From: Bifidobacterium apousia
Lineage (GTDB): Bacteria > Actinomycetota > Actinomycetes > Actinomycetales > Bifidobacteriaceae
Length of the DNA stretch: 64,000 bases
NCBI RefSeq assembly: GCF_007559275.1
Contig: NZ_VMHK01000001.1
Location: forward strand, 620,001 to 684,000
Direction of reading: 5' to 3'
The notes below the pieces were generated by a model. The model saw only the letters and a program-made list of their open reading frames with translations. It searched no databases and was not told the DNA's origin. Below, piece after piece: positions 1 through 64,000 of the stretch. The position numbers were made by a program, and so were the translations under genes. Each line of letters begins with the position of its first letter. The first letter of the stretch is position 1.

Positions 1-302
1 AGGTCTGGCTGGAGAACGCGAATATCCCTGAATATCTCAACGGCACCTGGAACAATCATGCCCCCAAGCGCAAGCGCAAGCTGCTTCTGCATGCCAAGCA
101 GATCATTCGCCTGGAGCGGCAGATTCAGGCCAAGGGCTACACCATCGTCCCACTGAGCTTGTATTTCAAGGATGGCAGAGTCAAGGTGGAGATCGCCGTG
201 GCAAGGGGCAAACGTGAGTATGACAAGCGTCAGTCCCTGCGGGAGGAACAGGACCGCCGTGAGGCCCAAAGGGCCATGCGCTACCGGAACCGTCGGGGCT
301 GA
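1..302 (+). CDS. smpB: SsrA-binding protein SmpB (C-terminal part)
   Basis: Partial gene: the frame is open at base 3 and stops with TGA at 300-302, so only the last 99 residues are present. SmpB binds tmRNA and delivers it to stalled ribosomes for trans-translation. The segment has the family hallmark [18 protein letters not shown], then the [20 protein letters not shown] beta-barrel strands, and ends in a basic tail ([17 protein letters not shown]...) that is helical in the ribosome-bound form. I looked for tmRNA (ssrA) just downstream, where it often lies, and found no tRNA-like ends in 303-592. Confidence 0.96.
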
Positions 303-502
303 GATACGTGCTTATGCACTTTCCGATGCTCAGATGACTCTTGGATAGGGACGGTCGTCTGGCTGATATTCCCTTGCACTATGCAGGTCGACACGCCCGG
401 GGCTAAGGCGATTGGCGGTGTTCTATAAGGTCCTGAAGCTTGATCTGGAGCCAAATTCCGCCCTGCAGAGCAAACCGCAATGGAAGACCAACAGTCAGCC
501 GC

Positions 503-539
503 GTGCATAAAAATACAAATGTGTGCATAATAGTGCATG
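503..539 (+). promoter_or_regulatory. Two tandem ArgR-type operators (ARG boxes)
   Basis: The 290-base gap 303-592 holds two ARG-box-like sites upstream of the amino acid transporter. TGCATAAAAATACA (504-517) and TGCATAATAGTGCA (524-537) match the ArgR consensus TGAATWWWWATTCA at 12 and 11 of 14 positions. They start 20 bp apart, the helical spacing typical of paired ARG boxes bound by one ArgR hexamer. The rest of the gap shows no gene and no clear terminator for smpB. That ArgR binds here is inferred from motif and spacing. Confidence 0.6.
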
Positions 540-592
540 TCGATCAAGGGACACGGAGGGTCGCCTCGGGGCGGTCCGGAAGAGGAGAAGAC

Positions 593-1531
593 ATGGGCAA
601 GATCAAGGCGATGCTGACGGCGGCTCTGAGTGTCGCCCTGCTGGCCTCCATCGGGGCCTGCGGAACCACCGACGAGGCGGACAACAACAGTGCGTCGGGC
701 AAGGCCACAACAAGTTCCCACCCGGCGGCTTTTGATGTCAGTGGCATCAAGAAGGATCCGGCCATCGCGGCCAAGGTACCCGAGTCGGTTGCCAAGGACG
801 GCAAGCTGACTGTGGGCATGGAGACCTCGTATGCGCCCGGTGAATTCATGAATGAGGACGGCAAGACACCGATCGGCTATGACATCGACCTGTCCAACGC
901 CATTGCCAAGGTGATGGGGCTCAAGGGGGAGATGGTCAGCGCCTCCTTTGACACCATCATCCCAGCCATCGGCAGCAAGTACGACGCAGGTATCTCCAGC
1001 TTCACCATCACCAAGGAGCGGATGCAGTCGGTTGACTTCGTCACCACCTTCAAGGCAGGCACGGCCTTTGCAGTCAAAAAAGGCAACCCCAACAAGATCA
1101 ATCCTGACGACATCTGCGGCGTCAAGGTCGGTGTGCAGACGGGCACCATCGAAGAGCAGCAGGCGACCGACAAGATCTCGGCCGAGTGCAAGGCCAAGGG
1201 CAAGAAGCCGGTGGATGTGCAGTCCTACAAGCAGCAGACCGATGCCGCCACAGCGGTGGTCAACGGCAAGATCGACGTCTTCTACGCCGACTCCCAGGTG
1301 ACCGGGTATGCCATCAAGCAGACCGACGGCCAGCTGGAGAAGCTGGGCAAGGATACCGACATCGTCCTGCAAGGCGCCGCTCTGAAGAAGGGCAGCGGCA
1401 TGGCTGAGGCCACCCAGGCGGCGCTCCAGAAGCTGATCGACGACGGCACCTACGCCAAGATCCTCAAGAACTGGGGCGTCCAGAGCGGGGCAGTCGAAAA
1501 GGCGGAGATCAACCCTGCGGTCTCTGACTGA
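593..1531 (+). CDS. Polar amino acid ABC transporter, substrate-binding lipoprotein
   Basis: A 312-residue solute-binding protein of the SBP_bac_3 family, the extracytoplasmic receptor of the three-gene importer with the next two genes. An N-terminal signal sequence (hydrophobic stretch about residues 5-22) ends at a lipobox-like IGAC, so it should be lipid-anchored. Typical family stretches are visible: LTVGMETSYAPGEF, GYDIDLSNAIAKVMG, KYDAGISSFTITKERMQSVDF and GVQTGT. The start at 593 is chosen for its GAGGAGA ribosome site and because the lipoprotein signal begins there; the frame is open about 50 codons further upstream. Substrate is unproven, but the ARG boxes upstream favour arginine or a related basic amino acid. 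Confidence 0.9.
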   Translation: MGKIKAMLTAALSVALLASIGACGTTDEADNNSASGKATTSSHPAAFDVSGIKKDPAIAAKVPESVAKDGKLTVGMETSYAPGEFMNEDGKTPIGYDIDLSNAIAKVMGLKGEMVSASFDTIIPAIGSKYDAGISSFTITKERMQSVDFVTTFKAGTAFAVKKGNPNKINPDDICGVKVGVQTGTIEEQQATDKISAECKAKGKKPVDVQSYKQQTDAATAVVNGKIDVFYADSQVTGYAIKQTDGQLEKLGKDTDIVLQGAALKKGSGMAEATQAALQKLIDDGTYAKILKNWGVQSGAVEKAEINPAVSD

Positions 1532-1540
1532 GACAGGCCT

Positions 1541-1578
1541 CTAGGCGAGGGTCGGCTCAACAACCGGACTGCGCCTAG
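1541..1578 (+). terminator. Intercistronic hairpin after the binding-protein gene
   Basis: CTAGGCG (1541-1547) and CGCCTAG (1572-1578) form a perfect 7-bp outer stem, with a partly paired GTCGG/CCGGAC segment inside. There is no U-run. It lies in the 109-base gap between the binding-protein and permease genes. Such hairpins often stabilise the upstream mRNA or attenuate read-through so that the binding protein is made in excess; that role is inferred. Confidence 0.45.
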
Positions 1579-1640
1579 CGGTTGGCCCGGCTGGATAGGC
1601 TGGGCCTGAATACGTTCAGCGGTGCGGAAGGAAGCAGGAG

Positions 1641-2615
1641 ATGCATACCAAGAAGGGGACGGACCAGATTCAGATCCCCGGCAGAATAGAGGCCAGGCCG
1701 GTGCGCAAGCCGGGGCCGATCGTGGCTGCCGTCATCGTGGCCATTTTCGTGGCCATGCTGATCCATGGCATGGTGACCAATCCCAACTTTGATTGGCCCA
1801 CGGTCTGGAAGTACCTCTTCAACGAGCATGTCCTGGACGGTATCAAGTGGACCCTTCTGCTGACTGTCTACGCCATGGTCCTGGCCACAATCCTGGCCAT
1901 CATCCTGGCAGTCATGCGCAAGTCGTCCAATCCGGTTCTGCGCTGGGTCAGCTGGTTCTTCATCTGGTTCTTCCGCGGCACTCCTGTATATACCCAGCTG
2001 GTCTTCTGGGGCCTGCTTTCCGTGCTAATACCCAAGCTGGCCATCGGCATCCCCTTCGGGCCAGAGTTCTGGAGCATCGACACCAAGACCGTGCTCAACG
2101 CCACCGTGGCCACGGTGCTGGGTCTGGGACTGAACGAGGCTGCCTACCTTTCCGAAATCGTCCGTGCCGGCATCGAGGCTGTGGACCCTGGCCAGGAGGA
2201 GGCCGCCAAGGCTCTGGGCATGCCGCCCTCCATGATCATGCGGCGGATCGTCCTGCCTCAGGCCATGCGCATCATCGTGCCACCTACCGGCAATGAGACC
2301 ATCGGCATGCTCAAGACCACATCCCTGGCCCTTGCCGTGCCCTTCACCCTGGAACTTCAGTTCGCCACCAACGCCATCGCCAGCCGCATCTACAAGACCA
2401 TCCCGCTGCTGATCGTGGCCTGCATCTGGTACCTGGTCATCACCTCCGTTCTCATGGTCATTCAGGCCCAGCTGGAGAAGCACTACGGCAAGGGCTTCGA
2501 CTCGCGGCCCCTGGCAGGGTCGGGGAACAAGGACGGCAAGGATGGCGAGGACCCGCAGACCCGTCAGGAAACTGACAAAGTCAACAAGGTCATGATGGCC
2601 GGGCTGAACGCCTGA
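1641..2615 (+). CDS. Polar amino acid ABC transporter, permease
   Basis: A 324-residue inner-membrane permease of the HisMQ/GlnP family. A cytoplasmic N-terminus is followed by hydrophobic segments from about residue 28. The coupling (EAA) loop is clear: [28 protein letters not shown] followed by [17 protein letters not shown], which contacts the ATPase. The family is usually about 220-280 residues; the extra length here is a charged tail ([19 protein letters not shown]) after the last helix. It presumably forms a homodimer, as only one permease gene is present. The start has an AAGGAAGCAGGAG ribosome site. Confidence 0.93.
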
Positions 2616-2631
2616 GCGCAGGAGGAGAATC

Positions 2632-3444
2632 ATGGACGAGGACAGGCAGACCAAGAAAGATGGTCAAGGCAATAAGAATCCGGCCATCGTCATCAGGAAT
2701 GTGCATAAGGTATTCGGCGACCAGCATGTACTGCGGGGAATCAACCTGGAGGTCATGCCCGGCACGGTAACGGCCGTCCTAGGGCCTTCTGGTTCGGGCA
2801 AGTCAACGCTGCTGCGGCTGATTAACCAGCTGGAGACCCGCACAGCCGGCGAAATCTATGTGGACGGCGAGCTGACCGGATACCAGAAGATCGATACCGG
2901 CAAGGGCCCTGTGCTGCAGACCCTGGACGACAAGGCCATTGCCAGGCAGCGCTCCAAGATCGGCATGGTCTTCCAACGCTTCAACCTCTTTCCTCATATG
3001 ACTGCCTTGGAGAACGTCATGGAGGCGCCGGTCCATGTGGGCCGGGTTCCTAAGAGCGATGCCCGCAAGGAGGCACAGGCCCAGCTGGAACGTGTAGGAC
3101 TGGAGGACAGGATGGACTATTATCCTGCCCAGCTCTCCGGCGGTCAGCAGCAGCGTGTGGCCATTGCGCGAGCCCTGGCCATGCACCCCGACATCATGCT
3201 CTTCGACGAGCCCACCTCAGCCCTGGATCCTGAGCTGGTGGGAGAGGTTCTGGGGGTCATGCGGCAGGTGGCCCAACAGGGCATGACCATGGTGGTGGTC
3301 ACCCATGAGATGGGCTTCGCCCGCGAGGTGGCTGAGCAGATCGTCTTTATGGACCAGGGTGTCGTGGTGGAGCAGGGAGGTCCTGACATCATCGACCATC
3401 CGCACTCCGAGAGGTTCGCTGAATTCTTGCACACCGTACTCTAG
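2632..3444 (+). CDS. Polar amino acid ABC transporter, ATP-binding protein
   Basis: A 270-residue ATPase of the GlnQ/HisP type that energises the importer. It has Walker [11 protein letters not shown]-loop [11 protein letters not shown], signature LSGGQQQR, Walker [15 protein letters not shown] and switch histidine VVVTHEMGF. The gene starts 16 bases after the permease stop behind AGGAGGA, so the two are co-translated. A short insertion between the A-loop region and the Q-loop ([18 protein letters not shown]) is common in this subfamily. Confidence 0.95.
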
Positions 3445-3531
3445 GCTCAGGCGCTGTTCAGGTTGTAGAAATTCCGGCAAGAAGCCTTCCGGACAGGCGA
3501 CGGCGGAGCTCCCATGGCTAGACTGGGGTCC

Positions 3532-5424
3532 ATGTGCGGAATCGTCGGTTATGCGGGGTCAGTACGGACGGCCTGTGGCAGGCCCCTGGAGGTCTGCCTC
3601 AAGGGTCTGGAACGTTTGGAGTACCGGGGCTATGACTCGGCTGGAGTGGCCCTGGCTGCCCCGGGAAAGACGCAGGTGGCCGTGCGCAAGAAGGCGGGGC
3701 GCCTGGGCAATCTGGTTGCTGATCTGAAGACCAAGCCCATGCCCGAGGCCACCGTGGGCATCGGGCACACCCGCTGGGCCACCAATGGCGAACCCACTGA
3801 TGTCAACGCTCATCCCCACACCAGCCGTGACGGCAAGGTCGCGCTGATCCACAACGGGATCATCGAGAACGCCTCCAGGCTGCGGCTGGACCTTGAGACC
3901 GAGGGATACACCTTCGTGTCCTCTACGGATACTGAAGTGGCGGCCAAGCTTCTAGGCAAGATTGCCCAGGAGATCGTCGACGCTACCGGCCGGCCCGACA
4001 TCTTCGAGGCCATCAGGCGGTTGGCCCGCATGCTCAAAGGAGCTTTCACCATCCTGGCTGTGGACTCACGTCAGCCTGATCTGGTGGTGGGCGTCCGACA
4101 CGATTCGCCGCTGGTGGTCGGCCTGGGAGACGGGGAGAACTACCTGGGCTCCGATGTGGCGGCCTTCGTAGCCTATACACGCCAGGCCATGGAGCTGGGG
4201 CAGGACCAGGCTGTCTGCATCAGTGCGGACCAGGTCCTGGTCACCGACTTTCAGGGGCATCCGGTGGAGCATCCGCGCCGCTACACCATTGACTGGGATG
4301 CCTCGGCCGCCGAAAAAGGAGGCTGGGACTCCTTCATGGACAAGGAGATCCACGAGGATCCGGCGGCCGTCTCCAACACCCTCTTGGGCCGGTACGATGA
4401 GTCAGGCGACCTGGATCTGGACGAGGTTCACATCGATGAAGAGGTCTTCCGCCAGATCGACAAGATCATCGTTGTGGCTTGCGGGACGGCCTCTTACGCT
4501 GGCCTGGTGGCCAAGTACGCCATCGAGCACTGGGTGCGCATCCCGGTGGAGGTTGAGCTGGCCCATGAGTTCCGTTACCGCGATCCCATTCTGACCCCGC
4601 GCACCCTGGTTGTGGCCATTTCCCAGTCCGGGGAGACCATGGACACGCTGATGGCGCTTCGGCATGCACGGGAGCAGGGTTCGCGGGTTTTGGCCATTTG
4701 CAACACCCAAGGGTCCACCATCCCCAGGGAGTCCGATGCGGTGCTCTACACCCACGCCGGCCCGGAGGTGGCTGTGGCCTCGACCAAGGCTTTCCTGGCC
4801 CAGATCGTGGCGGCCTACCTGCTGGGGCTCTACCTGGCCCAGGTCAAGGGAACCATGTATCGAGACGAGATCCACCAGACCATCGACAGCCTCAAGGCCA
4901 TGCCTGCCAAGATCCAGAAGGTGCTGGACGGACAGGCCGAGGTCATCAGCCAGACGGCTGAGCGCATGTCCAAGGCCCGTTCCTTCCTCTTCCTGGGTCG
5001 GCATGTGGGCTACCCGGTGGCGCTGGAGGGGGCGCTCAAGCTCAAGGAGATCGCCTACATCTTCACCGAGGGGTTCGCCGCTGGCGAGCTCAAGCACGGT
5101 CCCATCGCTCTGGTGGAGCCAGGGGAGCCTGTGGTGGTCATCGTCCCCAGCGCACGGGGCCGCAATGTACTGCACGACAAGGTCATCTCGGCCATCGAGG
5201 AGGTCAAGGCCCGTGGTGCCTTCACCATCGTCGTGGCTGAGGAGGGCGACCCGGATGCCGACCGCTATGCTGACGTGGTCTTTTGGCGGCCGCCCTGCCC
5301 GACCCTGCTCAGCCCCCTGGTTGATGTGGTCCCCCTGCAGCTGTTCGCCTTGGACATGGCCCGGCTCAAAGGTCTGGATGTGGACAAGCCCCGCAATCTG
5401 GCCAAGTCAGTCACGGTGGAATAG
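3532..5424 (+). CDS. glmS: Glutamine-fructose-6-phosphate aminotransferase (isomerizing)
   Basis: A 630-residue GlmS, which makes glucosamine-6-phosphate from fructose-6-phosphate and glutamine, the first step to UDP-GlcNAc and peptidoglycan. The N-terminus MCGIVGYAG supplies the Cys nucleophile of the class II glutaminase domain. GHTRWATNGEP and HNGIIEN follow. The C-terminal half has two SIS domains (ACGTASYAG, SQSGETMDT, ASTKAF) and the terminal LAKSVTVE. The start at 3532 is fixed by the need for Cys as residue 2. A TAGACT -10 at 3519-3524 lies 7 nt before the ATG with no clear Shine-Dalgarno, so the mRNA is probably leaderless. Confidence 0.97.
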   Translation: MCGIVGYAGSVRTACGRPLEVCLKGLERLEYRGYDSAGVALAAPGKTQVAVRKKAGRLGNLVADLKTKPMPEATVGIGHTRWATNGEPTDVNAHPHTSRDGKVALIHNGIIENASRLRLDLETEGYTFVSSTDTEVAAKLLGKIAQEIVDATGRPDIFEAIRRLARMLKGAFTILAVDSRQPDLVVGVRHDSPLVVGLGDGENYLGSDVAAFVAYTRQAMELGQDQAVCISADQVLVTDFQGHPVEHPRRYTIDWDASAAEKGGWDSFMDKEIHEDPAAVSNTLLGRYDESGDLDLDEVHIDEEVFRQIDKIIVVACGTASYAGLVAKYAIEHWVRIPVEVELAHEFRYRDPILTPRTLVVAISQSGETMDTLMALRHAREQGSRVLAICNTQGSTIPRESDAVLYTHAGPEVAVASTKAFLAQIVAAYLLGLYLAQVKGTMYRDEIHQTIDSLKAMPAKIQKVLDGQAEVISQTAERMSKARSFLFLGRHVGYPVALEGALKLKEIAYIFTEGFAAGELKHGPIALVEPGEPVVVIVPSARGRNVLHDKVISAIEEVKARGAFTIVVAEEGDPDADRYADVVFWRPPCPTLLSPLVDVVPLQLFALDMARLKGLDVDKPRNLAKSVTVE

Positions 5425-5430
5425 GGTCCC

Positions 5431-6183
5431 ATGGCTGTCGGGTCCGGGCAGCGGGGGCACCGGATGGTCCTGAAGGAGCCGCAGATCCCCTTCGAACCCA
5501 GAATCATATACGAGGACCAACGCATCATCGTGGTCGACAAGCCCCATTTTCTGGCCACTATGCCTCGAGGGATGTGGTACGCCAGTACCGTGCTGATCCG
5601 GATGCGCCGGCTCTACGGGGAGCCCGCCATCATACCCGCCCACCGGCTGGACAGGGCTACTGCAGGCGTGCTGGTTCTGGTGCGAGATCCGGCTGCCAGG
5701 CGGGCCTATCAGATGCTCTTCCAGGAGCATCGCGTGCGCAAGGTCTACCAGTGCCTGGCGCCGGTAGGACCCATGGCTCGCCCGCGGACCGGCACCGTGC
5801 AACACCTGGATCCACCACGGGTCTTTCCGCTAGAGCGCCGTTCCAGGGTAATCAAACGCCGAGGGGTTCTCCAGGCCTGGGAGGAGCGAGGGCCTGTCAA
5901 TGCGGTTACTCGGATCGATTTGACGGCGGGCCAGGGATGCCTGGCCACCTACACCCTTTACCCGAAGACCGGTAAGACCCACCAGCTTCGTGTGCACATG
6001 AACGCTCTGGGGCTGCCCATAGTGGGCGACGATCTTTACCCCCGGATCCAGACCCGTGCCTATGACGACTTCTCCCGACCACTGCAATTGGTGGCCCGTC
6101 GCTTGGAGTTCACCGACCCCTTCACCGGGGTTAATCGCATCTTCAACTCTTCTGTTCCCTTGGAGCCTCAAGGAGAAGTCTGA
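5431..6183 (+). CDS. RluA-family pseudouridine synthase
   Basis: A 250-residue RluA-type synthase that isomerises uridine in rRNA or tRNA. The catalytic motif is AHRLDRATAGVLVL, whose Asp is the nucleophile. KPHFLATMPRG, KVYQCLAPV and the TGKTHQLRVHMNALGLPIVGD motif near the C-terminus are characteristic. No S4 RNA-binding domain precedes the catalytic domain. The target site cannot be told from sequence. The gene begins 6 bases after glmS. An internal ATG at 5464 is a possible alternative start, since the first 11 residues look unlike the family. Confidence 0.88.
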   Translation: MAVGSGQRGHRMVLKEPQIPFEPRIIYEDQRIIVVDKPHFLATMPRGMWYASTVLIRMRRLYGEPAIIPAHRLDRATAGVLVLVRDPAARRAYQMLFQEHRVRKVYQCLAPVGPMARPRTGTVQHLDPPRVFPLERRSRVIKRRGVLQAWEERGPVNAVTRIDLTAGQGCLATYTLYPKTGKTHQLRVHMNALGLPIVGDDLYPRIQTRAYDDFSRPLQLVARRLEFTDPFTGVNRIFNSSVPLEPQGEV

Positions 6184-6206
6184 ACAGTCAGCCTGGTGGG
6201 CCATAA

Positions 6207-9150
<2,944 letters not shown>

Positions 9151-9295
9151 GCTTCTTCCTCCCTGCCGTCGTCCGGGCGCGTGGCGCTTTCTGGATCCAT
9201 CCTAAGCGCATAGACCCGGGTGATGGCTTCGGGGAGTATGCTGGTGGGCGGTGATCGACCAAAATGGCGGTCAACCGCAGCATAAGGATTCGTCA

Positions 9296-10942
9296 ATGAA
9301 TGCAGATCGACACGGCACGCATGCCCACGGCAGCGTGACCGCAACTGATACAGACTCGGCCCAGGAGCCAGGCCCCAGCACTGACCCCGAACTCAACGCC
9401 AGGATCAGGCCTATGAGGTCGGGTGGCAACACCCTGCCCTGGAAGCTGCTCAGTCTCCTGCTGGCCCTGGCCTTGGCTCTCTCGCTGTGGACCGGGCATC
9501 GTGGACCTATTGGCCAGGCCGAGGGAGGAACCGTTGCGGACACGGTCACGGTGGGGCTCAAGCTGGCTCCCACCAATCTGGACATCCGCAACCAGTCGGG
9601 TACGGCGCTGGATCAGCTTCTGATCGGCAATGTCTATCAGGGCCTGGTGTCACGGGATTCCCGGAACCAGGTGCGCCCGGGCCTGGCCAGAACCTGGAAT
9701 GTCTCCGAGGACGGCCTGGTCTACACCTTCCACCTGTATGAGGGCATCCGCTTCTCCAACGGTCATGCTCTTCGGGCCCAGGACGTGGTCGACTCCATTC
9801 GCGGGCTCATGGCAGGCCACTATCAGGGCAGCGAGATGCTGGAGGGCTTCCAGGGCGTTGAGGCCACAGATCCGCTGACAGTGCGCCTGACGCTGTCCAG
9901 ACCCTACCAGGACCTGCTCTGGCAGCTGAGCGGCCGGGCTGGCCTGGTCTTCGACCGGCGGGCTCATTACGACATGAAGACCCAGGCCGTGGGATCCGGC
10001 CCATACCTGCTGGAAAGCTTCCGGCCAAACGATTCGGTCACCCTCAAGGCGGATCCGCACTACTGGGGCAGCGACAAGCCTAAGACGCCAACCATCGTCA
10101 TCCGCTACCTCAATGACGACAACGCCGCCGTCAACGCCCTGCGCAGCGGGGATGTGCAGGTGCTGGCTCCGGTCACCGAGAACCTGGCCAGTCCCTTCCG
10201 CAAGAACCCGGACTTCCAGGTCAAGGCGGGCGACGACACCGACAAGTACGTCCTGGCCATGAATGGCAAGGGTGCCGCCACATCCGACCTGCGGGTGCGT
10301 CAGGCCATCCGCCATGCCATCGACCATCGGCAGCTGATCGCCTCCCGGGGCGGATCGGACAGGGCCATGGGCGGCCCAATATCCTCCCTGGATCCCGGCT
10401 ATCAGGATCTGACCGGGCTCTACCCCCACGATCCGGAGCAGGCGCGGCGGCTTCTGGCCCAGGCAGGGTACGGTCCCGAACACCGGCTCAAGCTGCGGCT
10501 GACCTACGCCAACACCTACGGCAGCGAGTTGGGCGATCAGCTGCGCTCGCAGCTGCGTCAGGTGGGCATCGACCTGGATGTGCGGGTGGTGGAGTTCTCG
10601 GTTTGGCTCCAGGACGTCCATGCCAACAAGGACTATGACCTGTCTCTGGTGGATCATGGCGAGAGCCACGACTTCCATCAGTGGGCCAACCCCGGCTACT
10701 ACTACAACTATGACAATCGTCAGGTCCAGGAGCTCTATAGGCAGGCCATGGCCACGACCTCCGCCGATGACTCCGACAGGCTCCTGGCCAAGGCCGCCCG
10801 GATTGTCAGCAACGATGCGGCGGCGGATTGGCTCTTCAACTACCGGGTGACCACGGCCTGGCGGACGGGATTGGAGGGCTTCCCGGTCGATCTGAACCAG
10901 TCCCTCATGCCCTTGTCCGACGTGACCTACAGGCGGGGATAA
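9296..10942 (+). CDS. Oligopeptide/nickel-type ABC transporter, substrate-binding protein
   Basis: A 548-residue SBP_bac_5 (DppA/NikA-like) binding protein. Diagnostic parts include LAPTNLDIRNQSGTALDQLL, RPGLARTWNVSEDGLVYTFHLYEGIRFSNG and GSGPYLLESFRPNDSVTLKADPHYWG. Unusually, no lipobox cysteine is present. About 45 polar residues precede a single hydrophobic segment (KLLSLLLALALALSLW), so the protein is either membrane-anchored by it or, if translated from the internal ATG at 9413, secreted by a plain signal peptide. The start at 9296 has AAGGA 7 bases upstream. It heads a five-gene operon; the ligand cannot be inferred. Confidence 0.88.
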   Translation: MNADRHGTHAHGSVTATDTDSAQEPGPSTDPELNARIRPMRSGGNTLPWKLLSLLLALALALSLWTGHRGPIGQAEGGTVADTVTVGLKLAPTNLDIRNQSGTALDQLLIGNVYQGLVSRDSRNQVRPGLARTWNVSEDGLVYTFHLYEGIRFSNGHALRAQDVVDSIRGLMAGHYQGSEMLEGFQGVEATDPLTVRLTLSRPYQDLLWQLSGRAGLVFDRRAHYDMKTQAVGSGPYLLESFRPNDSVTLKADPHYWGSDKPKTPTIVIRYLNDDNAAVNALRSGDVQVLAPVTENLASPFRKNPDFQVKAGDDTDKYVLAMNGKGAATSDLRVRQAIRHAIDHRQLIASRGGSDRAMGGPISSLDPGYQDLTGLYPHDPEQARRLLAQAGYGPEHRLKLRLTYANTYGSELGDQLRSQLRQVGIDLDVRVVEFSVWLQDVHANKDYDLSLVDHGESHDFHQWANPGYYYNYDNRQVQELYRQAMATTSADDSDRLLAKAARIVSNDAAADWLFNYRVTTAWRTGLEGFPVDLNQSLMPLSDVTYRRG

Positions 10943-10944
10943 CC

Positions 10945-11922
10945 ATGGCCAAATTCCTAGTGCGGCGCCTGGTGCTCTTCATCTTGGCGCTGATGGGCAT
11001 CTCCCTGCTGATCTTCCTGGCACTGCGCATCCTGCCCGGTGACGTGGCCGCCGTCATGGCCGGACTGGATGCTCCGCCTGCGCGTGTTGACCGGCTGCGT
11101 CGGCAGATGGGCCTGGACCGCTCCTACCCAAGGCAGTATCTGGACTGGATCAGCGGCTTTCTGCAAGGGGACCTGGGCAGGTCCATTCTGACCAACCGTC
11201 CCATCGCCTCCCAGGTTGGTGTCCGGGCCCAGATCACCTTCCCGCTGATTCTTCTGGGGCTGGGTGTGGCCCTGCTGCTGGGTATTCCCCTGGGCTGCGC
11301 GGCCGCTTTGGCGCGCTCGCCACGGATGCAGTCCTTCAGCCACATGGCCGCCATCGTGGGCGGATCCATACCCGCCCTCTGGTCAGGACTGCTGCTGATC
11401 ATGCTCTTCGCCAAGGGCAGCGGCCTGATTGGCCTGCTGCCCTCCCAGGGCTTTCCTGCTCTCGGCTGGGCTCAGCCGGGTCAGGCCTTGGCTGCTTTGA
11501 TTCTGCCTGCTCTGTCCACCGGCATCATCGTGGGTGCCGGCATCATGCGGTACACCCGCTCCTTGTTGGGCGACATGCTCTCTTCGGGGTATGTGGACAT
11601 GGGCATGGCCTGCGGGATGACCCGGACCCAGGCCGCCCTGCGTATCGGTCTGCGGCTGGCTTCCCCCCAGCTGGTTTCGGTGATCGGGCTGACCATGGCC
11701 GAGATGATCACCGGGGTCATGGTCAGCGAGAACCTGTTCGCCCTGCCGGGACTTGGCTCCATGCTGATCACCGATGTGGGCAACCGGGATCTTCCGGCTG
11801 TTCAGTCCGAGCTGCTTCTTCTGGCGGCCTTCTTCCTCTTCCTGGGACTGCTGGTGGACGTTATTCATAGGCTGATCGATCCGCGTTTTCGAGGTGCGGC
11901 CAGGCAGGAGGTGGCTGACTGA
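10945..11922 (+). CDS. Oligopeptide/nickel-type ABC transporter, permease (DppB-like)
   Basis: A 325-residue permease. It has the typical first helix (LVRRLVLFILALMGISLLIFLALRILPGD), a large periplasmic loop with RQMGLDRSYPRQYLDWISGFLQGDLGRS, and about five more helices. The cytoplasmic coupling loop appears at YVDMGMACGMTRTQAALRIGLRLASPQLVSVIGL, and the C-terminal motif VSENLFALPGLGSM fits DppB/OppB. The start at 10945 is 2 bases after the stop of the binding-protein gene, indicating translational coupling. Confidence 0.93.
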   Translation: MAKFLVRRLVLFILALMGISLLIFLALRILPGDVAAVMAGLDAPPARVDRLRRQMGLDRSYPRQYLDWISGFLQGDLGRSILTNRPIASQVGVRAQITFPLILLGLGVALLLGIPLGCAAALARSPRMQSFSHMAAIVGGSIPALWSGLLLIMLFAKGSGLIGLLPSQGFPALGWAQPGQALAALILPALSTGIIVGAGIMRYTRSLLGDMLSSGYVDMGMACGMTRTQAALRIGLRLASPQLVSVIGLTMAEMITGVMVSENLFALPGLGSMLITDVGNRDLPAVQSELLLLAAFFLFLGLLVDVIHRLIDPRFRGAARQEVAD

Positions 11923-12950
11923 TGAGCTGGGAACACGCAGACAGGCCGCGCTTGGGACCCAGGGCCACATTCCCCGGGCAACTAGGATTCTTCGGGCGGA
12001 TGCGGGTGGTGTTGTCCAGCATGTGGCGCAAGGCCTCGGGGCGATACTCGATGACTGTTCTGGCCATATGGATCCTGGTCTCCCTGATCTCCAGGTTCTG
12101 GACACCGGTTCCTATTTGGACTACCGACGGGTACCGGATCTGGCAGGCCCCCAGCCGCGACCACCTGCTGGGAACGGATGGCACCGGGGCAGACATTCTC
12201 TCCTGGCTGATGGCGGGATCGGCCACCAACCTGGCCATCAGCCTTCTGGCGGTCCTCCTATCAGGCGTTCTGGGGCTTCTTCTGGTTATGGCCATGGTCT
12301 CGCGCCGTTCAGGAGTGTCGCAGACCGTCGTGGTCCTGGTCGACGCCCTGATTTCTTTGCCCACAGTTTTGCTGGCTCTGATTCTGGCTGTCCCCCTAGG
12401 CCCCAGCATCGCTGTGGTCGTCGTGGCCTGCGGATTCGGTTACGGACTCAACCTGGCCCGGATCGTACGGCCCCAAGCGCTTCTGGCAGCAGAGTCGGAC
12501 TACGTGCGATCCGCCCGGCACAGCGGGGTCGGATCCTTCAGAATCTTCTGCACCCATCTGGTGCCCAATGTCATTCCGGTCCTGTGCGTACAGCTTTCCA
12601 TGTCGGCGGGGACCTCTGTGCTCGCTGAGGCAGGGTTGACCTACCTGGGGGTGGGCGTTCCCTCTGGTCTGCCCTCCTGGGGGCACTCGCTGACCACCTC
12701 GGTCAAGTTCATCAACGTCTTTCCGCTGACTGTGCTCTGGCCTGGCCTGGTGGTCACGATGGTGGTGGTTGCTCTGAACCTATTCGGCGACGCTCTGCGT
12801 GATGCCATCGATCCGGTTACCATCCCCAGGCTCAGGGCTGCCGTAGCTGCCGCCGGAAGGTCCACTCTTCAATCCGGGCAATCAGATGACGCTGATCATC
12901 ATGTCGAGAATGCGGTCCATACAGGCGAGGGAGGCCAATCATGTCGCTGA
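11922..12950 (+). CDS. Oligopeptide/nickel-type ABC transporter, permease (DppC-like)
   Basis: A 342-residue second permease, partner of the preceding one. It shares an ATGA stop/start overlap with it. The DppC-type opening (DHLLGTDGTGADILSWLMAGSATNLAISLLAV), the coupling loop YVRSARHSGVGSFRIFCTHLVPNVIPV and the tail motif AGTSVLAEAGLTYLGVGVPSGLPSWG are all present. The C-terminus runs about 35 residues past the last helix, and the next gene starts inside this tail. Confidence 0.92.
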   Translation: MSWEHADRPRLGPRATFPGQLGFFGRMRVVLSSMWRKASGRYSMTVLAIWILVSLISRFWTPVPIWTTDGYRIWQAPSRDHLLGTDGTGADILSWLMAGSATNLAISLLAVLLSGVLGLLLVMAMVSRRSGVSQTVVVLVDALISLPTVLLALILAVPLGPSIAVVVVACGFGYGLNLARIVRPQALLAAESDYVRSARHSGVGSFRIFCTHLVPNVIPVLCVQLSMSAGTSVLAEAGLTYLGVGVPSGLPSWGHSLTTSVKFINVFPLTVLWPGLVVTMVVVALNLFGDALRDAIDPVTIPRLRAAVAAAGRSTLQSGQSDDADHHVENAVHTGEGGQSCR

Positions 12951-13735
12951 ATATTGACGGCCTGAGCCTGTCCATCAATGGCCGCACCATTCTCGACCAG
13001 GTGGACCTCAAAGTCGGGAACGGCCAGCGGGTAGGCCTGATCGGCTCCTCAGGCTCCGGAAAGTCGATGATCGCCCGCAGCGTTTTGGGCACCACACCAC
13101 TGACGGCCTCCCTGTCGGGATCCATTCTGGTGGACGGGCTCCAGATTCTCGGTTCGGACGACCGGTCCCTGGCGGATCTGCGCGGTTCCCGGATGGGCAT
13201 GATCTTTCAGAATCCTTCCACGGCCCTGAACCCGGTCAAGAAGATCTACAGCCAGGTTGAGCTGCCTCTTCGCCGCCACTATCGTCTGAGCGTCCAGGAA
13301 CGGCGCAGGCGGGTCATGGAGATATTGGCCCAGGTCGGGTTGGATGCGGATCTGGCTGGATCCTATCCGCATGAGCTGTCCGGGGGACAGCAGCAGCGGG
13401 CGGCCATAGCCACGGCCTTGGTCACCAAGCCCAGACTGATACTGGCAGACGAGCCGACCACGGCCCTGGATGCCATCACCCAGCGGCAGATTGTGGATCT
13501 GCTGGTTTCCCTGGTCGATCAGAGCGGGGCCTCCCTCCTGTTCATCACCCACGACTTCTCCGTACTGGCTCGGGTTGCTGATTACTGCTACATCCTTGAT
13601 GCTGGGCGAGTGGTGGAAAGCGGACAGACGCAGAGCATTCTGCGTAGTCCATCCAGTCCGCAGGGCAGGACCCTGGTGCGAGCGGCCAGAGAGTTGACGC
13701 TGAGCACAGATGGAGGTAAGCATGAGGCTGACTGA
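12941..13735 (+). CDS. Oligopeptide/nickel-type ABC transporter, ATPase (DppD-like)
   Basis: A 264-residue ATPase with Walker A GSSGSGKSM, Q-loop MIFQNPSTALNPV, signature [15 protein letters not shown], Walker B LILADEPTTALD and switch LFITHDF. It lacks the C-terminal cysteine/iron-sulfur extension found in many DppD/OppD proteins. It overlaps the permease gene by 10 bases and the next ATPase gene by 14 bases, so the whole operon is tightly coupled. Confidence 0.93.
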   Translation: MSLNIDGLSLSINGRTILDQVDLKVGNGQRVGLIGSSGSGKSMIARSVLGTTPLTASLSGSILVDGLQILGSDDRSLADLRGSRMGMIFQNPSTALNPVKKIYSQVELPLRRHYRLSVQERRRRVMEILAQVGLDADLAGSYPHELSGGQQQRAAIATALVTKPRLILADEPTTALDAITQRQIVDLLVSLVDQSGASLLFITHDFSVLARVADYCYILDAGRVVESGQTQSILRSPSSPQGRTLVRAARELTLSTDGGKHEAD

Positions 13736-14570
13736 CGGTGCACATGCCGATCCGATCCTGACAGGGAAGGGCCTGACCAAGGTCTATGCCTCCACAGGAA
13801 GTGGAACGGCTCGAAAGGCTGCGGTTGACGGCATCGATGTCTCCCTTCTGCCAGGGGAGTGCCTGGCGATCATAGGGGAGTCTGGTTCAGGAAAAACCAC
13901 GCTTTCACGTCTGCTCCTGGGCCAGTTGAGGCCTGATGCCGGGCAGGTGGCATATGAGGGCGGACCCGTTCTACATGGTTCCCAGGCCGCCAAGGCACTT
14001 GTGCGGGACTCTGCTCTGGTCTTTCAGAACCCCTTTGCCTCGCTTGATCCCCGGTGGACAATCGGCCGATCGGTCGCCGAACCTCTTCTGGCTGCCAGGC
14101 TCAAGGCGAGCAGATACGGCTGGCATCGGTATCAGAGGGAGCAAGACCTCGCTGATCGGGTGGCCAAGGTCTTGTCAGAGGTTCAGCTTGACCCAGGCAG
14201 AATCATGACGGCTTATCCTTCAGATCTGTCTGGCGGCCAGGCCCAGCGGGCGGCCATAGCCCGGGCCCTGATCGTCAAGCCCCGGATACTCTTGGCCGAT
14301 GAGCCAATGAGCGCCATCGACGTCTCGGCACGCGTCGGAATTCTCCATACCCTTCAATCCATCATGGCCCGGTCCAGGCAGCAGAGCGATCCGTCCAATG
14401 GCATGTCCATGATCATCATTTCCCATGATCTGGGTGTGGTCCAGCACATCGCGGACAGGATCATGGTGCTCAGCCGGGGGAAGGTGGTGGAGGAGGGTTC
14501 GGTAAGGACCATCCTCGATTACCCAAGTCGGTCCTATACCCGTCAGCTACTGGCAGCTGCAACCCTCTAG
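13722..14570 (+). CDS. Oligopeptide/nickel-type ABC transporter, ATPase (DppF-like)
   Basis: A 282-residue ATPase, the last gene of the importer operon. It has Walker A GESGSGKTT, Q-loop LVFQNPFASLDPRWTIG, signature LSGGQAQRAAIARAL, Walker B ILLADEPMSAIDVS and switch IIISHDLGVV. The ATG at 13722 is preferred over one at 13710 because GGAGGT (13712-13717) sits just ahead of it. The DEPMSAID variant of the Walker B region is acceptable in this family. Confidence 0.93.
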   Translation: MRLTDGAHADPILTGKGLTKVYASTGSGTARKAAVDGIDVSLLPGECLAIIGESGSGKTTLSRLLLGQLRPDAGQVAYEGGPVLHGSQAAKALVRDSALVFQNPFASLDPRWTIGRSVAEPLLAARLKASRYGWHRYQREQDLADRVAKVLSEVQLDPGRIMTAYPSDLSGGQAQRAAIARALIVKPRILLADEPMSAIDVSARVGILHTLQSIMARSRQQSDPSNGMSMIIISHDLGVVQHIADRIMVLSRGKVVEEGSVRTILDYPSRSYTRQLLAAATL

Positions 14571-14704
14571 GTACTGGGACTCGTCCGGCATCCCGGCCAG
14601 GCAGAATTACATGAGGACATGCCCGTCCTTGCCGGAACGAAAGAGGGCGGCAAGAGCATACGTGCTGAGCATGAGCAAGCGGGCAGATTAAAGCTGCATC
14701 TGAA
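14571..14704. other. Intergenic gap after the importer operon
   Basis: No gene is seen between the importer operon and the GntR promoter. CTTGCCG (14628-14634) and CGGCAAG (14648-14654) could form a 7-bp hairpin with a 13-base loop, but no U-run follows, so a terminator role is weakly supported. Confidence 0.4.
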
Positions 14705-14758
14705 TTGACGGTTGGGAAAACAAATCGTAGACTGTTGGTTAGTTACTCAAGTAACTAA
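14705..14758 (+). promoter_or_regulatory. Sigma-70-type promoter with overlapping palindromic operator for the GntR operon
   Basis: TTGACG (14705-14710) and TAGACT (14728-14733) are separated by exactly 17 bases and make the clearest promoter in the window. The predicted transcription start, near 14740, falls inside a palindrome with arms TTAGTTACT (14739-14747) and AGTAACTAA (14750-14758), which are exact reverse complements around CA. A repressor bound there would block initiation. The GntR-family gene 66 bases downstream is the obvious candidate, giving autoregulation of the regulator and its ABC exporter. Binding is inferred. Confidence 0.75.
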
Positions 14759-14823
14759 GTAATAAACAGTAATGCAGATCCTAATTCGACGCCCCGAATC
14801 AAGGCAGACAAGGCGGTCAAACG

Positions 14824-15189
14824 ATGGCGATCGAAATACCGGATGGTCGGCCCGTTTTCGTGAAGGTGGCAGACCGGTTGACCGAAGCCATAGCCGAGGG
14901 ACTGGTCGCCGATGGTGAAAGGATTCCCAGCACCACGGAAATCTCGACTGCCTACCAGATCAACCCGGCCACAGTCCTCAAGGGGATGAACCTGCTGGTC
15001 GACCGGGGCCTTCTGGAGAAACGGCGGGGGCTGGGCATGTTTGTCACTGCCGGTGCTGGCCGGAGCGTTCGTGAGCGTCGGAGGAGGGAACTTCTGAACG
15101 GCAGGTTCCAGGATCTGGTCGAAGAAGCCAAGGCTCTGGACGTATCCCGTGAGGACTTGGACGCCATCATAGAAAGGGTCTACCAATGA
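14824..15189 (+). CDS. GntR-family regulator, YtrA type
   Basis: A 121-residue DNA-binding protein. The winged helix-turn-helix (about residues 10-75) includes PVFVKVADRLTEAIAEGLVADGERIPSTTEISTAYQINPATVLKGMNLLVDRGLLEKRRGLGMFV. Only a short C-terminal helical segment follows, as in the YtrA subfamily, which has no large ligand domain and usually represses an ABC exporter operon induced by cell-envelope stress. The ATPase gene starts 4 bases before this stop. The upstream palindrome is its likely operator. Confidence 0.9.
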   Translation: MAIEIPDGRPVFVKVADRLTEAIAEGLVADGERIPSTTEISTAYQINPATVLKGMNLLVDRGLLEKRRGLGMFVTAGAGRSVRERRRRELLNGRFQDLVEEAKALDVSREDLDAIIERVYQ

Positions 15190-16046
15190 GTCTGACAGTT
15201 TCCAAGGTGGACAAATCGTACGGAAAGCTGAAGGCCCTGGATGAGATCTCGCTCTGCTTTGAGCCTGGCAATATATACGGACTTTTCGGGCGGAACGGAG
15301 CCGGCAAGTCCACCCTGTGCAATCTGATGACGGGCAGGACACTTCCTGACCAGGGGCTGGTTCACTTGGATGGAAGCGATCTGGTCAGCGACTCAAGAAT
15401 CGCTCGCCGCGTGGCCTTGGTCAACGAAACCTGGCCCTATCCATCCCGACGACACATTAGACAAGCATTCGCCATGGCCGAGGGGTTTTACGGTGATTTC
15501 GACTGGCACTTGGCTGAGCGTATTCTTAAGAGCTTCGCATTGAGGCTGACTGACACTTTTGCTTCCCTCTCCATGGGGCAGCGTCAGGTGGTCAAGGACG
15601 TCATCGGACTCTGCCTGCCTGTGGAATACCTCATTCTGGATGAACCGACAACAGGAATGGATGCGGCGGCCAGGGAGAGGATCTACTCATTCGTTCTGGA
15701 GGCCTATCAGCAGCGCGGACCGACCATGATCATCGCCACCCATATCATCAACGAGGTCAGCCAGCTCATCTCCCGCGCCACGATCATCGACCAGGGGCGG
15801 GTCCTGCGATCTTTCAGCGTGGATGATCTGTCAGCCCTGGGGACCACTGTCACTGGCCGTCCGCGTGACGTGGAGGGCTACCTTGCCCAGGGCGACCCAC
15901 AGCTGCTGAGCAGGCAGCGCATCGGCGACCTGCTGCGCGTCAGCTTCGAGGGGCCAGTGTCCGACGAGCAGCCCAAGGGGCTTATTGTCGCCCCCATGGA
16001 TCTGCAGACCTACTTCGTCCAGATAACGGAAGGAGCGGCACAATGA
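15186..16046 (+). CDS. ABC transporter ATP-binding protein
   Basis: A 286-residue exporter-type ATPase (CcmA/YtrB-like). It has Walker A GRNGAGKST, signature LSMGQRQVV, Walker B YLILDEPTTGMDA and switch MIIATHIINEV. The YGLFGRNGAGKSTLCNLMTGR wording is typical of ATPases paired with YtrA-type regulators. Its start overlaps the regulator stop and its stop overlaps the membrane-protein start, so the three are one unit. The substrate is unknown; envelope-active antibiotics or lipids are possible by analogy. Confidence 0.92.
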   Translation: MSLTVSKVDKSYGKLKALDEISLCFEPGNIYGLFGRNGAGKSTLCNLMTGRTLPDQGLVHLDGSDLVSDSRIARRVALVNETWPYPSRRHIRQAFAMAEGFYGDFDWHLAERILKSFALRLTDTFASLSMGQRQVVKDVIGLCLPVEYLILDEPTTGMDAAARERIYSFVLEAYQQRGPTMIIATHIINEVSQLISRATIIDQGRVLRSFSVDDLSALGTTVTGRPRDVEGYLAQGDPQLLSRQRIGDLLRVSFEGPVSDEQPKGLIVAPMDLQTYFVQITEGAAQ

Positions 16047-17005
16047 ATAACACGCAAGTTGCGGGGGTAGTGCGGACGAAGACCAAGCCGGGGTCAGATA
16101 GCCCCGGCCTAGGTGCTGGACCTGCTGAAGGCTGGGCTCGTATCAAGCGCTTTCTTTCGCCTGCGGTGCAGACCCGGATGGCCCTGCGCGTACAGGTGAT
16201 GCCGAGGCTGATCGTCTTTTTGATTTGGGCTCTCGTCCTCGCTCTAGGAGTTGTGGGGTTTATTCCCCTAAGCTCTGGCTTCACTGGTCTGTTCACCGAG
16301 ATGGTGTTCATGGCCACCGCCCTTGCCTGCTCACTGGCGACTTTCCGGCCCCTGATCTCCAACGCCGTGACCCGGTCCACGATCGCATGGACCCAGATCA
16401 TCTCCAATGTGGTCATGGCCCTAGCGACAGCTACTTTCATGATCGCGATCGCCATGATCAGCAGCCTGGGTCAAATCGGATGGATGCCCTTTACGGAAAG
16501 TTACCGAAGGTTTCTCGTACAGGGCTGTTCGTCTTGGAGACTGACTCTTGATCCCTGGAGTGTGTCATGTTTTAACCAGTCGTATGCCCAGCAGCCGTCC
16601 CGTTGGCTGGCTCTGGCGCTGCATGTCTTTATGGTGCAGGTAGCCTTCGTTCTGCTTGGCCAGGTGCTGGGTGACCTGGCCGCCCGTCTTGATCGAAAAG
16701 GCAGATGTCTGCTGCTGGTAGGGCTGTTGATCTGTGTTGGTTTCTGGCATTCGATTTCCGGCTGGAATTTCTGGGGGTGGCAGCAAACGGCGGTTCAGAT
16801 GATCAACCTTATGCGCGGCCATTGGATGTACAAGACCTTAAGCCCCTTCATGAATGTTGATTTATGGGGATACGTCACCGTGTATTTACTCTGGCCCCAA
16901 GTGGTCTTCACATTAGTCTTCTCCGCCATATGCATCCTGTTCAGCTACTGGCTCACCAGCCGTCGGCAGCTACCAGCTATCCAAGGGTTCAGCATTCTGA
17001 GTTAG
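16043..17005 (+). CDS. Putative ABC-2-type membrane permease
   Basis: A 320-residue membrane protein that overlaps the ATPase stop by ATGA. It has about six hydrophobic segments (roughly residues 54-74, 80-105, 115-145, 190-215, 225-245, 275-305). I see no strong family motif, so the assignment rests on size, topology and its coupling to the ATPase gene. The first 45 residues are polar and likely cytoplasmic. It would form the membrane channel of the exporter. Confidence 0.72.
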   Translation: MNNTQVAGVVRTKTKPGSDSPGLGAGPAEGWARIKRFLSPAVQTRMALRVQVMPRLIVFLIWALVLALGVVGFIPLSSGFTGLFTEMVFMATALACSLATFRPLISNAVTRSTIAWTQIISNVVMALATATFMIAIAMISSLGQIGWMPFTESYRRFLVQGCSSWRLTLDPWSVSCFNQSYAQQPSRWLALALHVFMVQVAFVLLGQVLGDLAARLDRKGRCLLLVGLLICVGFWHSISGWNFWGWQQTAVQMINLMRGHWMYKTLSPFMNVDLWGYVTVYLLWPQVVFTLVFSAICILFSYWLTSRRQLPAIQGFSILS

Positions 17006-17095
17006 TAGCAGGATGGCTAAGAATTCCGGCAACGATTGACCACATGGTCGTTCGCCCACTGCTTGACTCCTGCCGGGGCAATAGACTGGGGAATC

Positions 17096-19099
17096 ATGGT
17101 GGACATCCAGGATGCAGGGCAGGCGCTGAAGAGGTATTTCGGATATGAGTCCTTTCGCCCGGGTCAGGAGGATTTGGTCAAGGCTATCCTGAACGGGCAG
17201 GACTGCCTGGGTGTTATGCCGACCGGTGCCGGCAAGTCTATTTGCTATCAGATTCCTGCCACTCTTCTGGATGGTCTGACCATCGTCATCTCTCCCTTGG
17301 TTTCTCTGATGAAGGACCAGGTGGACGGGTTGGAGGATGCCGGCATACAGGCCTCATTCGTTAATTCTACCCAGGATATGGATGAGCAGTCCCTGGCCCT
17401 GGCTCAGGCTGCACAAGGGCGCAGCAAGATCCTCTATGTGGCCCCAGAGCGGCTGGACGCCCCCAGATTCAGGGAATTCGCCCAACATACAAAAATTTCC
17501 CTGCTGGCTGTGGACGAAGCCCACTGCGTATCCCAGTGGGGTCAGGACTTCCGCCCTGCCTACTTGGGCATCGGCGATTTCATCAGATTCCTGCCCAACC
17601 GGCCCACGGTGGCAGCCTTCACCGCTACGGCGACCGAGAAGGTTCGACGTGACATCGTATACATGCTGGGCCTGGACGACCCTTACGTAGCGGTGACGGG
17701 TTTCGACAGGCCCAACCTCTTCTTCGACGTGATCAAGCTGGAGAGCAAATACAAGAATCGCTGGGTGGTCCAGTACGCCCTGAAGCATGGCGAGGACTCA
17801 GGCATCGTCTACTGCGCGACTCGCAAGGAGACCGAGGCCCTGGCCGATGACCTGACCAAGGCCGGTGTAAGCGCTGTCAGCTACCACGCTGGGATGGATG
17901 CCCAGGACAGGGAGCAGGCGCAACGGGACTTCGTCAACGACAAGGTGCAGGTGGTTGTGGCCACCAACGCCTTCGGCATGGGCATCGACAAGTCCAACGT
18001 GCGCTATGTCATCCATCACAACATGCCTGAGAGCATCGAGGCCTACTACCAGGAGGCCGGCAGAGCTGGACGTGACGGCGAGCCCGCCCGCTGCTCGCTG
18101 CTGTGGAACGAGAGCGACATCGTCACCCGCAGGCGCCTCTTGGACATGGACAACGGCAATGACAGGCTGACCGGGGATCAGACTGAAGCAGTCAGGGCTG
18201 AACACCGGCGTCTGCTCAACGTCATGATCGGCTACTGTCGAACCACCGGCTGCCTTCACCAGTACATGCTGCGGTACTTCGGTGAGGAGATGGACCAGGC
18301 TGCCGCGGGCCTTTCGCCTGCCGAGGCCGATAAGGGCAATTCCGTCCCGGTCGGGCATCCCGACACGTGTAGCGGCGGCTGCCAGAACTGTTCCAACTGT
18401 CTGAGCACCTTCACGACCATCGACGTCAGCGATGTGGCCCGTGCCATCAGCAGGTGCGTGCATGATGTGAACCAGGGATTCGGCTCCGGCAAGATCGCGC
18501 AAATTCTCCGAGGTTCGCGCTCGCAGGATCTTCTTCGTCGAGGGTTGGATCGGTGCCCTAGCTATGGCGCTCTGGATCAGGTTCCAGAGGCGCGAATCCG
18601 TGACGTGCTCAACCAGATGGCCTCGGACGGGTATCTGTATATCACCGAAGGGCGGTTGCCCATGGTCCATTTCGGGCCCAAGGCCGCGCAGACGGTCAGT
18701 CCGGACTTCCATTACGAGATCAAGCGGACGGAACGCCCACGCGCCTCGGGCAAGGTTTACGGCGGCAGGTCTTCTTCGACTGTCGACGATGATGGTCTCG
18801 ATCAGGCCGCTGCTAACGATGCCAGCCCAGAGGATGAGGAACTTTTCCAGAAGCTGCGCGATCTGCGGACCAGCATAGCCCGCAAGATTGGCAAGCCTCC
18901 CTACATTGTCTTCTCTGACAAGGCACTGCGCGATATGTGCCGTCTTCGTCCGGCTGATGATGCAACCTTCCTGGCCGTCAATGGTGTGGGGCAGCACAAG
19001 CTGGAGCAGTATGGACCCCAGTTCATGGGTGTCATCTCCGAGTTTTCGGCCAGAGGAGGGGTGGATGTGGTCAGGGGCACTGCCGAATCTGATAGGTAG
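17096..19099 (+). CDS. recQ: ATP-dependent DNA helicase RecQ
   Basis: A 667-residue 3'-5' helicase of recombination and fork repair. Helicase motifs: FRPGQEDLV (motif 0), MPTGAGKSICYQ (Walker A, residues 41-52), DEAH at 140-143 followed by CVSQWGQDFRPAY, ATATEKVRRDI, the ATNAFGMGIDKSNVRYVIHHNMPES region, and QEAGRAGRDGEPA. The RQC zinc-binding cysteines (CSGGCQNCSNC) and a C-terminal HRDC domain (about residues 580-655) follow. The start at 17096 fits the family N-terminus; a longer in-frame extension to 17036 does not. TAGACT lies 8 bases upstream, so it may be nearly leaderless. Confidence 0.95.
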   Translation: MVDIQDAGQALKRYFGYESFRPGQEDLVKAILNGQDCLGVMPTGAGKSICYQIPATLLDGLTIVISPLVSLMKDQVDGLEDAGIQASFVNSTQDMDEQSLALAQAAQGRSKILYVAPERLDAPRFREFAQHTKISLLAVDEAHCVSQWGQDFRPAYLGIGDFIRFLPNRPTVAAFTATATEKVRRDIVYMLGLDDPYVAVTGFDRPNLFFDVIKLESKYKNRWVVQYALKHGEDSGIVYCATRKETEALADDLTKAGVSAVSYHAGMDAQDREQAQRDFVNDKVQVVVATNAFGMGIDKSNVRYVIHHNMPESIEAYYQEAGRAGRDGEPARCSLLWNESDIVTRRRLLDMDNGNDRLTGDQTEAVRAEHRRLLNVMIGYCRTTGCLHQYMLRYFGEEMDQAAAGLSPAEADKGNSVPVGHPDTCSGGCQNCSNCLSTFTTIDVSDVARAISRCVHDVNQGFGSGKIAQILRGSRSQDLLRRGLDRCPSYGALDQVPEARIRDVLNQMASDGYLYITEGRLPMVHFGPKAAQTVSPDFHYEIKRTERPRASGKVYGGRSSSTVDDDGLDQAAANDASPEDEELFQKLRDLRTSIARKIGKPPYIVFSDKALRDMCRLRPADDATFLAVNGVGQHKLEQYGPQFMGVISEFSARGGVDVVRGTAESDR

Positions 19100-19177
19100 G
19101 TCGGCCTACCATGAGACATACACGACTTCATCAAGGTTGCCTTTCATACCGGGCGCCCGACAGGAAAGGAAATAACA

Positions 19178-19660
19178 ATGGCTGACAAACCTATTGTAGA
19201 GAGCTTCCAGCTGGATCACACCAAGGTCAAGGCGCCCTACGTTCGTCTGATCGACGAGGAGAAAGGGCCCCAAGGAGACATCATCTCCAACTATGATCTG
19301 CGCCTGGTCCAGCCCAACCAGAACGCCATCCCAACTGCCGGGCTGCATACCATCGAGCACACCATCGCTGTGCTCCTGCGCGAGCGCATCCCCGGTTACA
19401 TCGACTGCTCGCCTTTCGGCTGCCGGACGGGCTTCCACCTGCTTGCCTGGGGCCGTCATTCGACCGAGGATGTGGCCAAGGCCCTGAAGGAGTCGCTGGA
19501 ATTCATCGCCGAAAAGGCCACCTGGGACGACGTGCCCGGCACCGAGATCACCTCCTGCGGCAACTACCGCGACCATTCGCTCTTCTCGGCCAAGCAGTGG
19601 AGCCGCGACATCGTGGCCGCCGGCATCAGCTCCGATCCTTTTGAGCGCAAGCTGGTCTGA
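19178..19660 (+). CDS. luxS: S-ribosylhomocysteine lyase (AI-2 synthesis)
   Basis: A 160-residue LuxS that cleaves S-ribosylhomocysteine to homocysteine and DPD, the precursor of autoinducer-2, in the activated methyl cycle. The metal ligands His57 and His61 are in [10 protein letters not shown] and Cys127 is in SCGNYRDHS. The catalytic Cys82 is in PFGCRTGFH. Length matches the family. It follows recQ on the same strand after 78 bases, with an AGGAAAGGAAA ribosome site, and is closed by a strong terminator. Confidence 0.97.
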
Positions 19661-19676
19661 TCGCTGACAGGCAAAC

Positions 19677-19720
19677 AACTGGGCCTGAGGAAGGGTATGT
19701 TCCTTTCCTCAGGCCCAGTT
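19677..19720. terminator. Bidirectional rho-independent terminator
   Basis: A perfect 16-bp inverted repeat, arms 19677-19692 and 19705-19720 around a 12-base loop, lies between luxS and the convergent aldolase gene. The arms begin AACTGGGCC and end GGCCCAGTT, so each strand has a GC-rich stem flanked by A on the 5' side and T on the 3' side. It can serve both operons. Confidence 0.85.
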
Positions 19721-19739
19721 CGATCTAACAGACGAAAGC

Positions 19740-20645
19740 TCAACTACGCAGTATGGTTTCGATCTGTTTCATCTGGTCGTCATCAATCTGCATGGCAGGT
19801 TCGCGGATTCGTGTGCTGATGGGCAGACCCTGCAGTCGCACGGCTCCCTTGATGGCCGACACGAACAAATCCGCAGTGTCGTAAATCGCCATCAAGTGGT
19901 TGATGCGTCGGGCCTTGTCTAACGCAGTCCGGTAATCGCCCTCTTGATAGGCCCGATGCATAGCAACGAAGGTTTCCGGCTCCACGTTGGTCAGGCCCGA
20001 TAAAACACCGTTGCCTCCGCAGATGCGATTGACCATATAGTATTCGTCGAATCCGGAGAACACCGAGAACTCAGGGCTGACACGTCTGACTGCTGATACA
20101 ACTCGGCGTGTGTGGCTGATTGTGTCTACGGTGTCTTTGATACCAACGATATTTGGACATTCCTGGGCCAGTCTCGCGACCAACTCCGGGGAGCAGTCGT
20201 TACCTGTACGAGCAGGGAAGTTGTAGAGGATCACCGGTACAGCCGAGGCCTGGGCGATGCTGGTGAAATATCGGTAAGCGGTCGGTTCCGAAGGACCGAA
20301 ATAATAGGGGCTGACAGCCACCACGGCATCGGCGCCGATTTCTCCGGCAAACTTTGTCAGATCCATAACCCGGTCCATGTCAGTGTCGCCTACTCCGACG
20401 AATACTTTCATGCGCCCCCGTATATGGTCGACGGCGAATTGCAGGGCTGAGCGCTTCTCTTGGAGATCATAGGCATAGAACTCGCCGATGCTTCCGAACA
20501 GGAGCACCCCATTAATGCCAGCTTGGATCAGATGGTCCAGATGTCGTCCCCACAGGTCGGTGTCGATGACTCCTTGATCGTCGCTGACGGTTATCGACGG
20601 GCAGAATATTCCCTCGAATTTGGCTGATGATGTGCTCATGTTCAC
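19740..20645 (-). CDS. DapA-family aldolase, likely 2-keto-3-deoxy-L-fuconate aldolase
   Basis: A 301-residue class I aldolase of the DHDPS/N-acetylneuraminate lyase superfamily. The Schiff-base lysine is Lys170 in NIVGIKDTV and the partner Tyr141 is in YNFPARTG. GSIGEFYAY takes the place of the usual GTTGE phosphate/carboxylate loop. Last gene of the fucose operon, it would split 2-keto-3-deoxy-L-fuconate to pyruvate and L-lactaldehyde. The family motif is seen; the substrate is inferred from the neighbours. The GTG at 20645 overlaps the previous stop (GTGA); an ATG at 20639 is the alternative start. Confidence 0.85.
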   Translation of the reverse strand: MNMSTSSAKFEGIFCPSITVSDDQGVIDTDLWGRHLDHLIQAGINGVLLFGSIGEFYAYDLQEKRSALQFAVDHIRGRMKVFVGVGDTDMDRVMDLTKFAGEIGADAVVAVSPYYFGPSEPTAYRYFTSIAQASAVPVILYNFPARTGNDCSPELVARLAQECPNIVGIKDTVDTISHTRRVVSAVRRVSPEFSVFSGFDEYYMVNRICGGNGVLSGLTNVEPETFVAMHRAYQEGDYRTALDKARRINHLMAIYDTADLFVSAIKGAVRLQGLPISTRIREPAMQIDDDQMKQIETILRS

Positions 20646-21439
20646 CCTTCCACAGTAAGCATATCGGCATCGATCCCATAGGCCCTCATGGCATTGTGCT
20701 TGAAGAAGTCCTCATCAGGGCCAAAGGTATCCAGCATCAGTTGCCAGTGTTCCTGGAGTGAGGAGTGCACGGTGACGACCGGCCAGTTGGAGGCATAGAG
20801 GATCCTGTCCGGGGGAAATGTGTCCCTGACGAAGGCGACGATGTCGCGATCGACCGGCAAGTCGCCTGACACCTTGATATAACAGTGCGGCAGCGCCGCC
20901 ATGGCCTGCATGGCCTTTCTGCAGGCTGGCGACAAGTCGGGCATGTTGCCCAGATGGTCCATGATGACAGTCAGGGAAGGAACCTGAGAGAATGCCTGAG
21001 CCATGTCCGGCAGTTCTACCCCCCGGTTGCATAGCTCAAAGGGCAGGCTCTTATCAGCCATGGCGCGAAGCCCAGCGATGAAGGAGGGTTCCATGCAACG
21101 GCCGCGAGGAGCGGAGTCCGTATGCAGCGGCTCTCTGATGCCCGTAGCATTGATGGGCACCCTCATATAGGGCCCTACCTGGGCTCGTAGCATTCGGGCA
21201 AGAATTTTGGGGTCATCGTTCTCATAGACCAAGCGATCCTCTAATAGGGGGTCGTCCGAGTCTACTTCCACATAGACTCCGCCCAGAAATTCCACTCCCA
21301 GCTGCTCGTATTCCCTTTCCAGCTCGTGAAGGGGAAAGCTCCGGTTCAGTGAGGGCATTCCGTCCAGCCAAGGCAGATGCTGCCGCGCAAGATCCCACAT
21401 ATGGAAGTGAGCATCGATGACCTGTAGTTGTCGTGTCAT
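20642..21439 (-). CDS. Amidohydrolase-2 family lactonase, likely L-fuconolactonase
   Basis: A 265-residue COG3618-type hydrolase. The metal-binding opening VIDAHFHMWDLARQHLPWLDG, the MDHLGN motif and the C-terminal ILYASNWPVVT are all present. Members hydrolyse sugar lactones, and next to a fucose dehydrogenase and fuconate dehydratase the substrate should be L-fucono-1,5- or 1,4-lactone. It sits 1 base after the MFS stop and overlaps the aldolase gene by 4 bases. Confidence 0.87.
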   Translation of the reverse strand: MTRQLQVIDAHFHMWDLARQHLPWLDGMPSLNRSFPLHELEREYEQLGVEFLGGVYVEVDSDDPLLEDRLVYENDDPKILARMLRAQVGPYMRVPINATGIREPLHTDSAPRGRCMEPSFIAGLRAMADKSLPFELCNRGVELPDMAQAFSQVPSLTVIMDHLGNMPDLSPACRKAMQAMAALPHCYIKVSGDLPVDRDIVAFVRDTFPPDRILYASNWPVVTVHSSLQEHWQLMLDTFGPDEDFFKHNAMRAYGIDADMLTVEG

Positions 21440-21440
21440 G

Positions 21441-22709
21441 TCAGGCTCCCTGCTTAAGACCTATGCGGCACCCGCGGAAGGCATACCAGGCGATGTAGAG
21501 GAACCCGGGCACGGTCACCAGCATGGCGATTTCGATGCCCATGGCATCCTGAATGGCACCCAGCAGCAGCGGGATCAGGGCTGCTCCGACGATACTCATG
21601 ACCAGCGCCGAAGAGCCGGTCTTGGCGTCGTTGCCCCTGATGCCCTTGAGTGTCAGCGAGAAGATGGTGGGGTAGCCGATCGATATGAACAGGTAAGCAA
21701 TCAGGAAGCAGATGACCGAGAATCGTCCCAGACCCAGGAATACCAGAACCATCAGCACGGCTGTGACGCACATGTAGATGCCCAGTATCTTGCCGGCATC
21801 GAATTTGGTCATTAACGGAGTGGTCAGGAACCGGCCAAGGGTGAACAGCAGCGACAGCAAGGCCAACAGTGTGGCAGCCAGACCGGCGGTGATGCCGGCG
21901 CCCCAGTGTTTGAGAGCATAAGCGGAGAACATGGCCATGCCTGCCACCTGCAAGCCGATAAAGATGAACTCGGCTATCACGCCCAGTACGAAGTAAGGGC
22001 GTTTCAGCAGGCTTGAGGTGCCGGAACCGGTGCCAGTTTTCCCTTCCTGCTCGTCATCGCCGGGTGGTGTTGGCAGTTTGAAGACGATGAAGACGGCCAA
22101 CACCAACAGCAGAACGATGCCGATGACGATATAGATCATCCTGGTATCAGACAGGAACTTGACCTTGGCTTGCTCAAAGCCTGGCTCTTTTGGGGTCAGG
22201 GTTTTGGATAACACTCTGCCCAAAATCAGAGGCCCCACCACGTTGCCGACGCCGTTGAAGCTCTGTGCCAGATTGAGTCTGAAGGATTCGCCTTTTTCAT
22301 CGCCCAGCTTAGTGACGTAGGGGTTGCAGTTGGTCTCCAGAGAGGAGGCTCCCAGCGCTACCACGAACATGGCGAATAGGAAGAGTCCGTAGCTGGCCAT
22401 ATTTGTGGCCGGCACCACGATGAATGCTCCGACTGCGAACAGTATCAGTCCGGAGATGACCCCGCCCTTGTAACCGAAGCGCTTGGAGATGATTCCGGCT
22501 GGGATGGCCATGACGAAGTAGGCTCCGTAGTAGGCCACCTGCAGCAGTGATGCCTGGGTACTATTCAGCTCCATGTAGTTGCTGAATGGGCTGTTGAGGG
22601 CGTTGACCAGATTCATGGTCAAACCCCAGATGAAGAAGAGCCCGATGACCAGGGTTATGGCGACGGTGGCCTTGGATCCGCTCTTGTTTCGCGTATTTGT
22701 ATTTTCCAT
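21441..22709 (-). CDS. fucP: FucP-like MFS sugar:H+ symporter
   Basis: A 422-residue, 12-helix major facilitator of the fucose/glucose/galactose permease family. The N-terminal helix carries LFFIWGLTMNLVNALNSPFSNYMELN, followed by ASLLQVAYYGAYFVMAIPAGIISKRFGYKGG, closely like FucP. NCNPYVTKLGD and SIGYPTIFSLTLKGIRGNDAKTGSS also match. It would import L-fucose for the surrounding enzymes. The start is set at 22709 (MENTN); the frame runs further upstream, but only by overlapping the dehydrogenase gene. Confidence 0.88.
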   Translation of the reverse strand: MENTNTRNKSGSKATVAITLVIGLFFIWGLTMNLVNALNSPFSNYMELNSTQASLLQVAYYGAYFVMAIPAGIISKRFGYKGGVISGLILFAVGAFIVVPATNMASYGLFLFAMFVVALGASSLETNCNPYVTKLGDEKGESFRLNLAQSFNGVGNVVGPLILGRVLSKTLTPKEPGFEQAKVKFLSDTRMIYIVIGIVLLLVLAVFIVFKLPTPPGDDEQEGKTGTGSGTSSLLKRPYFVLGVIAEFIFIGLQVAGMAMFSAYALKHWGAGITAGLAATLLALLSLLFTLGRFLTTPLMTKFDAGKILGIYMCVTAVLMVLVFLGLGRFSVICFLIAYLFISIGYPTIFSLTLKGIRGNDAKTGSSALVMSIVGAALIPLLLGAIQDAMGIEIAMLVTVPGFLYIAWYAFRGCRIGLKQGA

Positions 22710-22717
22710 GGCAGAGC

Positions 22718-23509
22718 TCAATTCAGTGCCCGGTCCAGGTGGACGTATCCGCCGTCGACGAACACCCATTGGCCGGTGGTGTGTGATGCGCGATCAGAGA
22801 GCAGGAAGGTGGCGGTGTTCCCAATCTCCTCGGGTGTGGTCATACGATGCTCCAGAGGAATCTTGTCTGTGATGACCGACAGACGGGCTTGCTGGGCCTT
22901 TTCATCGCCAAAGGTCTTGATCCAGTCGGCATAGAGCGGGGTCCAGCATTCCGAGACCACGATGGCGTTCACTCGTACGTCATCGTGCACCAAGGCCGCA
23001 GCCCATTCTCTGGTCAGGCCCAGAACTCCGCCCTTGGCTGCCGCGTAGGCGCTGGTCTTGCCCTGACCGGTCACGGCGGTTTTGGAGGTGATGTTGATGA
23101 CGGATCCGTGGCTTTCCTTGAGATAGGCACAAGAGGCATGCATGAGTTCGTAGTAGTGGGTGAGATTGCCGTGTACGGAACGCTCGAACTCCCGCCAGTC
23201 AGTGGTTTCCAAAGCCTTGTTGTCGTTGACTCCAGCGTTGTTGACTATGCCATCGATATGGCCGAATTCCTTGTGTACCTGCTCCACAATGGGTGCTATG
23301 CCGTCGGTGTCGTTCAGATCCAAAATGAAGGTCCGGTAGGTATCGGTATAGGCCTCGATGTCTTTGCAGAACTGGTCCTTGGCTGACTCGTCACGGTCTA
23401 TGACTGCGGTTATGGCACCCTCCTGGGCCAGTTGTAGAGTGATGCCCCTGCCGATGCCCTTGAAGCCGCCGGTGATGATGAATACCTTGTTCTTGAGATG
23501 CAGATCCAT
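22718..23509 (-). CDS. Short-chain dehydrogenase, likely L-fucose dehydrogenase
   Basis: A 263-residue SDR. The NAD(P) motif is TGGFKGIGRG (residues 13-22), then NNAG, and the catalytic YAAAKGG follows a Ser-containing strand (INITSKTAVTGQG). The C-terminal FLLSDRASHTTGQWVFVDGGYVHLDRAL is typical of this subfamily. In this operon it would oxidise L-fucose to L-fuconolactone. Good AAGGAG ribosome site. The substrate is inferred from context. Confidence 0.87.
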   Translation of the reverse strand: MDLHLKNKVFIITGGFKGIGRGITLQLAQEGAITAVIDRDESAKDQFCKDIEAYTDTYRTFILDLNDTDGIAPIVEQVHKEFGHIDGIVNNAGVNDNKALETTDWREFERSVHGNLTHYYELMHASCAYLKESHGSVINITSKTAVTGQGKTSAYAAAKGGVLGLTREWAAALVHDDVRVNAIVVSECWTPLYADWIKTFGDEKAQQARLSVITDKIPLEHRMTTPEEIGNTATFLLSDRASHTTGQWVFVDGGYVHLDRALN

Positions 23510-23590
23510 GAGAACTCCTTTGTCTATATGGATGGATGATTTGTTAGAGGTCCAGTGCTTGGACCGGATTTTGATTGAGGTGGGCCGCTC

Positions 23591-24874
23591 TCACTCCTGG
23601 TGCAGGTAGCGCTGTGCGGTTTCCACGGTCATTTCAGCCCCATTGCCGGGAGCGGTCGGTGCTTGATACATGCCTTGGCTGATATGCACGGGGTTCACGA
23701 AATATTCGTGCTGATTGTCCACGTATTCGATCATTCGGCCCTGTGTAGTGCATGAGACGGCTGCGTAGTCGAACATGGCGAAGTGGCAGACCATCTCGCA
23801 CAATCCGACTCCGCCGGCGTGTGGGCAGACTATCTTATGGAACTTGCGAGCCAGCAGGTATTCCAGAACTATCTCCTGGGGGCCCGCCACTCTGGTGGCG
23901 TCGATCTGCATGATGCCGAAGGCGTTGGCCTGCAGGAACTGCTTGAACATGATGCGGTTCTGCATCTGTTCGCCGGTTGCCACGGGTATGGGATTGATGG
24001 CTCTGGCAATGGTTGCGTGGCCGATGATGTCGTCGGGGCTGGTGGGCTCTTCGACCCATGCCAGGTCGAAGTCATGGAAATGGTTGATCCAATCAATGGC
24101 TTGCGGGACATCCCAGACCTGATTAGCGTCGACGGCCAGGCGGACGTCGGGACCGATGGCATCCCTGGCCAGTCCCAGGCGGCGTATGTCATCATCGAGG
24201 TTCTGGCCTACCTTGAGCTTGATCTGCTTAAAGCCCTTTTCCTGCGTCTCCCGTTTAGCGATCTCCACCATTTTTTCGTCGCTATAGCCAAGCCAGCCTG
24301 GTGCTGTCGAATAACCTGGGTACCCGTGCTGGCGAATGTCCTCGATGCGCTCCTGCTTGCCGGATTGCCCATCCTTGAGGATGTCTATGGCCTCCTCGGG
24401 GCGCAGGGCGTCAGACAGATATCGAAAGTCCAATGTGCTGACAAGATCCTCAGGATCCATTTCAGCCAGCAGCAACCACAAGGGTTTTCTCGCCCTTTTG
24501 GCTTTCATGTCCCAAAGGGCGCTCAGCAGTGCGCCAATGGCCATGTGCTCGACTCCCTTTTCGGGCCCCAACCAGCGCAGCTGTGAGTCATGGACCAATA
24601 GGTCCCAGGCCAGGCCCATGCTGTCCAGCAGACGTTCAACCTCCAGGCCACGCAGAGTCTCTCCTATGGAATCGATGGCTCTGCAAACAACATCGTTGCC
24701 TCGTCCGATGGTGAAGACCAGGCCACAACCTGTGATGCCGTCGTCAGCCGAGGTGTGTATTTCCACATAGGCGGCCGAATAGTCGGGGTCCTTGTTCATG
24801 GCATCCGACCCTGAAAGGGTCAGAGAAGTGGGAAAACGAAAGTCATACGTTTTCACCGCAGTGATAGTACTCAT
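23591..24874 (-). CDS. L-fuconate dehydratase (enolase superfamily)
   Basis: A 427-residue mandelate racemase-like dehydratase. The KxK base motif is in FKQIKLKVGQNL. Metal ligands are in RLAVDANQVWDV, AWVEEPTSPDDI and PVATGEQMQN, and the catalytic His in IVCPHAGGVGLCEMVCHFAMFDYAAVS. The last motif is distinctive for FucD/ENOSF1-type L-fuconate dehydratases rather than other sugar-acid dehydratases. It heads the operon and is read away from the LacI gene, with an AAAGGAG ribosome site. Confidence 0.92.
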   Translation of the reverse strand: MSTITAVKTYDFRFPTSLTLSGSDAMNKDPDYSAAYVEIHTSADDGITGCGLVFTIGRGNDVVCRAIDSIGETLRGLEVERLLDSMGLAWDLLVHDSQLRWLGPEKGVEHMAIGALLSALWDMKAKRARKPLWLLLAEMDPEDLVSTLDFRYLSDALRPEEAIDILKDGQSGKQERIEDIRQHGYPGYSTAPGWLGYSDEKMVEIAKRETQEKGFKQIKLKVGQNLDDDIRRLGLARDAIGPDVRLAVDANQVWDVPQAIDWINHFHDFDLAWVEEPTSPDDIIGHATIARAINPIPVATGEQMQNRIMFKQFLQANAFGIMQIDATRVAGPQEIVLEYLLARKFHKIVCPHAGGVGLCEMVCHFAMFDYAAVSCTTQGRMIEYVDNQHEYFVNPVHISQGMYQAPTAPGNGAEMTVETAQRYLHQE

Positions 24875-24902
24875 CGTGGCTCCTTTGCCAATCTTGTGAA
24901 CG

Positions 24903-24916
24903 TATACCTCAGTATA
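24903..24916. promoter_or_regulatory. Divergent fucose promoter region with candidate operator
   Basis: The 150-base AT-rich gap 24875-25024 separates the fuconate dehydratase and LacI genes. The inverted repeat TATAC-CTCA-GTATA (24903-24916) contains, on the minus strand, a TATACT -10 hexamer for the catabolic operon, so a bound repressor would block it. On the plus strand TTGAAA (24934-24939) and TTCTAA (24956-24961) with 16-base spacing could drive the regulator. The palindrome is not the canonical LacI CG-centred site, so binding is tentative. Confidence 0.45.
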
Positions 24917-25024
24917 GGCGTAGAAATAGAAATTTGAAAATTAGAGATGTAAAAATTCTAAATCCGACATGGATGGTTTCGGTGCTTCCTTGGTTACGAT
25001 TGGTGGGTAATGGAAAGGACGCAC

Positions 25025-26080
25025 ATGGCCAGACAGGAACCAGGCAATCCGCACGTTGGCGCCATAGCCGAGCAGCTCGGCATCTCTGCTTCGACCGTCT
25101 CCAAGGTGATCAACGGTCGACCGGGCGTGGCGGCAAAAACCCGCCGAAGGGTCGAAAAAGCGTTGGCAGATGAGGGCTATGCGCATCCGCTTGTCAGCAC
25201 GAAAATTGCTCAGACTATTGAGCTGGTCGTGGATTATATTGCCAACAATGGCACTATCGAGATGATACGTTATGCCTCAAAGTGGGCTTTGGATGCCGGT
25301 CTGGCGCTGACAGTGACACAGACTGATCACCAGCGGCGTGCCGAGGAATGCCTGAGGGGGATCATTGATCGCAACCCGCTGGGGGTGATCACCCAGATGT
25401 CCTCTATAGATCAGGAGGGCAAGAATGTGCTCAAGGCAAGGGGCATTCCCCTGGTGGCGGTCGATCCGGTGGATTTGGTCAATGATGAGGACATGAGCAT
25501 AACGCTCGACAATTGGACTGGAGGATACCAAGCGGCCAAATGCCTTCTTGACGCCGGGCACCGGAGCATTGGCGTCATCGCCGGACCGGCGAATGTGCAA
25601 TCCGCGCAGGCCAGACTGGCTGGATACCGAGCAGCATTGGCAGCCATTGGTGCCAGTCTGCCGTCAAACATGGTTCAGCAGGGAGACTATTTGCCCGACA
25701 GAGGGTACCAAGCCGCATGTGATCTGCTGGACCGCGCTGACCGTCCAACTGCGATTCTGGCCTGCAACGACTTGACAGCCGTCAATATCTACAGAGCAGC
25801 GCGCGAACGTGGGCTGGAGCCCGGGCAGGACCTGTCTGTGGTCGGATTCGACAACGTCTATCCATCCTCTTACTTGATGCCCGCCCTTACCACGGTGGAC
25901 CAGCCATTCGATCTCATGGCTAGGATGGCGGTGGGAATGATCATCAATGCACGCCAGGGCAAGGAGTTCCAGCGGCATGTGGTCATGCCAACCCGTCTGG
26001 TCAGCCGACATAGCGTGGTCAATCTGACCCGTGCTCGCCGTTTGCGCTCGGAAGACCGGGTTCAGGAGAGTGCACAATAG
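25025..26080 (+). CDS. LacI-family transcriptional regulator of the fucose operon
   Basis: A 351-residue repressor. The helix-turn-helix IAEQLGISASTVSKVINGRPGVAAKTRRRVEKAL is followed by the hinge and a periplasmic-binding-protein-like sensor (about residues 60-335) with AGPANVQSAQARLAGYRAAL, AILACNDLTAVNIYRAARERGL and VVGFDNVYPSSYLMPALTTVDQP. Divergence from the fucose genes suggests it represses them until fucose or an intermediate binds. The ATG at 25025 is preferred over 25010 for its AAAGGA site. Confidence 0.92.
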   Translation: MARQEPGNPHVGAIAEQLGISASTVSKVINGRPGVAAKTRRRVEKALADEGYAHPLVSTKIAQTIELVVDYIANNGTIEMIRYASKWALDAGLALTVTQTDHQRRAEECLRGIIDRNPLGVITQMSSIDQEGKNVLKARGIPLVAVDPVDLVNDEDMSITLDNWTGGYQAAKCLLDAGHRSIGVIAGPANVQSAQARLAGYRAALAAIGASLPSNMVQQGDYLPDRGYQAACDLLDRADRPTAILACNDLTAVNIYRAARERGLEPGQDLSVVGFDNVYPSSYLMPALTTVDQPFDLMARMAVGMIINARQGKEFQRHVVMPTRLVSRHSVVNLTRARRLRSEDRVQESAQ

Positions 26081-26211
26081 CCCAAACTATTCCCCGATTC
26101 GCTCAATGCGTACTCACTTCGTGACTGCCTGCTGATGGATACACTCGTACTTCGGCAATCGCGGGGGCGGGTCTCGTCCCTGCCGCACCGGTCGAGAAAG
26201 AGGTAGCCACA

Positions 26212-26862
26212 GTGAGCAGGTACGCGATGGAGACTGCACGTTGGATCCGTCATGCCACCATGGACGACTTTGAGGCGATCATGCCTGTCTACGCCTACGC
26301 CAGAAAGCGGATGGCCGAGACTGGCAACCCCCGTCAGTGGGGGGACAAGTACCCCCTGCCTGAACGCATCCGCGAGGACATCGCCGGGGGTCACACCATG
26401 CTCTTGGTTGACGATGCGGATGGCATGGATCAGATTCCTGACGATCCTGCCTACCCTGAACCTGAGTTGGACGAGCACAAGGGCAGCCACGAGCGCATCA
26501 TCGGCGTTTTTGCCCTCTTCCATGACCCGGAACCTGATTATAAGGTCATTGACGGCAGCTGGCTGGACGACCGGCCCTATACCACCATCCATCGGGTGGC
26601 CGCTTCCGGCCTGGGACGTCACGCGGCTGGGGACCTGCTTGACTGGAGCATGCGCAGGTACGAGAACATCCGCGCCGACACGGGATTGAAGAACTACGCC
26701 ATGCAGCACATCCTGGAGACTCATGGCTTCACACGCTGCGGCAACATCATCATGCCTGAGAACAAGGAGATCGAGAACGTGCGGGTGGCCTACCAGCGGC
26801 ACGATCGGCCTCTTGACCTGGCTGGGCGCGAAAGGGCCGCCAGGCGCTTGGTTGCCGTCTGA
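26212..26862 (+). CDS. GNAT-family N-acetyltransferase
   Basis: A 216-residue protein. The opening RWIRHATMDDFEAIMPVYAYARKRMAETGNPRQWGDKYP and the acetyl-CoA region near IHRVAASGLGRHAAGDLLDWSMRRYENIRADTG ... HILETHGFTRCGNIIM match GNAT enzymes. A helical insertion holds many acidic residues (about 60-95). The likely start is GTG at 26212 with AGAGGT upstream; ATG at 26227 is possible. Substrate unknown. It precedes alr by 42 bases. Confidence 0.8.
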   Translation: MSRYAMETARWIRHATMDDFEAIMPVYAYARKRMAETGNPRQWGDKYPLPERIREDIAGGHTMLLVDDADGMDQIPDDPAYPEPELDEHKGSHERIIGVFALFHDPEPDYKVIDGSWLDDRPYTTIHRVAASGLGRHAAGDLLDWSMRRYENIRADTGLKNYAMQHILETHGFTRCGNIIMPENKEIENVRVAYQRHDRPLDLAGRERAARRLVAV

Positions 26863-26904
26863 GGGCGGAGGCCGACCGTCGCAGCGCCGTCGCACAATGG
26901 AGCC

Positions 26905-28263
26905 ATGACATTGAGCGCAGCACCGGCATGGCGGTTCTCCGGGCCCGAGGGCCAGCGGCATTACGAGCAGGCTCTTCGGGCCTATCCTGGACAGATCATC
27001 GTGGACTTGCGGACCTTGAAGGCCAATATGGCCACCCTGGTGAAGCTGGTTCATTCCACGAACTCCGGTGCTGCAGTCATGGGTGTGGTCAAGGCCGATG
27101 CCTACGGCCACGGGCTCATCCCCGCCGCCCTAGCGGCACTGGCGGGCGGGGCAACTTGGCTGGGAACGGCACAGTCCAGCGAGGCCCTGCGTCTGCGTCG
27201 TGCAGGCATCGGCCCCGACCGTTGCCGGATTCTGTCCTGGATGTTCAATGGGGACCGCGCCCCCTTTGATCAGTTGATCCAGGCTGACATCGATCTGGGC
27301 ATCGGTTCCCTAAAGACCATGGACATGGCAGCCCAGGCGGCAGATCGGGCCGGCAGACCTGCACGCGTCCATATCAAGGTGGACACCGGCTTTGGACGCA
27401 ACGGCTTCACCCCTGAAGCCTTCGGGGATGCCCTGCACGAGCTCTCCCGCCTGGCCGCCAAGGGGCTGTTGGAGCCTGTGGGGCTTTTCAGCCATCTGGC
27501 AGTGGCCGACATGCCTGGCGTGGACGAGTTTGTGTCGTCCACTGACGAGCAAATCGCGCTCTTCGAGGAGTTCTCCGACAAGATGACGGCCGCAGGCATG
27601 AAACCCGAAATCCGGCATTTGGCCAATACCGCCGCCACGCTCACCCGTCCTGGGATACGTTACGATCTGACCCGTCCGGGCATCGGCCTGTACGGATACG
27701 AGCCTGATCCCTCCATGGGGGTTTCGGCCGATTATGGTCTGCGTCCGGCCATGACCCTCCAGGCTCAGCTGGGCACCGTCAAGGATATGCCGTCCGGCCA
27801 CGGCATCTCCTATGGGCGCACTTATCTGACGGAGAAACCCACCAGCACGGCCATCATGCCCCTGGGCTACGCCGACGGGATCCATCGGTCTGCCTCGGGC
27901 TTTGACCGCCAGGGCGCCACGGGCCGGGAGCACCGGGGCGGACCCGTCCGTCTGATGACTCGTCAAGGGCCCAAGTTGGTTCGCGTCGCTGGCAGGGTCT
28001 GCATGGACCAGTGCGTACTTGACCTCAAGGGCATGGCTTCCGACTTGGGAGTGAGCGAAGGCGATACCGTTGTTCTCTTCGGTCCAGGCAGTGGAGTGGA
28101 TCAGGCCGAGCCAACCGCTGATGACTGGGCCCGGGCCGCCGACACTATCAGCTATGAGATCTTCACCTGCCTGCGCAGCCGGATTCCACGGCTCTACTTG
28201 GGCGTGCATGAGGTGATCGACCCTGCCGACCTGCATCTGATGGCCGCTGAATCCATTCTTTGA
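26905..28263 (+). CDS. alr: Alanine racemase
   Basis: A 452-residue PLP-dependent racemase making D-alanine for peptidoglycan. The PLP lysine is Lys63 in VVKADAYGHG. The partner tyrosine is in HGISYGRTY. LGYADGIHRS and RVAGRVCMDQCVLDL also fit. It is longer than the usual 370-390 residues because of about 25 extra N-terminal residues and an insertion (SGFDRQGATGREHRGGPVR). A CACAAT -10-like hexamer at 26893-26898 lies 6 bases before the ATG, so the mRNA may be leaderless. Confidence 0.96.
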   Translation: MTLSAAPAWRFSGPEGQRHYEQALRAYPGQIIVDLRTLKANMATLVKLVHSTNSGAAVMGVVKADAYGHGLIPAALAALAGGATWLGTAQSSEALRLRRAGIGPDRCRILSWMFNGDRAPFDQLIQADIDLGIGSLKTMDMAAQAADRAGRPARVHIKVDTGFGRNGFTPEAFGDALHELSRLAAKGLLEPVGLFSHLAVADMPGVDEFVSSTDEQIALFEEFSDKMTAAGMKPEIRHLANTAATLTRPGIRYDLTRPGIGLYGYEPDPSMGVSADYGLRPAMTLQAQLGTVKDMPSGHGISYGRTYLTEKPTSTAIMPLGYADGIHRSASGFDRQGATGREHRGGPVRLMTRQGPKLVRVAGRVCMDQCVLDLKGMASDLGVSEGDTVVLFGPGSGVDQAEPTADDWARAADTISYEIFTCLRSRIPRLYLGVHEVIDPADLHLMAAESIL

Positions 28264-28333
28264 GACCACTATCACAGGTAGAACCTGGGCTTGGGGCCTT
28301 GTCAAGGGGCAATATAAGTGGTGAGATGAGGTT

Positions 28334-28792
28334 ATGACTACATATACAGGAAATGAACCCAGCAATATCTCATACACAGCCGTAGCTGACATCACCGGAG
28401 GCCGCGAGGGCCATGCGGATAGCCACGAGCCCGATCTCTCCCTGGACCTGGATACACCCAAGGCCATGGGGGGCAAGGGCCAGGGCACCAACCCCGAGCA
28501 GCTCTTCGCCATCGGTTGGGGAGCCTGCTTCCAGGGAGCTATGGGACTGGCCGGCAAGGAGCTGCGTGTGCCAGCCACCAAGTTGGCCCAGAGCAAGGTG
28601 CGCACTCATATCTCCCTTGGCGACCAGGGCGAGTCCTTTGGCATCAAGGCTCTAATTGAGGTCTGCCTGCCCGGCGTCGATCGTGATCTGGCCACCCGCC
28701 TGGTGGAACGCACCCAGGAGCTCTGCCCCTATTCCAAGGCAACGGCGGGCAATGTGCCCACTGAAGTGGTGGTTGTGGACAATCTGGACTGA
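28334..28792 (+). CDS. ohr: Organic hydroperoxide resistance protein (OsmC/Ohr family)
   Basis: A 152-residue thiol peroxidase that reduces organic hydroperoxides. The redox pair is Cys65 (FAIGWGACFQGAM) and Cys131 (ELCPYSKAT), with the usual Ohr spacing. A TTGGGG/TATAAG promoter with 16-base spacing (28291-28318) precedes it, followed by a GAGGTT ribosome site. No OhrR regulator is adjacent. In an organism that lacks strong catalase activity this is a main peroxide defence. Confidence 0.93.
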   Translation: MTTYTGNEPSNISYTAVADITGGREGHADSHEPDLSLDLDTPKAMGGKGQGTNPEQLFAIGWGACFQGAMGLAGKELRVPATKLAQSKVRTHISLGDQGESFGIKALIEVCLPGVDRDLATRLVERTQELCPYSKATAGNVPTEVVVVDNLD

Positions 28793-28801
28793 ACGGAGCG
28801 G

Positions 28802-30094
28802 GTGCGCCTGATGGGCACTGACGAGGAGGGCGGATCCCGCCTGCTGGCCGAGGGCTACTCTGCCCAGGATCAGGAACGGTGGGCCCCAGAGCCTCCAAAG
28901 ACCAGTAGCAGGACCGCCTTTGAACGCGATAGGGCGCGCCTGGTTCACTCGTCGGCGCTGCGTCGGTTGGGGGCCAAGACGCAGATTCTGGTCGCTGGAA
29001 CTGACGACTTTGCCCGTACACGGCTGACCCACACCCTGGAGGTGGCCCAGATCGGCAGGCAGATTGGCACCATGCTGGGCTGCGACCCCGACGTGGTGGA
29101 CTGTGCCTGTCTGGCCCATGACCTAGGCCATCCGCCCTTCGGCCATAACGGCGAACGTGCCCTGTCCTCGCTGGCCTCGGATATTGGGGGATTCGAGGGT
29201 AATGCACAGACCCTTCGATTGCTGACCAGGCTGGAGCCCAAGGTCTTCCATCCGGACGGACGCTCGGCAGGGGTCAATCTGACCAGGGCTGCCTTGGATG
29301 CTGCGGTCAAATATCCCTGGACCCTGGCTGAGGCCTCGGCTCATCCCAAGGGGGAGAGGACGGCCAAGTTCTGCGTCTACCCTGACGACCAAGAGGTCTT
29401 TCATTGGCTTAAGCAGGGGGCGCCGCAGGCCAGCACTCCTATGGAGTGCCAGGTCATGGATTTGGCTGATGACATCGCCTACAGCGTCCATGACGTGGAG
29501 GATGCCATCGTGGTCGGTTCTTTCGTGCCTGAGCGACTGGCTGAGCCCAGGATCATCGATGGTGTGGTCCGGGCCGCCCGATCCTGGTATGGCGACCGCT
29601 GGGATGCCGACCAGCTGGTACGAGCTTTGGAAACTGTTCGTGGCATGTTGCCGCTGGGCTTCGACGGTTCACGTCGGGCCCTGGCTACGTTGAAGAACAC
29701 CACCAGCTATCTGATAGGGCGCTTTGCCGACTCCGTGGAGGCGGCCACCCGAAGCCGCCATGGCCAAGGTCCGCTGACCAGGTACTCGGGGGGGCTGGTC
29801 ATTCCTCCCCGGACCTCCTATGAGATTGTGGCCTTGAAGGGGATTGCTGTCTACTTCGTCATGGCTCCCCGTGAGAAGGAGCCCTTCCATGCAGAGCAGC
29901 TGAAAATCGTGACCGACCTGGTTGAGGTGATGATGGCCGACTCGCCAGCACCTTCGGATGCTCTGGAGGATGTCTTCCTGGAGGATTGGCGCCATGCGGG
30001 TTCAGACGGGGGGCGCCTGAGGGTGGCCATCGACCAGGTGGCCTCTCTGACCGACGGCTCGGCGTTGGCCCTGCATTCCCTGGTCTGCCCCTAG
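28802..30094 (+). CDS. dgt: dGTP triphosphohydrolase-like HD-domain protein
   Basis: A 430-residue HD-domain enzyme that hydrolyses dGTP (or other dNTPs) to the nucleoside and triphosphate. TAFERDRARLVHSSALRRLGAKTQ, the metal motif RTRLTHTLEVAQIGR and CLAHDLGHPPFGHNGE, and MDLADDIAYSVHDVEDA are characteristic. Length matches the Dgt-2 subgroup. It lies just upstream of dnaG, a frequent pairing in actinobacteria. The start could be GTG 28802 or ATG 28811. Confidence 0.93.
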   Translation: MRLMGTDEEGGSRLLAEGYSAQDQERWAPEPPKTSSRTAFERDRARLVHSSALRRLGAKTQILVAGTDDFARTRLTHTLEVAQIGRQIGTMLGCDPDVVDCACLAHDLGHPPFGHNGERALSSLASDIGGFEGNAQTLRLLTRLEPKVFHPDGRSAGVNLTRAALDAAVKYPWTLAEASAHPKGERTAKFCVYPDDQEVFHWLKQGAPQASTPMECQVMDLADDIAYSVHDVEDAIVVGSFVPERLAEPRIIDGVVRAARSWYGDRWDADQLVRALETVRGMLPLGFDGSRRALATLKNTTSYLIGRFADSVEAATRSRHGQGPLTRYSGGLVIPPRTSYEIVALKGIAVYFVMAPREKEPFHAEQLKIVTDLVEVMMADSPAPSDALEDVFLEDWRHAGSDGGRLRVAIDQVASLTDGSALALHSLVCP

Positions 30095-30151
30095 GCCTGC
30101 GGTATTTATGCCGGGCGCAACACATCGGCCTGGCCCGGTAGGCTGGGTGTC

Positions 30152-32242
30152 ATGTCCGGAATGATCAAGAAGGAAGACATCGAGAAGGTCAGAGCCAAGG
30201 CCGATCTGTATGAGATCGTCTCTGAAAGCGTGACTCTGAAGCCTTCAGGTTCCGGCACTTACATGGGCTTGTGCCCCTTCCACGATGAGAAGTCCCCGTC
30301 CTTTTCGGTACGTCCGTCCATGGGGGTCTGGCACTGCTTCGGCTGCGGCCTGGGCGGCGATGTCTTCACCTATGTCGAGCAGGAGGAGAACGTCGAGTTC
30401 GGTGATGCCGTCGAGATTCTGGCAGACAAGTACCAGATTGAGCTGCATTACGAAAACTCCCGCCAGGACAAGCGCCGGGGGTCCAAACGTTCCCGGTTGC
30501 TGGAGGCCAACGAGGAGGCCCAGCGTTTCTTCGTCTCGCAGATCATGAGCAAGGAGGCGCTGGCGGCGCGCAAGCTCTTGGCGGGCAGAACCTTCTCCCA
30601 GGCTGACAGCGCGCATTTCGGCTGCGGATATGCTCCACGCGGATGGGACAATCTGGTTCGCCACCTGGCTACCAAGGGTTTCACACAGCAGGAGATGCTG
30701 GATGCAGGTCTGGCCAGGCAGGGGCAACGGGGGGTCTATGACTATTTCCGGGGCAGGGTCACCTGGCCTATCAGGGATTCCACGGGCCGTACCCTCGGCT
30801 TTGGCGCTCGCAAGCTCTACGAGGACGACGGCATCAACGCCAAGTACATCAACACGCCGGACACCCAGCTCTACCGCAAGAACCAGGTGCTTTACGGCAT
30901 CGACCTGGCCAAAGACGCCATCGTCAAAAAGCGGCAGGTGGTTATCGTGGAGGGCTATACCGACGTCATGGCCTGCCACCTTGCCGGTGTCGATACGGCT
31001 GTAGCCACCTGCGGCACTGCATTCGGCGAGGATCATGCCAAGATCGTCCGCCGGCTCATCTCCGACGACGCCCTCGGCGCCATCCAGCTGATCGGGCCGG
31101 TCCAGGGTTCCCGGGTGGTTTTCACCTTCGACGGTGATGCCGCCGGGCAGAAGGCCGCTCTGCATGCCTTTGGCCTTGACGGGAGCTTTCTGACGCAGAC
31201 CTTCGTGGCGGTGGCCCGGGAGAATCTGGATCCATGTGATCTGCGCATCCGCTATGGCGATGAGGCCGTGCGTTCCCTGGTCGAGCATGCCCGGCCGCTC
31301 TATGACTTCGTCATCGATACCGCTGTGACCATGTTCGATACCCAGTACACCACCGGGCAGATGGGGGCAGTCAAGGCCGTGGCGCCCATCCTGGCCCAGA
31401 TCAGGGACCGCTCCCTGGTGGGGGCCTATACCCGTAAGACCGCCAGAAAAATCGGCGTGGATCTGGATCTGCTGCGTCAGGAGGTCAACAGAGCACGTCG
31501 TAAGCTGCATGTGAAGGACCAGGATGCCTATGCGGTCCGCACTCCTCGCCACGGCGCGGGTGAATCTGAGGGTCGTGCGGGCCAGGGTAGTGACGATGCC
31601 ATGCAACGCCGCAGGATACAGCGTGAGGATGCCCTCCGACAGGGCTATCATCACATCGATGATGCTGTCTTCATCTGCGAGCAGCAGTTCATGGGCGTGC
31701 TCATCCAGATTCCCAGAGCGGTCGGGTCGGATGCCTTCGCCCAGCTCAGCCCGGACAGTTTCGAGGTTCCGATTTTCCGCTCGCTCTATCGGGCTGTGCA
31801 GGCAGCCGGAGGGCTGCCCGACAGGAAGACGCCCCAGGGGCTGTGGATGCATAATTTGACCAAGGCTGGCGGGCCCATGCTGGAGTCGGCCATCAATGAG
31901 CTGGCCGTCATGCCCCTGCCGCTGAATCTGGATAAGCAGGAGGATAAGCAGCGGGACTCGGGACCGGGCTCCAAGAGAGGCAATAAGAAAGAAGACCGGG
32001 GCGAGGGCTCCAAAGAAGCGGATGTTCAGTTGAGGCAGCCTAGCCCGGAGGAGCGTCAGTATGCCTCCGAGCTGTTGGCAAGGCTGTTGGATGCCACCTA
32101 CATGCGGCTGATTGCCTCGGTCAAGCATCAGATGAATCAGTTGCCCGACGGTCAGGAAAAGTTCGACCTTCTTGGCCAGCTCACTCAATACGAGACCCAG
32201 CGCAACAACTTGCGCAACCAGGTCTTCGGCAACGCCGAGTGA
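30152..32242 (+). CDS. dnaG: DNA primase
   Basis: A 696-residue primase that lays RNA primers at the replication fork. The zinc domain is CPFHDEKSPSFSVRP with HCFGCGLGGD. The RNA polymerase core includes GRVTWPIRDSTGRTLGFGAR and the TOPRIM residues VVIVEGYTDVMACH and FTFDGDAAG. The C-terminal helicase-interacting region (about residues 510-696) has a basic/acidic low-complexity linker (KQEDKQRDSGPGSKRGNKKEDRG...). A TAGGCT -10 at 30139-30144 sits 7 bases before the ATG with no Shine-Dalgarno, so translation is probably leaderless. Confidence 0.97.
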   Translation: MSGMIKKEDIEKVRAKADLYEIVSESVTLKPSGSGTYMGLCPFHDEKSPSFSVRPSMGVWHCFGCGLGGDVFTYVEQEENVEFGDAVEILADKYQIELHYENSRQDKRRGSKRSRLLEANEEAQRFFVSQIMSKEALAARKLLAGRTFSQADSAHFGCGYAPRGWDNLVRHLATKGFTQQEMLDAGLARQGQRGVYDYFRGRVTWPIRDSTGRTLGFGARKLYEDDGINAKYINTPDTQLYRKNQVLYGIDLAKDAIVKKRQVVIVEGYTDVMACHLAGVDTAVATCGTAFGEDHAKIVRRLISDDALGAIQLIGPVQGSRVVFTFDGDAAGQKAALHAFGLDGSFLTQTFVAVARENLDPCDLRIRYGDEAVRSLVEHARPLYDFVIDTAVTMFDTQYTTGQMGAVKAVAPILAQIRDRSLVGAYTRKTARKIGVDLDLLRQEVNRARRKLHVKDQDAYAVRTPRHGAGESEGRAGQGSDDAMQRRRIQREDALRQGYHHIDDAVFICEQQFMGVLIQIPRAVGSDAFAQLSPDSFEVPIFRSLYRAVQAAGGLPDRKTPQGLWMHNLTKAGGPMLESAINELAVMPLPLNLDKQEDKQRDSGPGSKRGNKKEDRGEGSKEADVQLRQPSPEERQYASELLARLLDATYMRLIASVKHQMNQLPDGQEKFDLLGQLTQYETQRNNLRNQVFGNAE

Positions 32243-32274
32243 TCTGGTGACCAGATAAGCTGCCCCCCCCCCCC
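32242..32274. repeat. Short palindrome and C12 homopolymer between dnaG and the HAD gene
   Basis: Directly at the dnaG stop, ATCTGG-TGA-CCAGAT (32242-32256) is a perfect 6-bp inverted repeat. It is followed by an uninterrupted run of 12 cytosines (32263-32274). The run ends 16 bases ahead of the -35 box of the next gene. Long mononucleotide C tracts slip easily in replication. No T-run follows the palindrome, so it is not a classic terminator. Confidence 0.8.
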
Positions 32275-32290
32275 TGTTCTTGTTGGTGTT

Positions 32291-32320
32291 TTGACTGTCG
32301 GCAAGCCCTGCCGATAGGGT
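32291..32320 (+). promoter_or_regulatory. Promoter of the HAD phosphatase gene
   Basis: TTGACT (32291-32296) and TAGGGT (32315-32320) are 18 bases apart. The -10 ends 6 bases before the ATG at 32327, so the predicted transcript begins at or next to the start codon. The C12 tract lies just upstream of the -35, where changes in its length could alter polymerase or activator access. Confidence 0.6.
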
Positions 32321-32326
32321 GAATGC

Positions 32327-33100
32327 ATGAACATGGAGCATCAAAAGGAAGAAAGTCGTGCCGAGTCGACTGGCAAAACTCGGTCTGTTGAGGATCGTCG
32401 ACCGCTTGCAGTCTTCTGGGATATGGACGGAACTCTGATCGACTCAGAGCCCTACTGGCATCAGGCGGAGGTTGATTTAGCGCGCAAGCATGGAGGGGAC
32501 TGGAACACTGACATGGGTTGGCAGGTTTCGGGCAAACCCCTGCCCAAAGTAGCAAGGGTGATGCGCGAGCGGGGTCTTGACCTTCCAGAGGATCAGATTC
32601 CGGATCTGCTGATTGACGGGGTGATTGCCATGGAGGAGCATCACATGCCATGGATTGAAGGAGTCCGTGACGTCTTGGCAGACCTAGTTGAGGCTGGCAT
32701 CACCTCCATTCTGGTCACTACTTCGCCACGCCGCATGGCTCAGGCTGTGGTCGCCAAGGCTCCTGACGGGGCTTTTGCTGACTATGTGTGTGGGGATGAC
32801 GGACTGGCGCAAAAGCCCGACCCCGCCCCCTATCTACATGCGGCGGGTCTGCTGGGCATTACAAGTCCTGATCAAATGGTCTCTTGCTTGGCCTTCGAAG
32901 ACACCCTGACTGGTATTACTTCTGCTGTGGCATCGGGAGCCACCACTGTGGCCTATACCGGCAGCAACCCGGTCGACACCTCTTCAGGTCCTCAGTTCGT
33001 TTCCATGAATAGCTATGCTGGAGTCACCTTGGATGATCTGTCAGCATTGATCGCCAAGCGACTCGAACAATCTGGGTCACCGGCTGCGCAGACCTGCTGA
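32327..33100 (+). CDS. HAD-superfamily phosphatase
   Basis: A 257-residue haloacid dehalogenase-type hydrolase. Motif I is VFWDMDGTLIDSEPYW (nucleophile Asp and acid Asp), motif II LVTTSPRR, motif III lysine in LAQKPDPAPYL, and motif IV LAFEDTLTGITSA. The alpha-helical cap lies about residues 45-120, as in beta-phosphoglucomutase/phosphoglycolate-type members. The substrate is unknown. About 25 polar N-terminal residues precede motif I. It follows dnaG and is convergent with the MazG-type gene. Confidence 0.9.
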   Translation: MNMEHQKEESRAESTGKTRSVEDRRPLAVFWDMDGTLIDSEPYWHQAEVDLARKHGGDWNTDMGWQVSGKPLPKVARVMRERGLDLPEDQIPDLLIDGVIAMEEHHMPWIEGVRDVLADLVEAGITSILVTTSPRRMAQAVVAKAPDGAFADYVCGDDGLAQKPDPAPYLHAAGLLGITSPDQMVSCLAFEDTLTGITSAVASGATTVAYTGSNPVDTSSGPQFVSMNSYAGVTLDDLSALIAKRLEQSGSPAAQTC

Positions 33101-33110
33101 ATCAATCTGT

Positions 33111-33443
33111 CTACTGCAGGGGCCGATATTTCCGGCTGGAACCGCGTGAAGTGGCCACTGGATACCGGTTGGCCGTCCTGTGCAGTTTGTCCATGATGAT
33201 CCGATCCATGTCCAGATTCAGCCGATCCGCCAGCTGGATGCAATAGGTGAGCACGTCTGCCAGTTCGTCGGTCACGTGGCCTTCATCTCCGTCCCTGGGA
33301 TCATCCCCCCACTGATAGCATTCCAAGAGCTCGGCAGCTTCGATGCAGATTGATTTGGCCAGGTTGGCTGGCGTGTGGAATTGATCCCAGTCGCGCTCGT
33401 GTACAAAATTCATTACCGCTCTGTCGGTTTCCTTGCTGATCAT
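33111..33443 (-). CDS. MazG-like nucleotide pyrophosphohydrolase
   Basis: A 110-residue all-alpha NTP pyrophosphatase of the RS21-C6/dCTPase type. The metal motif ExxE...ExxD is Glu38/Glu41 (CIEAAELLECYQW) and Glu60/Asp63 (VTDELADVLTYCIQLA). The family hydrolyses non-canonical or excess dNTPs to NMP and pyrophosphate. The frame runs on to 33512, but the ATG at 33443 gives the family N-terminus. A minus-strand TAGGCT (33451-33456) lies 7 bases before that ATG, suggesting a leaderless mRNA. It is divergent from, and nearly adjacent to, the GIY-YIG/DUF2075 gene. Confidence 0.85.
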   Translation of the reverse strand: MISKETDRAVMNFVHERDWDQFHTPANLAKSICIEAAELLECYQWGDDPRDGDEGHVTDELADVLTYCIQLADRLNLDMDRIIMDKLHRTANRYPVATSRGSSRKYRPLQ

Positions 33444-33510
33444 GATTTCGAGCCTATCAGTCGGCCCTCCTGCATTCAGATTGGTGTGGGTTCGTGGCAT
33501 AGTGAAAACC

Positions 33511-35661
33511 ATGGATTCATCAAGCGCGCCGCAGCCTGTGGTGATGACTCTGCCTTACAGCGATTTCAGGGATGAGGATTTTTCCAAGGCCATTATAGAG
33601 TACAAGCAGGCGAAAGCTGATGGCAGCCAGGGCAGTAATTTAGAGGAGAGGCTGCTTGAGGAGCTGTTCCTACGATATCCCACCGTGTATATCGTCTCTG
33701 CCGACGAAAGGGACAGCAGCAAAAAGCATGGCGGTGAGCCTCCTTATGTGGTTTACGTCGGGGAAACCAACGATATCCGTTCTCGAACCAGGCAGCACAT
33801 TGAGCTGGACCCACGGACCCGGACGGATTGGGAACGCCTGGTGCGATTCATGCGCAATCATCAGGACAGAGTCAGCCAGTACATCATCGGCGATCGCCAC
33901 TTCAATAAGTCCTTGACTCTGGATATGGAAAATCGGCTGATGGGGTATATGCAGAGCGTCGACGCGGTCAAGCTGGTTATGAACCGTAGAACCAACGCTC
34001 AGGACATGTACTACACCAGCGATGAATTCGACAGCATCTTTTCCAAGGCTTGGCAGACTCTGCACGAAATGGAGCCCGATCTGTTCCCGGAAGAGAAGGC
34101 GATCTTGGACTCTGCCCTGTTCAAGGCCTCGCCCTTCCGCAAACTCACCGACGAACAACGGCGGGCTGAAGAGGCTGTTCTGCATGTGTTGGAGTCGGTG
34201 ATTATCCAAAACCCTGGCGAAGGTTTCCACTCGATGACGGAGTCGACGGGTCCGGTGCAGATTGATGGTGACGCCGATACCCAGGTCATTGTCGTTCAGG
34301 GTATGTCAGGGACTGGCAAGACCGTTTTGCTCAGCCATCTCTTCTATCAAATATGTGCTAGATATGGCATCTATGGAAACTTGAACGGCGATGACGATAA
34401 CCATTCGTCAAAGGCCAGGCAACGTTCTTATATTATTGTCAACCAGACCGAGCAGGCTAATGTCTACAACCAGATGGCTCTGAAGCTGGGATTGCAGAAG
34501 AAGCGCGGTCAGTGCGTGGTCGGGGCTGTCCAGTTCATCAACCGGTTCAGCAAGCACACCAATCGAAATGGCCGGTCCACGGGCAGGGCAGCTGACCCCA
34601 TGAATAGCGTCGATGCCAAGGCGGATGTGGTGCTGATTGACGAGGCGCACCTGTTGCTGACGCAAGGGTCGCAGAGCTACTCCGGAAGCAACCAGCTCTA
34701 TGACATCCTACGGCGGGCAAAAGTAGCCATCGTGGTCTTCGATCCCGAACAAGTCTTGCGTGGGTCCCAGTTCGTGGATGCCCAGGAAAGTCGGCTTCTG
34801 GGATTGACTGGTTCCGAGCATGACAAGGCCTTCTCGCAACCAATGCATATCCGCGAAAAGTCACGGGACGGTCAGGCGCACGAGGATACCTTCCAGGTCA
34901 GTCATGTTCGTTTGGATCAACAGATGCGTATTCAGGCTGACCCTGCAACCTGCGCCTGGCTGGATCGGATGACAGCCAAGGATGGTGTCATTGAACCACT
35001 GCATCCGGATCCTTGGGAGCATCCTTATGAGATTAAGGTTTTTGATTCGCCCAAGGATTTAAGGGAGTTTATTCGTTATAAAGACAGGGAGCAAAGGGGA
35101 GAGGGCTCCTTGGGCCTTTGCCGACTCCTGGCCACCTATGACTGGCCTTACAGCAGCAAGAAACACCCGGATCCACTGGATTCGTCCCGTCATTGGCAGG
35201 TTGTACTGCGCCAAGGGGATTCAGGCCAGTGGGTGTGGGCCGAAGAGGGTCAGGAAGGGGATGGTGAATTCGCCATGCCTTGGAATTACGAGCTATATGA
35301 GGCCCAGGGAAACTCTGCTGCAAATCACCGGATTGCCTGGGCCGAGCTGCCCTTCACCATCGATGAGGTGGGCTCCATATTCACCATCCAAGGTTTTGAC
35401 CTCAACTACGCGGGGGTCATCATTGGACCATCAGTCACTTATAGGAATGGAAAGATCAAATTTGAACCGAAGTTCAGTTGCAACACACTGGCGACTAATC
35501 ATCGGTCGGAGCCAGAGATGAATCCTGTGGATAACCTTCGTCATGAGTTCAATGTGTTGCTCAAACGAGGGGTGCACGGATTGGGGCTATTCGCAGTCGA
35601 TCCCGAGCTTCGGAATCGACTGGCCTGGGCAGTTGGTGGGTTCGCCCGCGTCCAGGTCTGA
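33511..35661 (+). CDS. GIY-YIG domain plus DUF2075 helicase-like protein
   Basis: A 716-residue protein of unknown role. Residues about 58-160 look like a GIY-YIG nuclease fold: TVYIV, then YVVYVGETNDIRSRTRQHIE with the usual Tyr, Gly and Arg, and Glu140 in LDMENRLMGYM. Residues about 250-700 are a DUF2075/superfamily-1 NTPase: Walker A GMSGTGKT (264-271), DEAH at 377-380 in VVLIDEAHLLL, and a late helicase-like motif TIQGFDLNYAGVIIG. No DNA-methylase or methyl-sensing domain is present. CATAGT at 33498-33503, 7 bases before the ATG, suggests a leaderless start. Defence or repair is possible; neither is shown. Confidence 0.8.
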   Translation: MDSSSAPQPVVMTLPYSDFRDEDFSKAIIEYKQAKADGSQGSNLEERLLEELFLRYPTVYIVSADERDSSKKHGGEPPYVVYVGETNDIRSRTRQHIELDPRTRTDWERLVRFMRNHQDRVSQYIIGDRHFNKSLTLDMENRLMGYMQSVDAVKLVMNRRTNAQDMYYTSDEFDSIFSKAWQTLHEMEPDLFPEEKAILDSALFKASPFRKLTDEQRRAEEAVLHVLESVIIQNPGEGFHSMTESTGPVQIDGDADTQVIVVQGMSGTGKTVLLSHLFYQICARYGIYGNLNGDDDNHSSKARQRSYIIVNQTEQANVYNQMALKLGLQKKRGQCVVGAVQFINRFSKHTNRNGRSTGRAADPMNSVDAKADVVLIDEAHLLLTQGSQSYSGSNQLYDILRRAKVAIVVFDPEQVLRGSQFVDAQESRLLGLTGSEHDKAFSQPMHIREKSRDGQAHEDTFQVSHVRLDQQMRIQADPATCAWLDRMTAKDGVIEPLHPDPWEHPYEIKVFDSPKDLREFIRYKDREQRGEGSLGLCRLLATYDWPYSSKKHPDPLDSSRHWQVVLRQGDSGQWVWAEEGQEGDGEFAMPWNYELYEAQGNSAANHRIAWAELPFTIDEVGSIFTIQGFDLNYAGVIIGPSVTYRNGKIKFEPKFSCNTLATNHRSEPEMNPVDNLRHEFNVLLKRGVHGLGLFAVDPELRNRLAWAVGGFARVQV

Positions 35662-35706
35662 CCAGCTTCACGCGCCTACAAGGATTGAATGCCAATCAGG
35701 GGTATC

Positions 35707-35739
35707 ATGTCCTGGGCCATGATCCATGGCCCAGGACAT
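35707..35739. terminator. Perfect 15-bp hairpin between the helicase-like gene and the nucleoside hydrolase gene
   Basis: Arms 35707-35721 and 35725-35739 (ATGTCCTGG... / ...CCAGGACAT) are exact reverse complements around a 3-base ATC loop. It is followed by ATATTCATG rather than a run of T. It probably ends the upstream transcript or protects the downstream one. Because the hairpin would otherwise encode protein, it argues against the longer nucleoside hydrolase start at 35689. Confidence 0.65.
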
Positions 35740-35766
35740 ATTCATGAGAAAGGCGCAGGCGAGTAT

Positions 35767-36711
35767 ATGACGACGCGCAAGATCATCCTGGACTGCGATC
35801 CAGGTCATGACGATGCGGTGGCTATCCTTCTGGCAGTAGGCGATCCGCGGATCGACCTGATCGGAGTGACTACGGTTGGGGGCAACCAGAGTCTGGACAA
35901 GGTTACCTACAACGCGAGGGCTGTGCTGGAAAAGGCTCATGCGCGCCAGGTGCCGGTCCATGCCGGATGTGATAGGCCCTTGGTGCGTCCTCAGGAAGTA
36001 GCCGCCTCCATCCATGGTCAGACGGGTCTGGACGGTGTCGAGCTCCCCGAACCTACCCGCCCCCTGGATCCTGGCCACGCTGTCGATTGGATCATCGAGA
36101 CCATCATGCGCGAGGAGCCAGGCACGGTGACTCTGGTTCCCACTGGACCCCTGACCAACATCGCTATGGCCGTTCGCAAGGAACCCCGCATTGTCGATCG
36201 CGTTCAAGAGGTTGTGCTCATGGGTGGCGGCTATCATGTGGGCAACTGGAGCGCTGTTGCTGAATTCAACATCAAGGTGGATCCCGAGGCCGCACATATC
36301 GTCTTCAACGAGCCCTGGCCGGTCACCATGGTGGGGCTGGATCTGACTCATCAGGCCCTGTGCACCCCGGTGGTCCAGCAGCGCATTGAGGGCATCGGCA
36401 CCGATCTGGCCCATTTCGTCAGCGGGTTGATGGACTTCTTCCGCAAGTCCTACCAGGACAACCAGGACTTCGTGGATCCGCCTGTGCATGATCCCTGCAC
36501 TGTGGCCTATCTGATCGACCCCTCTGTTGTGAGCACCCGTCGTTGCCCGGTTGATGTGGAGCTGCGCGGGGACCTGACCTGCGGGATGACCGTGGCCGAT
36601 CTGCGCGGCCCTGAGCCCTCTGCTGAGGACTGCCACACCCAGGTGGCTGTCAAGCTGGACTTCCAGGGATTCTGGGACCTGGTGGTCAAGGCCATCACCA
36701 CGATTGGATGA
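35767..36711 (+). CDS. Inosine/uridine-preferring nucleoside hydrolase
   Basis: A 314-residue IUNH-family N-ribohydrolase that splits ribonucleosides to base and ribose. The calcium-binding motif DCDPGHDDA is at residues 9-17. The substrate-loop and C-terminal motifs VPTGPLTNIAMAVRKEP, VLMGGGYHVGNWSAVAEFNIKVDPEAAHIV and DPPVHDPCTVAYLIDP are complete. The start at 35767 fits the family. The next gene, an MFS carrier, begins inside its stop codon, which suggests uptake and breakdown of nucleosides as one unit. Confidence 0.94.
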   Translation: MTTRKIILDCDPGHDDAVAILLAVGDPRIDLIGVTTVGGNQSLDKVTYNARAVLEKAHARQVPVHAGCDRPLVRPQEVAASIHGQTGLDGVELPEPTRPLDPGHAVDWIIETIMREEPGTVTLVPTGPLTNIAMAVRKEPRIVDRVQEVVLMGGGYHVGNWSAVAEFNIKVDPEAAHIVFNEPWPVTMVGLDLTHQALCTPVVQQRIEGIGTDLAHFVSGLMDFFRKSYQDNQDFVDPPVHDPCTVAYLIDPSVVSTRRCPVDVELRGDLTCGMTVADLRGPEPSAEDCHTQVAVKLDFQGFWDLVVKAITTIG

Positions 36712-38165
36712 AATCAATGAAGACTTCGAACGCAGCTGCACCCAAGACTGACAAGCCCGCTGCCACGACCGCTGGTGGCTCTGGCGCTTCTATTGTCGCC
36801 TTGATGACGGCCCTGATGGCCGCCGTCTTCGCCTTCCAGCTCAACGCCTCCATGCTCTCGCCGGCCCTAACGACCATGGAAACCGAGCTCAATGCCAGCA
36901 GCTCCAGCATTGGTCTGACACAAACGGTGTTCTTCACCTCCTGTGCCGTCTTCTCCCTCTTCCTGCCTCGGCTGGGCGATTTGGCCGGCCGCAAGAAGGT
37001 GCTGCTGAGCATGCTGAGCCTGACGGCGCTGGGATGCGTGGTCTCCGCCCTGGCTCCCAATGTGACGATGCTGATGATTGGGCGCGTCATTCAAGGAGTG
37101 GCCGGTCCGGTCGTACCCATGACCCTGATCATGCTGCATGCCGAAGTGACCGATGAGGCCCGCTACGCCAAGCTCATGGCCGTTTTGACGGCGGTCAACG
37201 GTGGCATCGGAGGCGTGGATGCCATCCTAGGCGGTTGGCTGGCCGGCACCTTCGGCTTCCGGTCGGTCTTCTGGTTCATGGTGGCCATTGCAGTGATTGC
37301 TGTCCTCCTAGTAGCAGTTTTCGCCCGCGAGAGCTATGCAGACGATCGTCCCCGCATGGACTGGGCCGGCGTGGTCTTCCTCTGCATAGCCTTCCTGGCG
37401 GCTTACCTGGCTATCAATGAGGTCGAGAAGCTGGCTCAAGCGCGCTGGATCCTGGTGGTCGTCGAGATCCTGGTTGCTGCGGTCTTCTTCATGATCTTCT
37501 GGAAAGTCGAAAGCACCACGTTGGCACCCATGGTCACCACCACCTACCTCAAGCAGCGGCGCACCTGGGGCCTTCTGCTGACGACTCTGACCACCATGGT
37601 CGGCGTCTTCGCCATCATGAACGGGATCGTTCCGGCGCTTGCTCAGGATGGCGAGGTCGGCGTCGGCTTGAAGGCCAGCATCGTCTCCTTTGCGACGCTG
37701 ACCCCATATGCCCTGGTCGGTCTGGTCTTTGGCCCTGTGGCTGGGATGCTGGCCTCGCGCTTCGGCTATCTTAAGGTTCTGAGAGTCGGTCAGCTTGTCA
37801 GCGTTCTGGGACTGGTCTTTGGCATCTACGTCTGCCTGGTTCCCAGCATCTGGAGCCTGGTGGCGCTCTCCCTGATCCTAGGTGTCTCCTACGCAGGGAC
37901 GGCTAACATTATGCTCAATGGGCTGGGCGTGGTTCTGTCTCCTGCGGACAACACCGGCTATCTGCCGGGACTCAACGCCGGAGCCTTCAACCTGGGTTCA
38001 GGCCTGAGCTATGCGGTCCTCTATGCATGCATGAGCGGCTTGGCGGCATCCGGCGGAGCCCGTACTGGATACATTGCGGCTATGATCGGCGGCGGCGTGC
38101 TGGTGCTGATCGCCCTGGCTCTGTCCTATCTGATTCCCGAACCGGGACAAATGAACGACAGGTAA
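36708..38165 (+). CDS. MFS transporter, possibly for nucleosides
   Basis: A 485-residue major facilitator with a polar 25-residue N-terminus and about 14 helices, as in the DHA2 drug:H+ antiporter group. The motif LPRLGDLAGRKKVLL is the conserved loop 2-3 signature, and GRVIQGVAGPVVPMTLIML resembles the motif of helix 4. Translational coupling to the nucleoside hydrolase (ATGA overlap) suggests import of nucleosides or export of freed bases. This is inference; the family itself is more often associated with efflux. Confidence 0.83.
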   Translation: MKSMKTSNAAAPKTDKPAATTAGGSGASIVALMTALMAAVFAFQLNASMLSPALTTMETELNASSSSIGLTQTVFFTSCAVFSLFLPRLGDLAGRKKVLLSMLSLTALGCVVSALAPNVTMLMIGRVIQGVAGPVVPMTLIMLHAEVTDEARYAKLMAVLTAVNGGIGGVDAILGGWLAGTFGFRSVFWFMVAIAVIAVLLVAVFARESYADDRPRMDWAGVVFLCIAFLAAYLAINEVEKLAQARWILVVVEILVAAVFFMIFWKVESTTLAPMVTTTYLKQRRTWGLLLTTLTTMVGVFAIMNGIVPALAQDGEVGVGLKASIVSFATLTPYALVGLVFGPVAGMLASRFGYLKVLRVGQLVSVLGLVFGIYVCLVPSIWSLVALSLILGVSYAGTANIMLNGLGVVLSPADNTGYLPGLNAGAFNLGSGLSYAVLYACMSGLAASGGARTGYIAAMIGGGVLVLIALALSYLIPEPGQMNDR

Positions 38166-38179
38166 TATTCCGGTGTGAT

Positions 38180-38217
38180 AGGGGTCCTGCGGATGTACTG
38201 ATTCGCAGGACCCCTTT
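38180..38217 (+). terminator. Rho-independent terminator after the MFS gene
   Basis: GGGGTCCTGCG (38181-38191) pairs exactly with CGCAGGACCCC (38204-38214) around a 12-base loop, followed by TTT. An extra A-T pair extends the stem. It closes the nucleoside hydrolase/MFS operon. The rest of the gap up to 38408 holds no gene; TAAACT at 38373-38378 may be the -10 of the next operon. Confidence 0.82.
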
Positions 38218-38408
38218 CCATGTCTCATAGGCATCCGACTCTATGCGTATCCGACAAGGGTCAGAAGTCGGGGCCAGTCAAGCTAGCAGCCAGTAGCGCC
38301 GAGTGTCCCGACCTTGGGCTTAGGGGCGGAAAATAGCGCCTGGAGAGGTCCTGTAAGCCGGGGGCGGGCGCGTAAACTAAGTGAGGAATTCGTTCGCCGG
38401 AGGTGACC

Positions 38409-39623
38409 ATGCAACATCGGGTGATCGGACTGCTGAAAAACGAGACCGTCCTGGTCGTCGCGGCAGTCATCGCTCTCGTATCCTGCATCCTCATTCCTCC
38501 CGACCGGCAGTATCTGGGCTACATCCACGTCAATACCCTCACCCAGCTGGGATCCCTCATGATGGTGGTCTGCGGATTTCAGCGCATCGGGGTCTTCCAT
38601 GCCATTGGTGCCGGCCTGCTGAGTCTTGTCCGATCGGTGCGGGGCCTGGCCTTGGTGCTGGTTTCTCTGCCTTTCTTCTCCAGCATGTTCATCACGAACG
38701 ATGTAGCCCTGGTTACCTTCGTGCCCTTCGCCATTGCTGTTCTCATCATGGCCGGCCTGGAGAACCATGCCCTGCTGATCGTCACCCTGATGACCCTGGG
38801 CGCCAATGTGGGCAGCATGCTGACGCCCATCGGCAACGCCCATAACTTATACCTCAAGGCCCGCTCCGAGATGCCTGCCGGTGAGTTCCTCCTCCTCATG
38901 GCGCCTTATGCCCTGGCTGCAGCTCTGATGCTCTTCCTGTGCTGCTGGTTCGTCTTCAGGAATCAGCATCTGAACAAGTTCGAGGGCATGGATGCGCAAG
39001 AGATTCGCCGCAGCATACTAGCGCCCAGGGAGGAGGGGATACAGCCTCAGGTCAAGGAGATGCAGCAGTCCAGCGGATGGCGCATCACCGTCTACCTCCT
39101 GCTCTTTCTTGTCTGCCTGCTTGGTGTGGCCAAGCTGATTCCCCAGTGGGCCATGGTCCTGGTGGTGGCGGTGACCTTTCTGATCTGCGACAGGCGGGTC
39201 TTTCTGCATGTGGATTGGGGACTGCTCCTGACCTTTGTGGCTTTCTTCATCTTTATAGGCAATGCCAGAAGGATCCCCCAGTTCTACAACCTGGTCAGTG
39301 GCCTGGTCAATATCCACCCTTTGATTACCTCGGTCCTGTGCAGTCAGGTCATCAGCAATGTGCCTACAGCCCTGCTGGTCTCAGGTTTTTCGACAGCCTG
39401 GCGCCCGATCATTCTGGGTACCAACCTGGGCGGGCTCGGCACCCTGGTTGCTTCGATGGCCTCACTGATTTCCTACAAGGCTGTGGTCAAGCAGTATCCG
39501 GGCAAGAAAGGCGATTACCTGAAAATCTATACCGCTTTTAATCTGCTCTTCCTCGTCGTGTTGGTTGGCATGGCCCTGCTGCTGGAGGAGACTACCCCCA
39601 TCAACCAGGAATGGTGCCGCTGA
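38409..39623 (+). CDS. SLC13/ArsB-type anion permease
   Basis: A 404-residue membrane protein of the ion transporter (CitT/ArsB/NhaD) superfamily, with about 10-11 helices. The N-terminal half contains FFSSMFITNDVALVTFVPFAIAVL and TLGANVGSMLTPIGNAHNLYLK, which match the re-entrant asparagine/threonine hairpin of the fold. The second repeat appears at VLCSQVISNVPTALLVSGF and GTNLGGLGTLVASMASLISYK. The substrate is not determinable. The start at 38409 follows CCGGAGG. It is probably co-transcribed with the next carrier. Confidence 0.86.
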   Translation: MQHRVIGLLKNETVLVVAAVIALVSCILIPPDRQYLGYIHVNTLTQLGSLMMVVCGFQRIGVFHAIGAGLLSLVRSVRGLALVLVSLPFFSSMFITNDVALVTFVPFAIAVLIMAGLENHALLIVTLMTLGANVGSMLTPIGNAHNLYLKARSEMPAGEFLLLMAPYALAAALMLFLCCWFVFRNQHLNKFEGMDAQEIRRSILAPREEGIQPQVKEMQQSSGWRITVYLLLFLVCLLGVAKLIPQWAMVLVVAVTFLICDRRVFLHVDWGLLLTFVAFFIFIGNARRIPQFYNLVSGLVNIHPLITSVLCSQVISNVPTALLVSGFSTAWRPIILGTNLGGLGTLVASMASLISYKAVVKQYPGKKGDYLKIYTAFNLLFLVVLVGMALLLEETTPINQEWCR

Positions 39624-39645
39624 TATTGAGAGGGAGGCAGCAACG

Positions 39646-40893
39646 GTGGAACCGGATCCGTGCGCGTCTAAGCCTAAGAACACAGGGATATTGACCAGAC
39701 GGAATCTTGGGGTTCTGATCGGAATCATGTCCTTGGCCATCATGTCGCGGTTTGACTCCATCATCTCTCCCTCCGTGGCGGCCATTCAGGCATCCTTTCC
39801 TCGCGCCGATCCTTCCACTGTCGAGTCGGTGGTTTCCATAGGCTCCTCGGCTGCCATAGTTTCAGCTCTTCTGTTCGGTCAGCTCTTGACCAGAATGAGT
39901 TTCAGGACCGCTGCCTGCATCAGCTGTCTGTGTGTCGCCCTGGGCGGCTTGATGCCCTTGGTTGTGCATGGCAGCGTGAGTCAGCTTCTTCTCTTTGCTT
40001 TGGTTGTCGGGTTTGGCGTGGGTATCGCCACTACAGTTCTCCCCAGCCTGTCGGCCAGGTTCTTCCGCGGGAAGCAGTTGGCGGCGCTGATGGGGCTGGT
40101 CCTGGCTGTTCAGGATGGCTCTTCCATGCTGGTCCTTGCCCTGGGTGGTGTTCTGGCCAAGGGAGGTTGGCTGCACAACTATTGGCTCTATTTTCTGGCC
40201 TTGCCTGCCTTGGTCTTGGTCATCTTCATGGTCCCCGGAGTCGGTGCCGTCGAGGAGGAGTCGGAAAAGGCCGTAAGATCCGAGGCATCATCCTCTCAAA
40301 AAAGCGGACAATGCTGGTGGGCTACCATTTCCTGTATTCTCATCGGGTTTCTGAGCATTTTCCTGGTCGCGGTCCTGTACAACAAGCTCGCGGTCTACAT
40401 AGCCAAGTACGGCTTGGGCAGTACCAGTGCAGCCGGGGTGGCCCTGATGTTCAACACGGGTTCCTCGGTCGTGGTCGGGCTAAGCATCAACGGCATCAAG
40501 CGGGTATGCCGGCAATGGACCATTCCGGTCGCCTTCCTTCTGATGGCCTTGGGCGCCCTGCTTTTCCTGACCACCCGCTCATTCCCGCTGGTTTGTTTAT
40601 CGGCGTTTCTGATTGGGTCGGGCAGCGCCATCAATATGGCCACCTGCCCCTTCTATCTGTCCAATCTGACTGAGCACAAGCGCTATCCGCTGGTCATGGG
40701 GGTCTTTTCAGCCACAACCAGCCTCGGTTTTACGGCATCCACCTGGGTCTTCAAGGCTTTCTCGTCAGCGTTTGGTCTGGATCCGGTGACCGGCAGTTTC
40801 ATGGGCATGCTGATCATCGCTCTGCTGGCTGCTGTCATGCTCTCGCTTGTCCGCTTCCAGAGCTGTGTCGAGTCACGCTTCATTGAGCAATGA
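39646..40893 (+). CDS. MFS transporter
   Basis: A 415-residue, 12-helix major facilitator of no clear subgroup. Hydrophobic segments are regular from about residue 20 onward, with a central loop at about 190-225 (EEESEKAVRSEASSSQKSGQ). The GTG at 39646 is favoured by AGGGAGG 8 bases upstream. It starts 22 bases after the SLC13-type gene. Having two unrelated carriers in one transcript suggests uptake and export of related organic anions, but nothing in the sequence names the solute. Confidence 0.82.
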   Translation: MEPDPCASKPKNTGILTRRNLGVLIGIMSLAIMSRFDSIISPSVAAIQASFPRADPSTVESVVSIGSSAAIVSALLFGQLLTRMSFRTAACISCLCVALGGLMPLVVHGSVSQLLLFALVVGFGVGIATTVLPSLSARFFRGKQLAALMGLVLAVQDGSSMLVLALGGVLAKGGWLHNYWLYFLALPALVLVIFMVPGVGAVEEESEKAVRSEASSSQKSGQCWWATISCILIGFLSIFLVAVLYNKLAVYIAKYGLGSTSAAGVALMFNTGSSVVVGLSINGIKRVCRQWTIPVAFLLMALGALLFLTTRSFPLVCLSAFLIGSGSAINMATCPFYLSNLTEHKRYPLVMGVFSATTSLGFTASTWVFKAFSSAFGLDPVTGSFMGMLIIALLAAVMLSLVRFQSCVESRFIEQ

Positions 40894-40914
40894 CCCACGC
40901 TGTTAGACCGTGGG
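40894..40914. terminator. Short hairpin between convergent genes
   Basis: CCCACG (40894-40899) and CGTGGG (40909-40914) form a 6-bp stem with a 9-base loop directly after the MFS stop codon and 27 bases from the end of the glycosylase gene. No U-run on either strand, so efficiency is doubtful. Confidence 0.4.
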
Positions 40915-40940
40915 AGCCAACAGTGAAGCATTTCGCTTGC

Positions 40941-41546
40941 TTATCGAGACAGATAGGGATTGCCTGTGATGACGAACCTTCGCAGAGTCTCTTTGGCGCG
41001 AGATATGCCTATTCGGGGGGTTGCCTTGATGGTCTCGTCCTGGGCCAGCCCGGCGGCTGCCAAGCGGATGGGCGGTGTTCTCAGGTCATGGCCGTAGTAG
41101 CGCTTGTCGATGTCCAATGCCTGACAGAGCTTGGCGGGACCGTTGGTCAGCTCCCGGTCCGGGTGACGGCCGTGTCTGTGATTGCGCAGAAGGTCCAGAC
41201 CTTGCACTGGCTGGCAGGCCCGAATCAGCACACCGGCGCCGAATCCGTCCTCCTGGCAGGAGATGTTCAGGCAGTAGTGCATTCCATAGGTGAAGTAGAC
41301 GTACATGTGTCCGCTGGGGCCGAAGAGGGCAGCGTTGCGCGCCGACCGCCCGTGATAGGCATGGCTGGCCGGATCATTCTGATCGTAGGCTTCGGTTTCC
41401 ACGATCCGAACCCTGGCCTGTTCGCCTTCCGGATCGTAGTCCCGAATGATCAGGCAGCCCAGAAGCATCCGGGCGGCCTGATCCACAGGGCGGTCCAGAA
41501 AGTCTGGGAAGACCAGGTGATCGTCCAGGCTTGAACCGGTCTTCAT
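40941..41546 (-). CDS. mpg: 3-methyladenine (alkyladenine) DNA glycosylase
   Basis: A 201-residue AAG/MPG-family glycosylase that excises 3-methyladenine, hypoxanthine and ethenoadenine from DNA. The catalytic region [51 protein letters not shown] and the [11 protein letters not shown] motif are characteristic. Last gene of the regulator-ferredoxin-glycosylase operon; its ATG overlaps the ferredoxin stop (ATGA). A repair enzyme for deaminated bases in a nitrite/NO-linked operon is suggestive. Confidence 0.95.
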
Positions 41547-41929
41547 TCCGTCTGGTCCTTGCGGACCCAGACCGCGCGCTGGCCGCGTGATTCCGGCTGA
41601 AGGCAGACGAAATTATCCTGGTGGGGCAGGGCGGCGACCTGTGGATGGTCGTGATCGTAGGGTCCTTGGGCCTGGGCGCCGCCAGCATCACCGACCTGGG
41701 AAAAGAAGTCTTCGGAGGCATCCTTGAACCAGGTCCATTCCTCTGGCAGGTCCTCTTCATAGAAGATCGCCTCCACGGGGCAGACGGGCTCGCAGGCGCC
41801 GCAGTCGATGCATTCATTAGGATTGATGTACAGGTTCCTGGGGCCCTCGTAGATGCAATCCACCGGGCATTCGTCCACGCAGGCCTTGTCCTTGACGTCC
41901 ACGCAAGGTTGGGCAATCACGTAGGTCAT
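41543..41929 (-). CDS. fdxA: Seven-iron ferredoxin, C-terminally extended
   Basis: A 128-residue FdxA-type electron carrier. Eight cysteines (9, 17, 21, 25, 40, 43, 46, 50) lie in [17 protein letters not shown] and [26 protein letters not shown], the pattern of actinobacterial 3Fe-4S/4Fe-4S ferredoxins. Those are usually about 105 residues; here about 22 extra residues follow (roughly 107-128), ending [11 protein letters not shown]. The ATG at 41929 overlaps the regulator stop, and an AAGGAG site lies upstream. It could pass electrons to a reductase or reflect the redox state for the regulator; neither is shown. Confidence 0.92.
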
Positions 41930-42678
41930 TGCTTTGCTCTCCTTTTTGATTGGTTGTCCGCTTTTGCTACTTTCAGGAAGCATCCTTTTGGCGATGACAG
42001 GGGTTCCAACACTACATTGGCTTTTTTGTCGCCGGCCTCCTTATTGCTGCCGTCCGCCAGCCCTTGGATCATTCCTAGATGAATCTTGCAGATAATGGGA
42101 TGGTTGCTGACACTTTCCAGAAAGGGGCATGCGGTCAGATACAGACTTGCTGAATCCGGCCGCGCTCTCACCGGTGCAAAACCTAAGGTGGTCAGAGCAT
42201 CCAGCAGTGTCTGCCTCATGCTCGATGGCACGCTTTTTCCTGCATTGATCTTGTCCTGCCGAGCCAGAGTACGACCCCATGCCTGCCCCGCTTTCAAGGC
42301 GGCCTCATTCCTGCTCCTTGTATCGGGACAGGCAGTTTCCAGTGCCAGGCAGAGCGAGGAGATCATATCCTCCCTGGCTTGGTTCATGGATGTGGGGGAG
42401 TAGATGACAGCAGGTCTGCCTCGACCGGTTGACTGGCTGTCACTGCCTGTTCTTTGACGGACTGCCTTACCCTGTTCGACCAGGCGTTCAAGATGGAAAC
42501 GAGCGGTCGTCGGATGGATGCCGAAGACTGCTCCGATCTGCTGCGCGGTTAGTCCTGCACCGGTCTGTTCGGCTGCCGCACGCAGGTAATCCATGATTGC
42601 GGAGCGGATCTCCTCCCCGCTTCTGCGCTTGGCGGGGGCTTGGATCCATTGCTTGCGGGCTTGAATTTCCTGACTCAT
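41926..42678 (-). CDS. Winged-helix regulator with SufR-like iron-sulfur cysteine cluster
   Basis: A 250-residue transcription factor. The N-terminal winged HTH (about residues 20-95) has [31 protein letters not shown] and a [11 protein letters not shown] wing. The C-terminal domain holds Cys184 (TACPFLE), Cys197 and His200 (PIICKIHLG) and Cys233 (SPKGCFLKV), a pattern like SufR-type regulators that bind an Fe-S cluster. That family senses iron, oxygen or NO. It is divergent from the NirK-like gene across 58 bases and heads the fdxA-mpg operon. A minus-strand TACAAT (42686-42691) 7 bases before the ATG suggests leaderless translation. Confidence 0.85.
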
Positions 42679-42736
42679 CGATTAAATTGTATAACTATCA
42701 AATTAATTATCAACCCAGGACAAGGCGGACAGACTC
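42679..42736. promoter_or_regulatory. Short AT-rich divergent promoter region
   Basis: This 58-base gap is far richer in A/T than its surroundings. On the minus strand TTGATA (42708-42713) and TACAAT (42686-42691) are 16 bases apart and end 7 bases before the regulator ATG. The motif TATCAA occurs twice on the plus strand (42697-42702 and 42709-42713 region). Any regulator bound here would control both directions. The NirK-like gene has a weak AAGGCGG ribosome site. Confidence 0.55.
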
Positions 42737-45400
42737 ATGCAGGATGACCAGAAGATGCGTAAGTCCGGCGGCAGAATGGCCGTGCCCAGATCCAGAATGG
42801 TCCTCCTCATCGGCGCAGGTCTGGCTGCGCTGCTTGGTCTTGTAGCGGCGCTGATCCGCGCGGATCTGATCCACCTTTCAGACAGGGTGCCCCTGGCTGA
42901 CCTGCACGGCGGGCTCATGGTCTATGGGTTTTTGGGCGCTGCCATTGGCCTGGAGAGGGCAGTGGCTTATCGCAGCGGCGGATCCAGCAAACCCTCTTGG
43001 GGATTTTTCGCTCCTGCCTTGGGTCTGCTGGGGTCTCTGCTCTGCCTGTTGTCGCTGATAGTTTCCAGCCATGGTGGTGCCCCGGCATGGGTCAGGGTGG
43101 AGCTTGTTGGCGGCATTCCATGGACTTTGTCCATGTTGGTTCTGACAGCCATGTATGTGGCCATCTGGCGTCGGCAGCCTTCTGCAGAGGTGCTCATACA
43201 GGTTCTCGGATCCCTGGTGGGTCTGGTCGGGGCCGCTGGCTGGGTCACAGGATTGGATGCCTCGGTTCTGACTCCAACCTGGCTCTTCTTTCTGATTCTG
43301 ACCATCGTGGGGGAGCGGGTGGAGCTGGCCAGGGCGGTCTTTTCGGATATTCGTCTTGAATCGGGAATCCTGGGTCTGAGCCTCCTGACAGTCCTGATGC
43401 TGCCGATCCAAGCCATGGCGCCTTCGGTCGGCTATCCGCTTCTGGGGCTGTCGCTGGGACTGCTCCTCCTGGTCATGGCCAGTCATGATGTGGCCAAGGG
43501 CACCTTCCGTCATGGCGGCCTGCCGGGATTCATGGGCACCTGCATGCTGTCGGCCTACGCCTGGGGACTGCTGGCTGCCCTCATCTGGATGGCGGCACCC
43601 CTGGATTCCAGCACCTACTGGGGGGACATGGCACTGCACGCGCTGGCTGTGGGATTCATCATGACCATGGTCATCGCCCATGTCTGCATGATCGTCCCCT
43701 CGGTCATTCGCAGGCCTCTGCCCTTCCATCCCCTCCTTTGGGGTGCCTGGGCGCTTATGCAGATTGGCTTGCTGATCAGGCTCCTGGGAGCCATCCGACT
43801 CTACACACCCTTGTGGAAGGCGGGGAACCTGCTGAATGTTCTGGGAATCCTCTCCATGATGCTGACTGTGGTCTACCTGGCTGCTCGTGGCAAGCAGATC
43901 CTGGCGTCCAAGCGCTACCGTCGGCGCCAGCCCGGGGGTTCGCAAAACGAACGCGTGGGGACTTTGGCACTGAGAACGGACCTGATTGCCACCTCGGCTG
44001 CTGTGCTGGTCCTCGTGGCCGCCGTGACTGTGATGGCCCTGCGGCCGACATTGGCTGTTTCGGTCGGGGCGGCGCCCAGTGCCGGAGGCGTCCAGGAGGC
44101 ATCGTCGAAGAGCGTCCAACCAACGGGTCACACCAGCAGAGCTTCAATCAAGGTAAAGGGGATGGCTTTTGTGCCGGATGTCATCACCATCAAGGCAGGC
44201 GACCGGCTGGTTGTGGATTTTCGCAACACCGGAGATCAGCGGCACGACCTGGTTTTCGCCAATGGCAAGAGCACAGGATCCGTCCCTGTAGGTAAGAGCG
44301 TCTCGGTCGACGTGGGGGTCCTAGGTGCGGATACCTTGGGATGGTGCTCACTGGCAGGACATCGCCAGATGGGCATGGAGCTCAAGATCGAAACACAGGG
44401 CGGAACTGTTGCCGAGCCAGGTCAGTCCTCCACTGGGAAGACAGCCCTAGGCCATGTTCCATCAGCCGCCAAGCTCAAGTTGCAGGCTGAGAAGAGCGAC
44501 CCGGTCAAGGCGGCTCTTCCACCCTTGGATGACCATGGGAAGGCAGGAACCAGAAAGTACACGCTGGAGGTCAAAGAGCGCAAGGAGCAGGTGGCAGCAG
44601 GGCTTGAGCGCACGGTCTGGAGCTTCGACGACGCGGGCGATCCACGCGATAAGGGGTCGCGGCCCCTGGCTCAGGGTCCGGTGCTCAGAGGCCGGGTGGG
44701 AGACACCTTTGAAGTCACCATAAGGAACAAGGGAAGCATGAGTCATTCCATTGATTTTCATGCCGGTCCGGCCGTCCCCCAGACCATGATGCGCAATATA
44801 GAGCCAGGCAAGGAGCTCCTGTACACCTTCACCGCTGATCGGGCTGGCATTTGGATGTACCACTGCAGCAGCGACCCCATGTCAAACCATATAGCCAACG
44901 GCATGTATGGGGCTGTGGTGGTCGATGACGGCACCCTGCCGCCAGTGGCTGCCGAATACGTTCTGGTCCAGTCTGAAATCTATCTGGGGCCCAACGGAGG
45001 GACTGCCGATGCGGAAAAAGTGGCGGCCCTGACCCCGGATATCATGACCTTCAATGGACGGGCCTTTCAATATGACGCCCACCCCCTCAAGCTGGAGAAG
45101 GGGCAAAGGGTTCGCATCTGGGTTCTGGACGCCGGACCCAACCAGCCGCTGTCCTTCCATATCGTGGGAACCCAGTTCGACACGGTCTGGACCGAGGGCC
45201 GCTACCTGATTGGCGGAGGCGCAGGAGGGAATTCCGCTGCTGCCTCATCCTCATCAGCGGGAGCGCAGGTCCTGCCGCTGCTGCCGGCCCAAGGTGGATT
45301 TGTCGAGCTCAAGGTCGATCAGCCCGGCGACTATGCCATAGTCAATCACGTCATGAGCCTGGCTGAAAAAGGCGCGCATGGCATCCTGCGGGTGTCGTGA
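42737..45400 (+). CDS. Membrane NnrS-like domain - cupredoxin - copper nitrite reductase fusion
   Basis: An 887-residue protein in three parts. Residues about 20-435 form some 13 helices; DLHGGLMVYGFLGAAIGLERAVA (His57) and LHALAVGFIMTMVIAHVCM (His301, His315) resemble NnrS-type heme-binding membrane proteins. Residues about 468-552 are a type 1 copper domain with His503, Cys537, His542 and Met545 or Met547. Residues about 605-887 match two-domain NirK: His670, Asp673, His675, His709, Cys710, His718, Met723, His808 and His871, all ligands and both active-site residues (Asp673, His808). It should reduce nitrite to NO outside the membrane. Other multicopper oxidase activity is possible. The electron donor is unknown. 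Confidence 0.85.
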   Translation: MQDDQKMRKSGGRMAVPRSRMVLLIGAGLAALLGLVAALIRADLIHLSDRVPLADLHGGLMVYGFLGAAIGLERAVAYRSGGSSKPSWGFFAPALGLLGSLLCLLSLIVSSHGGAPAWVRVELVGGIPWTLSMLVLTAMYVAIWRRQPSAEVLIQVLGSLVGLVGAAGWVTGLDASVLTPTWLFFLILTIVGERVELARAVFSDIRLESGILGLSLLTVLMLPIQAMAPSVGYPLLGLSLGLLLLVMASHDVAKGTFRHGGLPGFMGTCMLSAYAWGLLAALIWMAAPLDSSTYWGDMALHALAVGFIMTMVIAHVCMIVPSVIRRPLPFHPLLWGAWALMQIGLLIRLLGAIRLYTPLWKAGNLLNVLGILSMMLTVVYLAARGKQILASKRYRRRQPGGSQNERVGTLALRTDLIATSAAVLVLVAAVTVMALRPTLAVSVGAAPSAGGVQEASSKSVQPTGHTSRASIKVKGMAFVPDVITIKAGDRLVVDFRNTGDQRHDLVFANGKSTGSVPVGKSVSVDVGVLGADTLGWCSLAGHRQMGMELKIETQGGTVAEPGQSSTGKTALGHVPSAAKLKLQAEKSDPVKAALPPLDDHGKAGTRKYTLEVKERKEQVAAGLERTVWSFDDAGDPRDKGSRPLAQGPVLRGRVGDTFEVTIRNKGSMSHSIDFHAGPAVPQTMMRNIEPGKELLYTFTADRAGIWMYHCSSDPMSNHIANGMYGAVVVDDGTLPPVAAEYVLVQSEIYLGPNGGTADAEKVAALTPDIMTFNGRAFQYDAHPLKLEKGQRVRIWVLDAGPNQPLSFHIVGTQFDTVWTEGRYLIGGGAGGNSAAASSSSAGAQVLPLLPAQGGFVELKVDQPGDYAIVNHVMSLAEKGAHGILRVS

Positions 45401-45576
45401 CGCGAACAATCGATGTCCTGTGCAAAGCAGGTTCCTAAGTTCTTGCTGGAGCCTCTTGACCTGACCGTCCTTCTGTCTTCAGGCGAGTAGGTCGTGCATG
45501 AGGGAACAAATGCTGCTATGGCGACATGCACTAAACGGGAGATTCCCTGTGCCTGGGCAAATGCAGGGAGCGTTAT
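45401..45576. other. Intergenic region between the NirK-like gene and tRNA-Arg
   Basis: No gene is seen. TCCCTG (45544-45549) and CAGGGA (45564-45569) enclose an inner TGCC/GGCA pairing and lie just past the 3' end of the tRNA on the minus strand, so they may help terminate it, though no U-run follows. Confidence 0.4.
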
Positions 45577-45653
45577 TGGTGACCCCGGAGAGATTCGAAC
45601 TCTCGACCTACAGATTAGAAGTCAGTTGCTCTATCCAGCTGAGCTACGGGGCC
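45577..45653 (-). tRNA. tRNA-Arg (anticodon UCU)
   Basis: Reading the minus strand from 45653, the 7-bp acceptor stem (GGCCCCG with CGGGGUC), D arm (AGCUCAGCUGGAUAGAGC), anticodon loop CUUCUAA and T arm GAGAG-UUCGAAU-CUCUC are all present, with CCA encoded at 45579-45577. The UCU anticodon reads the rare codons AGA/AGG in this GC-rich genome. Confidence 0.96.
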
Positions 45654-45691
45654 AAACCCTTTCATTGTACCCGCCTGGGTCCACCGGCGGG

Positions 45692-47593
45692 TCAGATCTG
45701 TGAAGCCTGGTCGCCAAGGGCATCCGATATGGCTTGCCTCATTGCAGGAACGGTCATGCCATACCTTTCCAGCAGGGTGGCCTGGGGAACCCGGTCGTTG
45801 AACTCCTTGGCCGCTCCGAAGGTCAGGGTGCGAACCTGGCTCGGTCCGTAGTAGGCTGCCACGGTCTGCCCCCAGCCGCCGTCCAGCTGGCCGTCCTCGA
45901 TGGTGACCACCAGGGAGTGGGTGCTGGCCAGGTCATCCAAGGTCTGCTCATCCAAACGGTCATAGCGATGAGGATCCACCAGTGTGGGCTGTACCCCTGT
46001 GGACCTCTCCAAAGAATCAGCAAGGTCACGGCCCAGCGGCAGGGCATCGCCGAGAGCCAGCAGGGCTACCGTTCTGCCCCCTTGCAGGATGCGATAGCGA
46101 TCCCATGGAGCATCGTCTGATCTGCATTCGGCACCGGTCTTCGAGGAATCTGGAGACCCCGCTATCGGCTTGCCCGCGCGTTCTGCAGCCAGCGTGCGCT
46201 CGCCGGGCACCCTGATGACCACAGGCTGCCGGGCCGGGCCAGTAGCCCAGGCCAACATGTCCAGAAACTCGGATCCGTTGGTCGGGGCCAGGCAGGTCAG
46301 TCCGGGGATGCCTCGCATCATGACCATGTCGGCCGTGCCGGAATGTGTGGCATCGGTTTTGGCGATGCCGGTGGAAAAAACCAGCAGGGTCACCGCACTG
46401 CCGTTCAAGGCCATCTCCTGCTCGATCTGGTCGTAGGCCCTCTGGAAGAAGGTAGCTGAGGTGGCGACCACGGGAGTGCCTCCGGCCTTGGCGATGCCAG
46501 CGGCATAGGCTATCGCGTGGGATTCGGCGATGCCCACGTCCCGGTAGTGGTTGCCGGCCCGCTGGCGGAAGTCGGGATCGATGCCGTTGGACAGCGGTGT
46601 AGCGGGGGAGATGACCGTCAGACCCGGCTCTTGAGAGAACCTGGCCTCCAGGGCCTGCATGGCCATTCTTCCGTAGGTCTTTCGTGAGTTGGGCAGACGG
46701 TTAAGGGAGTCCAAGCCGTCCTGCCAGTGGTTGGCCTCCACCGGACCCTCGGCGGGCAAATCTGGCAGGGAAGTCATATGAGCTGTTTGCCCATCGCTCT
46801 GGGCCATCGAAGTCGATCCTATCTGTCCTTGGCTGCCCTGACCAAGTCCCAGTCCCTTGCGGGTATGGATATGAACCACCACCGGATGGTCAGTGTCTTT
46901 GACCTGGCGGAAGGCCTTGATCAGGTCCTCAATGCGGTTGCCCTCCTCCACGTAGCGGTAGTCCAATCCAAGGGCGCGGAAGGGATTGTTTGAGCTGTGT
47001 CCCCCGCTGGCACGCAGGGCCGCCAGACTCTTGTAAAGCCCTCCGTGGTTTTCGGCGATGGACATTTCGTTGTCATTAACCACGATGATCAGGTTGCCGC
47101 CCTGTTCTGCAGCCCAGTCCATCCCCTCGAAGGCCGGTCCGCTGCTCAGGGAGCCGTCACCGATGAAGGCGATGATGTTGGCCCTGCCTCCGGTCGCATC
47201 CCGGTGGGCAGCCATTCCGCAGGCCAAGCCGATGGAGGTGCCGGTATGCCCCAGCATGAAGTCGTCGTAGGGGCTCTCCTTGGGCGAGGTGAATCCGGAA
47301 AGATCTTCCTGGGACTCCGGGTCCGTGTAGGCCCGGCGCCGACCGGTCAGGATCTTGTGGGTGTAGGCCTGATGGGAGACGTCGAAGATCAGATGATCAT
47401 GAGGCATATCGAAGACATAGTGCAGGGCGATGATGGGCTCGATGGTGGCCAGGTTGGAGCCCAGGTGGCCGCCGTGACGTCGACAGAAGCGGATCAGCAG
47501 CTGACGGATCTCGTCGGCTAGTCGATTCAGCTCTTCCAAGGAGAGAACCTTCAGATCCTGTGGGGAGTCGATGCTGTCCAGAAGCTTGCCCAT
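45692..47593 (-). CDS. dxs: 1-deoxy-D-xylulose-5-phosphate synthase (divergent)
   Basis: A 633-residue thiamine-diphosphate enzyme of the MEP isoprenoid pathway. GGHLGSNLATIEPIIALHYVFD, SHQAYTHKILTGRR, the ThDP motif GDGSLSSGPAFEGMDWAAEQGGNLIIVVNDNEMSI and YRDVGIAESHAIAYAAG are in the DXS order. Several positions differ from the norm: GHTGTSI for GHSSTSI, GIAESHA for GIAEQHA, and GDGSLSSG for GDGALTGG. It may therefore be a second, specialised DXS-like enzyme rather than the housekeeping copy. The ATG at 47593 follows AGGAGGG. It is divergent from purE. Confidence 0.83.
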   Translation of the reverse strand: MGKLLDSIDSPQDLKVLSLEELNRLADEIRQLLIRFCRRHGGHLGSNLATIEPIIALHYVFDMPHDHLIFDVSHQAYTHKILTGRRRAYTDPESQEDLSGFTSPKESPYDDFMLGHTGTSIGLACGMAAHRDATGGRANIIAFIGDGSLSSGPAFEGMDWAAEQGGNLIIVVNDNEMSIAENHGGLYKSLAALRASGGHSSNNPFRALGLDYRYVEEGNRIEDLIKAFRQVKDTDHPVVVHIHTRKGLGLGQGSQGQIGSTSMAQSDGQTAHMTSLPDLPAEGPVEANHWQDGLDSLNRLPNSRKTYGRMAMQALEARFSQEPGLTVISPATPLSNGIDPDFRQRAGNHYRDVGIAESHAIAYAAGIAKAGGTPVVATSATFFQRAYDQIEQEMALNGSAVTLLVFSTGIAKTDATHSGTADMVMMRGIPGLTCLAPTNGSEFLDMLAWATGPARQPVVIRVPGERTLAAERAGKPIAGSPDSSKTGAECRSDDAPWDRYRILQGGRTVALLALGDALPLGRDLADSLERSTGVQPTLVDPHRYDRLDEQTLDDLASTHSLVVTIEDGQLDGGWGQTVAAYYGPSQVRTLTFGAAKEFNDRVPQATLLERYGMTVPAMRQAISDALGDQASQI

Positions 47594-47772
47594 AACCCTC
47601 CTGTCGGTTTCTGTAATGCAATCCAATGATTCTAGGTCTGGGAAGGGGGTTTGGAACCGTTGAAAGCCCGATGTTCACCAGGCCCGGCCCTTACATTCAT
47701 AGGACCGTCACGATTAATCGGCTTCTCCCCGGCCTTGCGTAGTATCGGATGTGCATGAACATTGGAGGGCCG

Positions 47773-48279
47773 ATGGCTGACAATACACATGAAGGGGCAC
47801 GCGTCGCAGTGATCATGGGATCATCGAGCGACTGGGAGACGATGAAGGAAGCCTGTCGGATGCTGGACCGGTTCGCTATCGTCTATACCAAGGAGGTCAT
47901 CTCCGCCCATCGCACACCTGGGCGCATGGCGGAGTTCGCGCATCAGGCCCGGAGCCAGGGCATAGGGGTCATCATCGCCGGGGCCGGAGGAGCAGCCCAT
48001 CTGCCTGGGATGGTGGCGGCTCAGACCACGCTGCCGGTCATCGGGGTGCCAGTGAAATCCCACGCCCTGAGCGGGGTTGATTCACTCCTGTCCATCGTGC
48101 AGATGCCCGCCGGCATTCCTGTGGCGACCACAGCTATTGGGGCGTCCGGGGCTACCAACGCCGGCCTGTTGGCGGCTTCGATTCTTTCCATCAACGATCC
48201 AAGGCTGGCTCAGGCCCTGGATGACTACCGTGCCGAGCTGGCCCGATCCGTGGAGGCGTCCAATGCCCAGCTTGTCTGA
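47773..48279 (+). CDS. purE: N5-carboxyaminoimidazole ribonucleotide mutase
   Basis: A 168-residue PurE, class I, which moves the carboxyl group on N5-CAIR in purine synthesis. [21 protein letters not shown] and [27 protein letters not shown] are the substrate-binding and catalytic motifs. The start at 47773 matches the family N-terminus and follows GGAGGG; upstream in-frame ATGs at 47749 and 47755 are less likely. purK begins before this gene ends. Confidence 0.95.
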
Positions 48280-49429
48280 GGAGACCAAGGGAAGAATCGA
48301 TCATTTGGAGCCGGGGTCCGTCATCGGTATCGTGGGCGGTGGCCAGCTGGGACGGATGATGGCCCTAAGCGCCCGCTACCACGGGTTCCGCATCGGTGTG
48401 CTGGACCCCACGCCCGATGCTCCCGCGGCCCAGGTAGCCGACTTCCAGGAGACAGCCGACTATGGGGACTTGGATGCCCTCAAGCGGCTTGCCGAACGCA
48501 GCGATGTGCTCACCTACGAATTCGAGAACGTGGATGCCGACGCACTGGATCAGGTGAGGGACCATGTGGCCATCCCCCAGGGGACCGACCTGCTCAGGGT
48601 CACCCAGGACCGGGTCCACGAGAAGACCTTCATCAACCGCCATGGCATCGATACCGCCCCTTGGAGGCAGGTTGACAGTCTTGACCAGCTTGACGCAGAC
48701 CTAAAAGAGCTGGGAATGCCCGCTGTGCTCAAGACGCGAACCGGCGGCTATGACGGCCACGGGCAGGCAGTCCTGCGCACCAAGGAGGATCTGCAGGCCC
48801 TGAAAGGACGGATGGAAGGCCGTGACTTCCCGTCCTCCGTGCTGGAGGGGTTCGTGGACTTCGCCTTCGAGGCCTCCATACTGGTTTCAGGCAACGGGAA
48901 GGATTATGTGACCTTCCCCATGGTGCGCAACGAGCATCGTCACAACATCCTGCACATGACTCTGGCGCCGGCGAAGGTCGAGCCTGAGATGGCTGACCGG
49001 GCGCGTGACATGGCCTTGACTTTGGCCGGCGGTTTCAAGCTGGCCGGGACCTTGGCCCTTGAGCTCTTTGTCATGCCCGACGGCGGTCTGGTGGTCAACG
49101 AGTTGGCCCCGCGCCCTCATAACTCCGGTCATTACACTATCGAGGCCTGTTCCATGGACCAGTTCGATGCCCACGTCCGGGGCATCGCTGGGTGGCCCCT
49201 GCCTGACCCTCGCCTGCTCAGCCCGGCGGTCATGGTCAACGTTCTGGGCCAGCATGTGGCTCCGGTCAGGAGGCTGCTGGGTGAGCACCCTGAATGGTTC
49301 CTGCATGATTACGGCAAGGCCGAAGTGCGCACCGACCGCAAGATGGGGCATCTGACGGTGCTGACCGACGATCCTGAGCGTACTGCCCAGGATCTGGAGG
49401 CCACAGGCTGTTGGTCCGACCTGGACTGA
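48263..49429 (+). CDS. purK: N5-carboxyaminoimidazole ribonucleotide synthase
   Basis: A 388-residue ATP-grasp enzyme that carboxylates AIR with bicarbonate and ATP, feeding Pur[16 protein letters not shown] is the N-terminal nucleotide fold; [75 protein letters not shown] and NVLGQH are the ATP-grasp motifs. The start at 48263 is chosen for GGAGG at 48252-48256 and overlaps purE by 17 bases. Confidence 0.96.
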
Positions 49430-49498
49430 ACCGAATCCTCACATCTGCCCTGGCAATCCGGATGTAGGCTTGGTGGAGCCCAAGGAGTGTGTCTCATC

Positions 49499-49942
49499 AT
49501 GAACGCTGGCTCATCCGTCAGTCGCCGGACGCGGCAGAAGAACGCCATCTGGAAGGTTCTTCAGGCCCAGAATGACTTCGTCTCAGCCAAGGAGCTGCAC
49601 AGGCTTCTTCGGGATTCGGGCCAGCGAATCGGCTTGGCCACGGTCTATCGTCAGTTGGGTTCCCTGCATATGTCCGGCAGCCTGGACTGCATTGAGCATG
49701 GAGGCATCCGCCTCTACCGGGTCTGCCTGGCCCAGCGTAGGCACCACCATCATCTGGTCTGTGAACGCTGCGGCAGGACCGTCGAAATCAGCCCGCCCGA
49801 TGATGGCTGGCTGAAGTCCGTGGCGGCTGAACATGGCTTTACAGTCTCCTCGCACACCTTGGAGGTCTACGGCCTGTGCAGCAGCTGTCGTGATCGATCC
49901 GATCAGGCGGATGTCAGTGATCCTCCCGGCCCTTGGGCATGA
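49499..49942 (+). CDS. Fur-family metal-responsive repressor, Zur-like
   Basis: A 147-residue Fur-superfamily regulator. The winged helix includes RTRQKNAIWKVLQAQNDFVSAKELHRLL and IGLATVYRQLGSLH. The metal-rich part includes HHHHLVCERCGRTVEI, and the structural zinc cysteines are CERC and CSSC. The CxxC pairs and lack of a clear Fur-type iron pocket favour zinc sensing. A Fur-type palindrome lies ahead of the ZnuA-like gene 4 kb downstream. The start at 49499 is after AAGGAG; a GTG at 49487 is in frame. The 3' end overlaps the convergent MprF-like gene by 29 bases. Confidence 0.88.
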   Translation: MNAGSSVSRRTRQKNAIWKVLQAQNDFVSAKELHRLLRDSGQRIGLATVYRQLGSLHMSGSLDCIEHGGIRLYRVCLAQRRHHHHLVCERCGRTVEISPPDDGWLKSVAAEHGFTVSSHTLEVYGLCSSCRDRSDQADVSDPPGPWA

Positions 49943-52523
49943 TGGTCTTGATGGCATCCCAGGCCTGCGAAGCCTTGAGATTGGGCAGGTAGGCCTGGAC
50001 TACAGCTAAACCGATCTGGGCCAACTGGGCCGGGTCGGGATAGCAGATATAGACCGGGTGTTCGCTGGGCTGGAACTTCTTCTTGAAGAAGAAGAGCGAG
50101 CGGAAGCCATAGGCTGGCTCCATCAGGTCGGCCACCAGATGCAGGGCGTGCTGCAGGAAGGCAGTCCGATCTTCGCTCTGATCATCCCCATCGTCTTCGC
50201 TGCTGTCCATGCCGGCCAGGGGAGCGGCTGACAGGCTCATGAATTCCGCCGTGCCCTGGTCGCGCAGTCGTTCGGCCATGCGCGCTATCAGGAACTCCAT
50301 GATCCCATTGGGACTGTCGGTCCTGTGTCGCATGAAGTCCAGGGTCCATCCAATTACCTGGCCCTGGCGGTAGGTGGGCATCCAGCTGGTCACGGCCAAC
50401 ACCTTGCCTTGGTCGTCCACGGCGTAGAGGATGGCCATGCGCGGGTCCCTCAGCTCATCCAGGCCACCCAGGGTGAACTTCATCTCGGGCAGGGCCTTGA
50501 GTTCGGCCCACTGCTCGGAGATGTCAACGATCTGCGACTGGACATCCCATGAGGCATCGTTGAATGTGGTCAACACGTCGGTGATCTTGTCGCGCTTGGC
50601 CTTGTTGATGGCTGTGCGAATGTCCTGCCACTTCTTGCCCTTGGTCTGCCAAAGGCTGGGGGTGACCACCATCTCCGAACCGACCGTCAGGGTGGACCAG
50701 CCACGGGAGGCGAGCAGATCGCGCTGAGGCTTGTGGACGCTGTAGAAGACCGGTGACCAGGAGTGGGCGCTGCAGAAGCGCGTGAATTCGTCCAGGTCGT
50801 CTGCATACTCGTCAGTGTCGCCGAATGGGCCAGTGGTGGTCAGGGCGATGCCGTGCAAAAGCCGGTAGGCAATGGCCGACCGGCCGCTGGGCGAGAACCA
50901 GTAGCTGTTGCCCTCCCAGGTGGTCATGAAGGACATGCTCTCGCCCCCGTACTCGACCAGCCGATCGGCCTCCTGGCGCTCGCTGCCGTTCTGGATGACC
51001 GAGCTGCGCATCCAGGAGAGCAGAACCACCAGGACCGCCAGCCAGAAGATCAGTCCAACCCCGTGGCTGACGATCATCCCCGTGGGCGTGCGTGGGACCA
51101 GGGTTGGGCGGAAGCGCGAGGCCACTCCATTGGGCAGATAGAGTTCGGGCAGCTGGGAGAGCGCTCTGCCGGTGGTGGGCCAGGGGTGGAAGGATCCGGG
51201 GCTTGCGGCGGTGAAGGCCAGATAGCCCATGGCTGTGGCCAGGAAGGCCAGGACGATGGCTGCCCAGCCCACCTGCAGGCGCGAGGCCTTGGTTCGCACT
51301 AGGAAGATGTGCAGGTTGCGTGCCAGGAACCAGTTGAGAATCAGCGGCGGCAGGGTGATGATCATCAGGGAGGGCAGGGCGCCGTGGTGGATGACCCGAG
51401 ACAGGCCGTCGCCGATGGTCAGGGGGAAGACCAGGAAATAGAGCACGGCCAGGACGATGGTCAGGGTATTGAGCACCAGACCGGTGACAGCGGCAACTCG
51501 GCGGCCATGGTAGATGCCCCAGGCCACCACCAGTAGTACCAGGGTGGGCATGATCAGGGACGAGACGCCGGTGGGCGCTCGGCCGGCGACCAGACCATAC
51601 TGGGCATAGCAGCTGGCCTGGTTGTTCTCGGCCAGGCAGCGGGACAGGGCAGCGCTGCCGCCGGGGTCCGAACCCAGGAACATGCCCAGCGGAGTGAAGA
51701 ATCCTGCGCGGATCCTGGAGGAGACAGTGACCAGAGGGCCAAGAGCCAGAACCGTGGAGATGGCCCCCAGCAGGTGGCGGGTCTCATAGGATCCGCTGCG
51801 GCCATGCGGATTGGCGTCCTGGACCGGTCCGTGCCAGAGGTGGCCGGTCAGATGGCCGATCAGGGCTGCAGCCAGGGCGCAATAGTAGCCGGGATTGCCG
51901 GTATACAGCACCATCAATATCAAGGCCGTGTAGCCTATGGTGGCGATCCTGCGTCGCCAGAGGAAGTCGCTGAAGGGGATGGAGGCCATCAGGGATCCGA
52001 CCACCAGGATGATGGGGCTGAGCGTCATGGGCACTCGGATGAACCAGGCCCAATGGTCTTGGAGTGCATTGATCAGGGTGCAGATGATCAGCCCGACAGC
52101 CACGCCGCCTACCGTGCTGATGACTGCCGCCAGCACGGTGCGCCTGCGACCGAGTCGGGTCTCGGCGATGCACAGCATGACCAGGACCAGGGCCACATCT
52201 ATGGCCAGTTGCAGGGGGCCAGGAGTGATGACCAAGGATACCAGCAGCCGACCGAACTGGACCAGAAGCGAGGGGCGGCCCGGGCCGTGGACCGGATGCG
52301 GAACCTGGTGAATGATCAGGTCGGACAACGGCATGCCCAGCCGTGTCCTGCCGGGGATGCGCAGCAGCCAGATCAGCAGCCAGCTGATCAGGTTGAGCAG
52401 GACCAGTGCAAGGCTGAAAGCCAGTGCAAGAGCGTGACGTCTGACCCACCGGGTCAGGTCCCGCAGAAGCACGGTCTTGGCCGAAGGCTCCATCAGTCCG
52501 GATCCCTTATGTGTTGTCTCCAT
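49914..52523 (-). CDS. MprF-like aminoacyl-phosphatidylglycerol synthase
   Basis: An 869-residue membrane protein. Residues about 20-510 hold some 13-14 hydrophobic segments forming the lipid flippase part. From about 540 a cytosolic DUF2156/GNAT-like domain follows, with GESMSFMTTWEGNSYWFSPSGRSAIAYRLLHGIALTTTGPFGD, IRTAINKAKRD, GWTLDFMRHRTDSPNGIMEFLIARMAE and YGFRSLFFFKKKFQPSEHPVYICYP. Such proteins move an amino acid from its tRNA to phosphatidylglycerol, lowering surface charge. Which amino acid is used is unknown. The ATG at 52493 is a possible start. The esterase gene directly upstream in the same operon is a likely partner. Confidence 0.85.
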   Translation of the reverse strand: METTHKGSGLMEPSAKTVLLRDLTRWVRRHALALAFSLALVLLNLISWLLIWLLRIPGRTRLGMPLSDLIIHQVPHPVHGPGRPSLLVQFGRLLVSLVITPGPLQLAIDVALVLVMLCIAETRLGRRRTVLAAVISTVGGVAVGLIICTLINALQDHWAWFIRVPMTLSPIILVVGSLMASIPFSDFLWRRRIATIGYTALILMVLYTGNPGYYCALAAALIGHLTGHLWHGPVQDANPHGRSGSYETRHLLGAISTVLALGPLVTVSSRIRAGFFTPLGMFLGSDPGGSAALSRCLAENNQASCYAQYGLVAGRAPTGVSSLIMPTLVLLVVAWGIYHGRRVAAVTGLVLNTLTIVLAVLYFLVFPLTIGDGLSRVIHHGALPSLMIITLPPLILNWFLARNLHIFLVRTKASRLQVGWAAIVLAFLATAMGYLAFTAASPGSFHPWPTTGRALSQLPELYLPNGVASRFRPTLVPRTPTGMIVSHGVGLIFWLAVLVVLLSWMRSSVIQNGSERQEADRLVEYGGESMSFMTTWEGNSYWFSPSGRSAIAYRLLHGIALTTTGPFGDTDEYADDLDEFTRFCSAHSWSPVFYSVHKPQRDLLASRGWSTLTVGSEMVVTPSLWQTKGKKWQDIRTAINKAKRDKITDVLTTFNDASWDVQSQIVDISEQWAELKALPEMKFTLGGLDELRDPRMAILYAVDDQGKVLAVTSWMPTYRQGQVIGWTLDFMRHRTDSPNGIMEFLIARMAERLRDQGTAEFMSLSAAPLAGMDSSEDDGDDQSEDRTAFLQHALHLVADLMEPAYGFRSLFFFKKKFQPSEHPVYICYPDPAQLAQIGLAVVQAYLPNLKASQAWDAIKTIMPKGREDH

Positions 52524-52577
52524 GATTGCGGCGGCTCTTTCTGCTTATCGGTTTGGACGCTCTGACCTGCCGGCGGT

Positions 52578-53942
52578 TCAGCCGATGTGTGTTTCGGTAA
52601 TGTTCGGGAAATCTTCAATTGGTCGGGACATAGGACCTAGTCCCATGGCTTGGCCCACCCACTCCAGCCCGGGTTTCCAAGCGGTCTTGACGGTATGCCA
52701 GTCATGGCCCGACCCCTGGGTGATGACGGCCCGCACCTTCATGCCTGCCTGGTTGGCGGCCTTGGCGATGACCATCATATTGTGCTGGGACTCCTTGTCA
52801 TTGGACCCGGCTGCGGTGAACAGAAGCTGGCGGGATGGCGCCCGCTCCAGCATGGCCCTGGCCGGAACCTGGGCCAGGAAGCGCTTTCGGTCGCCGTCGA
52901 AGTAGTCGCGGATCATCTGCTCCTGCCGACCCTGGGTCGGTTCCAGCTCTCCGTCTGCTGGGAGCATGTTTCCGTAGACATGGGGATGCCGTGCCCCAAG
53001 CTGGGTGGAGCAGGTCCCGCCCTGGGAGAATCCGCCGATGGCCCATTGCCGGGGCTGGCTGGCGACGGGCAGTTCAGCGCGGATCCAGGCGGGGACGTCA
53101 CTGCTCAGGTAGGTTTCGGCCTTCCCGTAGACGGGGGAGTCCACGCATAGGCTGTTGTGAGAGGATGCACCGTTCTGGTCGGGGGAGACCACTACTGGTG
53201 CCAGACCGTCGTGCTGGGCGGCGTAGGCATCCATCATGGCTGGAATGGCTCCGGCGGTGAAGAGGCGATCGGGGCTTCCTGGCTGGCCGGCCAGAAGCAC
53301 GAACACAGGCAGCGCGGGTGGTTTGTCGCTCAGGGCGGCAGGCGGCAGGTAGATATCAGCTGGCCGTGCTGCGAATCGGGAGCGGCTGTTGGGGATGCGC
53401 ATGCTGTAGGAGCGGCCGACGCTGGGATGCGAGGGCAGTTTGCCCCGTGAGGCCAAGGATCGCCACTGTGCCACGCTCATGGCCGGTTTGGCTGCCTTAT
53501 GGTCTCTGTAGTCGGGGTAGAGGGAGACGCTGAACAGGGATCCCAGCGTGGTGAACTCCCCGTAGATGATATCCACTCGAAGCCCGGTGGACAGCAGGCA
53601 AAGCAGGACGGTCAGGGCGGCCAGAATCCGGCGCCAGCCACGTGCAGTGATCAGGATGCAGACGGCAAACCCCACTGCCAGAAACCCCAGGGCCACGCTG
53701 ATGATGACCATCCAGCCCAGGGAGACACCGAAGAGCATAAAGACATCGGAGACCAGCCAGGTGGCCAACAGCCCTAGGCCTCCTATGCCTAGGGCAATGG
53801 CCACTTGGCGCAGCAGGGTCCGCCAGCGTCCGTGCGTCAGCCCGGTCAGCGTCAGCACGATCAGGGCCAGGGCTGTCAGCGAAAATATTGACGCAGGCAG
53901 CCACCCCTGGGTCAGATGGACCTTTGCCAGCCATGCACCCAT
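52578..53942 (-). CDS. Membrane-anchored esterase, possible aminoacyl-PG hydrolase
   Basis: A 454-residue protein. Four hydrophobic segments (about residues 15-35, 45-65, 72-98, 103-125) precede an extracytoplasmic alpha/beta-hydrolase domain of the esterase-D/mycolyltransferase type. The nucleophile is Ser306 in AIGGFSQGGTCS, and the His is likely in GSGHDWHTVK. It lies upstream of the MprF-like gene in the same operon. Some bacteria pair aminoacyl-PG synthases with esterases that remove the amino acid. The ATG at 53942 (GGAAGGA upstream) is preferred to a TTG 18 bases earlier. Confidence 0.8.
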   Translation of the reverse strand: MGAWLAKVHLTQGWLPASIFSLTALALIVLTLTGLTHGRWRTLLRQVAIALGIGGLGLLATWLVSDVFMLFGVSLGWMVIISVALGFLAVGFAVCILITARGWRRILAALTVLLCLLSTGLRVDIIYGEFTTLGSLFSVSLYPDYRDHKAAKPAMSVAQWRSLASRGKLPSHPSVGRSYSMRIPNSRSRFAARPADIYLPPAALSDKPPALPVFVLLAGQPGSPDRLFTAGAIPAMMDAYAAQHDGLAPVVVSPDQNGASSHNSLCVDSPVYGKAETYLSSDVPAWIRAELPVASQPRQWAIGGFSQGGTCSTQLGARHPHVYGNMLPADGELEPTQGRQEQMIRDYFDGDRKRFLAQVPARAMLERAPSRQLLFTAAGSNDKESQHNMMVIAKAANQAGMKVRAVITQGSGHDWHTVKTAWKPGLEWVGQAMGLGPMSRPIEDFPNITETHIG

Positions 53943-54080
53943 GCCATTCCTTCCAGCCAAAATACATCCGCAGTTCAGTATAGGGAGTGTCCGGTCGCAT
54001 GGCAGCCATTTGAGCAGTCATTCATGCTCGCCAAGACCGCATCTTCAGATTCCGGTCATGGGTTCGTCTATGGTAGATTT

Positions 54081-54093
54081 ATTGATAATCAAT
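54081..54093 (+). promoter_or_regulatory. Candidate Fur/Zur-type operator ahead of the ZnuA-like gene
   Basis: ATTGAT-A-ATCAAT (54081-54093) is a perfect 6-1-6 inverted repeat in an AT-rich patch, 70 bases before the lipoprotein ATG. The TGATAATCA core resembles Fur-family boxes. The window encodes a Zur-like protein at 49499-49942. Binding is inferred. Confidence 0.5.
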
Positions 54094-54162
54094 CTCAGTA
54101 ACGGTCGGCGAGCCTGACGACAGGTCCGTCCCATGCTGCCGCTAGGAAGGAACCCCCCATTC

Positions 54163-55083
54163 ATGCATGCCAGCAGCCCACGCCTCCGCCGGACCCGCAC
54201 CTTGGTCGCCGCCCTCCTGGCCGGACTGACCCTGCTGATCTGTCTGACAGGTTGCGGAAAGAGCGAATCGTCCTCGTCGTCCACGGGATCCCGCCCCTTG
54301 CAGGTGGTGGCCAGCATCAACCAATGGCAGTCCTTGGCCGTGGACCTGGGCGGCGACCAGGCCCGTGTGGATACCGTTCTGAGCAACACCTCGACTGATG
54401 CCCACGACTATGAGCCGACAACGGCGGACATCGCCCGGATCAGTCGTGCAGATCTGGTCATCGTCAACGGGGCCGGCATCGACGACTGGGCTGCCAAGGC
54501 CGCGGAAACCGGACAGGCCAAACTGGTGGACGTATCCAAGGCAGCAGGGCGCAAGACCGGCGACAACCCCCATCTCTGGTTTTCCTCCGAGGGCAGGGGG
54601 GCAGCTGCCAAGGCCGTGCATGAGGCCTACCGGCAGCTGCGTCCAGACCGAGCGGCTGGCTTCGACAAGGCCTACCAGGACTGGCAGGGTCGGCAGGCCC
54701 GGTTGGACGATCAGATTGCCGATGCGCGCAAGCACACCCAGGGGCGTCACTATGCGGCCACGGAATCGGCTGCCTACTATCTTTGTCATGATCTGGGCAT
54801 GGAGGATCTGACCCCCGAGGGGTACCTGCGGGCGGCCGCCAACGAGAGTGAACCCTCCCCTGAGGACCTGGTGGCCTTCCGCCATTTGCTGACGTCCGGA
54901 CGCTTGGACATGCTGGTCCTCAACACCCAAGAAGTCAATCGAACCTCCAAGGAGCTGGCTGTTGAGGCTGGCAAGGCGCATGTGCCGGTGTTCGAGGTCA
55001 GCGAGCAGCGCCCCGATAAGTACCGGAACCTGGAGGATTGGATCAGCGCCCTGGTCCAGCAGGTGCCGGGCACCAAGGCCTGA
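54163..55083 (+). CDS. ZnuA/TroA-like metal-binding lipoprotein
   Basis: A 306-residue cluster 9 solute-binding protein for zinc or manganese. The signal peptide ends at lipobox LTGC. Metal ligands are His in NTSTDAHDYEPTTADIARI, His in GDNPHLWFS, and an acidic or His residue further on in the C-terminal lobe. It lacks the His-rich loop common in zinc-specific ZnuA. The permease and ATPase genes are not next to it, so it is an orphan in this window. The start at 54163 follows AGGAAGGAA. Confidence 0.88.
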   Translation: MHASSPRLRRTRTLVAALLAGLTLLICLTGCGKSESSSSSTGSRPLQVVASINQWQSLAVDLGGDQARVDTVLSNTSTDAHDYEPTTADIARISRADLVIVNGAGIDDWAAKAAETGQAKLVDVSKAAGRKTGDNPHLWFSSEGRGAAAKAVHEAYRQLRPDRAAGFDKAYQDWQGRQARLDDQIADARKHTQGRHYAATESAAYYLCHDLGMEDLTPEGYLRAAANESEPSPEDLVAFRHLLTSGRLDMLVLNTQEVNRTSKELAVEAGKAHVPVFEVSEQRPDKYRNLEDWISALVQQVPGTKA

Positions 55084-55209
55084 TGAGTCCGCTTGCGCTT
55101 GATGTTCGCTAAGGGGTGTTTTCGTGGGGCTTGTCGTCCTTGATGGGAACAATGGCACAGGTATGGGTAAAGGCCCAGTGGGCCCAATCGCCAAAGTCAG
55201 GAGTATGCG

Positions 55210-57387
55210 GTGAAGGATCGTAAGCGTCAGCCCGGCCGGTGGACATCCTGGATGCAGAACATGACCGGACGTCTTCGGGTACGCGGGTGGGTCTACCTGC
55301 TCGCCTTCATCCTGATTGACTTCCTGTCGGTGGGCATCCTGCAGTGGGGGGTCTCTCTGAACAGCTCCCGCGTCGAGCTGTCCAACCCGCTGATTGGATT
55401 CTGGGGCTTCATCTCGGCCATTTGGACCCAGCGTCGGTTCGTCCTGGTGCTCAACATGCTGGCTGTGGGCCTGGTCTACCTGGCTCTGACCTACCTGACC
55501 AATCGCTTCTGGGCGGCATCAGGCCTGATTCTGGCCATCTGTGCGGTCATTGCGGTCATTGAACGCTTCAAGGTGCGTGCCCGTTATGAGGCCATCCTGC
55601 CCTCGGATCTGGATTTCCTCCATGCTGATGCGGCCAACCTGGTCTCCTTCCTGCCGGCCCGGTCCCTGATCATGATCGGGCTGGGTGTTGTGGCCCTGAT
55701 CGTCCTCGGAGCGCTGTGCTGGGTGCTGACACGGATGGATGCCCGTCGTGGCCGTCCGGTGGCTACTGGCAACAAGCCTTTGGGCGCCGGGCTGCGTACG
55801 GCAGGGGTCCTGGTTCCGGTTCTGGTGGTGGCGGTCTTTATGTCTACTGTGGGCACGTATGGCAGTCCCGCCTATCGTTTCTCGCAGTTCATGGGCGACA
55901 TACCCTCCATGTGGGACTCGGTCTATGACGCCCAGCGCAACGGGGTCTTCGTGTCATTCTCCCGGCAGCTGCGGCCCAAGGTCATGGACCAGCCCGCGGG
56001 ATACAGTCGTGCCACCATGCAGTCCCTGGCCCATCGCTACCAGCTTTCGGCGGACCGCATCAACCATGACCGCAAGGCCTATATGAATGAGTCGAGCCTG
56101 GTCTACATCCTCTCCGAGTCGTTCTCGGATCCCACACGAGTGCCGGGCGTCGCGCTCAACCAGGACCCCATGCCTCATATCAGATCCATCAAGGGGGGGA
56201 CCACCAGCGGGCTCATGCTCTCCTCCGGATACGGCGGGGGCACGGCCAATCTGGAGTTCCAGGCCATGACCGGCCTATCCATGGCCAATTTCGATCCCTC
56301 GCTGACCTCTCCCTATCAGCAAGTCATCCCTCACCTGAACTGGATACCTACGGTCAATCAGGCCTGGGGGACGCCATCCAGGTCCCTGGCCTTCCATCCT
56401 TATGAGTCCTCCATGTATTCCAGGGCCGAGAACTACAAGAAGTTCGGCTTCTCGCACTTCTACTCGCTGACTGGCCCTGACCAGATAGCCCACCAGGACC
56501 GCATCGACCGTAGCCAGTATGTGGGGGATCGCTCCGCTTACGAATCCGCCTTGGAGCAGATGGGCGACGACAGGGGCAACCAGTTCGTCGAGGTCATCAC
56601 CATGCAGAATCACATGCCTTACAACGACTGGTATGACAACAACGGCTTCTCGGTCAGTTCATCCGACCCCAATAGACCCTTGGGCGACGATGAGATGCAA
56701 TCCATACGCACCTACGCCAAGGGGGTCAGCCTGAGTGATCAGGCTACCGCCGATTTTCTGAACAGCCTGGACTCCCAGAGCAAGCCGGTCACCGTGGTTT
56801 TCTACGGGGATCATTTGCCCGGCATCTATGGCACGGCAAGCTGGGACGAGCGCAACTCCCTGGCCCTGCATCTGACCGATTACTTCATCTGGTCGAACAA
56901 GGCTTCGGATGCTTCGGGAGCACAGGTCAGCAACAGTGCCTATTCCTCGCCCAACTTCTTCCAGGCCCAGGCGGCCGAGCACATGGATGCCAAGGTCTCG
57001 CCCTTTACGGCCTTCCTGACCGAGCTCCACGAAAAGATCAGCGCCATTGAGCCTCCGGTGGCCAACCAGATCCAGGACTGGAACAGAATACCGGCAGGGC
57101 AGACCAACTATCTGAATGCCCAGGGCCAGCCCATGAATGCCCGAGACTTCGACAAAGCCACTCGACAGCTCCTGAACGACTACAAGCTGATCCAGTACGA
57201 CATCATGGCCGGCAAACACTACCTGCAGGGGACGGGCTTCACTGCCACGCCCACCCGCCGCTCCGATGCTGCCCGACAGAAGGCTGAAAAGAAGCGCCAG
57301 GCCAAAGAGCAGGCCAAGGAGCAAGTCCGTCAGGAAGAGCAGAACCGGGACAAGGACCGAGAGAGCTCGACCAGTTCGGCCAACTAG
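55210..57387 (+). CDS. LtaS-like phosphoglycerol transferase
   Basis: A 725-residue membrane enzyme of the sulfatase fold. Five helices (about residues 28-50, 62-72, 78-97, 104-118, 152-173 and a further one near 198-215) precede the extracellular domain. Glu303 (YILSESF) and the nucleophile Thr345 (SGYGGGTANLEF) match the metal- and substrate-binding residues of lipoteichoic acid synthases, and FYGDHLPG holds the later Asp-His pair. The C-terminal 50 residues are a charged low-complexity tail. The start is GTG at 55210 with AGGAG upstream. LtaS-type enzymes use Mn2+; a metal-binding protein gene lies just upstream. Confidence 0.88.
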   Translation: MKDRKRQPGRWTSWMQNMTGRLRVRGWVYLLAFILIDFLSVGILQWGVSLNSSRVELSNPLIGFWGFISAIWTQRRFVLVLNMLAVGLVYLALTYLTNRFWAASGLILAICAVIAVIERFKVRARYEAILPSDLDFLHADAANLVSFLPARSLIMIGLGVVALIVLGALCWVLTRMDARRGRPVATGNKPLGAGLRTAGVLVPVLVVAVFMSTVGTYGSPAYRFSQFMGDIPSMWDSVYDAQRNGVFVSFSRQLRPKVMDQPAGYSRATMQSLAHRYQLSADRINHDRKAYMNESSLVYILSESFSDPTRVPGVALNQDPMPHIRSIKGGTTSGLMLSSGYGGGTANLEFQAMTGLSMANFDPSLTSPYQQVIPHLNWIPTVNQAWGTPSRSLAFHPYESSMYSRAENYKKFGFSHFYSLTGPDQIAHQDRIDRSQYVGDRSAYESALEQMGDDRGNQFVEVITMQNHMPYNDWYDNNGFSVSSSDPNRPLGDDEMQSIRTYAKGVSLSDQATADFLNSLDSQSKPVTVVFYGDHLPGIYGTASWDERNSLALHLTDYFIWSNKASDASGAQVSNSAYSSPNFFQAQAAEHMDAKVSPFTAFLTELHEKISAIEPPVANQIQDWNRIPAGQTNYLNAQGQPMNARDFDKATRQLLNDYKLIQYDIMAGKHYLQGTGFTATPTRRSDAARQKAEKKRQAKEQAKEQVRQEEQNRDKDRESSTSSAN

Positions 57388-58655
57388 GCTTCCAGTCCGC
57401 GGTGGCCGATGTCGTGTCGATAGAAGAGTCCGGGCATCGACAATCCGTCCAGCCGGTCATAGACTCGCCGGGCGGCCTGGGCCAGGTCGTCGCCTTGGGC
57501 CACGACCAGGGCGGTCCTTCCCGAGGAGGACGTCAGGCCAGTGGAAGCCGAGCCGGACACTCCGGCGTAGTAGGCTCTGAGATCCTGCTCCGGGGCGATC
57601 AGCGGCACGGGCACCCCGGTCTTGGGATTGCCGGGATAGCCCTGGGCTGCCAGAACCACTCCCAAGCGGCTGTGGGAGTCGTCCCAGGTGAATTGCGGCT
57701 CTTCGCCCTCCATCAGCGTGCGGATGGCCGTGCCCAAGTCGCTGGTCAGCGCAGGCAGCACCACCTCGGTCTCCGGATCCCCCAGTCGCGCATTGAATTC
57801 GATGACCTGGGGGCCTTGGTCGGTGACCATCAATCCTGTGTACAGGACTCCGGTGAAGGGGCTACCTTCCTGGGCCAGGGCACGGACGGTGGGGGCAACG
57901 ATGGTATCCAGGGCCTTTTGGGTCAGTTCCGGGCCGAACTGCGGCAGAGGGGAGTAGGCCCCCATGCCGCCGGTGTTGGGACCACGATCCTCGTCATAGG
58001 CGGGCTTGTGATCCTGGGATAGGGGCATGGGCCAGAACTGCTCGCCTCTGACGAAGCACATGAGCGAGCACTCCTGGCCCACCAGCCGATCCTCGATGAC
58101 CACCTGGGCTCCAGCCTGCCCGAACTTATGATCGATGAAGATGGCATCCAGGGCCTGCATGGCCTGGTCAAGGTCGGCGGCCACCGTCACGCCCTTGCCG
58201 GCTGCCAGCCCGTCAGCCTTGATGACTACCGGCGCCCCGTGCGAGCGCACATAGGCCTTGGCTGTCTCCATGTCGTGGAAGACCTCATAGTCGGCGGTAG
58301 GGATCCCATGCCTGCGCATCAGATCCTTGGCAAAGCCCTTGGATCCTTCGATGCGGGCCGCAGCCTTGGTAGGACCAAAGGCGGGGATGCCGGCAACCTG
58401 CAGGTCGTCTACCAGCCCAGCGGTCAGTGGGGCCTCGGGTCCGACGAAGACCCAGTCGATCCCCAGCTCGTGTATAGCAGCGATCAGTTGTTCAGGCTGC
58501 GAGGAATCCACCTGCAGCAGGCTGATGCCGTCCGGCTCCATGCCGGGGTTGCCCGGGGCGCACCAGACATGATCCACTCCTGGCCCGGACAGCAGGGTGG
58601 TGGCGATAGCGTGCTCCCTGGCTCCCGACCCGATGACCAGTACCTTGTCCGTCAT
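57384..58655 (-). CDS. purD: Phosphoribosylamine-glycine ligase
   Basis: A 423-residue ATP-grasp ligase joining glycine to phosphoribosylamine (GAR synthesis). VLVIGSGAREHAIA, GPEAPLTAGLVDDL, GSKGFAKDLMRRHGIPTADYEVF, VIKADGLAAGKGVTVA and GMGAYSPLPQF are standard motifs, as is the EFNARLGDPETEVVLP magnesium site. Last gene of the purL-F-M-D operon, it overlaps the LtaS-like gene by 4 bases at the stop codons. Confidence 0.97.
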   Translation of the reverse strand: MTDKVLVIGSGAREHAIATTLLSGPGVDHVWCAPGNPGMEPDGISLLQVDSSQPEQLIAAIHELGIDWVFVGPEAPLTAGLVDDLQVAGIPAFGPTKAAARIEGSKGFAKDLMRRHGIPTADYEVFHDMETAKAYVRSHGAPVVIKADGLAAGKGVTVAADLDQAMQALDAIFIDHKFGQAGAQVVIEDRLVGQECSLMCFVRGEQFWPMPLSQDHKPAYDEDRGPNTGGMGAYSPLPQFGPELTQKALDTIVAPTVRALAQEGSPFTGVLYTGLMVTDQGPQVIEFNARLGDPETEVVLPALTSDLGTAIRTLMEGEEPQFTWDDSHSRLGVVLAAQGYPGNPKTGVPVPLIAPEQDLRAYYAGVSGSASTGLTSSSGRTALVVAQGDDLAQAARRVYDRLDGLSMPGLFYRHDIGHRGLEA

Positions 58656-58674
58656 GATGGGCTCCTCTCGCTAT

Positions 58675-59724
58675 TTACTGACGACCGTTTTCATTGAGGA
58701 TGACCTGCTGGCCGTTTTGAGCATCTGTCACCCGTCCGATCAGGGCGTAGGGCTCCTGCTCCTCATCCAGGACTGCGCGGGCCTGGTCCAGCTGGTCAGG
58801 GGAAACCACCAGAACCATCCCAATGCCCATGTTGAAGATGTTGTACATCTCCAGATGGTCGACCCTGCCCATCTCTTCGATCATGGTGAAGATGGGCGGC
58901 ACCTGCCAGGCATTCAGGTCGAAGCTGGCGGCCAGTCCTTCGGGCAGGATCCTGGGCACCTTCTCCACGAAGCCGCCGCCGGTGATGTGTGCTGCGCCCC
59001 TGAGCAGGCCCGAGGCGAAGAGCGGGCGCAGGGCCTTGACGTAGATGCGGGTGGGGGTCAGCAGTTCCTCTCCCAGGGTCCGTCCGTCAAGCTGGTAGGG
59101 CCGATCCTCCAGCTTCATGCCCCCCTGGTCCAGCAGGACCTGGCGGATCAGGGAGAAGCCATTGGAGTGGACGCCCGAGGAGGGCAGACCGATCAGCTGG
59201 TCGCCTTCCTTGATGGCCGAACCGTCCACCAGGGACTCACGCTCGACCACACCCACGGTGAATCCGGCCAGATCGTACTCGTCGGGCTGGTACATGTCGG
59301 GCATCTCAGCGGTCTCGCCGCCTACCAGGGCGGCCCCGGCCTGGACGCAGCCGTCGGCCACACCCTTGACCACCTGCTCCAGCAGAGCCGGGTCATTGTG
59401 TCCGCAGGCGATGTAGTCCAGGAAGATCAGCGGCTCGGCCCCCTGGGCGATGATGTCATTGACGCACATGGCCACGCAATCCTGGCCTATGGTGTCATGG
59501 CGGCCGGCTTCCCGGGCTACCATCAGCTTGGTGCCCACGCCGTCAGTGCCCGAGACCAGGACCGGGTGGCGGTAATTGAGCGCAGACAGATCGAAGTCGC
59601 CGCCGAAGCCGCCGATGTCGCCGGCGCCCGGCCTACGGGTTCTAGCCGTATGGGAACGGATCCTGTCGATCAGTTCGTATCCGGCCTCCACCGATACCCC
59701 AGCCTGCTCATATGCCTTCGGCAT
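58675..59724 (-). CDS. purM: Phosphoribosylformylglycinamidine cyclo-ligase
   Basis: A 349-residue AIR synthetase that closes the imidazole ring using [86 protein letters not shown] and [16 protein letters not shown] are all family hallmarks. It lies between purF and purD with 19-45-base gaps and has an AAAGGGG ribosome site. Confidence 0.97.
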
Positions 59725-59769
59725 GGATGCCCCTTTCTCTGCGCTGTCTGTTTTGCTCTTCGCTAGTGC

Positions 59770-61275
59770 TCATTGGTCTGTCTTCTGCCCCGACCCCGCA
59801 GGCATGTCAAGCCCGTAGGATCCCTTGGAGGCTTCCAGCCGGGCCCGGTCCTCTGGGGTCAGCGAGGCCAGGAAGCCCTGCTCGTAGTCGTCAAGCCGCG
59901 TTGGGTAGTCTCCGTTGAAGTAGGCCACGCAGAGTCCCTGGTAGGGTGCATCACGACCCAGGCCGATGGAATCCACCAGACCGTCCAGACTCAGGTAGGC
60001 CAGGGAATCGGCCTCAATGGCTTCCCTGATCTGCTCCACGGACTTCTTGGCGGCAATCAGCTCGGAGGTCCGTTGGATGTCGATGCCGTAGTAGCAGGGG
60101 TAGCGCAGGGGCGGGGAGGCGATGCGCATGTGCACCTCGCTGGCCCCGGCCTCCCGAAGCAGGCGGACGATTCTGCGCGAGGTGGTGCCCCGGACGATGG
60201 AATCATCGATGACCACCACTCGTTTGCCGGCCACGACACCGCGCACAGCGGCCAGTTTCATTCTGACACCCTGTTCGCGCATGGCCTGGCTGGGCTGGAT
60301 GAAGGTGCGTGCTACATACTGGTTCTTGATCAGCCCCATCTCGTTGGGCAGCCCGGCCGCCTCGGCATATCCTGAAGCGGCGGACAGGGAGGAGTTGGGC
60401 ACCCCGATGACCATGTCGGCGTCCACCGGGGCCTCACGGGCCAGCCTGGCCCCCATCCGCTTGCGGGCCGAGTGGACATTGACCCCATAAATATTGGAGT
60501 CGGGCCTGGCGAAGTAAATGAACTCCATGGAGCATATGGACAGGCAGGTCTGATCGGTATAGCGCTCGATGCTGTAGCCTGAGTCATCCACCCGGACGAT
60601 TTCGCCGGGGCCGATGTCCCGGACCAGCGTGGCGCCGACCAGATCCAAGGCGCAGGTCTCCGAGGCCAGGACATAGGCCCCTCCTGGCAGCTGGCCCAGG
60701 GAGAGGGGGCGGAAGCCGTTGGGGTCCATGGCGCCGATCATGGCGTCTTCGGTCATGAGCAGGTAGGCGAAGCCGCCATGGACCTGGCGCAGGGCCTGCT
60801 TGAGCGCCGCCATGAAGTCCTTTTCAGGGCTGCGCCGGATCAGGTGCATGAGCACCTCGGTGTCGGAATTGGAATGGAAGATGGCCCCCTGATCCTCCAG
60901 CTGTGCCTTGAGGCTGGTGCAGTTGGTCAGATTACCGTTGTGGGCCAGGGCTATGTCACCGTCGTGGAAGCGGAAGACGAAGGGCTGGATATTCTCGATG
61001 GATCCTGAACCGGTCGTGGCGTAGCGCACATGGCCGATGGCTCGGTTCCCGGTCAGCGGCGCCAGGCTGGACTCGTCCGGGAAGACCTGAGTGAGCAGGC
61101 CCAGGCCCCGCCGTCCGATCAGGTGCCCCTGGTCGTTGGAAACGATGCCGGCACCCTCCTGGCCGCGGTGCTGCAGGGCGTGCAGGCCGAAGTAGGTCAT
61201 TCGGGCAGCATCGGGGTGTCCCCAGACCCCGAAGATCCCGCACTCCTCGTGGATGCCTTCAAGCTCCAACGACAT
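59770..61275 (-). CDS. purF: Amidophosphoribosyltransferase
   Basis: A 501-residue enzyme for the first committed step of purine synthesis. The 11-residue propeptide MSLELEGIHEE ends at Cys12, the nucleophile exposed after cleavage. Glutaminase motifs (RYATTGS, ALAHNGNLTN) are followed by the phosphoribosyltransferase loop VVIDDSIVRGTTSRRIV. IYFARPDSNIYG and PNSSLSAASGYAEAAGL are also typical. AAAGGAC precedes the ATG. Confidence 0.97.
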   Translation of the reverse strand: MSLELEGIHEECGIFGVWGHPDAARMTYFGLHALQHRGQEGAGIVSNDQGHLIGRRGLGLLTQVFPDESSLAPLTGNRAIGHVRYATTGSGSIENIQPFVFRFHDGDIALAHNGNLTNCTSLKAQLEDQGAIFHSNSDTEVLMHLIRRSPEKDFMAALKQALRQVHGGFAYLLMTEDAMIGAMDPNGFRPLSLGQLPGGAYVLASETCALDLVGATLVRDIGPGEIVRVDDSGYSIERYTDQTCLSICSMEFIYFARPDSNIYGVNVHSARKRMGARLAREAPVDADMVIGVPNSSLSAASGYAEAAGLPNEMGLIKNQYVARTFIQPSQAMREQGVRMKLAAVRGVVAGKRVVVIDDSIVRGTTSRRIVRLLREAGASEVHMRIASPPLRYPCYYGIDIQRTSELIAAKKSVEQIREAIEADSLAYLSLDGLVDSIGLGRDAPYQGLCVAYFNGDYPTRLDDYEQGFLASLTPEDRARLEASKGSYGLDMPAGSGQKTDQ

Positions 61276-61292
61276 GGTCTACGTCCTTTCCC

Positions 61293-64000
61293 CTAGGCGG
61301 CAAAGTAGTCCACTCCCGATTGGAAAAGCGGCTGCGTACGTTTTCCGGGCACATTGAGGTACAGGTCGGGGCCGCTGCGCTCCGTGTGGCCCATCTTGCC
61401 CAGCACCCGGCCGTCCGGGCTGGTGATGGCCTCGACGGCCATCTCGGATCCATTGGGGTTGACCAACGGATCCATGGAGGGACGGCCCTGCTCATCTACA
61501 TACTGGGCGGCCACCTGTCCTCGGTCGATCAGGGTGCGCAGGAGGCCGGGCTCGGCCACGAACCGCCCTTCGCCATGGCTAATGGGCATGGTGTGGATAT
61601 CGCCCACCCGGCAGGCGCTCAGCCAGGGAGAGCGTGTGGAGCTGATCCGGGTGTGGACCAGACGGCTCTGATGGCGGCCGATGGCGTTGACGGCCAGGGT
61701 GGGATCCTCGGGTGAGCCGGTGACGATTTTGCCATAGGGGACCAGACCCAGTTTGATCAACGCCTGGAAGCCGTTGCAGACGCCCAAAACCAGCCCGTCC
61801 CGGTCCTGCAAAAGCTCCTGGAGGGCATCGGCAACCTGGTTCGAACGCAGGAAGGATGCCACCAGTTTGGCCGAACCGTCGGGTTCATCGCCGCCGGAGA
61901 AGCCTCCGGGCAGCATCAGTATCTGGCTGTTGCGGATGGCCTGGGCCAGGCGGCGTGAGCTCTCGGTCACATCCTCGGCATTTAAGTTGCGGATGACCAC
62001 GGTATCCACCTGGGCTCCAGCATCCCGGAAGGCCCGGGCGGAGTCGAACTCGCAGTTGGTTCCCGGGAAGACGGGCATGACCACCCTAGGGTGTGCGGTC
62101 TTGGCAGTCCCCCTGGTTCTGCGCGCTGCAGGCCTGCCGGGTTCACGGTCGGTGCGTCCAATGGCCGGCACCGGGTCGCCTTGGCCTCGGTATGGGAAGA
62201 CGGATTCCAGACCTTTGGCACGGATTTCCTCAAGCTCGGCCAGGTCCAGATCCTCGCTGCCGCAGCGCAGGCGGTAATCCTCACGGGTGTGCCCCAGGAG
62301 GTGCAAATGTAGGCCGGAATCCTGAATAAATAAGGGCTCCGGACCAGAAGCCTCCAGGATGAAGCTTCCATAGGCGGGACGGAAGAGCGCCGATATAGCA
62401 GTGTTTGCTGCCATATCCAACCCGATCTTGTTACCCAGGCACATCTCCATCAGGGATTGGGCGACGCATCCGTAGCCTGGAGTGGCAGCCGCATCCACCA
62501 GGCCCTGGCTGATCAGCGTCTGCACCTGATCCATGACGGTCCGCAGGCTCTCCGGAGCGGGCAGCAATCCGTCCTCCTGGTAATCGGGCGCCAAGAGATA
62601 GACCTGGCGGTCCGCTGCCTTGAATTCGGGGGAGATAGCATCCTTGGCCTGCCCCAGGGACACAGCAAAGCTAATCAGGGTGGGCGGCACATCCAGGTCC
62701 TCGAAGCTGCCGGACATGGAGTCCTTGCCGCCTATGGCCCCCACCGCCAGGTCCAGTTGGGCCTGGAGGGCGCCAAGGACGCCGGCCACTGGCAGACCCC
62801 ATCGCCGTGGGTTGTCGCCGGGCTTGGGGTAGTACTCCTGCAGGCTCAGATGGGCCCGGGAACGGCTGAAGCCGCTGGCCACCAGCTTGGCCAGGCTCTC
62901 GACCACGGCCAGGTAGGCGCCGGTGTATGGATCCTGGCTGCTGATCCAGGGGTTGAATCCCCAGGCCATGGCCGAAGCGGTGGTGGTGTGTCCGTCCACG
63001 GGCAGCTTGGCCACCATGGCCTCGGCCGGTGTCAGCTGTCGGGCTCCGCCAAAGGGCATGAGGACGGTGCCTGCACCGATGGTGGAGTCGAACTGTTCGG
63101 CCAGACCCTGCTGGGAGCAGACGTTGATATCTGCAAGCAGGGCCTTCATGCGCGCGTCCAGGTTGCCTTGGACCTCGAAGGGGGCATGGTAGGGAGCAGG
63201 GACCGCCACCTGGGCATCGGCCTTATGAGGGGCGCCGTTGGAAGCCAGGAAGGATCGGGGGATGTCCACGATGGTCTCTGATCGCCAGGTCATCCGCAGC
63301 CGGGGTTCTTTGGTGACCTCGGCGATGACGGTGGCCTCGAGGTCCTCTTGCTGGGCGTACTCGATGAAGGCGGGCGCGTCTTCGGCAGCCAGGGCCACGG
63401 CCATGCGCTCCTGGCTCTCGGAAATGGCGATTTCGGTCCCGTCCAGCCCCTGGTACTTGAGCGGCACCCGGTCCAGGTCCACGTTCAGCCCGTCCGCCAG
63501 TTCGCCCACGGCCACGGCAACGCCGCCGGCTCCGAAGTCATTGCAGCGCTCAATCAGCCTGGCCGCCTCCTGACGGCGAAAGAGGCGCTGGAGCTTGCGC
63601 TCCTCAGGGGCATCGCCCTTCTGCACCTCGGCTCCGCAACGTTCCAGACTTTCTTCATTCTGGGACTTGGAAGCCCCGGTGGCGCCGCCGATTCCGTCGC
63701 GGCCGGTCCTGCCGCCCACCAGGATGATCAGATCGCCGGGTGCAGGCCGCCGGCGGATCACATGGTCGGCCGGGGTGGCGGCCACTACAGCGCCCACCTC
63801 CATCCGCTTGGCCGCATAGCCGGGGTGGTAGATCTCCCGAACCTGCCCGGTGGCCAGCCCGATCTGGTTGCCATAGGAGGAGTAGCCATCGGCCGCCTGA
63901 CGGACGATCCGGCTCTGGGGTAGCTTGCCCGGCAGGGTCTGATCCAGGGGCTGGCGGGGATCCGCTGCCCCGCTGACCCTCATGGCCTGGTAGACGTAGC
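61293..64000 (-). CDS. purL: Phosphoribosylformylglycinamidine synthase, large type (C-terminal part)
   Basis: At least 901 residues are in the window; the frame is open to the window edge, so the N-terminal part is missing. The large single-chain enzyme makes FGAM from FGAR, ATP and glutamine. Synthase motifs include DGYSSYGNQIGLATGQVREIYHPGYAAKRMEVG, GGRTGRDGIGGATGAS, RLIERCNDFGAGGVAVAVGEL and AVGAIGGKDSMSGSF. A fused class I glutaminase ends the protein: VVMPVFPGTNCEFDSARAF, the nucleophile in VLGVCNGFQALIKLG, and PISHGEGRF. First gene of purL-F-M-D here. Confidence 0.96.
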   Translation of the reverse strand, partial: YVYQAMRVSGAADPRQPLDQTLPGKLPQSRIVRQAADGYSSYGNQIGLATGQVREIYHPGYAAKRMEVGAVVAATPADHVIRRRPAPGDLIILVGGRTGRDGIGGATGASKSQNEESLERCGAEVQKGDAPEERKLQRLFRRQEAARLIERCNDFGAGGVAVAVGELADGLNVDLDRVPLKYQGLDGTEIAISESQERMAVALAAEDAPAFIEYAQQEDLEATVIAEVTKEPRLRMTWRSETIVDIPRSFLASNGAPHKADAQVAVPAPYHAPFEVQGNLDARMKALLADINVCSQQGLAEQFDSTIGAGTVLMPFGGARQLTPAEAMVAKLPVDGHTTTASAMAWGFNPWISSQDPYTGAYLAVVESLAKLVASGFSRSRAHLSLQEYYPKPGDNPRRWGLPVAGVLGALQAQLDLAVGAIGGKDSMSGSFEDLDVPPTLISFAVSLGQAKDAISPEFKAADRQVYLLAPDYQEDGLLPAPESLRTVMDQVQTLISQGLVDAAATPGYGCVAQSLMEMCLGNKIGLDMAANTAISALFRPAYGSFILEASGPEPLFIQDSGLHLHLLGHTREDYRLRCGSEDLDLAELEEIRAKGLESVFPYRGQGDPVPAIGRTDREPGRPAARRTRGTAKTAHPRVVMPVFPGTNCEFDSARAFRDAGAQVDTVVIRNLNAEDVTESSRRLAQAIRNSQILMLPGGFSGGDEPDGSAKLVASFLRSNQVADALQELLQDRDGLVLGVCNGFQALIKLGLVPYGKIVTGSPEDPTLAVNAIGRHQSRLVHTRISSTRSPWLSACRVGDIHTMPISHGEGRFVAEPGLLRTLIDRGQVAAQYVDEQGRPSMDPLVNPNGSEMAVEAITSPDGRVLGKMGHTERSGPDLYLNVPGKRTQPLFQSGVDYFAA

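Follow-up and report, generated by a model that had tools for sequence, protein, structure and literature searches.

A copper nitrite reductase of Bifidobacterium apousia fused to a membrane domain of predicted heme-copper oxidase subunit I fold

Copper nitrite reductases (NirK) are widespread among actinobacteria, often with no obvious NO reductase as partner. Those of about 900 residues carry a 400-residue membrane domain "of unknown function" (PMC4770552). In the Propionibacterium acnes type of this size, a membrane domain of about 400 residues, a cupredoxin with the motif CX4HX4M and NirK follow one another in this order (PMC4770552), and the same order is found in the protein presented here, which is encoded within a 64,000-nucleotide stretch of B. 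apousia DNA (the window). The cupredoxin-NirK of Hyphomicrobium denitrificans (structure 2dv6) likewise joins an N-terminal type 1 copper (T1) cupredoxin to NirK and is the best PDB match of our protein, but it is soluble and has no membrane domain; according to work cited in PMC4770552, the distance from its N-terminal cupredoxin to the core is too great, and mutation of the T1 site of this cupredoxin raised activity.

Since actinobacterial membrane-cupredoxin-NirK fusions are already described in PMC4770552, the novelty implied by the prediction from which this work started (the original prediction) was overstated. The useful result is rather the identity of the membrane domain: in the searchable literature we found no description of the nature of this ~400-residue domain, nor of its exchange in the host family. 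A module of oxidase fold, related to NnrS and with a single predicted heme, gives the domain concrete residues, H57, H301 and H315, and suggests how a Gram-positive NirK could be fed from the membrane without soluble cytochrome or azurin.

The fusion gene and its copper domains

The gene is a single open frame whose 887-residue product begins with 12 + 1 membrane helices, continues with a cupredoxin of type 1 copper and ends in a complete NirK of two domains. Its features and those of its upstream region, in window coordinates, are:

41926..42678, - strand: divergent HTH regulator with conserved C184, C197, H200 and C233, an Fe-S sensor pattern (orthologue alignment)
42679..42736, no strand assigned: 58-bp divergent promoter region with repeated TATCAA boxes, nearly identical in 13 genomes
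42737..45400, + strand: whole gene, module A (heme-copper-oxidase-fold/NnrS-like) - TM13 - cupredoxin - NirK; 887 aa, single intact ORF
42737..43936, + strand: module A, residues 1-400, 12 membrane helices (18-384), predicted heme-copper-oxidase subunit I fold, remote relative of NnrS (AlphaFold2 model, structure and profile-profile comparison)
42905..42907, + strand: H57, candidate low-spin heme ligand near the outer end of TM2, motif HGxxM; invariant in 68 sequences
43637..43639, + strand: H301, candidate low-spin heme ligand in TM10, opposite the second His of the oxidase HxH, with A299 opposite the first; invariant in 68 sequences
43679..43681, + strand: H315 in TM10, invariant, in an inner-leaflet polar cluster with E73/R74 and E193/R194 (68-sequence alignment, depth)
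43967..44047, + strand: TM13, about residues 411-437, after a K/R-rich loop (hydropathy, positive-inside count)
44129..44392, + strand: extra cupredoxin, about residues 465-552, T1 copper ligands H503, C537, H542 and M547, C-X4-H-X4-M (Pfam, PDB match, ligands)
44393..44521, + strand: flexible linker, about residues 553-595 (low model confidence)
44522..45400, + strand: two-domain NirK core, residues 596-887 (NCBIfam, PDB match, ligands, structure comparison)

Of 27 genomes in the host genus, 17 have the fusion, which is intact in 16 of them (that of the host included) and frameshifted in the last. Identity to the window protein is 90-94% in 12 other genomes and 74-76% in three more, and the 16 intact ORFs, some in complete genomes, span 880-900 residues and keep all copper and heme ligand positions. 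Because the same protein recurs at 74-94% identity across the genus, chance and assembly artefact are excluded, and the fusion is confirmed as a real, conserved gene. The idea of an artefact of annotation or assembly, or of a gene in decay, can draw on a single genome (G023, L028:6341-9123) in which a frameshift breaks the fusion and alters its C-terminus, but against the 16 intact copies this reading is scarcely credible, and for the window copy it is refuted. The genome with the frameshift is complete, which indicates that the gene is undergoing loss in part of the genus. Another genome carries, about 5 kb from its intact gene, a short second NirK fragment of 54 residues, 81% identical (G001:C1:1301284-1301445).

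Pfam assigns a Cupredoxin_1 domain to residues 463-527, plus Cu-oxidase domains, and the T1 ligands first proposed for the extra domain (H503, C537, H542, M545/M547) are indeed there. The copper nitrite reductase model of NCBIfam, TIGR02376, matches residues 596-886 (E 4e-36) at 125 bits against a curated cut-off of 296; the clade being divergent, this equivalog model is not reached, and filing as NirK rests on ligands and fold. The match to 2dv6 extends over residues 483-886 (E 9e-41), and the fold agrees with many NirKs (Z 29-32 over 253-279 residues, rmsd about 2). All ligand positions, assigned by homology, are kept for T1 (H670, C710, H718, M723) and for the type 2 (T2) copper (H675, H709, H871), as are the catalytic D673 and H808, and these positions are conserved among actinobacterial relatives. 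The core is on these grounds a predicted copper nitrite reductase, which would convert nitrite to NO. Membrane domain, CX4HX4M cupredoxin and NirK thus stand in one chain; the three-part fusion, with its plastocyanin-like middle domain, is borne out by the single intact ORF, the Pfam and NCBIfam matches and conservation across the genus. Taken as a pair, cupredoxin and NirK superimpose on 2dv6 over 369 residues with an rmsd of 17 A, and the linker has a pLDDT below 50, so that the model leaves their mutual placement unfixed.

Fold and putative heme site of the membrane domain

An AlphaFold2 model of module A built from 68 sequences is confident (pLDDT 91.4, pTM 0.91) and contains 12 membrane helices. 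Its comparison with known structures, the check proposed with the original prediction, led to a heme family: the 50 matches listed by VIA-align are all subunit I of heme-copper oxidases or NO reductases (NOR), the best being CcoN of cbb3 (Z 28.3, 361 residues, rmsd 3.6 A), with Z 27.0 for NorB, and the best 13 Foldseek matches belong to the same superfamily. The 12-helix fold of subunit I is thus found in module A, about 360 residues aligning at 3.6-3.8 A with 12-13% identity. A PDB sequence profile search with module A gave no match, and no direct sequence-profile link from it to oxidase subunit I was found; the relation therefore rests on fold.

The link to NnrS is of another kind. When modules A and B (a second type of membrane domain, discussed below) were each searched alone against Pfam and NCBIfam, no family scored above its cut-off. 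NnrS (PF05940) is the only Pfam match of the window module A, weak (10.8 bits, E 0.31, against a gathering score of 28 bits) and colinear over residues 24-384; proteobacterial homologues of module A match it at E 0.01-1.8, also colinearly. Profile-profile comparison with eight NnrS sequences gave E values of 3.7e-6 to 6.2e-5, compared with 0.25-0.37 for reversed profiles and 0.5-0.8 for unrelated transporters, and of 107 module A sequences an NnrS HMM matched 7 read forward and none reversed. The two families share 12 helices, the AYAW motif in TM9, the histidines of TM2 and TM10, H57 falling in the WHAHEM region and H301 opposite THAFTVG, and NO-linked neighbourhoods. They differ in that module A lacks the second His of WHAHEM and the GHTGR motif, in that GERxEL and H315 occur in module A and not in NnrS, and in the fusion to NirK seen here. 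The description "NnrS-like" accordingly stands at the level of the superfamily and fails at that of the Pfam family.

NnrS and other heme-copper oxidase homology (HCOH) proteins were reportedly placed in the heme-copper oxidase superfamily by Pei et al. in 2014 (Protein Sci; cited in PMC4602095), and HCOH proteins are reported there to have 12 helices in three units, two His and one predicted heme; the superfamily link of NnrS-like proteins thus has a precedent. As modelled, module A is a relative of NnrS with a degenerate form of the heme-copper oxidase superfamily fold; its conserved TM2 and TM10 histidines are those of NnrS, a binder of heme (and copper), and module A is predicted to bind heme.

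The low-spin heme of the oxidase superfamily is ligated by a His in TM2 and, in TM10, by the second of the two His of an HxH motif. H57, H301 and H315 are invariant across the 68 module A sequences. H57 sits in a TM2 HGxxM motif like that of cbb3, and H301 lies opposite the second TM10 His, with A299 at the high-spin ligand position, an alignment that is not statistically significant and in which the fold match carries the weight. No conserved His was found in TM6 or TM7, the CuB/FeB positions, among these sequences. Unlike catalytic oxidases and NO reductases, therefore, module A has neither the His of the high-spin heme (A299 instead) nor those of CuB/FeB, and the host genome has no detectable COX1/NorB-type protein (heme-copper oxidase or NO reductase): the COX1 profile (PF00115) found nothing at E 1, with positive controls.

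All three histidines had been put forward as heme ligands. H57 and H301 hold up as candidates: in the oxidase fold both coincide with positions of low-spin heme ligation, and the outer end of the helix is 5 residues away for H57 and 7 for H301. H315, by contrast, lies 14 residues deeper, level with E73/R74 in TM2 and E193/R194 in TM6, and finds no support as a ligand of the same heme. The model thus predicts one outer-leaflet heme and one separate inner polar site: a single low-spin heme b should lie between H57 and H301, with no high-spin heme and no CuB. Loop charges broadly fit the positive-inside rule, the clearest case being the K/R-rich loop preceding TM13, and TM13 is predicted to place cupredoxin and NirK outside the cell, on the side of the heme. 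One relative in the host family (G028, L027:6121-7647) has an orphan 508-residue module A ORF, no NirK, and Asp at the H301 position, as if its heme site had decayed after NirK was lost.

Module A in other bacteria and the history of the fusion

Outside the host family, module A is widely a standalone protein of about 380 residues. In most of the 80 named loci found with module A as query, the genes are arranged as regulator, module A and module B-cupredoxin-NirK, neighbours frequently sharing 4 bp; this layout occurs in Mycobacterium, Streptomyces, Nocardioides, Arthrobacter, Cryobacterium, Cellulomonas and other genera. Many actinobacterial NirKs carry module B in place of A, and others have no membrane domain; 20 NirK loci picked without regard to module A included six with single-chain B-cupredoxin-NirK and none with module A. 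The similarity of A to B is moderate at best (E 1.7e-4, versus 0.12 reversed). Compared with NnrS, module B did not score above the reversed control, although in view of its similarity to A it may still be a distant relative. The membrane domain of the window fusion is of type A, not B: the other actinobacteria sampled (P. acnes not among them) have B in the fusion and encode A separately upstream, whereas the host family has A joined directly to cupredoxin-NirK and no B.

The host-family clade is monophyletic in the module A tree (support 1.0), next to G054 (0.994), and in that of cupredoxin-NirK (0.997), next to G054 plus one further B-type protein (0.995). G054 itself encodes A, B and cupredoxin-NirK by three distinct genes, and the agreement of the two trees on this nearest relative points to an ancestral A + B + cupredoxin-NirK operon. 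Most simply, B would have dropped out of such an operon in the host family, and A would have become fused to the reductase. Separate genes, B fusion, A fusion and loss of NirK form a natural experiment on which parts travel together. A further arrangement, A-B-cupredoxin-NirK in one frame of 1610 residues and possibly a four-part fusion, was seen in Micromonospora sp. NBRC 107566 (L115:7083-11915).

In proteobacteria, module A genes lie in NO or denitrification clusters with NsrR-type Rrf2 regulators, hemerythrin, DUF2249, a metal-sulfur assembly factor, NnrS, hmp and NosR. Homologues annotated as "hypothetical protein" are also carried by proteobacterial plasmids (L045:20868-22160, L047:9551-10660, L049:7560-8717, L051:7503-8657), adjoining genes for NnrS, NsrR-type regulators, hemerythrin, DUF2249 and metal-sulfur assembly.

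Proposed electron delivery, alternative roles and the divergent regulator

Fold, domain order, ligand conservation, and operon and fusion history, as read from sequence or model, describe a copper nitrite reductase that is anchored in the membrane, faces outward and has a predicted one-heme domain of its own; that electron delivery is the main role of this domain is a proposal to which we give an even chance. A membrane donor, for which menaquinol is a candidate, would reduce heme b at H57/H301; the copper of the tethered cupredoxin would carry electrons from heme to the T1 copper of NirK; from there they would pass to the T2 copper, which would reduce nitrite to NO. We infer heme occupancy, the donor, and the direction and rate of electron flow. 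The position of module A directly upstream of the membrane-cupredoxin-NirK gene in most of the 80 loci, its occurrence as a separate gene beside B and cupredoxin-NirK in G054, and its fusion in the host family argue for functional coupling to NirK.

The relay finds support in the physiology of the host, whose genome has cytochrome bd, ferrochelatase and menA-like genes, a set similar to that of Bifidobacterium asteroides (PMC3447821), and in the way ferrochelatase tracks NirK in the genus: it is present in 15 of 17 NirK-positive genomes, in one of these as a degraded copy, and in 0 of 10 NirK-negative ones (Fisher p 8e-6, with no correction for relatedness). The loss of H301 in the orphan module A that has no NirK points the same way. 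The relay is weakened by genomes with the fusion in which ferrochelatase was not found (G022, G026, and G031, where cytochrome bd was not found either), by the dispensability of the analogous Hyphomicrobium cupredoxin for activity (PMC4770552), by the unfixed cupredoxin-NirK arrangement, and by the single predicted heme, which provides no full transmembrane electron path. In its boldest form, this reading makes the protein a quinol:nitrite oxidoreductase in a single polypeptide. Its oxidase-fold domain, pared down to the low-spin heme, would accept electrons from menaquinol and send them outward by way of the cupredoxin to NirK, opposite to the direction in oxidases, and would need neither a soluble cytochrome nor azurin as donor; other actinobacteria would do the same with a two-gene complex of two membrane modules. 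We consider this somewhat less likely than not. The menA-like prenyltransferase genes of the host are two in tandem (G000:C6:545533-547149); most close NirK-positive relatives have two copies and most other genomes one.

Module A might instead deal with the product: its NnrS-like heme would bind or sense NO, either to protect the cell or to hand NO on, and NirK would receive its electrons from other donors. This is the main rival of the relay and a real one, in keeping with the remote NnrS homology, with the proteobacterial clusters and with a host genome in which no heme-copper oxidase or NorB-type NO reductase is detectable; but a bis-His heme would be six-coordinate, with no obvious site for NO, and electron transfer more easily explains the direct cupredoxin-NirK fusion, so that on balance we find NO handling rather unlikely. 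Improbable, in our view, is a module A that serves mainly as membrane anchor or assembly factor (for copper delivery, for example), with a vestigial heme or none: the replacement of A by B in many actinobacterial NirKs, the lack of a membrane domain in others and the fusion without detected ferrochelatase in G031 would suit it, yet a single helix suffices as anchor, TM13 already provides one, and the buried residues H57, E73, R74, GERxEL, D251, H301 and H315 are strongly conserved across classes and phyla in standalone module A proteins.

The divergent regulator keeps C184, C197, H200 and C233 in 59-60 of 60 orthologues, a pattern that presumably places it near the Fe-S-binding regulators of SufR type, and its orthologues adjoin module A/NirK operons throughout Actinomycetota. 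No palindromic operator was found in the shared 58-bp promoter. The end of the regulator gene is overlapped by a gene for an actinobacterial FdxA-type ferredoxin (window 41543-41983, - strand), and throughout the genus the two genes are conserved together.
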